A stretch of 64,000 bases of DNA from Heterobasidion occidentale (taxonomy: Eukaryota > Basidiomycota > Agaricomycetes > Russulales > Bondarzewiaceae), in contig JBCAQO010000006.1 in NCBI GenBank assembly GCA_039111635.1, positions 2,666,001 through 2,730,000 on the forward strand. Direction: 5' to 3'. Below the pieces are notes generated by a model, which was given only the letters and a program-made list of their open reading frames with translations, had not been told where the DNA came from and did not search any database. This document shows positions 1 through 64,000 of the stretch, in pieces (within the stretch, counting starts at the first letter, position 1; the number at the start of each line of letters is the position of its first letter). The position numbers and the translations under genes were made by a program.

Positions 1-236
1 ATTTGACGCAAAATTTAACTCCGCGGCTGAAAGCAGACCTCCAAGCTCCACCTTTGACCTTCGCGTCGTGCGCAAACAACACTGCTTCGTCGAGGCTCTA
101 GACTGATTCTGACATTCTTCTAACTCGCACGATACAAATTTTGTCATAATTACAGGAACGCACGGAGCAGGCTACCACTGGGTCATAGATAAGACTATCT
201 CACTACAATGTTGACTGGTCTTTCTACCTCTCAACC

Positions 237-1910
237 ATGGCATCCAAAGCTATCTCCCTTGCTATGAGCGTATCTGCCATCCGTGCGGTTTCGTCGCGGA
301 ACAGATTCATAGCGATTGGGTGTCTTATCAGCACTACGCTCTTTCTCCTTCTTTATCTCACTACGTGGCCATCTTTCTCGAGGCCCTCTTTTACAGACGA
401 ATCGCAGACTCTTGGGCGCACACCAACGCCTCGCGTGTCCTGCTCTCCAGAGGATTATGCGTCCGGGAGTTGGTCGTATCGCCCTCAGTTTCCTAAAGGC
501 AATGTCTCTATGACTAGGCCAGAGGACGCGTTCCTGTTCAATAGGTTCGAGGGTTGTGCAAGCTCGCGCGAGTTCTGGTGGCACCTTGGGGCGGATAATG
601 CGGCACAGTGGGACAGGTACCCTGGTGTCACGGATTGGAGATGGGTTCCTGGAGAAAAATGTCTTGGTCTACGTCAGCTGGATGGTGCAGACCTTGTTCG
701 AGATTTGGTCGAGATGGGCGGCTGGCTTATTTTGGGTGGTATGTGTGCCCTGAATCAGCCTTCCTCTCGTTCTTACAGTCACATCGAGGACGAATGCTGA
801 CTTTGATTATGTGTTGATATTCTAGACTCGATGACGGAAAACCACTTTTTCTCCCTCTCGTGCCTTATGTATCCCCACGTTCGCGCGACACCCATCTATG
901 ATCAAAACGCAGGGTACGACCGTGCCTGGCCTCAAAACATCTACCTCTCCCCCAACTCTCCCCTCATCCTGACCTTGCGCTTCCCGCCCGGCTTCTCGAT
1001 CGAACGCACCCCTCTAGTGACCTTTCGTCGAGTCGACCTCTTGCTCTCGGAGCCCGAGCTCATATCGCTGCACGCATCGCACTACAACGACCTCTACGAT
1101 GCGGACCCAGCATTTCGTTTATTCGCCGACGACGTGCCCGTGTGGACGCTCAGCCCGTCGTACTATATGCCGATCTTCACCAGCCCGCTGCCAGACGCGA
1201 ACTACGCCGCGATGATCGTGAGCACTGCCGGGCACTGGACGACGATGAAATTCCTGGGCTATCGGGATGAAAACAGGCCTGGATCTGGCATCGCCGGCGT
1301 ATTGGACTTTTTTGCCGTGTCGATGCAATGGTGGGCCTCTGAGGTGCAGCGCATGCTCGATTTGCATCGCGCAGCTCATCCGAAGACAGAGGATAGTCGA
1401 TTTGTGGCCAATAAAAAGGTCATTGTCAGAGCATACCAGTCAGGACATACAGATTGCCATAATCATCGGAAGCCCATAGACAGGTATGTTCCAACTGAAC
1501 ACAACCAGTGGAATTGGGCGTCCATATGGGAGTTCAACCGTGTTTTCAAGGTGAGCGAGCCGTTTACGCATTGAGCACCGTCGTCCAGGAATGGTCCGTG
1601 CCGATTCTATCTATCTCTATATATATTCACATATATTCGCGTCTACCCGGAACATGTATCGAGGCCTCTCAGATTGGACGTGGCTTGACATGATGCGAAT
1701 ACTGATCCAGTGTCAATCGGACAGGGAATCACGTCCAAGCCCGCGTACCCCGACATCCATTTTCTGTCCATCGACCGTCCCGGCACCTTGCGCCCCGACG
1801 CGCATTCGACGAGCGACTGTCTACATGTGATGGCGGGCGCGGGTGTCTCGGAAGGCTGGACGCATTATATATGGCACTACCTCACCCGCGAGACATCGCC
1901 AGGGCGTTGA
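237..1910 (+). CDS. PC-esterase / Cas1-like type II membrane protein, copy 1
   Basis: Spliced from 237-738, 826-1550 and 1725-1910 (470 aa); phases are consistent at both introns. Residues about 23-44 form one hydrophobic segment after a basic N-terminus, suggesting a type II Golgi/ER membrane protein with a lumenal catalytic domain. The SGNH-type signatures are visible: a GDS motif in GDSMTENHFFSL, split by intron 1, and near the C-terminus RPDAHS followed by DCLH, matching the DxxH box of the Pmr5/Cas1 PC-esterase family. Known members act on polysaccharide O-acetylation, so an O-acyl-transfer or esterase role on a glycan is inferred; the substrate is unknown. The start ATG has a good context (CAACCATGG). 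A paralog with the same three-exon structure lies at 29615-31166. The family call rests on motifs only. Confidence 0.72.
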
Positions 1911-4900
1911 GACCATCTCGCGCGCTAAATCTTCGGTATGGCTCTATGTGGGTATTCTGAATGGGCGAGTCGCGACCTCTTGTTGTGTTTGTTGGGCTTG
2001 TTGCCCCTCGTTGTTTTTCGGGTTTGCCGGACGCCGCCCGGGGCGGTGTTTGGAGATGGAAGCTCAAGGGTTCCGCTATCCGGACGGTGTTTAATTTTGA
2101 GCGCAGTCGCATAGCTTGTGTCCTCTGATCTCTTTGTCTAGGTATTGATCTGATTCTTGATGTAGGTAGGCGTACATTACTAAAGCCAAAGGGAAAATAC
2201 AATGCTCTGTCCTGCGCTTTGATCTGACTCAGTGCGTTCGGTGTCTATGCTTCTTCCCGACTCGCTCACTGGTGCCTGCAGGCGAGATCATCGGTGTCTC
2301 CCACCCTTCTAGAGAGAGATGGATCTTCGGCGTCGAGACGGAGTGGCAAACCTATGCTGTATAGATGGGGAAAACACGGCGACGAAACAGCTGCCGGGGG
2401 GTCAACGCCCAACCTTCGATGCTCCTCCAGATCTTTTGATATCCCAGTATCGTACAACGATACACCATCAACTAAATCAGCGCAGAGACGCCCAGACACG
2501 AAGCTCACGAAACCAGCGCTAAGCATGATCATCAGTGATCGCTGCCTGCACGAGAGCAAGTCGTTGTGCGTGCTTCATAGGCACATACCCTCACATACCC
2601 GGCTGGCGATCAACGCCGAGGCCCTAACGCCGAGGCGCCGCATCACGCCCCGGTGCGCTCGCTCGGCCTTGGCTCTCGAGTGCTGTCGTTTCGTGCATCA
2701 CGCGCGATCACGAGCATCAAAGAGGCGCGAGCGCCGTGCGCCTGATCTTTGTCTCGACCGAGGCGCAGCCGCGTTTAAGGCCTAGCAGGACGCGGCGTCC
2801 TTGTACTCGAAGAAGACAGATCGGACGTTGAAGTGGGCTGGTGAGACGAGCAGAGACGCGCGCTCTCCCGCTGCTTGTCTCGATCGAAGGGAGTTAACTG
2901 TACAGCAACAACAGTGCACGCATATGGGGAATTATGCTGTTATGTGGCGAAGATGATGGCGCCACTTCCGGAGCTGGGTGCGGAGCTCTGGACAGCATGA
3001 AAGAGCCGGTTGAAGAGCGCACGCTCTAATTCGCTTCCAAGATACGATGATAAGACTATATATACACCAGGACGCCTGATTTCTACTGTCACTGGGAGTC
3101 ATGGCTGAGGCAGAGTCGGTCAGGCACCGTCGACGGAATTTGACAACAACACTAGGAATGATTTGCATCTCGAAGTAAGCCGCCGGCTGTGCGATGTAAT
3201 ACATATTCGAGACGGAGGACGACGCCTACACACTTGTGAGTACTTGCGTTGACCATGCAGTTGATCACCACTCCACAAATGTTTAATCTAATGAATTGTA
3301 TGGCCATCAAACATCCGGAATGCTATGTACAGAGACAAGGTGCTACGAGAGGATGATGGACAAGCGTGTCTCCGTGGTAACGGGCATGCACGAGTTGACC
3401 TGAGTTGACGTAGGACAAGCAAATCTGTCATCAACGATCTGCGGAAGCATAATCGCATCCGCGCATCACTTAGGCACAGGATAAGCTTTTTTGTCCTTCG
3501 CGCGCATCTTGAAACATTGGAACCTGCTGGAACGGAGCTAAGCATGTATGTTCGACGCGCTTCCAAAACGCCGAACGATTCAGGCAGCCGAGACATTCTC
3601 GGACACTCGGGCGGCCGCTGAGTATAAGTCGCTCGAGCTTGACGCTTTAGAGCCTGGAAGCCCTGCGTCGCGGGCGCGGAAAACCCCGGAATTGAACGCG
3701 TGATGGGGCCATGGCGTCTGCACTGCCGCGCACAGGCTCAGGTTATCCAAAAGCACTGCATAGCTGCACAGCATTGTAGCAGGCTTGTGCTTTCCGTCGG
3801 GTCGGTGTAGGCCGGTGTGTCATGGCCGTTTGAAGCGTGTGGAGCGTCTGAGGTACTCAATACAATGTGGGCTTGATCTACGAGTCAGCCTCTGCAGCGG
3901 AAACGCAGTCTGTATCCCAGGATGTCTCGGAGCCTGAGGCAGGACCCTTAGAGACTTCGGCGCGCCCTATTGGGGATGCAAGTCCCCACCAGGAACATAG
4001 ATCCAAAGATGGTAAAATTTCTGTACGCCGGAGGGCAGAGATTCTACGGCGTTTGGGACAAGGGCCGTGCAACTGGGTTTATACATGTTCCATCTTCCGC
4101 AGTTGTGGTGGTCGAATGCTCTGTAGTGGTTGTCAGTTGCTGTAGGCGAACCGGAGACACATACGAGATGAAACCTACAGCGGTGCTAGTTGGACCCATT
4201 CGGCGCAAAGAAGCGTGCAGATACGGAAAGGATGCGGTGAGTATCTCACGTACGAAGTATATTTGGTAGTGAGATCATGATGGACAAACCAAACGGTCTT
4301 GCGCGAGATTGTCGGCAAGCGGATGGTTGCGTGTTCTACATGATCCTAACAGTTCATGTAGTGGTGCTGAAGCACACTGCATCCGAGTCATGCAAAAAAA
4401 ACGCAACGAAGAGACGACACCCACAGATATCAGAGAGTGATGGTGAAGACGTGAAGGAGGGGGGGGGAAGTGGATCACGTTCACATCATTGGGGGCAAGG
4501 AGACCACGTGGTGATCGCCTGAGGATACATTTTTGCGAGAAAAAGCGCAGGGGCCCGTGATGATCTGCGGAGGCGGCCGCGTCGTGGACAGCAAAGGGGG
4601 GGCCGAATCGGGGTGGCGAAGCGGGTGGGACACGTGGAATGAAGGGATGATGAGGAGTTGTGGGAAATGGAGAGTTGGGTTGCTGGCGGTGCAGGCGGGG
4701 TCGCTGCGGAGGAGAGGCGGGCGCTGCACTCTGCACGGAATGGAAGAAAAGCGACCGGAACGGGGCCGTGGGAACGCTCGCTGATGGGAGCGAGCGTGGG
4801 CCCGACAGCCAGGCGGGGTGTCCTGGCGCAGGCTTGAAATCATCTTGTTTGATCATGCCGCCTTGATCCATCTATCACTCTCCCTCGTCCCTGTCCTCCT

Positions 4901-4927
4901 CCATCCCTCACGACCGCATCCCCTGCA
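1911..4927. other. Gene-poor interval
   Basis: Only short ORFs without codon structure or recognisable motifs are present. The longest plus-strand ORF (2294-2785) and the minus-strand ORFs at 4275-4871 are low-complexity and match no family I know. The last 400 bases are the probable promoter and 5' leader of the G-alpha gene. Confidence 0.6.
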
Positions 4928-7289
4928 ATGCCTGGCGTCGTTGACGAGGCTGAGGCCCGTCGCATAAGCAAGGCCATCGACGACAAACTCAAGGTGCGCT
5001 TCCCCGCTGCCCTCGCCTTCAACCGTCCTCACGCCTGTCTTGCCCATCCAGGAGGAACGCGAACTCATAAAGAAGAGGCAAGGTGCCCGCAAAGATGTCA
5101 AAGGTGCGACGCTTTCTCTCCCTCTCATGCCCTCTCCTTCTCGTCCTGGTATCTCACGACGGCGTTCTCTAACAACGGTGCGTTCCCAGTCATGTTGCTC
5201 GGCCAGGCAGAGTCCGGCAAGTCCACACTTCAGAAGCAATTCCAGCTCTACTACGCCTCCCAGACCCTCGACAGAGAACGTCCATCGTGGCGACCGATCG
5301 TTTTCTTCAATGTCATCAAGGCAGTGCGCACCATCCTCGAGGAGCTCGACTGGGAATTCTCCAACCAAGCCGACCAGTCCTTTTCCTCCCTCGTCAACCT
5401 TGGCCCCAATTGGCCAGACGAGATCGGGCGGATACGCAACAAGCTTCTTCCGCTCATAACCATCGAGGACAACCTCGCCTCGGAACTCAGCAACGGCGTC
5501 ACCGTATCCGGTGGTCGCTCAGGTGTGTACGTACGCGCGGGCTGGCAGGCACTAGTCACGCCCACGCGCTCTTGGCCCCTCTCCGATATCCGGAACTCCA
5601 TGACGTCCGCGAAGACGGGCGTGATGGCTAATATGGCTGCGAGACAGCTCGCTGAGACGCAGGCCGATGTCGAGCGCTTGTGGCAACATCCCGCCGTTAA
5701 GGCACTGCTCCGACTACGGAAGCTCCGTCTAGAAGAGTCGGCTGCTTTGTGAGTGATGCTCTTATCTAGTATTTTGTCCCGGTGTGAACCCTGCGTCCTG
5801 CCCAAAGCTTCCTTGAAGAGATACATCGACTATCGGAGCCAGATTATCTGCCCTCGACAGGTAGGTGTTTTTTTTTACTTATCTTGGCTCTTAGCGTCGC
5901 TCATTCTTGCTTTTAATAGATGATATCCTTCACGTACGGTTGCAAACATTAGGAGTCACAGAACACACTTTCGACATCGATTTCGCCGGCGGGAGATATA
6001 ATTGGCTTCTGTACGATGTCGGCGGTGCAGTATGTGAACGTGTCTTCTTTATTTCTGCCGTACTCAATGTTTCATTCATTCCCGGTGGCTTCTAGAGGGG
6101 ACAGGCAAGTCATCTCCTCCACGCTACGCCACAAATGAAAGCTGACGGCGACTGCGGTCCAGCGGCACGCCTGGGTGCCTTATTTCGATGACGGTACTTA
6201 TCCACCCCCTCTACCAGCGCACTTCCTCGACACCCAATTTAGCTCCCTTTTACCCATGAGCGTACCCCCTTGCAGTGACTACCAATCACGCGCCACCTTC
6301 GTTTTCTCCTTCATTTCCTATTTTGTCTGATTCTCCCTTCCCCTTTGCTTCTCGCGTCGCTGACTCCATTTTTACTCACAGCAACGGCCGTCATATTCCT
6401 GGCCCCAATCAGCGCATTTGATCAGGTGGGTCGCCGTCATGCATACAAAGCACCATTGTATTTGGAAGCAACTCACACTGTTCCTTGCTTTCGACTCGGA
6501 CGTATTACGACTCGCCTCGCTTCATCGCGGATCGTTTCGCGTTACGCGTTGTGACTGATATCTGATATCTGATCGCGAGTAGTACTTAGAGGAGGATCCT
6601 CGGACGAACCGCATTGATGATTCGCTGCAACTCTTCACGGCTATCTGCTCAAACAAGCTTTTGAAGAACTCGAGTCTGGTGCTGATGTTGAACAAGGTGG
6701 GTCCCCCCAATCACACGCTCATCGGCCCGCGCGCGCGAAGATCGGCCGGGAGACGCTGAGCTGAGCTGAGCACGGTTTTGCCCATCATCACAGACCGACC
6801 TTTTGAAAAAGAAGCTCCAGACGGGTACCCAGGTCAAGAAATAGTGCGTTGGTCGTTATTCGGCTTTTAGAGGGCTGGTTACTCAACGTTTGACGTGCAG
6901 CATCACGTCCTATGGCGATAGACCAAATAAATATGACGACGTCGCGGAGTACTTCCGCGCGCATTTCTCACAAGTGCACAAACGCAAGGGACAGTCTCGT
7001 CAAAAGCTGTTTGTGGTACGTTTTGTCCACCCTCTAATATAAGCAAGCTGGCTGATGCTACAATTGTTTTTTATAGCACTTCACGTCGATGCTTGTTCGT
7101 CCACCCGGTCCGGTTTCATGTATTTATACTGACTCAGTCGTGTTTCATCTGCACAGGACGTCAGCGCGACGCAGAAAATCATCGTTGATGGTAAGATTCC
7201 AACTGCTCGGCGTTACCCGCATCTCACATCATTTGTCAGTCAACGAGGCGATCATCCGATCTTACCTGGGACAGTCGGGTCTCGCATGA
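4928..7289 (+). CDS. Heterotrimeric G-protein alpha subunit, divergent Agaricomycete type
   Basis: Fourteen exons: 4928-4993, 5052-5103, 5190-5748, 5808-5860, 5920-6029, 6096-6104, 6163-6193, 6382-6425, 6583-6696, 6794-6843, 6901-7015, 7077-7094, 7157-7190, 7240-7289; 434 aa with every phase matching. P-loop GQAESGKST is at about residues 44-52. Switch I keeps the Arg and Thr (RLQTLG). Switch II reads DVGGARGQRHAW, so the catalytic Gln after DVGG is Ala. The guanine-specificity motif NKTD is intact. The nucleotide-binding loop usually written TCAT is TSML. The helical domain is enlarged by roughly 60 residues. There is no Gly2 myristoylation site (starts MPGV) and the C-terminus GQSGLA lacks the pertussis-type Cys. 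Exon 6 is only 9 nt and is followed by a GC-AG intron. It should bind GTP in pheromone or nutrient signalling; slow hydrolysis is inferred. Confidence 0.93.
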
Positions 7290-7878
7290 AGCGGCTACCG
7301 AAATCCATGAACGACTTCATGCTTGGAGGACACACGACGTCCATCACGATCTATGCCCATCATATCTACCACCTCTTCAGATCCCCTCTCCACTTATTGT
7401 TTCCTCTGCGCCATCTTGCTGCTCGTATCATTACAACTGTTTTTTTATATATCCCGGAGGCATGGGAGGCGGCGCGACGATTTGGGTCGGTACTTAGTTA
7501 TTTATGCGCGACGTGTTTTCCAGTAATAATGGTATATACATCCAGTTCTTACTTTGCTTACTCTCTCGTGTACTGTTGCGGACCACGCTGTACATGGCTG
7601 GGGACGGACAGCTTTTGTGTGTATTTTTTCATCCTCTAATATGTTTTCCCAACGACAGTCCAGGACTGTGCTTGCCGATCCTGCCGAAGAGAACACGCGA
7701 GATGCACGCGCACTTGCAACTGAGGTGGGCGTGGGAATTTCCCCACTTGGACGAAAATTGGTGTTTTCTGCATTGCTCAGTCTGCAGGCCGCTCGAAAAA
7801 CTTCGTGATATCCTCCCCCCTGGCCTGAATCTTCCTCCCTACCCTATTTCGAGGCCGACAAAATAATCAACGCTCACG
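7290..7878. other. Intergenic, G-alpha 3' end to NOG1 promoter
   Basis: No ORF here shows family similarity. It holds the G-alpha 3' UTR and the NOG1 5' region; pyrimidine-rich stretches just before the NOG1 ATG (about 7805-7860) resemble a fungal promoter or leader. Confidence 0.6.
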
Positions 7879-10457
7879 ATGTCGACGAGCGGACTCAAGG
7901 CCATCGCCCCTGTGCCCACCGCGGCCGATTTCTTGGACATCGTCTTGTCCAAGACTCAGCGGAAGACACCGACTGTATGCGCCCTCTTTTGAACCCCCCG
8001 CATCAGGGGAGGGTGGTTGACGGGAGGGCTGATTGTGCGTGCGTCTAGGTCATCCACAAAAACTTCAAGATCAGCCGAATCCGCAATTTCTACATGCGCA
8101 AGGTCAAGTTCGCCCAGGATGCCTTCGACGAAAAGCTCGGTTCGATCCTGACTAGTTTCCCCATGCTCGATGTTTGTCCCATCTCTCTCTTCCTCTATGC
8201 TTATGGAGGGCATCCGAGCTGATCTGGGATGCTGGGCGGGTGTAGGATCTCCATCCGTTCCTGTCGTCCCTCATGAACGTGCTTTACGACAAAAATCACT
8301 ACAAGCTCGCCCTTGGCCAGTTGCGCACGGCGCGGCACCTTATTGACCAGGTCGCGAAGGACTACGTTCGTCTCCTCAAGTTTGGCGACAGTTTGTACCG
8401 CTGCAAGCAGCTCAAGCGCGCTGCGCTCGGTCGGTGAGTGCTTTTTTGGATGCATATACCCACTTTGTCTCCCCTTTCTCTTGATTTCACCAAACACTAC
8501 GGGATTCTGAACAAAGACCGTAGTATGGCTACCATCATGCGCCGTCAAAAAGACCCCTTGGCCTACCTCGAGCAGGTCCGGCAACACATATCCCGTCTCC
8601 CCGCCATCGACCCGAATACCCGCACCCTCCTCATCTGTGGCTACCCGAACGTCGGCAAGTCGTCCTTCATCAACAAGGTCACCCGCGCGGACGTTGACGT
8701 GCAGCCGTACGCGTTCACCACCAAGTCGCTCTTCGTCGGCCACCTGGACTACAAGTACCTGCGCTGGCAGGTGATCGATACCCCCGGTATCCTCGACCCC
8801 CCTCGAGGAGATGAACACCATCGAAATGCAGAGCATCACTGCGCTCGCGCATCTGAAGAGCTGCGTGTTGTACTTCATGGATCTGAGCGAGCAGTGCGGG
8901 TACACCGTCGAAGCCCAAGTCAGTCACGTCTCCTTCTAATTTCCTTTTCGTAGAAAGCGGACGCTAACCCCGAGCAGTGCAAGCTCTTCCATTCTATCAA
9001 GCCTCTCTTCGGAGGCAAACCCACCCTGCTTGTCATCAACAAGATCGATGTGACTCGTCTTGAGGACGTTGTCCCGGAAACCCGCGCGCTCGTGCAAGAG
9101 ATCATCGACCTTGCGGACGTCCAGTGTGTCCAGGTATCATGTTACTCCGAGGAAGGTGTCATGGATGTTAAAAACAAGGCCTGCGACGCCCTCCTCGCGC
9201 ATCGTGTAGAGAACAAGCTCAAGGGCAACAAGATCAATACCATCATCAACCGCATTCACGTTGCCCAACCCAAGGCCCGAGATGAGGTCGTGCGCGAGCC
9301 GTTTATCCCCGACGTCGTCAAGGAGCGCAAGAAGTTTGACAAGAGCGATCCTGAGCGGAGGAAGCTGGAGAAGGATATCGAGTTGGAGGAGGGTGGTCCT
9401 GGCGTGTACAACATCAACATGAAAAGTGAGTACCGCGCTCTCCGGCGTGGTGCCTACGTGTTCTTACCGTTCGAGCAGAGAACTACCTCCTTGCCAACCC
9501 CGAGTGGAATGAGGATATCATCCCTGAGATTATGGACGGCAAGAATGTCGCCGACTTTATCGATCCCGACATCCTCGAAAAGCTCGAGGCTTTGGAGCGG
9601 GAGGAGGAGAAGTTGGCGGCAGAGGGCTTCTACGATAGCGAAGAGGAGATGGTGATTTTTTCCGCGTCGAATCTCTGTTCTTTACAGCTGACTGACATGT
9701 CTGATATTCCAGTTCGACTCTGACGACGAGCGGGAAGCTGCTGAGCACAGGAGCGGTCTCCAGCACCTCGTAGAATCGCAGAGCAAGAAGAAGCTGAAGA
9801 ACCGGTCCCGTCTGCCGCGCACAGCGGGGCTGCGGACGCTCTCCGATCTCACGACGGACCTCACGAAGGCGGGACTCGACCCGAGCCGCGTGCAGGAGCG
9901 TGCGATCGCGTTGGCGAAGCTGCGGGGTGCGCAGAAGCGCAAGCGGGACGACGAGGACGAGGCTGGCATGGATGTGGACATGGACGAAGCGGGTGCCGAG
10001 GGCGGCGCCGGCGAGTGGATGGATGTCGATGGGGAGGGCGGGACGCCCAACAAGCGCGTGAAGTCGAATTCGGGTGCTGTGGTTCCGAAGAACAGGCGGG
10101 AGCCTCGAACAAACCGGCAGTTGGCCGGTATGCGGAACGAGGAGGTGCGTGGACGGCGTCGTTGTCGTCATCGTGTTTACGTCCCCGTCCCCGTCATTGC
10201 TCTCGCCCTGATCCTCGTTTTTTTTTCCTCCTCCCCGTATAGCAATCCGCAAAAGCGATCAAACTGCGCAACCTTGGCCAGCGGCCGCGCAACATGCTCG
10301 CCAAGGCGGGCGAGGGAGACCGCGTCATCCAAACGAAAATGGTGCGCGCTTTCGGTCTCTCGACCTGTGCCCGCAGCGTTTTGCTGACTCGCTCGTTTTG
10401 CAGCCCAAACATCTCTTCGCGGGCAAGCGGAAGGCGGGCAAGACCAACCGCAGATGA
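7879..10457 (+). CDS. NOG1: Nucleolar GTP-binding protein 1 (NOG1), with a frame break at 8797-8802
   Basis: Nine exons: 7879-7974, 8049-8171, 8246-8433, 8524-8918, 8978-9425, 9479-9651, 9713-10144, 10243-10341, 10404-10457. NOG1 is an essential Obg-like GTPase that joins pre-60S ribosomes in the nucleolus. Seen here: the N-terminal helical domain ([20 protein letters not shown]), G1 GYPNVGKSS, the [14 protein letters not shown] switch, G3 DTPG, G4 NKID, and a basic tail rich in KRK and KNRR. Right after DTPGILD the frame breaks: a run of six C at 8797-8802 puts [11 protein letters not shown] in another frame. The family reads ILDHPLEE here, so two bases appear lost or one gained. Everything else is conserved, and the gene should be essential, so consensus error or a defective allele is the likeliest reading. 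Confidence 0.92.
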
Positions 10458-11388
10458 TTTGCCTTTGGCCAACACCACGTACCCATCCGCCCGCCGCTAC
10501 CATCTTATTCTATCTCTCCTTTCTGTTTCACGATACTGTTTGTACTCTGCTGTCTCACTCGCTGCACGTCTCTCTTCACGATCTATGATAGAATTTGTAG
10601 AGCATCTGGACCTCGGACGGCGAGCAAACGCGATAACAACAACACGATAAGTCTAGTTGAGTTCAGAGGTCAACGACGTAGAGACGACGAGAGGGTCCAC
10701 AGGACTAGATAAAAACGCGCGCGTGCGCACGGGTGGGGGGGTACACTGCATACCGGCGAAACCTCCAACCGAATAAAAGTCAGCAAGGAAGGAAATATAT
10801 GTAGTTGTGAAGGCGAAGGGAAATCAACAACAACAACAAAAAACCCAAAGTAACAGCGAAGCGTGCCGCGCACGGAAAGCAATAAGAACATCCTGAAAAT
10901 AGCACGCGCGACGCGCAGAGTACATCCTCCTCCGTATAGAACACACAGCTGGGATCTCTGGAAGCCGATAGGGCGGCACAGAGAGATATAGAGAGAGAGG
11001 GAAAGAGAGAGAGAGGCAAGCAAGCAAGTAAGCGGGAGAGGCAATCTTCCTGAATATATATGTCTTTTCTTCGTTCGTGCGCCGGACGGAGGCGGAACGA
11101 GCGGGGTGGGCACGTGCAGCCCGCTCGTCCACCAACACTCGCTCACAGCGAGGCCTGTACGTCTGCGCAAATAAAACTCGTGAGGTAATAAGTAAGGTAT
11201 AGCGGGAGAGGGGCGGTCGTGGGACGTGGCGTGGCGTGGCGTGAGGTGGCGTGGCCGTCGTGAGGTATCGCATGCGGACGTGGAGAGGGGGAGGTGTCAG
11301 GCGGAGACGTGGAGACGTGGAGAAGGTATGTGAGGTAAGGTATGAGTGGATAGGAGGAAAGGTGGCCGGGCGAGACGGGGCGAGGCGG
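10458..11388. other. Convergent intergenic region, NOG1 / aminopeptidase P
   Basis: This is the 3' flank shared by two convergent genes. It holds purine-rich simple repeats (GA-rich, about 10979-11035) and GTGGC-type short repeats near 11223-11260. No gene is seen. Confidence 0.6.
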
Positions 11389-14300
11389 TCATTCCCAGTC
11401 GATGCGTAGGCCGATGGGGCCGATGGGCTGCGGGCCGATGGGGCGCGACACTTCGCGCTGGAGCCACTTGAGCGCGCGCTTGTCCTCGCGGAGGAGCGGC
11501 TCGAGCTGGTTGAGGCAGTTCTTGTTGTGGTCCTGCGGGGCGCGCGCGGGGCCGGGTCAGCGCGTGGCGCATGATCTGTGGCACAGAGCGGAGGGGGAGA
11601 GCGCGCGCGACACGCATACGCACCTTGAGCCACGTCTTTTCCTCCTTGGTGAGCATGCCCTCGTCGACCATGCGCGTCGAGATGGGCACGCAGGTGAGGC
11701 GCTCGAAGCCGAGCCAGATCGGCCCGTTGAACTCGCGCTTCGTCTGCACGTGTCGGACGACGAGCGCCGACTCGATGCGCACGCCCCACTGGTTCGGGTT
11801 GTCTGCGCGCGAGCGGGGGCAGGAGCGAACGGACAGTCGGTCAGCGAGCGTCGGAAACGAGGAACAGGGCGCCACGCACAGAAGCCCGGTTCGTTGGTGA
11901 TGACGTGCCCCGGCACGAGCTCGACGTCGTTCGAGAACGAGTGCGGGCCCTCGTGCACGCTCAGGAACGAGCCGACGCCGTGCCCCGTCCCGTGCTGCGC
12001 GACCGCGCCGAGGACGAGTCCACCTCCGCGTGAGCCTCGACCGCGTGCGGAACAGAGCGCGGGGGCGACGCACCATGTAGTTCAGGCCCTCCTGCCACAG
12101 CGCGCGCCGCGCGAGCACGTCCAGCTGGCGCCCCGTCGTCCCCTGCGGGAACATCGCGCTGTCGATCGCGATCTGCGGCCAGAGAACCAAACCGAAACCG
12201 TCGGGTGAGCACCAGATGACTGCGCGGCGGGGGACACACGCACGTGTCCCTGCAGCACGCGAGTGTACGCCTCGCACTGCTCCTCCGTCGGCCGCCCAAA
12301 GTGCGTCGTCCGCGTCGTGTCGCAGGTGCCGTCCCTGTAGTTCCCGCCCGAGTCGCTGCACGCACACAAACGCACACACCATGATCAGGATCAAGTCGGA
12401 GTAAGAGGCTCCGATGGAGGAGCGCACGCACTTGAGATACGGCGTGTCTTTGTCTATCAGCCGGCAGCCGTCCTTCAGCGGCGAATAATGCGGCAGCGCT
12501 GCCATAAAGCCAGCCAGCCATCAGCGCCCGCCCGCCGCTCCATCCGCGCCTCCACGCACGCGCGACGACGAGGACTCACATGCGTTCGGCCCCGACGCCG
12601 ATATATTCTCGTACGCGAGCATCATAAAATTCTTCGCCTTGCGCCTATACTCCGTGAGCCTGTTCGCAGCCTCCCACTCGGACACGGCGTACCCGCCCGC
12701 GAGGCGCTCCTCGAGCCACGCGAGCATGCGCACGAAGCACGCGCCGTCGCGCAGGTGCGCGCGCTTCAGGCCCTGGATCTCGACCTCCGTCTTGACAGCG
12801 CGCAGCGCGTCGACGACCGGCGGGAGCACCGTGAAGCGGAAGTGCGTGAGCATGAGCGAGAGCGCGTACGACGTCTGCGGGGAGATGACGACCTGCTCGC
12901 GTGCGTGCGTGCGTGGGCGCGTGCGTGCGTGGGCGCGCCGGCGGGGGTCGTGCGTCAGCGGGGCAGCGGGCGGACAGGGAACGGAGGCGCGGCGCACCTT
13001 GCCCTCGCCCCACTCGCGGCGGCGCACGAACGCCCATACGTCGTTATAGTCGCGGGTCTCGACGCCGAGCTTCTGGAGGTACTCGCCGACGGGGCGCTCG
13101 ATCTTCGCGAGCTCGACGAAGAGCACCGCGCGCGCGGCGGACACGTACAGGTACGCGAAGAAGAGCGGGTTGTATGGGATGTCGTCGCCGCGGAGGTTCA
13201 GCGTGTACGCTGCGCGGCCGGCGCGCGCCGGTCAGTCTGGGTCCGGGGCGGGCGGAGGGAGGTGGGGTGGGGTGGGGTGAGATGGCACGCACCGATCGAC
13301 TGCAGCGACGTGATAAGCGTCCCCGTCTGCCGCTGCGCGGGCGTCGGCGGCGCCTTGGAGTAGGACGGCACCGAGGGCGGCAGCGCGGCGAGCCAGTCGC
13401 GTATCTCCGCCAGCTTCCGCGCCGCGTCCTTGCCTGCGCCGCGCGCGCGGCGATCGAAAACGGCACGGTCAGCCTCGCGGGTCTCCGAAAGCGGCACTCT
13501 CTCCCGCTCTCCCGCTCTCCCGCTCGCTCACACGAGCGAGCGAGCAAGCGCGAGAGCAAGGGAGAGAGGGAGAGGGAGAGAGATCCACGCACCCGTATAC
13601 TCGATCGGCTGCACGTACACCGGGCTCTTACTGCGCGCCGGGCGCCCCTTCCACAGGAGATCGACGAGGTTCTGCGGCGGGAACGCGAGGCGCGCGTTCT
13701 TCGGCGCGAGGCGCGCCTGCAGCGCCGCCGCCTTCTCGTGCGCGACCATGCGCGCGTCGAGGCCGATCTTGGAGTCTTGTGCGCGGTCCTGCGGGCGGCG
13801 CGGGGGCGGCGCAGGAGTGCGGATCGGAGGCGGGCGGTGAGAACGCAGAGGGAGGGAGGGGAGAGGGACGCACCACGAGCCACTCGATCCAGTCGGTCGG
13901 GCCATCGGGCGCGCCGGCGGGGATGAGGATCCAGTTATCGTCGAGCTCGCCGCGCGCCTGCAGCCAGTAACGCGAGTCTGTGATCAAGTAGGCGTTCGAC
14001 TTGGACACGATCGCTTGCCCCGCGGAGCCTGTGAACCTGCGCGCCGGCGCGACGAGGCGAACGTAGGGAAGGGAAGGGAAGAGGAGAGAGAAAGGGAAGG
14101 GGAGGGCGTAAGTAGAGGGTCAGTGAGGCGGGGAGGGAGGGCGCACGTACTGGGAGATCCACTCGCGGCGCTTATCGCCCGCCGAGACGTACTCGGACTG
14201 ATGCGCGTCCTCGGACGGGATCACGCTGCTCGCGCCGCCATCCGCCATCCGCCATCCACCATCCATCAGCGCGCCGCCCCACCACCAACAACGAAGAAAG

Positions 14301-15279
14301 ACCGCGGCACGCACTAATAATCCAGCCCGTCCTTCGCCATGAGCTTCCTGAGCTCCTCCAGCCTCTCGCGCGTATCCTCGACCTCGCGAATGGGGTCGAC
14401 GTAGCCTTCTTTACGCTCGAGCGCAGAGCCGACGAGCGTGCTCGCGGCGTCGCTGTCCTGGAACGAGGGCCAGCGCGAGACCTTGCTCGCCTTGGTGCCC
14501 TGGGACGCTTTAGAGTCCTTGCTGTCCTTGGAGGCTTTGGAGTCCTTGCTGTCCTTGGAGCCCTGCGAGACCTTCGAGCGCTGCGAGACGTGGCGCGTAG
14601 GCGCCTGCGCCTGCGTAGGCTGTGGTGGCGGTGGCGGGGCGGCGACACGCTCGCGCTCGCGCGGGGGCGGGACGGGGAGCGGCGGGAGTGCGTCGGCGCC
14701 GTAGACGGGGAGCATCGTCTCTGACGACGAGCGCGGGGCGGCGACGACCATGGCGAGGAGGGCCTCCTTCTCCTTCTCCTTCGTGCGGCCGATGCCCCAG
14801 CCGTAGCCCCAGTTGCGCAGCGCGAGGAGGCCCCCGGGGGCGATGGGGGCGGTGGGGGCGGTGGGGCGGCGGGAGAGCTTGGAGTGGGTGCGGTCGAGGG
14901 TGGGGAGGTGGGCGGGGACGGCGTAGGATTCTGTGTCCTCGGTGAGGGCGAGCTTGTCGTCGCCGCCACCTGCGCCTGCGCGCGGGCGCGGGTGCGAGTG
15001 GAAGGAGGAGTGGGAGAAGGAATCGGGGGCGCGGGCGAGGGCGAGGCGGGAGGGGGTGGCGTCTGTGACGGTCGCGGTGGGGGAGTAGGAGGCGGATCGG
15101 TGGAGGGAGCGCGAGGCGTGGGAGGGGTAGCCCGAGGCGGACTGGGAGGCTTGGGAGGGCCGGGAGCGCAGGGACGACTTTTCGTCGAGGAAGAGGGCTT
15201 GCTGCTTTGCCTTTGACTTGCGCGTGAACGGGAGGCACAGCGGCGGCGGTGGCGGCGGTGGCGGGGGCGGGGGCGGCAT
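11389..15279 (-). CDS. Aminopeptidase P (Xaa-Pro aminopeptidase, M24B) with long disordered N-terminal extension
   Basis: Thirteen exons read from 15279 down: 14315-15279, 14151-14225, 13874-14036, 13593-13788, 13293-13433, 12998-13209, 12580-12892 (or 12895), 12432-12498, 12244-12355, 12074-12172, 11880-11994, 11624-11802, 11389-11532; about 927 aa. It removes an N-terminal residue preceding proline. The creatinase-like domain begins at [12 protein letters not shown], and the pita-bread domain carries all five metal ligands: D and D in [17 protein letters not shown] in [10 protein letters not shown] in NEPGFY and E in VRIES. Family members are about 610-650 aa. The first ~320 residues are extra: poly-Pro directly after Met, then Ser/Lys/Asp-rich repeats such as [13 protein letters not shown]. 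No internal start is obviously better, but the true start could be near residue 300 (RLEELRKLM). Confidence 0.93.
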
Positions 15280-15560
15280 TGTGGTGGTGGGGGAGCGGAG
15301 GGGAGGGTGCGATGCGAGGGGGCGAGGAGGAGTGCAGCGTGTATGTAAGAGGGCAGGCGATGTGTGCAGTCGCGCGATGAGTCAGCACTTCGATTCGCTG
15401 CCAGTCGATCCGAGTCGCTTCTAGCCCTCACGCTGCTTATCCCCTTCCCCACACTCCTCTCCCACAGCACAGCACCCTCCAGCGGCATGTACTATGTATG
15501 AATGCAGCAGCGAGCGCCTCCACGCACACTCCGTCAGCTGTCGCCACGGCGAGGCGCACG
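15280..15560. other. Aminopeptidase P promoter side, up to the transposon
   Basis: GC-rich upstream region of the minus-strand aminopeptidase gene. The KDZ element begins about 290 bp upstream of its ATG and may have displaced part of the promoter. Confidence 0.5.
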
Positions 15561-15568
15561 ACCCCACC
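15561..15568. repeat. Target-site duplication, left copy (ACCCCACC)
   Basis: The eight bases ACCCCACC abut the left terminus GGGATAACCGC. The same eight bases follow the right terminus at 22558-22565. An 8 bp duplication is what is described for Zisupton/KDZ elements. Confidence 0.85.
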
Positions 15569-16176
15569 GGGATAACCGCTGATGAAAGCACGCGGGTTAC
15601 AATACCCCCCTCTCGCGCTGGTTGAACCACCCACGTCTGACACGGGTTATGTTATTAGTAATATAGCCCGGAAACCCAGTCGGAGTTTGGAGTTTGTCTC
15701 TTCATCATAACCGCAACCTCTCGTCGTCGTTGTCGCCTACGACCGCTGCCGTCGTCGTCATCGTCAGCATCGACGGAAGCGTTGGGCACCTAGCTCACAT
15801 CATCACTCCTCTCCTTGGGCAGCCTCAAGGCTTCACTGTCCGTACTCGTTCCCTGTGCGCTCGCCTCCCTTTTCGACTTTCTCTCGTTCTCTGCTACTTT
15901 CCCTTCCGCATTCTGTTGCATCGTCGCTGTCGTCGCTCTCTCTTGCATTGCTACTGTCATCCCCCATCCCACTTGCTATTCCTGTGTGGCAGTACATCTG
16001 CCATTGTTGTCCGGTCACTTCTCGTGCGACGCGCTCTCTTACTTCTTTATGTCACGCAAAGGTGGGTTACTTACCCCCTTTCATTCTATGACTCACCATG
16101 AACTTTAGCACCCACTTGTCGGCGTGGTTGTATGGCACTGATGGGCAACCAGCCCCACTTCGGGGGCACAAATGTC
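15569..16176 (+). repeat. Left terminal inverted repeat of the KDZ element
   Basis: About 608 bp, starting GGGATAACCGC and ending GGGGGCACAAATGTC. The reverse complement matches 21947-22557 almost base for base over the whole length, with only scattered differences (for example in the CATCATC tract near 15702). Confidence 0.9.
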
Positions 16177-16863
16177 GGGATAACCGCTGATGAAAAGACA
16201 CGGGTTACAATACCCCCTCTCGCACTGGTTGAACCGCCCCCGTAAAACACGGGCGATGTGTTTAGTCATATATCCCAGTGCTCGCCGGTCGGAGTTCTAA
16301 TCCACTCTTTCTCTTCAACCACCACCTCCCTTCACTTCTTGCGACCACCGCCGCCATCGTCAGCGTCGACGGGAGCGTCGTCGGCGCCACGGCTCGTGTC
16401 ACCGCCTTGGGGGCGGACTCTCGCCGTCTCGATTCTCCGGCATTGGTTGCGCGCCGATTTCGCTTTTCATCTCACTTTGACCGCTTTCCCTCCTACTTTC
16501 TGTCGTCCTCGCTCTCCTTGCATCATACCATCATTGCCTATCCAACCGTCACCACATATGGTGCCTGCATAATGCATTGCTCATCTATTGGCTATCGTAC
16601 AGCCCAAGCGCCACCTATCATCCATTGCGCCATCATAGCATTGACTGCTGAGATATCAACCGATCTTGTAGCATGCCCGGAGGAACAACATAAATATAGT
16701 TATGTCCTCCCTCTGCGTAAACCTGCATTTACTGATCTTTATGGTTCCACATGGTCGATCCAAATACTTTCCGTCGCGATTACACTGCAATGAGGTTTTG
16801 CAGACCTTATGCTTCGTGCATCTCCGCGCGCTCGAAATCAGGTGTGTCGCTTACAGCGTTATC
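16177..16863 (+). repeat. Internal end-like module B
   Basis: It starts with GGGATAACCGCTGATGAAAA directly after the left inverted repeat and is a diverged relative of it (687 bp). The last ~110 bp (from CATGGTCGATCC to GTGTCGC...GTTATC) resemble the end of module C rather than the end of the left repeat. Confidence 0.75.
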
Positions 16864-17522
16864 GGGATAACCGCTGATGAAAGCACGCAGGTTACAATAC
16901 CCCCCTCTCGCGCTGGTTGAACCACCCGCGTCTGACACGGGTTACGTTATTAGTAATATAGCCCGGAAAGCCGGTCGGAGTTTGGAGTTCATCTCTTCAT
17001 CATCAACCATAACCTCTCGTCGTCGTTGTCGCCTTGACCGCTGCCGCCGCCGTCGCCGTCAGCGTTGACGGAAGCGTTGGGCGCCCAGCTCGTGTCATCA
17101 CTCTCCTCCTTTGGCAGCTTCAAGCTTTGCTGTCCGTACTCCTTCTCTGTGCGCGCGAGGCGCACCTCCTTTCGGGCGGCTTCTCTCGTTCTCTATAATC
17201 GCTTCTCCATCCTGCACTGCGTAGGCAGTGCTCTCTTTTCCATGGCCTCAGCATTTCCACCATACGTTGTACTGTAGCATCGACTCTCCCCTGGGACTTG
17301 ATCCGGTAGTACGACCATAGGCATGTCAGCGACAGTATGTTCATATTGCTCTTTGTGATATCATATCCACTGATCCCATTCATCCACATGGTCGATCCGA
17401 ACACTTTCCGTTGCGATTAGATATGATATAGCAGATGACACGAGCGCTTGACATGTATCACATATAGGGCCAGAAAATGCTTTATGCGTGCCACGATCAG
17501 GGTGTCGCTTGTAGCCGTTATC
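16864..17522 (+). repeat. Internal end-like module C
   Basis: It starts with GGGATAACCGCTGATGAAAG and tracks the left repeat for about 300 bp (CGTCGTCGTTGTCGCC and flanking sequence). It ends with CATGGTCGATCC and GTGTCGCTTGTAGCCGTTATC, as module B does. It lies immediately upstream of the transposase leader, so it may be the original left end of this element. Confidence 0.75.
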
Positions 17523-17624
17523 GATACATGACCTGACAACGTTTTGCTCCAGTATTATATTGCTGTGCATTCAGCTCCTTGTCCCTCCTCCCCTTTCGCT
17601 TTTCCACGCTGCCAGTCCACTCCG

Positions 17625-20460
17625 ATGACCTCTCAATCAAAGCACCATCAGCGAAAGGCGAGCACTGTGAAAGTCAGGACATTGGAGCTATCAGAAGTAG
17701 ATGTGCCCCAACCTACTCAGAGTCGTCTTACTCGATACCCTGCAGCACCGGATCATCCAGAACTAACTGCCTCACAACCTCGTCGCACTAGCAGTCGTGT
17801 TATCCAATATGGTGCCGACAGTACTCCTGTTCCTCCCGTAAAGCGACCAAGGGTTGACGACGGTCCTGGTCGGATGCTATTGCCTTGACAACGACACAAG
17901 CTGATGTCGTTCCACGTGTACTGACGCAGACGTCTTCTGACCCTATGGTCACAGACCTCGGACATGATGATTTGTTACTTGCTGAGAGCTACGGTGTAGA
18001 CGTTGTGGCATTCGATGCCATGTCTGTGGATGCCGACAGTGTCGTAGCCGATGATGTGGCTGGCCTACTGGCATGCACTTACTTAAGGTTGGGGTATCTT
18101 TTTCGCCTCGACACATATGCTTTCGTGTTACAAGATTGGGATAGTGTGAGGACGAGTCTCTGAAGGCAACGTGGTGTCTTCGTGGCTTGCTACTATGTTG
18201 GCTACTAACCACGAGCATTTGCAGATTGGCTCATACTATCATCTTCTCCGCTTGCCTCGAGGCCCTGCGCAGTATGGCATAGCATGCAACTGTCCACGAT
18301 GGAAGGCGCATCACAGTTGCATCCATCACCGTGTTGTGAACACATTCTCGCGGGAGCTCGTTATGTTTCATTCCATTGCATCCTCTCCCCTCCCATTGGC
18401 TGTGTTGGTTGATTGCACGCCTTTCAACGACATGTACATCTTCTCATGCTCTTCGTCTCTGGGTCGTTATGAGTCGGGCAAGCGAGTCCTCGTCACAATG
18501 CATCGTGATGGCAGATGGCACTGTCAGTCTTGCCGATATTCTGACAACTGTAAGCATAAGCCACATGCCATTGAGTTTGCTATCGAGGCCAAAATGTTAT
18601 CTGGGTCAGACCAGTCCCTGCCTCGCGATAAACATCTCGGAAGTGAAGCTTCCGATAAAGAAAATATGTTGCTCATGAAAGCTGGTGGTCGAGACGATGG
18701 CTTGGGTCTACAAGGGTGCATTTCGCATACATCTATCCCTCCGCCACGCTGGTGCTCGTTGCCTCATGAAGCTTCACTCTACGCTCCTCGTCTCAGTACC
18801 GATAGCTTGCATTTTGTTCTAGGAGTTGCGCCTCGGTGCTGCTGTGGCTTTGAACCACAGACCAATGGAGGATTTATCTCGCAGTCTGCTACAGTCTTCG
18901 GCTTTACAAACAAATATGAAGCAACCATTGATGTGCTGCCATGCCCAGTCTGCTGTCATTGGCGACGCCTCGTCGGTCCAGACTTAGGAAATATTGGTAT
19001 ATTCAACTGGAATAACTTGCACTTGTTCACACATGAATTGTTCAATGCATTCACTAGTGCCTTCACAACCTCCGAGACTCCATTCTCAGCTTTCTGTGCA
19101 ACAGTTCGGCATAGCTACGAAGAGCACTCTCTCGGAAACAAATTTTGCTCTGATGAAACCTTTGTTCGGGCCTGGTTTGCATTTGTACGGCTTCAAAAAC
19201 TAGACAGCGGAATGGCTTGTCCAACCTGTGGACCAAATCCAAGCGTCGTGATTGCAGATGGAGTCAGTCTTGGCACACATAGCTCAAAATTGACCGCTGT
19301 GGTGAAACCACCGACATACACTGACCAGTCGAGTGAAGTGATTGATTCAATCTCTACATACAAGGCTCGTCAATTGCCGGCCATCATCGAGGCTGATATT
19401 CGAGGAGGTGTCAATAAATTTCTCGATGCTACTGCTACTACTCTACCTGGTACCGAGCTCCATTATCCGGACTGGGCCAAGCTTTGTGCGAAGTATTCAG
19501 ACCTTGCAAACTTCATCATTCTCTCGCATAATAGAGCATTGAGTGCTCGAGTTCAGAAGGCATACCGAAGTCTTCTTCGTCAGATTGCTGCACCAGATAT
19601 TGTTCTACAGCTGGTACCATATGCGGCCATTGAACCTCTCGAAAACTTTGCTTTAACAGGTATAGCTGCAAGTTGGCTACAATCACTTTGTCCGGCTTTT
19701 GGTGTCGTTATAAATGCTCATGTCGAGGAGACAACCCAGATGCCATTACAAGTATTATATGTTGCCAAATGGCTGGCCTCTCGGGCATCCGAGGTCTATA
19801 ACCGCTTAGCACAACATGACCCCAGTCCCCCGGTTTTACTTCAAGAAGATAACTGGAATGAGACAGGAACATGCTACGGGCTTTCTCCAATCCGAACACG
19901 CAGAGTCTATAGCAAACTTCAGTATGACCATAAACCACATGATCTTGATGTCGACGAGATGGGTGACTGCAAGAAGTTCTACAAGACCTATTCACGAAAT
20001 AACCTTACTGGCGGAATACTGGTGCTTTGGTGCACACACTCTATTTGTCTTGGCTTTCATTCAATTCCTACTGCGGAGGGTCGGAACGACGTGTTCTCCG
20101 CCATATATACTCATTTCCCACAAGCTCCGAAAATCATTGTATATGATTTTGCTTGTCAACTCGCACCCTACTGCTTTGTGCGAGAAGCACGATATTTTCG
20201 TGACACTCGATTTCTTATTGATGAGATGCATGCGCACGATCATACGCTGTGGTCAAGCCTGCTTTGCAAGTAACCTAATGCAGTTCGACGAGAGGATACG
20301 GTCAATAAATACAAGTGCTGCAGAGTGTGGAAACAAGGGTGTCAACCGTATTCGAAAGACTGTGAGCTTTATGACTTACGAGCATGCAGTTGTGTTTACC
20401 AAGGCCTACATGGATGTATGGAATCGAGCTGTTATCAGACGGATTATGGACAAGATATGA
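17625..20460 (+). pseudogene. KDZ transposase with cysteine-cluster domain, frame-broken near 20241
   Basis: The first exon from ATG 17625 is a basic leader (MTSQSKHHQRKASTVKVRT). The spliced model joins about 17922-18145 and 18225 onward. A zinc-coordinating region follows (CNCPRWKAHHSC, WHCQSCRYSDNCKHKPH), then CPTCGPNPSVVIADG, a CxC5/CxC6-like signature accompanying fungal KDZ transposases. The catalytic core includes MGDCKKFY, LVLWCTHSICLGFH, IIVYDFACQLAPY and DEMHAHDHT. After HDHT the expected CGQACFASNLMQFDE continues only in another frame (20241-20247), with two bases too few or one too many. The final block SAAECGNKGVNRIRK to the stop at 20460 is intact. A 3' intron cannot explain the break because no GT-AG pair fits. 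Confidence 0.85.
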
Positions 20461-20578
20461 CTATACTGATCTTGATTAATTATCATACTGATAGTAGGTG
20501 TAAGTACATTATGTGTTCATCACAAGCATCAAGCTAGGTACTGCAATTATGAATGATGGAAATATCAACGACTTATTA

Positions 20579-21871
20579 TTACAGCATAGTAGCCTGCACT
20601 GATACCATATTCTCTAGTTGTGCAGCCTGAGCATTAACTCGTGCTGCTTGAGCATTAACGTCGGCTTCATGAGCCTTTAACTTAGCTTCTCGTACTTCAA
20701 TCTCTCGCCTCAACTCAAGTGCATTATTGACCTCCACATTTACCTGTCTCATCTGCTCCTGTGTTATCTGTTGCTCTCTCGCGAATGTACAAATCATCGC
20801 ATGCAGATCATTAACAAAATCATTCCGACCCAAATCATCGAGCACCTTGCGTAGATTCCCTGAAATGTAACTTTTCGAAGCCCCTTTTGGATGCAGAACT
20901 GTTTCGGGCCTGTCACCTTAGATGTATAAGTAACAGCATGGTTATCTCGTACAAGGACTCACCGAGAAACATAAAGAAAAATATATGGCCTTGTTGTAAG
21001 GTCGAGTTTGTATGCCTAGAAGAATATCTCAGTAATTTCGAAAAAAACTCGCAAGATAGCTTACATAGTCTAGCAATACTTTCATTCGATCGGAATGAGC
21101 ATCTGTTCGCCGTTTTGCATCGATAGCAAATGCTGGGAGTTCTGTCAAGGTTCAAATAATCAATTGCCGATATAAGCGCATGATGATTTCACGTACTCCG
21201 TTTCTTGCTCGTCGAGTCATTAGCACACTTCCGCTTCGGTCCTCGTCCCAAAGGATTTGAGCTGTTGTTGACAGCAGGCTCTCTATTTGACGACACATCA
21301 GTATCAGTAGCCTCAGGCCGCTGCCCTAAAAGGGTAGCATCCAGCAGAGAATCCGAGATGGATGATAGTGCCTGGGCATGATGAGATAAATTAGGCGAGG
21401 GTACTATAGACGGAACCGCGAGCCTAGGCCCTTCAATTGCAGCCACCTCAAATGGATAGTCCACAAGCATGTCCGATCCGAACTCAAGTTGATCATCGGA
21501 TGTTAACGCTGCAAAAGGATCTAACAGATAGAGTGCGTCATTGACCGTGGAAAAAGGCCCCCATCGAGACTTACCATTTGCAGGAACAGGAAGACTGTTG
21601 ACGAGGGCATTCCAGAATTCCATGGGCATCAATCCACTCTCGCTGTCATCTCCTATCGACAATGAGGGGTATGCAGGTAAGGCCATGGTCTCATCAAAAT
21701 ATGGGAAACTCGCACTCGTTGAGAGAAATGGTGCTGGCACCACGGGAGCAGGCACAGCTGGTGTTAGCGATGAAGGAGAATTAGATGCTGGATTGGTTGT
21801 TGCGTTCGATGAGGGCAGTGGCAAGTTTTCGATTGGCTGGACCGGTGATTCTGTCGACTCCGCATGCACAA
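20579..21871 (-). CDS. KDZ-element accessory protein, acidic/NLS and coiled-coil
   Basis: Antisense to the transposase, inside the element. The main exon (about 21189-21871) encodes a Pro/Ser-rich acidic region ending in a basic patch (GPKRKCANDSTSKKR). A second exon around 21067-21136 gives AIDAKRRTDAHSDRMKVLLDY. The last exon (about 20579-20860) encodes DDLGRNDFVNDLHAM and then a heptad-like stretch (EIEVREAKLKAHEADVNAQ). The 5' start is not resolved; the main exon opens with a splice acceptor at about 21872. Function is unknown. A nuclear oligomeric DNA- or transposase-binding role is an inference from the basic patch and the coiled coil. Confidence 0.6.
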
Positions 21872-21946
21872 TCTGTTATACCTACATCAAGATCAGTTAC
21901 CAATGTAAGTCTGCAGGAAGACTTACCGATGCATGTTTTCGGAAGG

Positions 21947-22557
21947 GACATTTGTGCCCCCGAAGTGGGGCTGGTTGCCCATCAGTGCCAATACAACCAC
22001 GCCGACAAGTGGGTGCTAAAGTTCATGGTGAGTCATAGAATGAAAGGGGGGTAAGTAACCCACCTTTGCGTGACATAAAGAAGTAAGAGAGCGCGTCGCA
22101 CGAGAAGTGACCGGACAACAATGGCAGATGTACTGCCACACAGGAATAGCAAGTGGGATGGGGGATGACAGTAGCAATGCAAGAGAGAGCGACGACAGCG
22201 ACGATGCAACAGAATGCGGAAGGGAAAGTAGCAGAGAACGAGAGAAAGTCGAAAAGGGAGGCGAGCGCACAGGGAACGAGTACGGACAGTGAAGCCTTGA
22301 GGCTGCCCAAGGAGAGGAGTGATGATGTGAGCTAGGTGCCCAACGCTTCCGTCGACGCTGACGACGACGACGACGGCAGCGGTCGTAGGCGACAACGACG
22401 ACGAGAGGTTGCGGTTGATGATGAAGAGACAAACTCCAAACTCCGACTGGGTTTCCGGGCTATATTACTAATAACATAACCCGTGTCAGACGTGGGTGGT
22501 TCAACCAGCGCGAGAGGGGGGTATTGTAACCCGCGTGCTTTCATCAGCGGTTATCCC
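21947..22557 (-). repeat. Right terminal inverted repeat of the KDZ element
   Basis: Inverted copy of 15569-16176. It ends GCGGTTATCCC at 22557. It also contains the leader side of the antisense accessory gene. Confidence 0.9.
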
Positions 22558-22565
22558 ACCCCACC
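22558..22565. repeat. Target-site duplication, right copy (ACCCCACC)
   Basis: Directly follows the right terminus and is identical to 15561-15568. Confidence 0.85.
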
Positions 22566-24469
22566 AGTGCATTGTGGGACCGCCGCTGCGCCTGCTGTAA
22601 GATCAGACCCCGGCGTCCGTCCGCAGTTAGGCGTCCATGAAATCACGCTTCCGAGACGCACAGCGCGCACCGGCCGCGCGCCGCGTTTCTGCGTCGAAGC
22701 GTCCGCATCCGTACATCCTTCCGTCCATGCATCCATGCATGCATCTATTCATTAGAGAGAGCATCTGATCTAGAGCGGGTTCGAAGCGTCTGTGGCGGGC
22801 GATCCTCCATCGATAGGCTCGCCTCGGGGACGGACGGCGACGCGGGCCCTTCGGGGCCTCCGGAAGGCTCGTGCGCGCCTCCTGCATGCATGCATGCGCG
22901 TGCCGCTCGCCGCTGCTATCGCTATCATATGCATCGTCTCGTTGTCTCGTTGTCTCGCTGTCTCACTATCACCGTGTCAGCTGTAGCAGCGCCGTAGCTG
23001 TATTGGCTGCTGTTGGCACTAGTTGGCACTCTGTTGGCACTCTGTTGGCTGCCGCTCCGGATGGGACGGGGTCGCGATCGATCCGCCGATCCGGGCGCCC
23101 TGCGATCGCACCGATATAGTCAGGGCTGCAGCTGCGGGAGCTGTTCCTGTGGCTCTGCGTGCGTGCGTGCGTGCGTGCGCGAACTTGCGAGAGGCGTGGG
23201 CATCGTCTGTGAGAAGGGAGGGAAGGGACGGGAAGAGAACGTTCCGCGTCGAAGAAGGGAAACGTTCGATGAAGGGGTGGGTAGAACCTGGTAGGACCAC
23301 GCGGTGGGGGCCAGGAGAACAGGGGTGCGACGCGAGGCCGAGGAGTGCCCAAGGGCGCCGGGATCGCCAGCGACTCCGCAGGACGAGAGAGGGCGCGTGT
23401 ACATGCCCACTGCTCCGATGGCACCTGGAATAACGGTTCGTGAGAGACGAGGGTGGATCCACCCGCTCGCTCGCCGACGGGGTTTAGCGCAGTTCGATAT
23501 GAATGAATGAATGAAGGGGTGCGGGGTACAGCAGTCTGCTAGGGATCTGCAGACGAAGTGGAGAAGGCCCCGAAGAGGATTAGGCCGTGCCGTGCCGTGC
23601 TTGCGATCGGAGGCTCCGAGCACAGATGCACAGTTAACGGTTGCGCGCGGGCGCGCGTCCGGCGTCCTTGTCTCGGCCGGGCACTGGCAGCGAGGCCCAA
23701 CGTCGTACGCGTCCAGAGCTTCGGATCGGACGAGCCGCGAGAGGCACAAGGGCGGCGCGCACATTCATAGCGCGGAGGTGGACGACTGGCCCGCGGGAAC
23801 GAGCGGACGTCGGTGTCGGTGTCGGTGTCGGGCGTTCTGCCACTGGGGCATGACGTCAGACTCGCTCGTTTATCCCGAAACGGCAATCGACCTGCCTGCT
23901 TCTGCTTCTGACCCTTCTGACCTCCGACGCGAGCCCGCTCGTCCGCTGCGACATCGTCCAAGCGAGATCGGCGGCGTGAGTAAGTGCGAGCAGTTGGCAT
24001 GCGAATCACCTTCCGACGGCACAAGCTCAAGCCAGAAGCCGGTCGACGGATGATGGCTGATGGCTGATAGACGGTGAGTGTCGTTCGGCGGGAGAAACGT
24101 CGGGCGAAGAGCTACTTACCGTAGGCGGCTCCATTCATCGACCCCGCGCGAGCAGAGCGCCGCCTCTGTAATGTATGTTGGAACCTGCCTCGCTTGGCAA
24201 CGTACGTACCCCGCGCCTTGCAGCTTGACGCCCAAATGCCAGTCTTCTCACTTGGATGTCGCGTGGGGATACGGACGCGCACATCCGTCCGCGCTCCGCC
24301 TACCCGCCCGCCCGCGCGGTCGGCGTCCTGCCCACGGCTGCCCGGCGTGACTGCCGCGAGCAGGCGGGGGACAGGCGAAGGCAGGCGGGTTCCGTAGGCA
24401 ATGGAAGCCCGCGCGGCTTCGCGCACTAACGCTAGCCACGCCCGCTAGCCAGCCACGCCGAGCGGCACA
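22566..24469. other. GC-rich interval without a recognised gene
   Basis: Many overlapping ORFs on both strands reflect high GC rather than coding. There are short simple repeats (GTGC)n at about 23157-23180, ATGC-type at 22725-22745, and TGTTGGCACTC repeats near 23010-23050. No motif of a known family was found in any frame. Confidence 0.55.
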
Positions 24470-25198
24470 TAAGACCCCGCCCGCTCTCCACCCCGCTCTC
24501 TCCTCTTCTCTCTTCTCCTCTCCTCTCCTCTACCCCACTCTCCTCTCCCCGCTCCAGCCTTCCTTCCCACGCCCTACCCCGCACCCGGCCCCGCGAGCCC
24601 CCAAGCCCGTGCGACCCCCCTCCCGCAGGCGCAACCCCGGCGAAACCTCGACGCCCAGGTTTCCCCATCCGCGCACACATCGCCCGCACCGCGGCGCCCC
24701 CTGCCCTGCCCTGCCCTCGTCCCCAGCCTCCCTCGCCCAAACGCTCCTTGTCCACACGCTCCCTGTCCACGCGCTCGCCCACGCCCACGCTCGTTGCCTC
24801 GTCTGCTCTGCGCCCGCGATCGCAAGCGGCGCCCGTCTGCCCTTCCTTCCAACCTTCCTGTGCCCTGCTGTGTGCCGCGAGCTTCGCCTTCGACGCGCGA
24901 TAGACATCGGAGACACACGCTCCTCCTGACTGGCTCTCTGGCCGCCTGACCGCCACACAGGAAGCCCCAGGCTACTTAACCTCCCAAGTTTCTCCTCCCC
25001 GTCCTTCTGCCCTCTGCCCTCTGCCCTCTGCCCTCCTTCCCCTTCCCCTTCGACCTTCCCCTCGACCTTCCCCTTCGACCTTCCCCTCCACCTTCTTATT
25101 TCCTCTCTTCCCCTTCGACCCTTCCGCCCTCGACCCTTCGACCTCACCCTTGACCTTCGACCCTGCCCCACCTCCCCGCACCGATCGATCACCCCAAG
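24470..25198 (+). promoter_or_regulatory. Long C+T-rich tract upstream of the sugar transporter
   Basis: About 700 bp strongly biased to pyrimidines on the plus strand, with TCTCC and CCTTCGACC repeats and a CTGCCCT tandem at about 25006-25034, running up to the transporter ATG at 25199. Pyrimidine-rich leaders are common before highly expressed fungal genes. A promoter/5' UTR role is inferred from position. Confidence 0.45.
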
Positions 25199-28100
25199 AT
25201 GGGTGCCGCCCCCGCCCTCGCCCCCGCAGCCGCGGGCTCGCAGACCTACGCGGGCCTCGTCGACCCGTCCGCCGCGCCGTGGTGGAAGAACCGCCGTGCG
25301 TGCTCCGCTTCGTTCTCTCTCCCCTCTCCCCTCTTCCCTGCTCTCTGCTTCCTGTTCCACCTCGTCGCTCGATTGTGAGTTTGACTGGCTGACACGTCGC
25401 GTAAACGTAACCGCGAACGGACTCGCGAACGGGAATGCAGGATTGCTAGCGCTGAACGGGTGGATCGCGCTCCTGTCAGTCCTCTTTCCTCTTCCTCCGC
25501 GTGCCCTCCCCCCCTCCCCCATCATCAGAGAACCTGAGCGCTGACGCGCGCACACGGACAGGCTGATCACATCCACCACGAACGGATACGACGGTGAGCC
25601 GCGCCCGTCCTCTGTTCCTCTTCGTGTTCGCTCTTGCAGCTGATTGCGGTGCCGAATGGTCGTGCTTGCGCCCGTCGCTCTCCCCTTCGCTGTCGTTCTG
25701 GCGGATGCCGTTGTCGTTGTCGTCGGGATGGGCAGGGAGCATGATGAGTGCGTACGCCCCCGCTGCATTGTCGCGCGCACCCGCACGGCTAACCGCTCGT
25801 CCGGCCGCCGGTGCCCCCGTTCGCCTGGGTGCATAGACGGCCTGCAGTCCCTCACGCAGTGGGAAGACGACTTCGACAACCCCTCAGGCGGCATGGTGAG
25901 TCTTCACGCCTACGTTCACGTCCACGCAGACCCGTTCTCTAAACCATGCGCGATTCCTCCCTGTCTCCCTCCTTCCTAATTGACATCGCCCTCTGCAGCT
26001 CGGCCTCCTCAACGCCATCCAGGTACGCCCCGCCCTCCCTTACCCTCCCTCACGCCAGCTCACCCCCACCCCTCTCGACGCCGCGCGCCAGAACATCGGC
26101 TCGCTCTGCGCGTACCCCTTCGCGCCGTACGTCACTGACGGCCTCGGCCGGCGCCCCGCCATCCTCCTCGGCGCGTCCCTCATGCTCGTCGCGACCGCGC
26201 TCCAGAGCGCCGCGCACTCCGTGCACATGTTCATCGGCGCGCGGTGCGTTCCCTCCCTCCCTCCCCTTGCTTCCCTGTCTTTCCTGTCTTTCCTCGGCCT
26301 TCCCTCGGGTTCGTTTCCTCGTGTTCCCTGTGCGACCCTCGCGGTTGATCGTGCCTTGTGCTCCCGTCCCTTGCGACGATGCACACGCGCCGCGCCCCGT
26401 GGGCGCCGCGGCCGCGAGGCTGGGCGGAGCGAGACGAGACGCGGCGGAGCCCCTGTCGCGCTTCCTTTGCGATACTTGACGGCACGGACGCTGACGCTGC
26501 CACCCCCCCACCCCCCCCCCCCCCCGGCCGCCATCCCCCGCCATCCCCGCGCCCGCGCGCGCGATGCTCTAGGTTCCTGATCGGCTTCGGGCTCACGTTC
26601 GCGGCGTCCGCGGCGCCGCTGCTCGTGACGGAGATCGCGCATCCGTCGCAGCGCGGGCAGGCGACGTCGCTGTATAACTCGCTGTGGTCAGTCCGAGCTC
26701 CCTGCTTGCCTTTTCTCGTTCCTTCCTGCACCGATAGAGCGCGCTGACGGATGACCGAACGGTGGTGGTGGTGGTGGTGGTGATGGTGCGTGGGTGATAG
26801 GTTTTTGGGGAGTATCATGTGCGTCGCTGGATTTTCGCAGCCGTGCTGTGTCTTCCTGATTGGATTTATGTTTCGATTCGCGCACGCACAGAGCGGCGTG
26901 GACGGTGAGCGCCGCGCCGCTGTTGCGTTTCGTCTCCGCTGACACTGCTGATCCTGACGCCGACGCCGACGCCGACGCTCGCGCGCGCGCGCACAGACCT
27001 TCGGCACGTTCACGATCCAGAGCAGCTGGGCGTGGCGCATCCCGTCGATCCTGCAGGGCCTGCCGTCGGCGGTGCAGGTCGGCCTCATCTGGTTCTGCCC
27101 CGAGTCGCCGCGGTGGCTCGTGAGCAAAGGACGGTCAGCCCACGCGCGTTTTCTGCGTCTCGCTTTGCGTATGGCTGATTTTGTTTTGTCTTCTTGCTTC
27201 TCGTGGCCGTGCAGGGAGGCGCAGGCGCTCAAGACCCTCGCGTACTACCACGCCAACGGCAACGCGTACGCGCTCTCGTCCTCTGTCATCATTGATTCAT
27301 CCCGCGGTGCTGACGCGCTCCTGTGCCGCCGCCGGCGACAGGCAGGACCCGCTCGTGGAGTACGAGTTCGAGGAGATCAAGGCGGCGATCAAGCTCGACC
27401 GCGAGGTCGCGGCCGACGTCGGGTGGCTGAGCCTCGTCCGGACGCCGGGGAACAGGAGGCGCATGCGGATCATCATCGCGATCGCCTTCTTCTCGCAGTG
27501 GTCGGGCAACGGACTGGTGTGAGTGCGCGCGCGTCGTCGTTTGGGGTGCGTGAGGCTCACATGTGTGCGTGCGCGCGTTGCAGGTCGTATTGTGCGTTTT
27601 TCTCGGTGGGTTGAGGAGGGGGAGGGCGCTCATGGCGTGTGCTGCTTTGATAGATCTCAAGCGGGTCTGCGATTCGGTCGGCAGTGCGTTCTTCTTCTCC
27701 CGTCTGCCCTCCTCACGCGGCTCACGCTCCTCGTGATATGCAGTCACCGACCCGACGATGCAGCTTCTCATCGTGCGTCCCCATATTGTTCCCCGTGGCG
27801 TCCCAGTCGTCCTCAGATCGCCCCGCTGTGACGGGATCGTAGAACGGCGTGCTCAACATCTGGAACTTCTTCGTCGCCGTGGCCGCTGGCCTGCTCTGTG
27901 ACAGGGTCGGCCGGCGGCGGCTGTTCATCACCTCCACCGTCGGTGCGTGCTCCGCCGTGCCCCGTCTTCGCGCGCGCGCTGACTCCGCGCCGTGCCGCGC
28001 CGCGCGCAGGGATGCTGGTATTCTGGATCATCCAGACCATCTGCTTCGCGGAGTACTCGAAGCACGGGAACCCGGCGACCGGCCGCACTGTCATCGCGAT

Positions 28101-29142
28101 GATCTGTACGTCCCCCGTCTCGTCCTCGATGCGCCTCTGGTCCCGTGCGCACGCTGACCGGCGCCTTCTTTTTGCGGTCCGCGCAGTCGTGTATTACGCC
28201 TTCTGTGCGTTCCTGTCTTTTTCTTCTCGCGCGTCCGAGTGAGTGGCTGTTGTGCTGACTGGGTGGGGCGTCGGACGACCGAGGGACAAAGACGACGTGA
28301 GTCTTTCTTGGGGATGTCGTGTGGTGTTCGTGGAGTGACTGCTTGGATCGTGACAGATTGCGTTCACCCCACTCATCGTGTCGTGAGTGGCCCGTCCGTT
28401 CGTCTGCGCGCGAGCGTGCTCACGTTCCGCACCTCAGGTACTCCGTTGAGATCCTGCCGTTCGCCATCCGCGCGAAGGGCTTCACCGTGTTCAGCTTCGC
28501 CGTCTCGCTGTCCCTGATCTTCAACCAGTGCGTCGACGCGCTCCGCCCGCCTTTTTCCTGCCCTGCGCTGACCGCGTGACATGCTTGTGCACAGATACGT
28601 GAATCCCATCGCGCTCAACGCGTCAGTCCCTCCCATCCTTCTCATTTCCGCACCAGACTGATTGCTCGTCCACTGCAGCCTCGGATGGAAATACTACGTG
28701 AGTCGTGCGGTGGCCGGGTGGGGCCGAGACCCCGTGCGCTGACCGCAGCCGCAGCTGGTCTACGCCTGCTGGCTCGCCTTCGAGGCTGTATTCGTTTTCG
28801 TCTACATTATCGAAACCAAGAACGTGCGTCGCACAGTCCCTCTTCCACCCTCTCCCGCGATGACCCGCCGCTGACTTGCGCGCGCACTCCGCCAGCGCAC
28901 GCTGGAAGAAACAGCCGCGTACGTCTTTTGACGCTTCTTGCTTCTTTGTGGCGCACTGATCTGACGACCTGACGGCCGCGTCCCACAGGCTGTTCGACGG
29001 CGCGGACACCGTCGCGCAGATAGAGCAGCGAGCCGCCGAGCACGCGGGCACGAGCACGAGCTCCGAGCACGACGGCCAGGATCCGGAGAAGCGCGGCGGG
29101 AGCGTGGAGAAGGCGGAGGTCGAAACGGGGAGCACGAGCTGA
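25199..29142 (+). CDS. MFS sugar transporter (SP family) in 27 exons with 5 nt and 8 nt micro-exons
   Basis: 537 aa, all 26 junctions in phase. Exons: 25199-25295, 25441-25474, 25562-25593, 25736-25747, 25837-25895, 25999-26022, 26092-26243, 26573-26686, 26801-26818, 26892-26904, 26997-27133, 27215-27265, 27342-27518, 27584-27591, 27654-27683, 27744-27772, 27843-27942, 28010-28105, 28187-28204, 28292-28296, 28357-28382, 28438-28527, 28595-28621, 28679-28697, 28755-28823, 28896-28918, 28989-29142. It has the hallmark motifs of proton-coupled plasma-membrane sugar porters: TNGYDGSMMNGLQSL, DGLGRRPAILLG, PESPRWLVSKGR, DRVGRRRLFITS, VEILPFAIRAKG and ETKNRTLEE. The sequence style is that of lactose-permease/hexose-type fungal transporters; the exact sugar is unknown. 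The C-terminal tail is charged and cytoplasmic (EHAGTSTSSEHDGQDPEK). Confidence 0.92.
26502..26525. repeat. C-homopolymer tract in a transporter intron
   Basis: Seven C, one A, then fifteen C, in the intron between exons 7 and 8 of the transporter. A (GGT)n microsatellite lies at 26760-26782 in the next intron. Both are prone to sequencing and replication slippage but do not touch coding sequence. Confidence 0.9.
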
Positions 29143-29614
29143 GGGCGCCGGCGGTAGACGGCTTGGGACGTCGTGCGACGTCGTCGTGCCTGGGGATATT
29201 GGTGTTGGTGTCCCCTTGGATGGGCAACTAATTTTGGCTTCTGCGTGCATGGTTCTTTCTCTCAAGCTCAAGTCCCTTCATCATTGTGTATTAAATATTC
29301 AACGTGCGATGGTGATCTACATATATCTGCGGACTTGAGGACTCTGGCGATTGCAGAGATGATTTTTAGGACTTTGCCTGCACTTGCTGGTATTTAAAAA
29401 AATGAAGCAAGTTCCAGGGTGCCAACCAGCTCCACAACGATGGCGTGGGGAAATTGAAATGGCCTGCTGCTGCTCAGCGCCTCCGACTTAGACCCGACTT
29501 CGTATTCGCCTTGAGCTGGCCTTCCACATACCCAGACACATCCCAGGACGCACATCCTAGACGCCTCGACGCAGAGCAGAAGCGCATCTGATACCCCACA
29601 AAGAGCCGGCAGAG
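29143..29614. other. Intergenic, transporter 3' flank to PC-esterase 2
   Basis: The AT-richer section near 29270-29420 likely includes the transporter 3' UTR. No ORF of interest is seen. Confidence 0.55.
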
Positions 29615-31166
29615 ATGGGCGTCCAACCGCGCGGGCTCGTCGTCAAACTGACAGCCATCGGCGCCCTGCTCTCCTTCATCACCCTCCTTTACTTCTACAC
29701 CGGTGCGTCCCAACGCGTCCGACTGCCCTCCCTCGGATCCCTCTTCCCCTCCGACGGCCGCGCGCGCGCGTTCTGCGCCCCCGAGGCGTGGGCCGACGGC
29801 CACTGGGCGCGGCAGCGTCCACCGGGCGGCAACGAGACGCTGACGGCGCCCCGCGACGTGTTCGCGTACAACGGCTTCGAGGGATGCGCGAGCGACCGCG
29901 AGTTCTTCTGGCATCTCGGCGCGGACAAGGAGGAGCAGTGGGACCGCTTCCCGGACGTGGTGGACTATGAGTGGGTGCCCGGCGAGCAGTGCGCGGGCGT
30001 CCGGCCGCTGACGGGGGACGCGCTCGTGCGGGATCTCGTTGAGCAGGGCGGGTGGCTCGTCCTTGGAGGTGCGTGCGCTGTGCCTTCGCGCCTGTCCGTG
30101 CGCTTGCTCAGCCGTCGCCTGCAGACTCCATCACGGAGAACCACTTTTTCTCGCTCTCCTGCACCCTATTCCCGCACGTCCGCGCAACCCCCAACTACAC
30201 CGAAAACCCTTACTTCGACCGAGCGTGGCCGCAGAACCTCTACCTCAACCCGAGCTCCCCGCTCCTCCCGTCCCTGCGCCTCCCGCCCGGCTTCTCCATC
30301 GAAGAGACGCCGCTCATCACCTTCCGCCGCGTCGACCTGCTTCTCGAGCAGACCGAGATCGAATCCGTGCACCGCACGCTCCATCCAGAGATGTACGCCG
30401 ACGGGTCCGACTTTGCGCTCTTCAGCGACGAGAAGTTCTGGTCGCTGAGCCCGTCCGAGTACATGCCGATGTTCACCGCCCCGCTCCCGCGCGCGCGCTA
30501 CGCGACGCTCGTCGTCAGCACCGGCGGGCACTGGACGACGACGCTCCTCAGCGGGCTGCGCGACCCGAGCCGCGAGCACGACGGGTACGGGATCGAGCAC
30601 GTGCTCGAGCTCTTCGCGGCCGCGATGCGCCGCTGGGCGGAGGACGTGCAGCGCGCGATGGACGAGGACCGCCGCGTGCAGACGCGCAAGGCGCTCGCGG
30701 GCCTGGTCGGCGGCGGGGGCGGAGGCGGCGCGGCGGAGGGCGAGCGGCCGGTGACGCGCCAGGTCGTCGTGCGCGCGTACCTCCCCGGCCACGAAGACTG
30801 CCACAGCTTCCGCGCGCCGTGGGCCGAGCGGCAGCCGTTCAAGTGGAACTGGTACAACTGGGCGTGGATCGGCGACATGAACGCGCGGTTCCAGGTGCGC
30901 GGCGTCTTCTCCCGTGCGCGTTCTCGCGCTTGACTACGACGGGGTTGCTGACGGCGATTTCTGGGCGGGGGTAGGAGATCCTGGCGTCTGCGGCGTCGTA
31001 CCCCGATATCCACTTCCTCCCCATCGACCGCCCTGCGCTGCTCCGCCCGGACGCGCATGCAACGGGCGACTGCCTGCACCTGCTCACGGGCGCGGGCGTG
31101 CTCGAGGGGTGGACGCATTATATCTGGCACTTCGTCACGCGCCAACTCCCGGGGCGCATTCGGTGA
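29615..31166 (+). CDS. PC-esterase / Cas1-like type II membrane protein, copy 2
   Basis: Exons 29615-30068, 30125-30894 and 30975-31166 (471 aa), with intron positions matching copy 1 at 237-1910. An N-terminal hydrophobic anchor (residues about 11-27) precedes the shared block FEGCASDREFFWHLGAD. GDSITENHFFSL contains the GDS motif, again split by intron 1, and the C-terminus carries RPDAHATGDCLH, the DxxH box. The two proteins align along their length; copy 2 adds a Gly-rich insert ([14 protein letters not shown]) before the RQVVVRAYLPGHEDCH block. It is much richer in GC than copy 1. Same inferred role: acyl transfer to or from a cell-wall or Golgi glycan, substrate unknown. Confidence 0.72.
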
Positions 31167-32099
31167 TCGCGTCGGACATCGCGGGGCGCGGTGTGCACAC
31201 ACCGGACAAAAGTGCGTCGGACGGACTGAGGTGCTCGCTGGGTGTATTTGATCTTGTTGCTTGTCGTCATACCATAGAGCTATGCACGGACGTCGTTTAT
31301 TGCTGCTAAATTTATATGTACACTGCAGGCTCCCGTGCGGCGGGTGGAACGCCGTCTTTCAGTCGGGCATAGATGCTAACGATCCGTGTAGGTCGGTGCA
31401 CTGTGATCTGCACAAGCATCGTCTTGACGAACATCACGATCCCAAACGGCGCCGCCAGTGGCTTTGTCGCTCCGCCAATATCCGCGCTCTCGCCTGTCAT
31501 GCTATTCGGCCTGGCCACTCAGACGACGTAGGCGGCCTGAGAAATATCTAACATTGTCACCCATGGCAACGAGCAAGCCTGACGTTCGATCGTATTTGTT
31601 ACGACGAAGATTCCACCGTCCATTTTTTACCCCCGAAGCAGGTACCACAATGCTCGTTTCGTCCTCACGGCGATAGGTCGTCCGAAGTCAAACCTGTCCA
31701 AAGCGGAGCTTACACGGATTGACAACTCGCAGACAGCCAAGAATTCAGTGCCCAACGAAAGGCGGATGCGATAGAATTACACGTTTCAAAAACCGATTGC
31801 GGACGTGGTAGTACACAGAAGCCATAGACAGTCCTAAGGATGAGCACGAGAGGAACGATCGCACCGACCCTGGCAGACGAAGACTTCAAAGGAAGGAGCG
31901 GATGGACAAGATCAGACGGGAAAAATACAAGGTGGGTTTTGAAATGGCTATCGGAGTCGACTTTTGGGAGGCAAGACACGAGAGAAGGCGAGACCTCTTG
32001 TCATGAATGCTGGACGACATCCCTGCTCAGCGTGTTCGATCAGTCCACCCGCAGGCAGTGGGTGCACCATGACTCGATCCTCGCTGTATCTGCCACTCC
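31167..32099. other. Interval without a supported gene
   Basis: Short minus-strand ORFs (31312-31518 and 31710-31979) contain hydrophobic stretches, but I could not splice them into a recognisable protein. It includes the 3' flanks of two convergent genes. Confidence 0.5.
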
Positions 32100-34564
32100 C
32101 TAATCCAGTAAGGCACTGTTGCGACGGACAGCGCGGTTGCGGTTGCGGTCAGAGTCGTTCCCGTCGCTGTCATGTCCACCTATAGGTGAAAAGAAGCTCG
32201 TGAGTGACAGAACAGATTATAGAGTCAGTGGTTACGAACTGTCATGACCGTGCCTTGGAGCCCTGCGAGCAAGACGGTCCCTGCTCCTGCTCCTATCATT
32301 GCCAGAGTCTATGGAATTTACGATGGACGTCAACCAAATGATACGATCAATATCTGGAGCTAATCACGAACCGTTGCCGCCGTGCCTCCTGCGAGTCAGA
32401 CGATCACGGCTCCTGTTCCTCTCAGAACCAGAGTCTGTTGAATCAAGGTTAGAGGTAGCACACAAATAAATTCAATGCAGTCACAACGAACCGTTGCCTC
32501 CATGTCTCCTGCGAGTAAGAACTATCCTCTCATCGCGGTCGGTATCGTGTCCCGAGTCTGATTACCTCGATGAGGGAAACACACATTGTCAAATGAATAT
32601 CCACAAACCGTTGCCACCGTGTCTCCTACGCGTTAGGCGGTTCCTGCTCCTGCTCCTTTCGCCTCCAGAATCTGCACGGCCAGAAGTATAAGATCAGGCG
32701 ATTCAAGCCAAGAAGCGATCGTAACATACCGTTACCGCCGTGTCTCCTGCGCGCATGGCGAGCAACTTCTCTGATCCTGTCATGGTCTGTATCATTACCC
32801 GAGTCTGCTCAACTCTGAATCAGCGCCCGTATATATCTCGACAAATGACCACGACAAACAAACCATTACCGCCATGTCTTCTGGGGGCAAGCACAGCCCT
32901 GTCATGGTCCGTGTCATTACCGGAGTCTTATTTTGAGTTGAGTTCGACATTCAATCATCAAGAAAGTGCTCGTAACGAACCGTTGCCACCGTGTCTCCTG
33001 CGAGCAAGGCGGTTTCTGCTCCTACTCCTTTCGCCACCAGAGTCTACAGGATTCAGGTGAGGAGTTGAATAGGCACAGTTTATCTAGAGCTTACCATTGC
33101 CGCCATGTCTCCTTCGGGTAAGAACAGCCCTGTCACGGTCGGTGTCATTTCCAGAGTCTAATCACCTCGAGTTGAAGTTCGACATTGAGAGATTAGGAAG
33201 CACTCATAACACACCGTTGCCACCGTGCCTTCTGCGGGCAAGAACAGCCCTGTCGTGATCCGTGTCATTGCCAGAATCTAACAACCTCAAGATGAGTTCG
33301 GTATTTGGATATAAAGGGGGTTCCGTAACAAACCGTTGCCGCCGTGTCTCCTGCGGGCAAGAACAGCTCTGTCGTGATCCGTGTCATTACCAGAGTCTGC
33401 AGTCCGAAGATTAGAACATAGCTTGACGCGACAGGTTCAATGCGTACCATTGCCGCCGTGTCGCCTGCGAGCGAGAACAGCCCTATCACGGTCCGTGTCG
33501 TTGCCGGAGTCTGCTCAAATCTATTTGAGCGACACTCCTGATGACTTGATGCTACGGATGCAACGAACCGTTACCGTCATGGCGTCTGCGATTGAGAACG
33601 GCCCTGTCACGATCCGTGTCATTACCAGAGTCTGCAGGCAGGTTCAGGAAACAAACAATTATAAAGAAGTCAGGGCGTACCATTCCCACCGTGGCGCCTG
33701 CGAGTGAGAACGGCCCTGTCATGGTCCGTATCGTTACCGGAGTCTATTTTCTTTGGACTGAGTTCGACATTCGAGTATCAGGAGGGTCTTGACGGACCGT
33801 TGCCTCCGTGTCTCCTGCGTGCCAGACGGTTCCTGCTTCTGCTCCTCTCATTACCGGAGTCTGCAAGGCTCATATTCAGCAAACGACTAGCTCGTACCAC
33901 ATTTCCAACGATGTGTCCTTACCGTCATGTCTTCTACGAGCAAGTACAGCCCTATCACGGTCTGTGTCGTTGCCGGAGTCTGCAAGGCCACTCATCAGTG
34001 AAGTGCGGAACAAATGACGGGGTTATTCGAGGCATACCATTACCGCCGTGCCTCCTACGAGCCAGGCGATCCCTACTCCCACTTCTGTTACCGTCTGGGA
34101 ACGCCGTTTCAGAAAAGTGCCCAGGGTCAAGACATTCACAACTGACCATGGCTACCATGTCTCCTGCGAGCGAGACCAGTCTTTATACCATCTCGTCCCC
34201 TTAAGTCATCATTGTCTGAATCATCATCATCTGCATGATTATGTTGAGCGAGATTCTGACAGAAACAAGGAGCTCGTCACTTGCCTTGATCTACGAGATT
34301 CCTAGCTGCAATCTCGCCTTGGAGACCTCTGATAGTATTGTCAATTTCGCGAGAACGAGGTGAGCGGGCTTCAATGATAACCTAACCTTTGTCTCCGAGC
34401 GCCGTGAGGGGAGCATGTCCGACGTCCACCGTCACGACATCGTTTCCGACAGCGTCAGACAAGGCAAGAGCGCGCTCCGGTGTGGGGCGAGCATTTACAT
34501 TTAAAAGCCTCAAGGAGACCCAGCAGGCGAGAGCGACGAAACGCGAAAAGCGGGTGAAGAACAT
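32100..34564 (-). CDS. Repeated-exon gene: secreted-type precursor with 17 charged ~21-aa repeats, each in its own phase-1 exon
   Basis: Read from 34564 down; 454 aa in 20 exons. Exon 1 (34387-34564) gives a possible signal peptide (hydrophobic FVALACWVSLRLL, then NVNA/RPTP). A small exon at 34285-34305 follows, then 17 repeat exons: 34147-34215, 34038-34094, 33923-33979, 33798-33860, 33681-33743, 33569-33631, 33448-33510, 33334-33396, 33215-33277, 33095-33157, 32981-33043, 32864-32926, 32730-32804, 32609-32671, 32492-32557, 32372-32434, 32240-32308, and a tail exon 32100-32179. Most repeat exons are exactly 63 nt, every intron is phase 1 and 49-81 nt long. The consensus is DSGNDTDRDRAVLA then RRRHGGNG. 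A second type reads DSGGERSRSRNRL before the same basic end. RRR suits Kex2 cleavage. No family recognised; exon 2, bounded by a GC-AG intron, is the least certain. Confidence 0.72.
32240..34215 (-). repeat. Tandem exon-plus-intron repeat array, 17 units of about 115 bp
   Basis: Each unit is a conserved 57-75 nt exon followed by a 49-63 nt intron. Exon copies differ mainly at third codon positions (GGT/GGC, AAT/AAC, GCT/GCC), while intron interiors are barely alignable. Each unit keeps an acceptor ending CAG/TAG/AAG before ACTC and a donor such as GTTCGT, GTTTGT or GTACGC after AACG or AATG. Confidence 0.85.
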
Positions 34565-34844
34565 GTTGATAAAGCTTGAACTAAGTGTAGCAAGTCGGGT
34601 GTTGCTAGGGATTGAGGATTTCGAAATGCACTTTTATATCTTGCAGCAATGGCGCGTCACAAAGTCCACAATGAAATCGCGATGCCTGTGGGATGCGCAG
34701 TCGATGAAAAAAAGCTCCTGTGGGATGTCCAAGAAATGGGAGATAAATTCAACGCGGCCAAGAGGAAGTCGTGAGATGTCATGGCATAGCTTCGACGACC
34801 ATGAAAAACAAGACTGCAAGCGGTTGATCTCGGCGTGAAGTTCT

Positions 34845-35689
34845 TTAGCTGACATTGGACGGTGATAACCGGCCAAGGCTTACATCTAAATCATCTGACA
34901 TAGAGTAATCGGCGGTGGCTTCCCTCGGCTCAAATAGCGGTTCAGGTTGGAATACAACCCAAAGAGGGCTGTTCATTTCTAACGTCACAATCATGGGAAG
35001 TGGGCAATGGCGTATATCTCGAATGGAGTATGTCGCGTCTCGGACGGCGATACTAAGAATGCGCTGCTCGTGGATGGTTAGAGGGTGGTACTCATAGTAG
35101 CCGAGAGATTCGCAATGTAGAGTGCGTACCTTAGACACGGGAGTGCAGTTCCAATTGGGACGTCGGACGATCAGAAAGGTGCAAAGCCCAAGGCGAAGGC
35201 ATACGATGATCAACATACTATTCCTCCTGCTCAGTTCTTCCCTAGAGCATGTATTTGACAGTGGGAACATAAAGTAGAAATCAGTGACTAAAGTATTTTT
35301 GAGATACTGCGCACCGAAGAGGAGCCCATATGGAGTAATTATCGTGAACAGAGCCAAAGAATCGTGAGACTATATGGACATGTTCAACCATTCGGAAAAC
35401 TTCGACATCTAGGGTCAGGGAAGGAGCTTATTTGCCTCAGGGAGGTTGCGTCAAGTCCAACAAATATGACTGCTAGCTGCACTCGGTAAGTCCACTGCCG
35501 TCGTACGCATGCGATGAACATACACACTACACAGTCAATTCTTCGACACCGTGAGAGCCAGTCCCTCGATTCTCTTCCAACTTGATGCCTCACGGCATCT
35601 TCACATATAGTGTACCCAAATCTACCCAGTTGTGTTATTGACAGATGTAACGGACGAAACGGGTACGACGAACCTGCGAAGGCACTCAT
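34845..35689 (-). other. Unrecognised minus-strand ORFs with hydrophobic stretches
   Basis: Two adjacent ORFs (35384-35689 and 34845-35357) contain hydrophobic segments such as CVVCMFIACV and MLIIVCLRLGLCTFLIV. They may be exons of one intron-containing membrane protein upstream of the repeated-exon gene, or remnants. I could not find a phase-consistent model or a family match. Confidence 0.25.
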
Positions 35690-36171
35690 TGCTCACTTGC
35701 TGATAGCTAACGACAATCAAGGATCAATTAGGCGGCGCGCAGACAGCTAGACTTCTTCAAGTTGATACATGCGCCTTGTCACGCAAATGATCGTTGAACT
35801 AGCATGTCCGGGTCAGGAAAGCAAACGCAACTTCCACTCTGCTGGCAAGAAGAGTCGACCAGTTGGGTTTTGGGTGAAATAGATGATCATTCATGATTCA
35901 TATTGTCGTTGCGAACGGAGAAGATACTAATCAAGAAACCCAAGGACAAGGCCACGATGGTATCGAGACAGTGGCAAAGTGAGAGTTCGGGTCTGCTGGC
36001 TCTGTGATTATGTAAGATAGGCACGAGACCTCTCCTCGACGGAGGGCGTGGTGCTAGGTGGTGCTATGTCCGACTCATTCGAGCACGGGACATTCAAAGT
36101 GTCCTTTGCGATTGGAGAGGTGACATCCAAGAAGACCAGAAAATATCTCACAAAAAAAAGAAAAACATGGG

Positions 36172-37975
36172 TCACACCACATGAAGATCAACCTCGCCAC
36201 GGCTGGAATTCGAGGGAGGAGTAGGTGTGTTCAACCGAAGCACTCGAACGTGAGGATCGTCAAAACCGATGTCCTTGCTACTTCCCTGCACGGTTGAATT
36301 ATCAGCCATAATTAGGGAAAAAGAGCCAGGATAACAAAATGACATAACGTACAGGTTCCTTATTGTCACTAGAGATCGTTCCAGGGAGCACTGAGTCGGG
36401 CCATGGACTAGCTCCGCTTTCATCGATATCCACCCTCCTCTGAGTATCGCGCGACACCTGAATCTGCATTCTGATCGACGCTGCTGCTCAGACACAGTGC
36501 TCGAAAATTGAGATTTCCGACCGTTCAGTGTTGCCATTAGACTGTTTGAGTACCTGGTAGGGCAATATTAGCGATCACATCTAAGATGAGTTTGAAACAG
36601 ACATTCACAGTTCTCCCAAGATCGAAGCTCTACGAGATAAATCAGCAGAGAAGTGAGAATTATGGCAAGTCAGCGCACACTCACGGCATAAGATGATAGT
36701 TTGTTTCTTTCCACTTCATCAAGAAGAGAAGGTCAACACCTGCGCATAACGCAGTGATGCTTCCGGTCTGAATTGTGTGCATGATGAGCCTTGTGATGAG
36801 TGTGTCCGAGGTTTTCCAAGGACTCTTGACTTTGGCACTGTACAACTGGAAAAATGCCGATACTGTCAGCCATATTCAGCGACAGTAGACGGTGTGGTCA
36901 GACTTACGACCCAGATCATGGATAGCGATATCAGGACATCAGCAGCGAAGCTACCGGCTAGTCGAAACTATAGGGAGCATTCCATGTGTAGCATGAATGG
37001 AACGGAAAAGTGTTGAGTCACTTACTGCAAATTCCGGTTGCAACCGAACTAAGTTCTTCGCATTCGACTCTCCTAACCGTGTCAGAACAATGGATGAACT
37101 GACAATCGCCACAAGACATTGCGCCAATGCAATCTAGACGGTGTCATCATTCGCACCGATATGCCGAATGCAATATCAGAACGCACCCCCACGATGAGAA
37201 TTGCGAGCGCAGACATGATCTTCGTCCTTGTCAACTTCCATATTCGCCTGAGGTCGTGTGACGGCATGAGCATATATGCAGACTGCAAAGGATTCATAGC
37301 AGTAGCCCACCAAGCATAGAATGTTTGCACGATTGCTGCAACTATCGTTGTTCCGTGGTAAGATTTCGCAGGAAACGTAAAGAGAATCCAACCCAACTGA
37401 GACTACACACGATTGGAATGGTTGCCGCCGTCCAAGGCACCAACTTGAGTACGTCCGGCCTGTCCCAGTGCTTGATCATGAACCACCAACCCAGATGCGT
37501 CCCGAACACGGTCTGCGTTACGTTCAGACATGAGATAACGTATACTGCTCACAGAAGTCTGAATATATCGAAGCATCTCGTGAATCAATGATGCGAGACT
37601 TGCCTAGTACGCGGATTGCGATTCTGTCTTTCGGGAAATTGCATAGATAGAAATCTGCGTTTGATATAAGCAGGTCGATCTCATGCGGTGTTCAGAATAA
37701 GACTACTCACAGACTTGAACTATCAGGATGCCCATGAGCATCCAATCAACAATATTGCCGACAAACTGAGGATCCAAAGCGAGGTCAGCGATAAGACTGT
37801 ACCGTTATGACAAAGTGCAACAAGACAGACCACGGGCCCAATCCTATACAGAACGGACATCAGTAACACATCTTTGAAAGTTTTTTATCATGGAAGACTT
37901 TTACAGAACATACATCGTGTAAGCATCTTGTGCATCTTCGCTGGCAAGTATCAAATCGTTACTATTACCAGCCAT
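36172..37975 (-). CDS. DUF6534-type multi-pass membrane protein
   Basis: ATG at 37975, stop at 36172-36174, about ten exons. Recognisable blocks in order: VDWMLMGILIVQVYFYLCNF; FGTHLGWWFMIKHWDRPDV; then AAIVQTFYAWRIWKLTRTKI, formed by joining exons across a 62 nt intron (37247-37308); IALAQCLVAIVSSSIVLTRL; RLAGSFAADVLISLSMIW; DTLITRLIMHTIQTGSITAL; and YSNSLMATLNGRK before a hydrophilic tail. This order is that of the basidiomycete-expanded DUF6534 family, seven-transmembrane-like proteins of unknown function. One intron (about 37607) has a GC donor. Exact junctions of exons 2-3 and of the NSLMATLN exon are uncertain. Confidence 0.75.
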
Positions 37976-39833
37976 GGCCGTCGAAGGGGGAAGCGGTAGA
38001 AAGTAGAGCGGGTGCTGTTGAAAATATAGGGCACTCCAACCTGCGAGACGTGGACGCCACCGAACTAGGCAATGCTAGCACTATGGTGACCCATAGGAGG
38101 TCGCATTACCGACAGCGAAGGCATGACATTGATGATCATTATAAGATGGAAGCTGAGGCCCTACGAGTTTATGGACGCCTTGATCAGAATGAAGGATCAT
38201 GATCAGATGCGCCTCATCATGTCTTTGAGGCCAGAACGGGATGGGTAGGTACCATACTTTGTAGCGCCTTGTCGATCAGGCGTATGGATTCGCAAAGAGG
38301 ACGGCTACCTTTGATGGAGCTATGGTCATAGAGATCACCGCATGGTGTTTCTGGGGAGGTGCAAGAGGGCGTAAAACTCTGCCATCGTTCCAGCTCCGCC
38401 CGAGGAAGATGATGAGACAGAAGCTAGATTAGCAGATGGACATACAACCGATTTGTGGTGTGGAATGCATGCTCGTGTCATTCGTGACACCACGTCGATG
38501 GCTGAAAGGAGAAGTAGTTATACTGGTTTCAAAAGGGTCATCACGTACGCAGCTACAGCTCCAGGATTCGCGCCGGGTCATACTCGACCCTTCCTTCCGT
38601 ATAAGCTCCCTTGCTGTGGGCCTTTGCATCACCCATTTGAAAGTTGCAAATCCGATATTTGTGCCCGAAAGTCCATAGACTGATTTTCCGTTTGTTCAGT
38701 ACGTTTCTCCAGTCAAGTCTGTCGTGAATGCCGAATTGTTTGGCTGGCTACCAAACTTGCGGCCTTTCATCCCGCGGAGGGGCGGAGCATGAAAGGCAGA
38801 TACAGCCACATGTTGCTGCCCGGTGCTATGCAATGGTAAGAACGGTTGTATTGAGACCTAGTGGAGGGAGGTATACTGCCGGGTTGAAGGGCTTGATACG
38901 ACGGAAGTCTGCCAACGAGAAGATATCCAGAGTGGCCAGGCTCCAAGTATACTGGACAGTACAGCCGATGATAGGGAATTCAGAGACATGTCGTGGCACG
39001 TTTTTTCGTGATGAGCGCTGAGCGGGCACATCGACATCAGTATCATTGTTCACCTCGTTCACTTGCGGCTCCCAATTTGATGCAGATTCGGCCAAATTGA
39101 TTTTACTTCAAGATCGTACATGATCAGGAAAGACGTGAAGCCTGAGATAAACGAGAGACAATCGATATGGCTCCTTCTCAAACACTTTCGTCTGGAAGGT
39201 GTTCAAGCTTCGAGTTCAGATGAGATTAAAGTACCGCGGTGTCCATAAACGTGATGAAAATTTTGTACAACGGATGCGAATGCCGTAACACTCACATCCC
39301 TGAACACTGCCTGCCTTTCGATCTCAAGGTGAAGATCACTTTGAGGAAAGATTAGCATCCGATCTATGCTCGTTACGTCTTAGTTGCTGAGGTATGTTGA
39401 AAGTTGAATGGAAGCCTATGATGAAAGCAGACAGGTCGATTCGCGCCAAGACTGATCAAATGCTACATCATGGATAAGCAGAGCGGTGCATAGAATTCAC
39501 AAGATTCATTATCTGACTTGGTGTTGAAGGGATCCAAAGGCAGCAAAGGATTGGTGAGCTCGGCGATGGGTCAGAATAGACCAGGCCAGATTAACTGGAG
39601 TCGGGTGTCACGGACATCAATGCATCATCACGTCAGCGTTTGCCACGCTCGTTCGTCTCTTTATGGAAGGCCGATGCACAATCCATCGTATCTCGTGGAG
39701 GTCATTGACATTCTATTCCCGAGATATTGATCGTCGGATTTCCAGGTATGAAAACCGCCACCATATAGATCCCAAAGATGTGCAAGTCTCGCGCTTGCGG
39801 TGTTTTCCCCTTCGTATACCCGCAAACTGTCGG
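37976..39833. other. Interval without a supported gene
   Basis: Minus-strand ORFs at 38429-38632 and 38826-39095 could be exons of an unrecognised gene (VYGLSGTNIGFATFKWVMQ in one frame), but no phase-consistent model or family was found. The final ~300 bp are the likely promoter of the following transporter. Confidence 0.35.
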
Positions 39834-42063
39834 ATGTCCTCTACTGCTGTTCAGAAAGACAACGTCTTATGGGAGGCGAAGAACGATACAGCATCCGACT
39901 CTCATTATTTCTACAAGAATTCTGGCTCCCCTGCGCGCACTTGGGATCGTGCGGTGCTTACCAAGGTAGATTTGGTGGTCATTCCTATCGTGGGCATGTT
40001 TGTGCGTTTTTGTTGCGAAAGCAGACAATTGTACCTGGCATTAACCTTGGCCTTTTTGTTCATTGATTTCAGATCTTTTGTCTTTCCTGGTTCGTATTCC
40101 GTTTCTCTGCTGTCTCGGTCGCTTCATTGACCCTGGTCGTCTGTAACAAAGGATAAAGCGTGAGTAACAGTATTTAAAGTATCATTCAACGCAACTAAAA
40201 TGTGACAATGTCTCCCTATGTAGAAACATTGGCAATGCTCGTATTGCCGGGCTTCAGAGAGACTTGAAGATGACGAATCATCAATTCTCTACCGCTCTGA
40301 CTGTTACATAGTGTGTTTTTTGTTATCTATCTAGCATGCTCAGAGCACAGAATTTTTACTCTAGCGTTCCATACATACTCATGGAAATCCGATGAATCTT
40401 CTCATGAAACGAATCGGCGCCAACATAACTCTCCCCGCCATGGTCATCTTGTGGGGAATCGTATGCGCATGCCAAGGTTGATACATTGCAGAGCTTCATC
40501 GTCTTCAAGTGATCGTTTTTGTTAGGTGCAGTGAAGACATACGGGGGACTTATCGCATGTCGCTTCTTCTTGGGAGCGATGGAAGGTAGTTCTCCATGTC
40601 AATTCAAATCAAGTCATACTTAGCACTCGCCGAACTTGCAGGCGGAATATTCCCAGGAATCGTACTCTATCTCTCGTCTTTCTACAAGCGGCATGTATTG
40701 CAAACTCGATTTTCGCTCATGTTCAGTGTAACATCGCTGGCGGGTGCCTTCTCTGGACTCCTTGCCGCCGCTATTCAGAACATGGACGGAATAAGGGGAC
40801 TCGCTGGTTGGGCATGGATCTTCATTTTGGTACGCCCTTGCATGCAGTGCGTGAGTTCGTATTGACTTGCTGATTTTGGGATTCTTCAGGAGGGTGTGTT
40901 TACGACTGCGTTCGGCCTGATCAGCATGTTTTTCATGCCTGCGACTCCGGCCGACATGCCATGGCTCACGAATGACGAAAAAATAGTATATCTACGCGAG
41001 CTGGCTGAGGATTGGAGTGGGGACGATGAGACGGACATGTTCAGCTGGAGTGAGGTTTGGAGCGTTTTCGTGGACGGACCCCACGTATTGTTGTTGTGCC
41101 TTCCTATGTTCTTAAATGGTGTCATGGTGAGCTCTTTGTGCTTCCCTTTATTTATAATTCGACTGACCTGGATTTCTCAGCTCTTTGGTCTTGCCAATTT
41201 GTAAGTCACAATGCTGACAACCGCTGTGTTCGAGGCCAGACCTAACAATCGACTCCAGTGTTCCAACGATTGTCAATGCTCTCGGCTTTTCTCCGACGCA
41301 CAGTCAACTGTTGGCAGTAAGTGAATTTGTTTTCTTTGGTGACTTGGTCGTCCTGATAGCTGAACATGGATACTAGGCCCCTCCTTACGCGTGCTCTTTC
41401 GTAGTCAGCGTCATGTGCTCCTATTTCGCTGATAGATACAGGCAACGAGGACCTATGTGTATTTTTGTGAACCTCATCGCGACTGTAGGTTATGCGATCT
41501 TCCTTGGTACGTCTATCTTGCACGAGTTTCGCCTCTTCGCTTCCCGTCTGACGTTTACATACACCCGATTCTAGGCACCTCGAACAAGCACGCAAACTAT
41601 GCGGCTCTGTTCCTTCAGATCGTAGGTGTATATTCGACCGCGCCCTGCATTGGAACTTGGAGTTCCAACAACGTCCAGCCGCACTACCGTCGTGCAACTG
41701 CCATCGGATTGAACTTTATTTGCACGAACATCGGAGGTACGCGCTTTCCTCTTTGCGCCATCACCTTCCCACAGCTATCCACAACTGACGTGCAAACCCC
41801 TAGGCATAGTCTCTACATGGATCTTCACTCACCCCCCGCGGTTTCACGATGCGTCCGTCATCAGCCTATCCGCTTCGCTCGGCACGATGTTTTTCTCCGG
41901 AATCCTGATGGCCTACCTCAAGTGGCGCAACAGAGTGAAGCTCGAACAGGTAGACCGGTTGACGAGAGAGAATGGGGACGGTCTGGAACCTGGAGGATGG
42001 AATTCACATAGAGAGAGGATGCGATTGGGCGATAGGCATCCGAGCTTCCGGTTCACGCTGTGA
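39834..42063 (+). pseudogene. MFS transporter, anion:cation symporter (allantoate/nicotinate permease) type, one frame break
   Basis: Exons 39834-40001, 40073-40093, 40152-40159 (8 nt), 40224-40310, 40365-40476, 40526-40585, 40642-40829, 40890-41126, 41181-41200, 41259-41316, 41377-41506, 41575-41736, 41804-42063. Typical ACS-family blocks: TKVDLVVIPIVGMF, DKANIGNARIAGLQRDL, MKRIGANITLPAMVILWG, CRFFLGAMEGGIFPGIV, LSSFYKRHVLQTRFSLMF, SVMCSYFADRYRQRGP and GTWSSNNVQPHYRRATAIG. Exon 5 needs one more base: VPYILMEI and MNLLMKR lie in different frames at 40389-40390, where ATCCCG seems to have become ATCCG. All other phases agree. It probably exported or imported a carboxylate-like compound for the neighbouring pathway. 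The break may be real decay or a consensus error. Confidence 0.85.
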
Positions 42064-42349
42064 AATGTACGGCGGACCGAGTCGTGTCTGTATGGTGCTA
42101 CCTCTGCGTAGACCGGTCCTCAGAATGCTATGACTGATTTGATCCCCTGTCGATGGAACAGTGGCGGGTATGTCCACACTCAGCTCTCGATCTGATGCTT
42201 CCCTGGACAAGATAATTCGCTGGATATTCAAAGGCCAAGCGATGCTATCAATACGGAGTAAAAACAGAGCCAGGGCCAGAAGTTCTCATATTTTCTGGCG
42301 AAGTAATACCTGTCCGTTGGTGATACACAATTTCACCTTCTATTTTCCC

Positions 42350-44527
42350 TCAGACATCGTCTGCGCTCAGGATATCATCCTCGAGCACCCTCTTCGCGAT
42401 CTCAGAACGTGGTCGAATCAAACACTTGTAAGGCATCGGCATCCTAGCATACCAAAAGGGATTAGAGAAAGTAGATTTGAACGACAGACAATTGACAATA
42501 CGTACGAAACGCCACCCGAAGTCATATCCACCTCCGGAGGAGGACCGCCGTCGATTGTTGAGATCGTGAAAACAGAGAGAACCTGGACGATGAGGAGGAA
42601 CATTGTATCTTGCACGAAGTGCCTGCCCACACAAACGCTGTATCATCCGAGAGACGCAGAAAACGAGGTCAGTCGCGGTACGCCAGACTGGACGACACGG
42701 AGTACTCACCGCCTGCCAAATCCGAAAAGAATCCTCGCAGGATCTTTGTCGGCTGGACAATCGAGCTTGCCATCCCGGAGGAACCGCTCTGGTCGAAACT
42801 CAGCAGGGCTGTCGTATGTCTTCGGATCCTGCAGCATTCCCCTGAAAGATCGAACACACGCTGCTTTATAGGGCTCCACTGATGATTGAATTGCTAAGAG
42901 CGTACCACACGTTTGGGACAATCAGAGAACCAGCAGGCAGATGCCATCCTCTGTACTCATCATCCGTTGTCAGCATGTGTGCTATACCTAAAGCGAGTCA
43001 TCGCGGTTCAAATTCGTTCAGAATGGATGGCAGTAAGGCGGTATGGCGACTTGCCTAGCGGTGTTGCAGCGTGCCATCGCAGAGTCTCTTTCATGACTGC
43101 AGTGATGTACGGAAGCTCAGGCTGGTCCGTATGATCGGGAAGTCGGGACGACTTGATCACACGGTCGAGCTCATCTTGCGCTATCTTTTGCACCTTGGGG
43201 TTCTGAAGCATCACCAGGAAGAAAACGGACACTGCGGCAAGAGACTACGTCGATGAGCCTATGTAAATGCGGTGCAGCAATCTGATATTGAATATAACGT
43301 ACAGTGTCAGCTCCCGCTGGCGGTGAGGGATGTATACAGTTCAGCATATGTTTGGCATGGAATAGATAGCGCTTACCTCCGTAAGCGACCGCCGAAGTAT
43401 CACGAACTACACTCTCCTCATCCGAGCTAGCCTGTGGCTGCAAATTTCCAAGAAGCGACGATGCATACGACGGTCTTGCAGTTCCAGAATCCTAGAACAT
43501 TATGTAGCGTGATCGAAAGGATGTTTGTGCTTAGTGGACGAACCATGGACGCCTTGACCATATCGAAGGGAACCTCATGAAGTGCTCGAGCATCAGACTG
43601 CCATTTCTGTACAAGGTCCAAGAACCGTCCACCGCCTAACCAGTGGGGTAAAACTTGCACTGTATATTTATCAGCCACATATGCACATGTGTACGCATGG
43701 TACTCACAAAGAGGGTAAGATTGAACACTGAAAAGACCGGGGACAGTGCGACGCCGATGCTGTGCATAACCGCTTCAGCCGTCTTGACCAGTTTGTGGTC
43801 TCGAGACAAAATTGGGATCCCATATGTCACATCAATTATGAGCTGACCAGAATAACTAGTGCGACAGCGAAAATCAGTCGAGGGCTTCGAAAAAAAGCAA
43901 GACAACATACAGTCGTAAGTGTTCCATGAAGCTATCTGGATCATCCAACAGGTTCTTTAGGAGGATACGAAGAGCTCGATGCTGCGCCGGCCGGTAAGCA
44001 GTTATCGCAGTCTTGCTGAACTTAGACATCATGGCCTGCTTTTGTTTCTGCCATGGTTTTCCATAATTCATGAACCCGAGATTCCAATCCTGTCCGATTC
44101 TGTCATGACACGTGAGAGTCAAACCCTCGACAGTACTAACGACTTACAGATCAACGAGCGGGAAACGAGGCCGATCCGAGTATATGGCCGATCGTTTGTC
44201 CATGAGATCAACTGCCGCTTGAGCGGAGCTGACGACGAGCATAGACGTTCCAAATGTCGTGAGATAGACCACATCGCCTGTAGAGTAAGGGTCAGCGAGG
44301 GTAGCAAATGAAATGACACGGAACACCAATCTCACCATAAATCTCCCCCAGCGAGTGAACGTCTTCCATTCATGCTTGCGCGGTAAATCAAACAGATTTC
44401 CAATAAATGGCAAAGATCTCGGACCTGGAGGCAGAGACAGACGTGGTCGCCGGAATCGCCAAGTCAAGATGTATACGCAGATGAGGCATAGACTAGCAGA
44501 AGCCGCGTTGGCAACCACGAAAGACAT
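42350..44527 (-). pseudogene. Cytochrome P450, copy 1, with two single-base deletions
   Basis: Twelve exons from 44527 down: 44336-44527, 44148-44277, 43911-44099, 43708-43855, 43544-43659, 43377-43491, 43303-43316, 43055-43244, 42906-42987, 42710-42841, 42506-42637, 42350-42443. N-terminal membrane anchor, proline hinge LPPGPRSLPFIGN, I-helix region AGADT, ExxR in KETLRWHAA, PERF block and heme motif FGFGRRVCVGRHF. Exon lengths equal those of the intact paralog at 56474-58651 except exon 4, which is one base short (148 versus 149). Exon 1 is also one base short of a working phase at a G run (44345-44349), and exon 4 loses a C near 43719 (AATCCTTACC to AATCTTACC). With both bases it would be 511 aa. 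It would be an ER-bound monooxygenase; the substrate is unknown. Confidence 0.9.
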
Positions 44528-45621
44528 GGTAGAGTAGAGAATGAATATCGATCAATCGCTAGCTCAATTGTAGGCCCGGGATACTTCTTGTATGCCTTGA
44601 TTTCTATTCATGGATTCGAGATCTATGAGGTGAGGCTCAACCTTCATCTGGAGATGAGCAAGCAGAATATGGGCACAGTCAAGTGGCCGTGATACTGATC
44701 AGAAGCAATCCAGAGGTCAACATGTAGCTAGGCCCTCGCTATTATTGGGGTACCTTGACCTTTTTCAATCCAGAAGGAGCACCCTTGCTTGAGCAAAGGA
44801 AGCAAACAGTAAAGGTGACAATTGGATTGACGCTAAGTGAGCAATAGGTTCGCGACAGATGCGCCTAATGACTGTCCTAGATTAGACATTACAAACTCCT
44901 CAAAGTAGTCTGGTCAAAGCCAACAGAGTTCACAACGAGAACAGCAAATTCAAAAGGTTGCGACGTACATTTTGTCTCCCATATAAACACACTTGAATCA
45001 TAGAGAGCACAATCTCTCTCGTCCAGCAATTCATAGCCTTCCATTTTGTGCTTACGTAGAAAGCTTAGCAGGTTCTCGACAACAGGCAGAGGTCACCAGA
45101 AACGGAAGCCATCTCAACGGAGGCCATCGGCGTTTTTCAATGATAATGCATAGTCCGACCGGCGACGCCGAATAGAGAGATGAGGAACATGCACGACGAT
45201 AACCACTCGCCGATGTACAAGTCCTCTGACTTCTCATTAGATGTTCCGATTGCTTCAGGCTGCAAAAGAACTGCCGAAGCGCGCAGTGGGACTGATCACA
45301 AGCAGCAGGTGGACTGCCCATGCAGTAGGCGGATACTGATTGAGGGACATGTCGGAGCTGTAGCCGATGATAGTGATGAGCTGGGGAATGAACATTCTTC
45401 TGAAAGTAAGTAGATTTCCGGGTGTGGTAGGTAGGTGCTGGCGCTGAGCGCTGAGAGTGAGTGCAAAATCAGAAACGATGAGAACACGTCGGGAGTCATG
45501 TTCCCACGCATTAAAGGGCCGAGATGCCGAAAACCAAGGCGCTGGCTGAAGTGGCGCTGGCACTTATGTTGGGAGTTGCCAACACCAAAAATGGAAGGTA
45601 CTATAATAGTTGAACGTTGAA
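44528..45621. other. P450 copy 1 upstream region, up to the CACTA-type element
   Basis: No gene is seen. This is the P450 side of what was, before insertion, a divergent promoter shared with the transporter starting at 53498. Confidence 0.55.
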
Positions 45622-45635
45622 CCCCAGTGGGAACC
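45622..45635 (+). repeat. Left terminal inverted repeat of the Tnp2 element
   Basis: CCCCAGTGGGAACC, an exact inverted match to 53323-53336. Confidence 0.8.
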
Positions 45636-45993
45636 AGGCTAGTGTAACCTAGATAGAACGAGCGACGTCTATCTCGCGATCGGCCCATCTATTGTCACCT
45701 AGTACTATTGTAAAGCATAGCAGAAAAATCTTACAGGAAGATGACTCTTCTTACAACCAGGCACCCCAGTGCATCTTTCACCCACCTTCTCGAAACAAGC
45801 GCAAGTCGTCCAATGACTGAGCGTACTGACCGCTTTTCCTGTCAGGCCAACCACGTGACATAATCAACCGAACGCGGTGCGCGTAGCTGGTCCTCTGGGT
45901 CGCGTCTATAACGCTCGACTCCGTGCTTTTCCGTGTAAGTTCTCCATGTTTACCTTCATTGGTCAAATTTTCTAACATCTTGTTGATCTCAGG

Positions 45994-48900
45994 ATGCCCC
46001 GAGCGCCCAACGGCCTTTATTATTGCAATTGTCTCCAGCAGTGCGCGGGCACCTGGCAACAATGTAGTCGGAGAACCCACACTTGACATGCCCCATATCG
46101 CCGCGTCGCTCCAGCACCGTCCTCTGTTTCTTTTACAGATTTTCTGGATACTCTGCCTCCCAGGAACATGCCAACGGCTCAACCATATCGCAAGGACTAC
46201 CGGAAGGAGCACCTGCAAACCGTCGGACATTGGCACTGGTAGACCATTCCGTTCTATTCACTCATATCTCCATTGTAACTAAAACTTGCTTCATAGTTAC
46301 AAAGGGCTGGTTCTCCACTTCAGCTTGCGAGGGCGTCGCTCGCCAGTTCCATCCCAAACCATGCCAATTCGGCAGCCCTACCCTCGAACGCGCCCCTCGC
46401 CATTCCCGTGCGAGACTGTACAGCTGCGTTAGTCCCTCCCGAACCGCTTCTGCTCCATGAATGGCATGACCCCGGATCTGGATTGGCTTCCGGTACGGTC
46501 ACTGAGCCGAACCCACCGCCGAGCAGCACATTCTGTGAAGCCTCGTCACCTCCTGGGAGCCAATTTGACTTGGGAGCTGCGTGCATTCATGATACCGACG
46601 AGATCCCTCGGTACTTGGATCATCCTTCCACGACAGACGACAATCTACCCCTCCTGCCAACCGAGACACACAACGACTTCAGTGGAGACCCAAGTGGACA
46701 TGATCCATCGGAAGGCGCGCAGGATGAATCACTTGACAGCTCTGGTCCAGATCCTGGTAGCCTACAAGACAAGGAGATAGAGGGTGCTCGCTTGGTGCCA
46801 ATCTCTGTTCCGGAGGTCGCCGTGGACGAGGACGAGGACGAGGACGAGGACAATATCACGGCCGAAAATTCCCCCTCCCTCATAGAAGACATTCGCCTCA
46901 CTCAATCTTTCATCTCAGAGCTTCGTTCCGCGACCTTGAAGAATGGTGATCTCCCTTTGTCCATGGTTGAAGCACTGCAAGATCCCACCCATTGTCCGAA
47001 GGGTCCCCCGGTCGACCTCGACGACCCTGTGCTCCGACTGTCTCTCGACACATTCCTCGCTGTCAGCAACGCCTCGCAGCAAACTTACAGTGACATTCGC
47101 ACGGCGCTGCTACGTTATGATCCCAGCCTCAAGATACTGTCATTCGAGCAGATACAGCGCCGCGTCGCCGAAATCAGTGGTGTCGTGCCCATTATTCACC
47201 ACATGTGCATCAACACCTGTATTGCCTACACAGGACCATTCCGTGACCTAACGGAGTGTCCAGTGTGCCACGAGCTCCGATATGACCCTCTCAAACCAGG
47301 GTTGAAGGCCCCGCGGCAGGAATTCCACACCATCCCTTTGGGCCCACAGCTTCAAGCGGCTCGGCGTACCCTTGACGGCTCCCAAGCAATGCGATATCGC
47401 CATGCATGTTACGAAAAAGCTATCCAGGAGATCACAGAGAAGCATGGCCTTACAGAGTACCGAGACGTCTGGGACGGTACTGATTTCCTCGACGCGGTCA
47501 AAAACGGGCATGTTGAACCACACGACTCGGTCATGATGTTTTCAATAGATGGGGCCCAGCTCTATCGCAACAAAGCTTCGGATTGTTGGATATATATTTG
47601 GGTACTGTTAGACCCTCACCCGACATGCGGTACAAGAAGAACTTTGTCTTGCCTGGGGGGTTTATACCTGGCCCCTCGAAACCAAAAAACCTCGATTCAT
47701 TCTTATTTCCCGGCTTGTATCATCTAGTGGCACTACAACGTGAAGGGATGTACCTCTGGGATGCCATGGATGACGCGGTGGTGCCCTCGGTCCCTTTTCT
47801 CGCTCTGGCGACAGCGGACAGTCCTGCCATGGCCGCAATATTTGGAGGTGTAGGCCATCATGGGGCCTATGGATGTCGCTTATACTGTCCCCAGAAAGGC
47901 CGGCACAAACCGGGAGGTGCTCAGTACTATCCCGCATGCTTGAGACCTCTTGATTCCGATGTAGCCACTTCAAATCACCCTGATTACAATCTCCGCGAAG
48001 TTGGGACTTCGTCTGCCCTGCAGACCGAAGAGAGGTATGTGACCAACTATGGTATGCATTAACACTGAAGATACAACGATTAACAGATATCTTGCAAACT
48101 TGGAATTTGTCTCGAACTCTCGCTCCGCAGCGGAGTACCGTGCACGCCGACTCCAAACAGGGGTGTGCAAGCCAAGTCTTTTCAGTGGTTTGGACCCGTC
48201 GCACCGCCTTCGCATTCCGGCTCTGTTTCCTGCAGACCTCATGCATTTGTGCTCCTTGAATCTTACTGAACTGGTTGTGGGATTGTTTCGTGGCACACTT
48301 GACTGTGCTCCGTCGGACGATCGAGCTCTATGGCCGTTTGCCATCTTCCGGGATCCCACAGTTTGGCAGGCTCACGGGAAGGCTGTCGCCGCTGCAACAC
48401 CGTATCTGCCTGGGATATTTGATCGCCCTCCGCGGAACCCAGCGGAAAAGATTAACAGTGGCTACAAAGCCGTGGAGTTCTTAACATGGATTTACGGCCT
48501 CGCGCCGGCCCTTCTCTTTGGCATCCTTCCGGACATCTTTTGGAGACATTTTTGCAAGCTGGTTGCAGGCATTCGTCTTATCCATCAGCGGCAGATCACA
48601 CGTACTGAACTCCGACTGGCCCATCGGCTGTTGATAGAGTTTTCGGAGGGGTTTGAAGAGCTTTACTACCAGCGGAAGACCGGTCGGCTCCATTTCTGTC
48701 GCCAAAGTGTCCATGCCCTATCGCATCTTGCTCGGCAGGTCACTCGTTGCGGCCCACCGGGATACACAACGCAGTTTACAATGGAGCGAATGATCGGGGA
48801 TCTTGGCAGCGAAATCAAGCAACATTCCAACCCTTATGCAAACCTCTCGCAGAGGGGGCTGCGTCGTGCGCAAGTAAATGCTCTCAAGGCAATGGTACCA

Positions 48901-49613
48901 GACCTCAACACCGCAACAAACGCACTCCCGCGCGGTGCACAAGCTCTGGCTAACAATTACGTTTTTCTATGCGCGAGAGATTCCTGTGCTCGGATGGTGC
49001 TTCCCTCGGAGGCAACGGTCATCAAGGCTTTCTTTCGAGATGCTGGTGGAGTTTATGACAACACAATTGATACTCGTTCCAGAGTATGCGACAATGAGGC
49101 AGAATGGGTTCCTAAGGTCCGACGGTGGGCACGGTTGCGCCTGCCAAATGGGCAGGTCACTCGTTCATTGTGGAAAGAATCATGCAAGGCGCTGCATAAG
49201 CTCAGGATCGCCCGCAATGTGAAGGTACTGTAGCATGAATTGGCGGTTCACATCCCCTTAAATGCTGACAATCTTATCAGGTGTTATTCAGAGGAACGAC
49301 ACGGTTCGCTGAGGTTCGCTTCTATTTTTCATTGCGCATCCAGGAAAAGGATGTCCCTCTTGCCCTCATCAGTTTATTCTCTCCGCCCGACCCTGGGCTC
49401 ATGGAAGCCTCTTCAAATACTGTCCTTTCTTGTATGCATCAAGGTGACGATGGGCTGGCTGTGGTTGAGGTCAATTGTATCATCGCAGGGGTTGCAATGG
49501 TCCCACACACAAATGGGCCCAATAGCATGGGAACCTGGTTCTTCGTAGTCGAGAAGATGGGACTCGATGTCGCATGCATGGATGGTAGACAAGAGTCGAT
49601 TGTCAACGAGTAG
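45994..49613 (+). pseudogene. Tnp2-family transposase, degenerate
   Basis: From ATG 45994 the frame reads the N-terminal Cys motif YYCNCLQQCAG...CSRRTHT, then TGA at 46084-46086, then HAPYRR in the same frame, so a sense codon appears mutated. After a poorly resolved junction near 46250-46310 the frame runs to DSVMMFSIDGAQLYRNKASD and WIYIWVLLD, and shifts at 47611-47616 (one base missing) into PDMRYKKNFVLPGGFIPGP. It continues through FFPADLMHL-like LFPADLMHLCSLN, introns at 48035-48086 and 49225-49280, and FTMERMIGDLGSEIKQHSN, ending NGPNSMGTWFFVVE and a stop at 49613. These are standard blocks of fungal Tnp2 transposases. An inactive copy is the natural reading. Confidence 0.83.
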
Positions 49614-49631
49614 CATACAGCACTGATAGAT

Positions 49632-50428
49632 CTATGGACCTGTACGCCTACGTTTAGATGGAAGACCAGACGCAATCACATTGTAGATGGATTGCTCGTT
49701 GTAACGATCTATCTGAGCTTCGTATGCCATTTGTGACTCATTGCTGACCTCCGCAACCTTTGCGTGCAACGTGCTTGTCCCTGCATCCCTTCGAACCGAG
49801 GAGAGTTCATCTTCGAAGCTGAGTGTGGCATCTTCTCCTGTCGCCGTAAAGTGACCCAATTGCTCTCGAAGATTCTCCATCCATTCCTTCAATTGGACAA
49901 GTGACTGAGTCGCTTGAACATACTTCTGCTCCAATCTTGCAATGTATGCACGAAGGCTCGTCAATTCAGTGCAGCACTGGCATCCTTTCAAGTCCTCTGG
50001 CGCTGCCGATCCTAACTCGATCTACTGTGAATATTTCATCATACATAACACTCGTGGCTTACGACGGGTATGAGGTATTTGCCCTTCATTGAATGTCCCG
50101 CTAAGGGAGCCTACTTCCTCGCCCTTGATTCTGTCCACCCCACAGCGGTCAGTCTTGCTGCAATCGTCTGTATCAGATCCTTCTGACACCAAATCCTTGA
50201 AGAACTGTGTGTCACTGGTTTGAGTGTCTAGGTAGCCCCCCGGTGCGAGCAACCTTGGATTGAGGGTGAATGTAGTTGACATCGCACTGTTATCATAGCG
50301 AAATTTATGGCAGAGGCCGCTACTCACCTTGTTATAGAAACCCGTCCCACGCCAGACCTCGGTCGCGTCCGTGGGGGACTTGGCAATACTCCTGGGTCTT
50401 GGGAAGGCTCATAGTCGCTTGAAGACAT
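49632..50428 (-). CDS. Tnp2-element accessory protein, coiled coil with C-terminal basic patch
   Basis: Exons 50328-50428, 50052-50286 and 49632-50015, in phase, 239 aa. The N-terminal half is Ser/Pro- and acid-rich (MSSSDYEPSQDPG, SEGSDTDDCSK). The C-terminal exon begins with a CxxC pair (GCQCC), then a heptad-like helix (LRAYIARLEQKYVQATQSL, WMENLREQL), and ends PSKRRRTGP, a nuclear-localisation-type patch. It is antisense to the transposase and ends 18 bp from the transposase stop. No known family. Its layout parallels the antisense protein of the KDZ element. Confidence 0.7.
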
Positions 50429-50610
50429 GGCAATGCACAGCCGCAAGGATTAGTGTATGAGCAGCAAAGAGAGGCGATTGTGCCCTCTCTGAGCGTGCTA
50501 GAATGTACTATTTCTAATTAAGTCAGCCTCAAACTCTAATTGGCATATGTGACTGCACACTTTTTCTCTGTCGACAGCTTCGTCGACACCCCTCCTGTGC
50601 CCCCTGCAAC

Positions 50611-52926
50611 ATGGTCTATGGAACAGCCATGCCGCTGCCCATCCCTCCTACGGTCCCTACAACTCCCTCCGATTTTCCATACCATCACACTCCCCGCCGG
50701 TCAGAATCTGTCGGCTCTTCGTTCGGCATCCAGAATCCTCACACGGCGTCTCCGTTTAGTTTTCCCAGTGACTATGGACTTCACAGCAGTCGAGGCGGGA
50801 CCCCCTTTGACAACTCTTCCGATGGCCCAGGATCTTTGGCACATGGACATATGGTGCCCACAGGCGGACTAACGACATTGTATCCTGGCATGCCTTTGAT
50901 AGGGCGTGTGAGTGGAGTCAATCGATATATATCCAAAAGCAATGGCACCCTGCAACACCCGGAAATACAGGGCAGTAACATGGCAGAATCATTTACCCAT
51001 GGATCTCCGAGCACCGAGCTGGTTGCATTGCAAACAGAGATCAGAGTCCTACGGTAAATTCTTCAATTTATCAACGCTATGAGATGCTATTACGACAAGA
51101 AGCCTGACAATTTGCTTGCTCACACAGATCGGCCTTGTCAGGTATACTTGCTGCAATGCCCGAGATACTTGCGTTGAGCCGCGTGGCCCTCCCAGACAAC
51201 TTCGTAGTCCCGGATCCTGCGCCCTATGTGACACGTTTGCGTGAATCGGGTGTGCGGTTACCAATGGTCCTCTTCGCACACGAGATCCATTGCCTGTTGT
51301 TAAACGGACAGATGTACCACTAGTCACTATCTGGACAGCCCAAGACTGGGCCGAAGTTGCGAAGGACGACGATGTTACAGACCCCAATCAAGTGAAGAAG
51401 AAGAAGGGGAAGACAAACGCTTACCTGGGGTTCAACATGACCATGAAGTATGTCCAGGATGAGTCTGGTCATGTCATCTCGGGGTATTATGCATCGGAGA
51501 TACGTGATGTCGCCTACCAGATGTGGTATGAGCTCTTACTGCGAGGCCTTGCCCCTCCGAAGTGGTCACACATCACTCTGTGCGCTGCTGACTTTTACTA
51601 CCAAGAGATGGCTTATAGGTTTCCGCCACTACGATTTTGTGGGGGTTCGCCCGCTCACTGGAAGGCTCGGCAGATTGCCACCGACAACTATCCCGCTTTC
51701 GTGCAGGGGCTCTCCAGAAAGAACATGGCCCATCTGCTGAGGCCAATGGCATTGGCCGCCATAGCACCAGGGCCTGCCGTGGCTGACATTACTCCCGCAG
51801 AGCCTGAGAGCGAGAGTGAGATGGTGCTGTTGTCAGACCTCCCTCCTGCCTCTCGTTTGAAACGACAACCTCCCAACCGCACCGCTGGATTGCAAGCAAC
51901 AGGAAGTGCGGCGAAACGTCAAAAACGTATATCTGCCGCCAACATCCCTACTCGCTCGACAATTACCGCGGGTTTGCAAGACTCCTTGTTCGTTTTTGTT
52001 CCTGTTGATGATACCCGATTAACCCTTTTACTCTGACAGGGCGGATATCTTCACGGAAACATTACCCCCATCATCTTCAGACACAATAGATCAGCATCAC
52101 ACAGGTCCTGCAGCGGTTCCCAACAGCGCTGACTGTGCCACGTCACAAGACGATTCTCAATGTGGTACAAGGCCGACTTCTACCCAGAGCATGCAGCCGG
52201 CACCAATCGCCATTGATAACATGACGCTGGAACGTGTTCCATCTTGCAATCGCTCTTTGACACCTAGTCACAACGTAGGTTCTCCATGTTGTCATGAGCC
52301 AAACACACGCACTGACATATATCTAGGACCCAGAAGAAACTATATCTGCAGCCGAGAACATCAGCCCAGACACTGCTACCAACCATGTCGAAGGCGGCAT
52401 TGCCGGAGTCTCTGCTAGCACGCCTGCGCTCACATTTGTGATGACAGACGAGGCCTCAATAGCACCATCAGCAGAGCAATCAATGACAGTGGGGCTTGTT
52501 CCAGGTACCGCCATCTCGCTTAGTACAACGGAAGCAGGCCCAGTAGCATTGTGGCCACTCCGAACAATCACAGCAAGGTGTGTCTGCATTAGGGATAGGG
52601 TTTAGTGTGGTCGCATTCTGACTGCTAGTCATACAGAAACCTTTGTGGGTATCAATGGAAGGAAAGAACACTAGATGGCAGCAAAAAAGACTTTGATGTT
52701 TACTGGAAACAGTTGTCCAAGTCGGACAGGAGGGTGCGTACGCCGGGGTTTCTGTGAAGTCGTTGTTGTGTTTTGATGACGTCGTTATTTGGTCACACAG
52801 ATTTACAATGACCAAGCAAAAGATATGGTATGTATAATCTTATTGGCACTATAGTGATTGGCTTACTCGTTCCATGGACAGAAAGCGGCACAGACTGCGC
52901 GGGGCGCCAATCGCACGCCGAACTGA
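50611..52926 (+). CDS. Tnp2-element accessory protein, 640 aa, intact
   Basis: Exons 50611-51053, 51128-51249, 51285-51987, 52040-52274, 52327-52577, 52637-52733, 52801-52827 and 52882-52926; total 1923 nt, all phases consistent. The central domain has KRTDVPLVTIWTAQDW, TNAYLGFNMTMKYVQDESG, SGYYASEIRDVAYQMWYEL and KARQIATDNYPAF, a pattern I associate with uncharacterised proteins next to Tnp2 transposases in mushrooms. A basic KRQKR patch and a charged C-terminal helix (FDVYWKQLSKSDRRIYND) follow. The function is unknown; DNA end binding is a guess from the basic regions. It remains open while the transposase is broken. Confidence 0.75.
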
Positions 52927-53029
52927 TGCAGCTAGTGATACAGATTAGAATGTGGATGGTTTTCACTGGCACGGTGTCGTGCAATTATGTATACAGAGAC
53001 TGCTAGGTGGTAATATAATCTACAAGCAT

Positions 53030-53322
53030 CCTAGGTAGAAAATAGTGTACCCGACGCGGTGGTGCTAGCAGGTGATAGGACCACCGATAATGACAATATA
53101 TTCTGCTATCTTGTGATAGGAAAGACTGATTAAGGAACACCAGTTATCTAGCAACCGATAGCAATACCGAGGTTATGAAATGTGTTGTGGTGGTACTGTA
53201 CCACGATAGATCACAATAGAGGAAGTGAGACTAACGATCTAGCAAAGGGCCATTTAGCTATCACATGATAGCAGGTTCTATCTCGGTGCCTCTCGTTGAG
53301 CGTGCTAGCTCTAACTAGCGTG
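53030..53322. repeat. Subterminal repeat cluster of the Tnp2 element
   Basis: Several short palindromes of the form CTATC...GATAG (for example CTATCTTGTGATAG near 53105 and CTATCACATGATAG near 53259) and GATAGGACCACCGATA variants cluster before the right end. Related CTATC/GATAG motifs occur at 45650-45720. Such motifs are typical transposase or accessory-protein binding sites in CACTA-type elements. Confidence 0.55.
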
Positions 53323-53336
53323 GGTTCCCACTGGGG
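53323..53336 (-). repeat. Right terminal inverted repeat of the Tnp2 element
   Basis: GGTTCCCACTGGGG, an exact complement of the left end, followed by TTGAA. Confidence 0.8.
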
Positions 53337-53497
53337 TTGAACTACCACGACTGACTCCGCATCGAGAGTGTCTGTGTGCTGATACAGAGGTTTTTGACAT
53401 GCTTCCATTGCACATTCTATGCGCAAACATGGACAGCACTCCTCCTGACAGGCCTGCCCGCTGACCGCTTTCAAGACGCCTTGTAATCCGAATCCCG

Positions 53498-55677
53498 ATG
53501 GCTACCTCAGATGAAGCCCCGTCCGCTGCCTGCGAAGACCAGATAGTCCAGGCCAGTGTTGAACCGAACAAAGCGCGCGATGTTGAGAAGACTGGGCGGG
53601 CGGAAAGTGCACAGGAGAGCCCCTCGGCTCAGGTCCCGGTCGACATTCCCGATGGAGGGTGGTGGGCGTGGTCGACCTTGGCTGGAGCGTAAGATGACGT
53701 TCCATTCAATATGTCTCATATAATTTATCCCCAATTTTATCTTTTAATAGTGTTCTGATTCAGTTCGCTGGAGGGTAAGCCGTGAGCGCATTGTGACTCT
53801 CTTTCTCAAGTCAACTCGATCTCCAGATATGTGAACGCATATGGAGTCTACCAAGGTCATTTCGCTGCAATGTTGTTTTCTCCACGCTTTGACTATGGTG
53901 GTGTTTGTCGCAGACTTCTTCGTTCGAAGTTTTCTAAGCGATTACTCGTCGTCCTCTATCAGGTTTGCAAAATGTGCATACAATGGCCGTTCGATGTATG
54001 ACGAACTTCTTGTAGCTGGATTGGCAGTATTGCCACCTTCCTTTTGCTCGCTGGCGGTGCAGTGTCTGGCAGATTATTTGATAGAGGCTATTTGTGAGTC
54101 CTGGCTCACCATGGAGCGGCATATATGCTAAAAAAACTGCCAGCTATTTCCTACTTGTCGGCGGCTCTGTCTTGATCGTCCTATGCTTGTTTATGCTCTC
54201 GCTCGCCGAACCGCAGCACTATTATCAGGCAAACCTCAAATCTCACCTGCCGTTCCAGGACTCTGACGTGTTGAGGTCCTCTAGGTCTTCCTCACTCTCG
54301 GACTCGGCTTAGGGCTTGGCACGGGTGCAACATACGTCCCATCCCTCACTATCGTCGCGCACCATTTCTCCCGAAGACGCGCGCTCGCTATGGGAATCGC
54401 CGCTTCAGGCGCCTCACTCGGCGCCTTGCTCCATCCGATCATGCTCAACAATCTCTTTCATGGGCCAGTCGGCTTTGCGAACGGCGTACGTGCGAGCGCG
54501 GGAATGGTAGCAGGGGCATTGATCCTGGCAGGGCTTCTCATACGCACGCGGCTGCCTCCGCGAAAGGGAGCTCAGATGGGTCTGTTTATGGCCGCGCGAA
54601 CTTTCGTGAAAGATGAGGTGTATACAATCGCTGTTGTGGCGTGAGTACCTATCTTTATTCTTATTTCTCGTCTGGAGCATAAGCCCACGCTCATATCCGA
54701 GGAACGATGGCCTACGTGGCGTTGGTCGCACATTTTAGGACATTCCTCTTCGTCCAAGGCGTCTTCTTTCCTCTCTTCTACATTCAACTCTACTCCGATG
54801 AGCACGGAATCAACTCTGTATTTGGGTTCTATTCAGTGCGTGCTCGATATCTATAGCTCCTTGATTTCTCGAAGGTGGCAGGGCTGACAGGATAGGCACC
54901 TTTACAGCTCACAATTCTCAGCTTCGCGTCGTTCGTGGGACGCATCGTGGGAGGCGCCTTGGTCAACCGCTTCGGGGTCTTCAACGTTATCGTCGCCTGC
55001 ACGTTTGCGAGCAGCGTGCTTCTGTTCGCCATGCTCGGGGTGTCCACTATCGCGGGCATCACGGTGTTTTCTTTGTTGTACGGCTTCACCAGCGGCGCAT
55101 GTGAGGCTTTCCGTTTTCCAGCCTCGTTGTGCCTGACGTTTCTGAATGCTGTTTTGCATCCCACGGTGTCCACAGATATCACGCTGCTGGCTCCTATGGT
55201 GGCCTCGTTGTCTGCTGATATCTCGGAGATGGGGTAAGCGGTCATCTCCTGTGCACCAGAAGGCTCGAACGTTACTGACCGGATGAATTCATCTCCTAGT
55301 GCACGCATCGGGATCATGTACTTCTTCACAGGTAAGACAGGTTTCAATTTTTCTCCATGGGTTTTCCCTGAATCATATCTTGCATATAGGTCTCGGAAGT
55401 CTCATAGGTGAGGCAGGGCTGCCAAACATTCCTACGACGAACCGAGTTTGATCGTCGCTGTCCATTTACAGGTACTCCTATCACCGGCGCGCTACTAACC
55501 AGGGATTTTGTCTGGTGGCGGCCGATCGTATACACAGGGGCAAGTGTTGATTAGTTCTCTCGATGGATTGCGTGCTGACTTTGACGCTCGCTGTAGGTCC
55601 TGTCTTTGGTCGCGACGTGCTTATTTCTCACGTGCCGTATCATCGTCGGCAGGCGCACGGGAACAATGTGGTGTTGA
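53498..55677 (+). CDS. MFS transporter, monocarboxylate (MCT) type
   Basis: Fourteen exons: 53498-53688, 53751-53774, 53827-53855, 53914-53962, 54016-54093, 54144-54228, 54285-54640, 54739-54835, 54908-55100, 55176-55233, 55300-55331, 55390-55407, 55472-55539, 55597-55677; 452 aa, intact. A ~50-residue cytosolic N-terminus leads to the MCT signature IPDGGWWAW, then YVNAYGVYQDFFV, SWIGSIATFLLLAGGAVSGR, GLGLGTGATYVPSLT, HHFSRRRALAMGIAASG, GRIVGGALVNRFG and the last helices ending MWC. Two introns have GC donors (54229 and 55540). It probably exports a carboxylic acid or pathway product at the plasma membrane. Its ATG is only 161 bp from the end of the Tnp2 element, so the promoter is largely transposon-derived. 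Confidence 0.9.
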
Positions 55678-56473
55678 GATCCTTACCTGTTTGGTTTTAT
55701 TCTAGATAATGAATGACTTCACCAATTTTGTAGATCGAAATCGTTAATCACTGTTTTTGCATGATTTCTACTGTCGGTTATGTACCTTCGAATGAAATTT
55801 GCACCTGCTATTAAGCTACTTATACCCAGCGGTGCAGTTCAGGCTCTGCAACAAAATCTTGGTCTTCTGCTCTGCTCGACTGTTTGAAATTTTTACTTAC
55901 CTACGTATCGCTTGGTCCTGGGACATACCGCACTTAGAGGTTGGTGTCTAAGCCCTCACAGGAATCTGAGAGTGCAATCGATTGGGATTTCAACAAGGTC
56001 TACAATAGTCAGTGCTTCAGTCTGCTTCAGTCCCGATACGACGCCTGTCTCCGCTCGGTGGTATCGAGTCTCACACAAAATTAGAGATGATGACAATAGA
56101 AAAGACTGACCTCCTTGCTCACAGTCCCGTACACACAGGTGCAAACTACGTATGTCAGCATGTCCTATCATTTTGCTTTTGTCAAGGTGCCCCAAGGTGT
56201 AACTGCTCCGTACGTATATGTACAACAAATCACAGTCTCTGATCAGCTGGATGACACGGACAGCTCAGGGGTTCATTGCTATCATACATCTAAATATTTA
56301 ATTTCAGTAGTTAGCTCCTTCCGATCTAGATGCAGGATGCACTTGCCTTTTTCCCAGATCAACCTGAACAAATACAGCAATTCCAGGCTTCCCAGTAGGT
56401 GACCCAGAGGAACAAGACACAACAAAAAGAATGGCATGTGTGAAACGAACGAGCCTTCGATCGCGCGATGAAA
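55678..56473. other. Convergent intergenic region, MCT transporter / P450 copy 2
   Basis: AT-richer sequence, no ORF of interest; 3' flanks of two convergent genes. Confidence 0.6.
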
Positions 56474-58651
56474 TCATAAGTCGGCGCTGATGCTCTCCAG
56501 CAACATTCTCGCGTTTTCGGACCTCGGCCTTATGATACAAGGGAACGGGACAGGGTGCCTTTGGGAAGTAAAGAAACAACCTTAGATGAAGAATATGAGA
56601 AGGAGGTGGGAGACACGAACGAAATGGCACCGGACGTAAAGTCCAGGTTCTGAGCCGCTTTCTCATCAGCTGGAGAAATCGAGTACACGGCCAAGCATTG
56701 AGCGACCAGAAGCCAGAGCGATGTCTCAGCAAAATTCTTTCCTGGGCACGACCTGCATTCCCCAGGCGAAATATGAGATTCAGAAAGATCAGAGAATGAG
56801 CCTCTGATCAAGATGTGGGCGACTCGCACCGCCTGCCAAATCCAAACGCAATTCGTGAAGGATCATTGGTGCTGCAGTCAAGTCGACCAGCGCGAAGATA
56901 TCGTTCAGGGTCAAATACGGACGGGTCGGGATACATCTTTGGGTCGTGTAACATCCCCCTGTGTTGAGTTTACGAAGGTAGATGGTCACCTCGACCGCGG
57001 GATGGTCAAGTTGGCGAATACATACCAGATATTTCCCACGACGATGCTTCCAGCCGGGATCCGGTACCCGATGTATTCGTCGTCCTTCGTCGTCATGTGT
57101 GGAAGGCCTAGTAGAAATTTGAACATTCCTTCAACCTCGGTGACCGCATAGCAGACTTGCCTGTAGGAGAAGGCGGGTGCCATCGTAATACTTCTTTTAA
57201 CACCGCGGTAACATAAGGAAGCTCGCCCTGGTCGACGTAGTTCGGTAGGCGATCTGAGCCAACGACGCGATCAATTTCGGCTTGTGCTTTCTTTTGCACG
57301 TCCGGATAAAGGGCCATCGTAAGAAAAAATACTACTGCTGCCGCGACAGTCTTGAAAGCATATATGAGAGAGGAAAGTGGCGTAGATAAAGTATGAAGCT
57401 CACTGTATCGGAAGCAGCTGGTGGGGGTGGTGAGCAAGAACATGATACTATTTAATTTGAACTCACCTCCATACGCCACGGCTGCACATTGGCGTATCAT
57501 CTTCTCCTGTTCCGCACTGTCGTCTTCCTGCAACAAGATTGACGTGAAGGATGGCCTGACGTCTCTTGTGACCTGCGATAGAGATTAGCAAAGCTTGAGC
57601 GCTTTGAATTGTATCACAGTAGGTGTGATGCCTTACCAAAGAAGCCTTGACCCTCTCGAACGGTACATCCTGGAGATCGCGTATGTCTTTCTGCCATTGC
57701 CGGAGCCGACGAGACAGATTCTCTCCTCCAAGCCATGTTGGAAGAGATTGCACTTTTCTTATGTTTAGCTAATGACATGCGAGCGACCAACGAGATACAC
57801 TTACATATAGGGATTGGATTGAGAACCCACATGGCAGGACTGATTGCGACCGAGGTAGCGTCCATGACGGCTTCGGCGATTCGGATCAAAGGATCTTCGC
57901 GAGAAGTAACCGTGACGCCGTAGGTTACATCAAGGATCACTTGTCCGGCGTGTCTTTGGGGATCGGTGAAAAATTAGCACAAACGGATGGTTTCCCGCTC
58001 CGGTACAAGCTGCTCACAGTCTCAGGTGATTCGCAAAGTTCGCAGGGTCGCGTAGCAGGTTTCTGAGTAAAGTCGAAACAGAAGCACGAAAGGCGTGCTC
58101 GAATGTGTGAACTGTATTCTTATTATACTGGTTGGAAAAGAGACGCCGATTCGTCTTCCATTGCTGTCCAAAAGCCATAAATCCAAAATTGAATTCGTGA
58201 TCGATCCTGATGAGGGGTCAGGTGAGTGAAAACAAAATTTGGATGATACTGAGCGCGTACAAGTCGATCAGAGGGAAACGTGGGCGATCAGAGTACGTAG
58301 TGGATCGATCATCAAGGAGTTCTGTGGTAGCTTCGAAAGAGTTCAAAATGATCATAGGCCGGCCCACAAGTCTGACGAAAACAATATCCCCTGGTGGAGA
58401 ATTGAACCATGAGATCAACGTTCAGCCGAAAACCACGACATACCATAGGCTTTGTGCCAGCGAGAGAAAGTCTCCCATTCTCGTTTTCGTGGCATGTCCA
58501 AGACATTTCCAAGGAGAGGCAAAGGATTGGGACCCGGAGGAAGTGGAAGTGGCGAAGCAGGGCCTGGTCCTTGACGGCGACGAAAGAAAAGCCAGCAAGA
58601 CAAAGATAGTACGGCAGCGGAGGTCAGCGCAGCGAGGGTCAAATGATTCAT
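56474..58651 (-). CDS. Cytochrome P450, copy 2, intact
   Basis: Twelve exons from ATG 58651 down: 58444-58651, 58261-58390, 58018-58206, 57805-57953, 57637-57752, 57467-57572, 57404-57417, 57161-57350, 57026-57107, 56830-56958, 56621-56752, 56474-56558; 509 aa. Membrane anchor (TSAAVLSLSCWLFF), hinge LPPGPNPLPLLGN, the WxxxR region of the C-helix, I-helix block ASDTTVAAAVVFF, ExxR in KEVLRWHPP, and heme motif FGFGRRSCPGKNF. The intron after PPSPT begins GCAAGT, a GC-AG intron shared at the same place by copy 1. It should be an ER-anchored class II monooxygenase that takes electrons from NADPH-P450 reductase. It is of the mushroom-expanded type often annotated as O-methylsterigmatocystin oxidoreductase-like; the substrate is unknown. 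Divergent from the UbiA gene. Confidence 0.94.
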
Positions 58652-59370
58652 CTGAGCTGATGGAACTCCCAAGTTCCGACCTCAGTACTTATCTGACGGA
58701 CGTGTCAGAGCGGCCATAAGCACATTCGATGGGGAAGCGCGTCCAATTTTGAAACAAACGCGCTGCGTGGGTTCGGCGGCGAGAAGTTGGCGAGGAATGT
58801 TGGAGATTTTGAGATCTAGCAGGGTTGATTCTCGGCGCTTGCCGGCAGACGCTCTCTGTCATCGGCGCCTGGGAGCGCCTGAGAGCGTTTGCTCTCAGAA
58901 AACGACTATCATCAAGTCTCCTTCTTGATTCCTGCCTGTTTCTGCAATCCTTGGATCACGGAACGAAGGCAAGAGTCGACCTACTCTTCTGATGGAATAC
59001 ACAGACGCCAATCAGCTCTGCGGCATTGTACTTCGGCCTTTCATCATGTCTCCGTACTCTCTTGCTTCACGAGGACATGTAACGGTCCGATGCAGCCAGC
59101 GCTCTCGAACGTCTTCATCGCTCATATTGCGAGGAGACAATCATCTATCTAGGAAATATTGTCTCGATAAGGCCTCTTTCTCCTGTTCTGCGCTATCTAT
59201 CGCCCTAGCCCGCCCAGCACGGCCGTCCACAATGAGATTTATGTAGAAAGTTATCAAGTTACCGAAAACCCTCTCGGGTTCAATCATAGTACCCTTCTCC
59301 CTCTCTCATAAAGCAGTCCTGTGGTTGCAGGTGAAGTACCGTATCTCACAAGGTTGATCCTGAACCGACG
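58652..59370. promoter_or_regulatory. Divergent promoter between P450 copy 2 and the UbiA gene
   Basis: 719 bp between two head-to-head ATGs, so co-regulation of the two genes is plausible. No specific factor site was identified. CTCTGTCATCGGCGCC/GGAGCGCCTGAGAGCG near 58850-58890 forms a loose GC-rich palindrome. Confidence 0.45.
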
Positions 59371-60411
59371 ATGCTCTCTCAGCCAACCACTTTCATAGTT
59401 GAGGCCTTGTATACAGCCTTTCTCTTCACAAAATCTGACATCAAGACGACAGTCATACCAATAGTATGTATTCTCTTTTTTTCGAGTATTTGGCGGTTTG
59501 ATCGTCTGCTCACGCTCCTGAGTAGACATCCTTTGCGGCTGCAGCTGCACCGCTGGGTGGGTTGGCTCGTCTGCCTCAATCCGTGTTTTGGATCTGGCTT
59601 CACCTCCTGCAATTCGATGTATCGAACCAAACGCTCAGCCCGGAGGAGGACGAGGTCAACAAACAGGATCGCCCTTTACCGTCCAAGCGCATCGCGCTTC
59701 GAAATGCCATTTTCCTGAGATGGGTCCTGATCCCTGCATGCTGGGCTTTGTCGGCGTTCTACAGCCGCGAGGTTCTTTGGGCGAGCATGTCACTAGTGCT
59801 GTTTACAGTCATATACAATGAGTGTTCAGCCCACGCCGGACATTGGCTCGTCCGAAACGTGGTGAATGCCGCTGGGTTTGCTTCGTTTGAGGCAGGAGCC
59901 ACTCTCATCGCAGGTGAGCTATATTCCCCTTCTTGATCAACGTGGCTTGAACTGATATTTGTCAGGTCCTGATCCTCATACACTCGACACAACCGCTATC
60001 ATTGCTATCTGTTGTAGCGCGGGTATATTTGCCACAACTATCCATAGCCAGGATTTCAAGGATAGGGACGGCGACAAGGCCATAGGTCGCCATACGATTC
60101 CCATTGTCGCCCCAGCCATCGCGCGGTATACGGTCGTTATACCACTTTTATTGTGGTCTGCATTCCTCTCGAATTTGTGGCAACTCGACGTCGTAGCCAG
60201 CTGCGGACTCTTGGTCGTGGCGTTATTCGTTGGCGTCCGGTTTGTAATGTTCACTACCATTGCCGCTGATCAAGTGTCATTCTATTGGTACAACGTAAGT
60301 TATGAGAGTCGTTGTTTATGATTAGGCCATGCTCACGACAATGTGATCCAGGTCTGGCTTTCACTTGCACATGTGCTTCCGGGATACTATAGGTTCTACG
60401 GAAAGGTTTGA
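59371..60411 (+). CDS. UbiA-family membrane prenyltransferase / terpene cyclase
   Basis: Exons 59371-59463, 59526-59913, 59966-60294 and 60352-60411, 289 aa. It is mostly transmembrane, with the two Asp-rich loops of the family: VNKQDRPLPSKR (first motif, reduced from NDxxDxxxD) and QDFKDRDGDKAIGR (second motif). The N-terminal SDIKTTVIPI and the block FWIWLHLLQFDVSNQTLS are what I remember of fungal UbiA-like proteins. Known relatives either transfer an isoprenyl group to an aromatic acceptor or cyclise farnesyl diphosphate in the ER membrane; which applies here cannot be decided. It sits beside a P450 and an adenylation gene, as in meroterpenoid or terpenoid clusters. Confidence 0.88.
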
Positions 60412-62794
60412 TGGATGACATCCAACTCGAAAGCCTGATATCTATAACAAGGGATAGGTTTGGGACGATCTTTACTGGGATGATAGGATTGAGAAAGTCG
60501 CAGGGAGATGTATGATTACGAACAACCGAGTCTACTGTTGAATCAGGCTCGTTGCCTTTTTGATTGTTTTCTGTCACGTACGCTGAGCAGCCCACAATTT
60601 GGAACTTTCAAAAGGAGAGGCACAATCTCCGAATGAGATCACGAGTCAAGCATAAGTGGCGAAGGTGAATAAAGCCTTGATGCCCTTATAGCATATAACG
60701 GAATCTCTAACACCTCTTTGAGTCATGTACACCCATAAAATAAACCAGTTTGAGAGCAGTACATAAGGGAAAAATAAGCCTTGGCATGCAGTCGCGGCGT
60801 GACTCTCCACGCCATGGTTTTTACCGATAGTCTCATGTTCGCGCAATTGTTCTCATAGGCAGATTCATAGCCATTACGCCTTGCATTCGAATGAGCACGA
60901 AAAAGGCGAAGATCGAGTGTACTGTATCCGAAGTTTAGTACTATGTATGCCTCCTCCAGATATGGGTGTTCATACTCCATGATAATGACGGAGAATCCAG
61001 CCGAGACTATTGTCATCATGAGTTCAATGAGCGAGAGACTGATGAGAGACGATACAAAGTCTGCAATGGAACCAGATACAGTAGGACATTGGCATTCGCA
61101 ATATCGAGCATAGGGAACGCATAAGACATGCTCAGAGAGAGCTAAAGATATCAAGTCAATCTTCGTAGCACGCGCAAGTAGCAAAGTTTCCCGTACATGG
61201 CCGCATCTGCCCCATCCTGCGCCTAGACGGACTGTGCGTCCGGGATTATTCTATACTTGGTCTCCGAAGGAAAGCGCAAACGGAACTGAAGGCGTCAATG
61301 CTAGAGAAACGAACAGGCTATGACAAGTAAGACAGGTAGCGTTCAGACTATGCAAAATAATGAGCTGCAAGGCGTGCAAGAAAGGACATCGAAGATGGCG
61401 CATTAGTTACACCAAATCCATCTGATCAGCATGTGATCACATTACAGGGGCAGGCTGATGATTTCGAACGTTTGGAGCTCAGAAAGGACTTGCTATGTAG
61501 ATCGAAGATGAACACGAGGTCGTTCGGGCAATTGTATAGACAACAGGTCACCTACAACAGGCCAATGTACACACGGTCTCCTATCATGTCCTATCAGTTC
61601 GCAGAGTGGTCAGTCAACAAAGTTTGATCACAGCCAGAGGCCCTTTGTGTACGAGATCAGATGATGGATCGCATTGGAGTACTCCATGAAGCATTCGACC
61701 TTCTGTACCACATGTGGGGAGGACTGCACCGGTCTGGGGAAGGCGATTTATGAACTTTCTCATCGGAGTTCGCGACTCCTGCAAGTACATCAGAAGTTGG
61801 TGACTATTCTCAGAACAGAAGAACGTGGAGCTCTCAGCAAACCCAAGTTTGTCAAAGAACAGAACCATCGCATACGCGAATGAGCAACTGTATGGAGGCA
61901 ATCAAAGCGCTGATTGTACGGCGTGAGCTCGATAAGTCCGGCAGATGTTGGATGGGATTCTGTACGAAGACAACGATGTTATAACTTATACTGGTTCACG
62001 GGTAGACACACCGCTGCTTCTGTAGACGGTCCCATCGGCGTTGCGTGATGCAGGCCCAACACCTCGAGCACATGTAGAGCGAGGAACTAGATACATACGG
62101 TTGTGAATATGTAGAATTCAAAGTGTTTAGCTTGTGTCCTGAGCAACAATCCAGTTTAGATTGCGCACCTTGTTTCTTATATGTCCTCGGGTATTCCTGC
62201 AACATAGTGTGAAGGATGTTCAAGTTCCAAAAGCAAATTGGGAGTTCTATGAGGAAAGCAGTTTATCCGAGTATCGTAGATCATTAGCATTTCTCAAGTC
62301 GTCAGAATCAAGAATTTACGCCTGGAGCCGAGCGGTCAGGTTATTGACTGGTTATTGCTGTTTATTGACGTTTGCTTACCTCGGGAAATGTCGGAGTAGG
62401 TCGGCACGTCAAGTCGGCACATCATTCCCAGAAGGTTGGCGTCTCACCTCCGGCACAGACTTGCCACTGTGAAGGTGACTGCGCCGTGTACCAACATACT
62501 ACGATGCCTAGAAAAGCTTCCAAGGAAGGTAAGAGCTCGCTCTCGACCTCTTACAAGAATCAGACATACGATGAACGGGCTCCGATGCTAGTGACGCCTG
62601 AGTGCCCTACTCGCCTCCATTCGACAATCGAGTTTCCAATGGGAGCAGACAGATGCTGCACTCATGGTTCGTTTCTGGACGCTTGAGTCGCCCCACTCTA
62701 CGCCGATATGCCGGATACGATATGCGTGACTGTGATTGTATGCGCCTCTTAAACCTTCACTCTAGCGACCACGAACCCAACTCAGTCAGGTATC
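60412..62794. other. Interval without a supported gene
   Basis: A minus-strand ORF at 60723-61184 has hydrophobic stretches (FVSSLISLSLIELMMTIVSA) and may be an exon or remnant of a membrane protein, but nothing could be assembled. The last ~200 bp are the promoter side of the adenylation gene. Confidence 0.4.
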
Positions 62795-64000
62795 ATGTCG
62801 TCTGCCGGATCCTACCACACCCTTCAAGCCGTCAACTCCGTTTCTTTTCAAATCTCTCAAGAATTCTTAGCATGCCAGACTCCTCTCCCTGTCCTTTGGG
62901 ACTTCCATTTAGACCATTCACCTGACCATCCATTGTTTGTCTTCGAGCGCTCATCTGGCTGTATCGAGAACATTTCTTGGTCTACGGGTGTGCAAGCGAT
63001 GCACCGTGCGTCGCGTTCACTCAAAAAGGCGGTACCTGATGCATTTGATTCTGGGAAACCCCACAGACCCGTCATTGGGATACTTGCCTTCAAAGGTATG
63101 CTGCTCGTCATTCTAATTGAGATTCATCATCTAAATTGTTCTTCTTTCGAAGATATCCCTACGTCTTGGGCCTTGATCACTGGTGTCATGCGCCTGGGAG
63201 CGACAGCTTTTCTTATATCACCTCGAAATTCCGCTGTCGCGGTGGCGAATATGTTGAAAGGAGCTAATTGCTACGTCGTGATAATGAACACCGATACAGT
63301 CATCTCTGATCTGGTCCATGGCGCCTCTGCTCTGCTCGAAAAGAAACACGAGCTCACCCTCGTAGAGGCTCCATCGTTTCAGGAGCTCTATCTGGCGGAC
63401 GCCGCTTCCTTCAAGCGCCTCCCGCCGTGTCAAGGGATCGAGATGGAAGTGCCTGCGCTCATCCTACATTCCTCTGGTATGGAATCCATACACTCATTAT
63501 AGGTGCTTGGCTGATATTTCGAACAGGGTCCACCTCTTTCCCAAAATTGGTCATCTCATCCCATAGGACTTTAGTCAACTGGAGTCTGATTCCGTGTGAG
63601 TCATCTGCGATTTTGCATACGGATCATTTGAAGCTACATAGGGTAATCGCTCTCTATTATCGATACAGATTTCGGCGACAAGGATCTATGCGGATATGTC
63701 TGTGGCGCCAACTCGCTCCCTGTATACCGTCAGTGCTCTTTTAATTTTTCTCAAAGATCGTCTTCCAACTTTGGGGTTTTTCCTAGACAGCATGGGCTTG
63801 ACTATGTATCTCATGCTCCCAGTGCGTTATTGTTATCTGGTTTCGACTCTCATATTTTATCTAAGTTACTTTGCTCACGTCACCAACTCTTCAGAGTGCC
63901 GCAGGGCAAGTCAGCGTCATTTACAGCCCATATGATACACCGAGCCATCCTGCGGCAGACACTGTCCTCTCAACATCACTCGCGTGCTCAGCAAACTATA
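62795..64000 (+). CDS. NRPS-like adenylating enzyme (AMP-binding), 5' part only
   Basis: Cut by the window end. Exons 62795-63095, 63153-63476, 63527-63595, 63669-63728, 63787-63821 and 63895 to at least 64000, all in phase. The A3-type core motif HSSGSTSFPK is formed across the 63476/63527 junction, followed by LVISSHRTLVNW, FGDKDLCGYV and LPVYHSMGL. The preceding SWALITGVMRLGATAFLISPRNS is the usual ANL-superfamily region. The pattern matches fungal NRPS-like proteins (A-domain plus thiolation and reductase or thioesterase) rather than simple acyl-CoA ligases, but the downstream domains are outside the window. It should activate a carboxylic acid as an adenylate. Confidence 0.88.

Follow-up and report, generated by a model that had tools for sequence, protein, structure and literature searches.

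A minus-strand gene with one repeat unit per exon

The window analyzed here is a 64,000-nucleotide stretch of DNA, corresponding to bases 2666001-2730000 of contig 6 in a genome of 45.05 Mb. In an exon model built from the sequence, an array gene on the minus strand runs in 20 exons from an ATG at 34564 to a stop codon at 32100. The strand, both ends and the presence of 17 unit exons agree with the original prediction. The spliced model comprises 1401 nt, equal to 466 codons plus stop, and its frame is open; the earlier description of 20 exons without an in-frame stop thus holds, while its total of 455 codons does not. A TATA-like box (GATATAAAAG; 34631..34640, minus strand) has its TATA starting 74 nt before the ATG, and the 75 nt preceding the start codon contain no upstream ATG.

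As predicted, all introns are in phase 1 (19 of 19) and of ordinary length (49-63 nt). Eighteen are of the GT-AG type and one, intron 2, is GC-AG (context CAAG/GCAAGT, the slash marking the exon end). Every exon from 2 to 19 is a multiple of three nucleotides long and symmetric (phase 1-1). We placed the donors by unit alignment and phase, which leaves some choice around exons 1, 2, 3 and 5. Exon 1 (34387..34564) contains the start codon, a hydrophobic N-terminus that on hydropathy is a probable signal peptide, and the first part of a leader. The leader continues in the 42-nt exon 2 (34285..34326), which has the acceptor CAGAG/ and is the least certain exon because it requires the GC-AG donor; skipping it leaves the frame open and shortens the protein by 14 residues.

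Each of exons 3-19 encodes one unit, which carries a dibasic module towards its end. Eleven of the 17 have a length of exactly 63 nt, in keeping with the predicted majority, and the remainder measure 57, 57, 66, 69, 75 and 84 nt. The consensus unit is DSGNDTDRDRAVLARRRHGGN, whose first D codon is split by the intron (G/AC), and consecutive units read ...RRRHGGN/DSGND... across the exon border. The repeat had been described as ending in RRRHGGNG, which is one residue off: its final G base opens the split GAC codon. The donor of exon 5 is displaced upstream by two codons relative to its sister exons. Exons 4, 8, 14 and 15 have a latent GGTAA donor like that of exon 5, and small in-frame alternative donors are therefore possible.

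The units fall into two interspersed types. Type A, with the sequence DTD(R/H)DRAVL or a variant of it, occupies ten minus-strand exons: the 57-nt exon 5 (33923..33979); the 63-nt exons 7 (33681..33743), 8 (33569..33631), 9 (33448..33510), 10 (33334..33396), 11 (33215..33277), 12 (33095..33157) and 14 (32864..32926; with a PRRH module); exon 15 (32730..32804; 75 nt, a variant with an insertion); and exon 17 (32492..32557; 66 nt, a variant). Type B, the basic RSRS type (ERSRSRNR), occupies six: the type-B-like exon 4 (34038..34094; 57 nt); the 63-nt exons 6 (33798..33860), 13 (32981..33043), 16 (32609..32671) and 18 (32372..32434); and exon 19 (32240..32308; 69 nt, a variant with an RRAPRH module). 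The unit of exon 3 (34147..34230; 84 nt), which contains an acidic DDDDSDNDD stretch and the first RRRH module, is atypical and fits neither type. Exon 20 (32100..32179) encodes the C-terminal tail, the last RR site and the stop codon. A dibasic pair occurs in every one of exons 3-20, fifteen times as RRRH and otherwise as PRRH (exon 14), RRAPRH (exon 19) and RRN (exon 20), and the arginine codons of these modules vary among CGC, CGT, CGA, AGA and AGG.

Genomic neighborhood

On the plus strand, a 707-aa open frame at 18150-20270 encodes the CxC4 domain associated with KDZ transposases. Its named relatives are Agaricomycete proteins, the first from Hypsizygus marmoreus at 61%; as a mobile-element gene, it points to the class and not to the species. 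A G-alpha match lies at 4.9-5.7 kb and a NOG1 match at 9.0-9.7 kb. At the other end of the window we found matches to MFS (54.3-54.6 kb), P450 (two frames; 56.5-57.6 kb), UbiA prenyltransferase (two frames; 59.5-60.3 kb) and, below the cut-off, AMP-binding (62.8-63.5 kb). This stretch resembles a portion of a gene cluster for a small molecule, perhaps a meroterpenoid; it lies at least 20 kb from the array gene, and nothing ties the two together. Our Pfam scan covered 145 of the 274 stop-to-stop frames of at least 90 aa, 70 of them singly, and surely missed genes with short exons; its matches included G-alpha, NOG1, P450, sugar transporter, M24 peptidase and UbiA. Among the frames scanned one by one, those between 34.8 and 54 kb gave no Pfam match, and the window gave no match in Rfam and tRNA scans, nor in a bacterial promoter scan, whose model is ill-suited to a fungus.

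A GC-rich block (0.62-0.67) with strong strand skew spans about 24000-32000 and adjoins the array, which is at about 0.50 GC. Within the block, GC skew is -0.27 at 24-26 kb and AT skew is -0.32 at 26-28 kb, and minisatellites lie at 25.0-25.2 kb. Across the genome, two GH7 loci and 11 peroxidase-family matches make the decay of plant matter possible. Two pairs of peroxidase-family matches have the same score and length (contig and position C2:761506 and C23:41328; C14:1252429 and C14:1324550), and are perhaps recent duplicates or leftover haplotype copies.

Evidence that the array is spliced and codes for protein

Splicing and coding of the array gene are well supported. Donor position +5 is G in all 19 introns, with +3 and +4 variable. 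In 18 of 19 introns, a CTNA branch motif is found 6-40 nt upstream of the acceptor, compared to a mean of 9.8 of 19 in 500 shuffles (P 0.002). Both counts are to be read with the shared ancestry of the introns in mind, as the 19 are not independent trials. Retention of a single intron introduces an in-frame stop in 17 of the 19 cases and a frameshift in the other two (introns 4 and 15), so that retaining any one intron breaks the product. Exons 5-19 all begin with DSG and most end with RRRHGGN; most losses or skips of a single exon would therefore keep both the frame and the peptides described below.

The units are old duplicates kept by selection

We calculated dN/dS between exon copies by the Nei-Gojobori method, using 63-nt exons and omitting those of unequal length. 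For type A (exons 7-12 and 14, with exons 5, 15 and 17 omitted), the seven exons give pS 0.67, pN 0.05 and dN/dS 0.03 over 21 pairs. For type B (exons 6, 13, 16 and 18, with exons 4 and 19 omitted), dN/dS is 0.06 over 6 pairs. Between the types it is 0.22 (28 pairs), and over all 55 pairs 0.12. Within type A, differences at codon positions 1, 2 and 3 number 24, 30 and 208. Of 232 differing codon pairs, 194 (84%) are synonymous in frame, compared to 3-5% in four other frames and 63% in the antisense frame with the same third positions; neutral simulation gives a mean of 21%, with single simulated pairs reaching 70% at most. As codon-pair counts are not independent, we also counted lower-bound changes, which avoid pairing: the ratio of synonymous to replacement changes is 26 to 5 for type A and 17 to 5 for type B. 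In 300 neutral star simulations the synonymous fraction has a mean of 0.24 and is at most 0.44.

Synonymous divergence has come close to saturation without reaching it. Across the 11 exons, mean divergence at fourfold sites (6 to 10 per pair in the pairs listed) is 0.54 (range 0.17-1.00), and random draws of equal composition give 0.64. In type A, changes at third positions comprise 151 transitions against 31 on the transversion side, a lean that arises in part because twofold sites permit transitions only. No two of the 11 exons of 63 nt are identical; they differ at 6 to 31 of 63 positions, and the closest pair is exons 10 and 11 (6 of 63). The repeats had been called near-identical, which is accurate for residues within a type and inaccurate for the DNA. 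In gapped alignments, mean identity is 0.78 for exons 4-18 and 0.71 for introns 4-18, and shuffled introns give 0.72. Ten of 105 intron pairs exceed a z of 3, the top pair being introns 6 and 13, so the introns were copied along with the exons.

Overall, the units are old, individually constrained duplicates kept by selection and not fresh copies. The original prediction had stated that the copies vary mostly at synonymous sites and that the introns have diverged, and had proposed setting dN/dS across copies against intron divergence. Both statements are borne out: dN/dS lies far from 1 in either type, and most introns sit at shuffled identity. Together with the splice-site and frame evidence, these values support its view that the gene is spliced and coding and that purifying selection acts on the repeats. 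The best-kept positions of the unit are DSG, R10, L13, the dibasic pair, H and GN; with synonymous sites near saturation and these residues held, the gene reveals which residues are important.

A probable KEX2-processed repeat protein

The array gene is best explained as a functional, spliced gene that encodes a KEX2-processed repeat protein (KEP), a reading we hold to be probable; the fungus is probably an Agaricomycete. In excerpts of one survey, KEPs are defined by at least three tandem repeats of at least 8 aa between KR, KK, RK or RR sites, none longer than 100 aa (PMC7329392). In its repeats and sites the array protein fits that definition, with 17 predicted cores of 16-25 aa between 18 RR/RRR clusters. 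The dibasic pair is kept in all 17 of exons 3-19, including those where the module is altered (PRRH, RRAPRH). The segments that follow the 18 clusters begin with HG or HD in 16 cases, with AP in one and with NS, the tail, in one. The 16 cores that begin with His are 16-22 aa long and 13 of them share an HGGNDSG head; with histidine excluded, ten have a predicted net charge of -2 to -3 and six of +1 to +2. The 17th core, from exons 19-20, starts with AP. An exon border sits inside each putative peptide, mostly at HGGN/DSG.

At the N-terminus, the most hydrophobic 11-residue window spans residues 10-20 (Kyte-Doolittle 1.79) and includes R19; windows starting after residue 60 reach at most 0.41. 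On hydropathy and a V-N-A context judged by eye, the signal peptide proposed earlier is a candidate, weakened by R19, which interrupts the hydrophobic run. On contig 2, subtilase and P domains in neighboring frames mark a kexin gene, with a hydrophobic stretch following them by eye. Because the genome search scored only the best candidates, the count of kexins is at least one; Coprinopsis cinerea has three, according to excerpts of PMC9769878. Selection, the hydrophobic N-terminus, the dibasic pairs and the kexin gene make a Kex2-processed precursor the best reading. The original prediction had named such a precursor, with a secreted peptide or a RiPP-type substrate as its product; the first part is what we favor, with a dibasic pair per unit and a kexin gene at hand, and the RiPP-type substrate, in the dikaritin sense, is not retained.

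In this model, which follows the KEP biology described in excerpts of PMC9769878, the precursor would enter the secretory pathway via its hydrophobic N-terminus, kexin would cleave at the RRR modules in the late Golgi, and a KEX1-type carboxypeptidase would remove the trailing arginines. This route would release 16 linear peptides starting with His, ten of them acidic (for example HGGNDSGNDTDRDRAVLA) and six basic (for example HGGNDSGGERSRSRNRLA). Putative mature peptides include HGGNDSGNDTDRDRAVL(A) and HGGNDSGGERSRSRNRL(A), with or without a trailing R. We infer transcription, secretion, cleavage and the identity of the peptides from the features above. By analogy with known KEPs, one may guess at an extracellular role, in interaction with other organisms or at the cell surface. 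In excerpts of the literature, Basidiomycota have 5.30 KEPs per strain on average (PMC7329392), and KEP-derived peptides have been detected in Agaricomycetes (PMC9769878). Six KEP knockouts in Coprinopsis cinerea showed no apparent phenotype, again in excerpts of PMC9769878, so function cannot be read from the KEP class; the same paper used Pichia as host for the KEPs of this species.

We also considered avoidance of dibasic pairs inside the cores as evidence for kexin and dropped it. No such pair is seen where shuffling predicts 5.4; counting one A and one B core as independent gives values of 0.89 (A) and 0.45 (B), which are not significant.

Alternative readings of the array

The strongest alternative, though unlikely, is that the protein acts uncut, as a hydrophilic repeat protein secreted or directed to a host, in the way of the SP7-like effectors of arbuscular mycorrhizal fungi or of a cell-surface polyampholyte; RRR would then provide charge patches or nuclear signals. 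The SRSR and DRDR stretches are of the mixed-charge type, and arginine-rich mixed-charge repeats would fit such a protein. The dibasic pair, however, is among the best-kept positions, as expected of a cutting site, and the array protein has no Pfam match. SP7-like effectors of Rhizophagus do resemble the array protein in their hydrophilic imperfect repeats, which stand behind a signal peptide, a feature that in the array protein is a candidate on hydropathy. In excerpts on these effectors, an intron precedes the first repeat, as in the array gene; it is the one conserved intron named there, unlike the intron per repeat seen here. Several transcript versions are reported for SP7, and the effectors act in host nuclei. 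They belong to another lineage and are described as specific to Glomeromycotina in excerpts of PMC11333574, whereas the nearby mobile-element frame has Agaricomycete relatives.

Far less probable is an intracellular nuclear RS-like protein, whose hydrophobic N-terminus would be no signal peptide. The RSRS runs of the type-B units resemble RS domains, and R19 interrupts the hydrophobic run, both of which suit this reading. Against it, that run directly follows the start and is by far the highest in the protein, and we found no RNA-binding or other Pfam domain.

We rejected a dikaritin-type RiPP precursor with cores cyclised by UstYa proteins, which we regard as very improbable. It shares the multi-core dibasic layout, as seen in excerpts of PMC9769878 and PMC7329392, and the P450, UbiA prenyltransferase, MFS and sub-cut-off AMP-binding matches lie 20-31 kb off; yet the 466-aa protein contains no tyrosine, and contig 6 has no UstYa match among the at least 19 UstYa/DUF3328 matches scored in the genome, which fall on contigs 2, 7, 10, 11 and 14. 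Moreover, 15 frames between 36.1 and 46.3 kb show no Pfam family match, though short exons could be missed there. The UstYa/DUF3328 matches are themselves clustered, with 7 of 19 on contig 14 (three at 269.7-273.2 kb and four at 317.2-364.3 kb) and 7 on contig 7, and these clusters are possible dikaritin-like loci.

An ascomycete alpha-pheromone precursor, which has tandem kexin-cut peptides in common with the array protein, was likewise rejected: the STE13 signature (XA or XP) occurs in 1 of 18 segments, the AP after the RR of exon 19. Finally, a tandem repeat without a gene (a satellite-like array or pseudogene), as might be drawn from the 119-bp tandem unit that TRF reports at 33093-33398 (2.6 copies), is opposed by the splice-site, frame and selection evidence and can be all but dismissed.

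Relation to known systems

Searches for relatives of the array gene found none among the candidates scored. In the genome, none of the best candidates scored by repeat, leader or exon-plus-intron DNA is a paralogue, leaving one locus. The whole protein has no relative among the best 7975 candidates by shared words, nor have residues 1-160 of its first 309 among the best 7996; in these searches low-complexity proteins may crowd out relatives, and length limits excluded much shorter proteins. A control search with the neighboring CxC4 frame returned Agaricomycete proteins, and the database thus includes them. Neither Pfam nor NCBIfam gave a match for the array protein, and 130 residues of repeats had no match by sequence in the PDB. 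For so old an array, the lack of relatives is unexpected; possible explanations are mis-annotated relatives, length limits and the crowding of candidates.

KEPs, including those of Coprinopsis cinerea, resemble the array protein in many short similar units with dibasic sites between them, in needing no cluster of modifying enzymes and, as far as hydropathy tells, in an N-terminus for secretion. The array gene differs in having one exon per unit and old, diverged introns, a layout absent from the parts of the KEP papers that were searched: that text never uses the word exon and mentions intron a single time, in connection with cloning from cDNA. More widely, the open-licence PMC literature searched yielded no description of a fungal Kex2 precursor with one exon per repeat. 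The closest system found in unit length and hydrophilic character, by description alone, is Rsp1 of Ustilago maydis. Its eleven imperfect tandem repeats, according to excerpts of PMC4617103, are hydrophilic, measure 18 or 21 aa and contain putative Kex2 sites; the fungus that encodes it is a smut and not an Agaricomycete.

By comparison with published descriptions, the array gene most likely encodes a KEP whose sequence is of a new type. Its unusual part is the exon-per-repeat build with old, individually constrained copies. Micro-exon genes of schistosomes and bicycle genes of aphids also consist of many short exons and encode secreted proteins; these, however, are animal genes.

Implications

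Building on the KEP reading, we tentatively propose an intron-insulated two-peptide precursor, an extension that is possible and rather less likely than not to hold in full: the diverged introns would have largely stopped unequal crossing-over and conversion between units, alternative splicing would retune the product, and the two peptide sets would act jointly. If so, copy number and the acidic-to-basic ratio would be fixed in the gene and each unit kept by its own selection. Since exons 2-19 are symmetric (1-1) and each a multiple of 3, dose and ratio could be retuned by alternative splicing with frame and peptides intact. The oppositely charged peptide sets, with their common HGGNDSG head, might co-operate through co-assembly or through metal binding by the N-terminal His.

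Near-identity of repeats at the DNA level may mean recent duplication rather than selection. In the array gene, by comparison, a single genome suffices to read off which residues of the putative peptides are constrained. The exon-per-unit layout would offer a testable link from splicing to the peptide mixture of a precursor, and it may also explain why annotation misses such genes.
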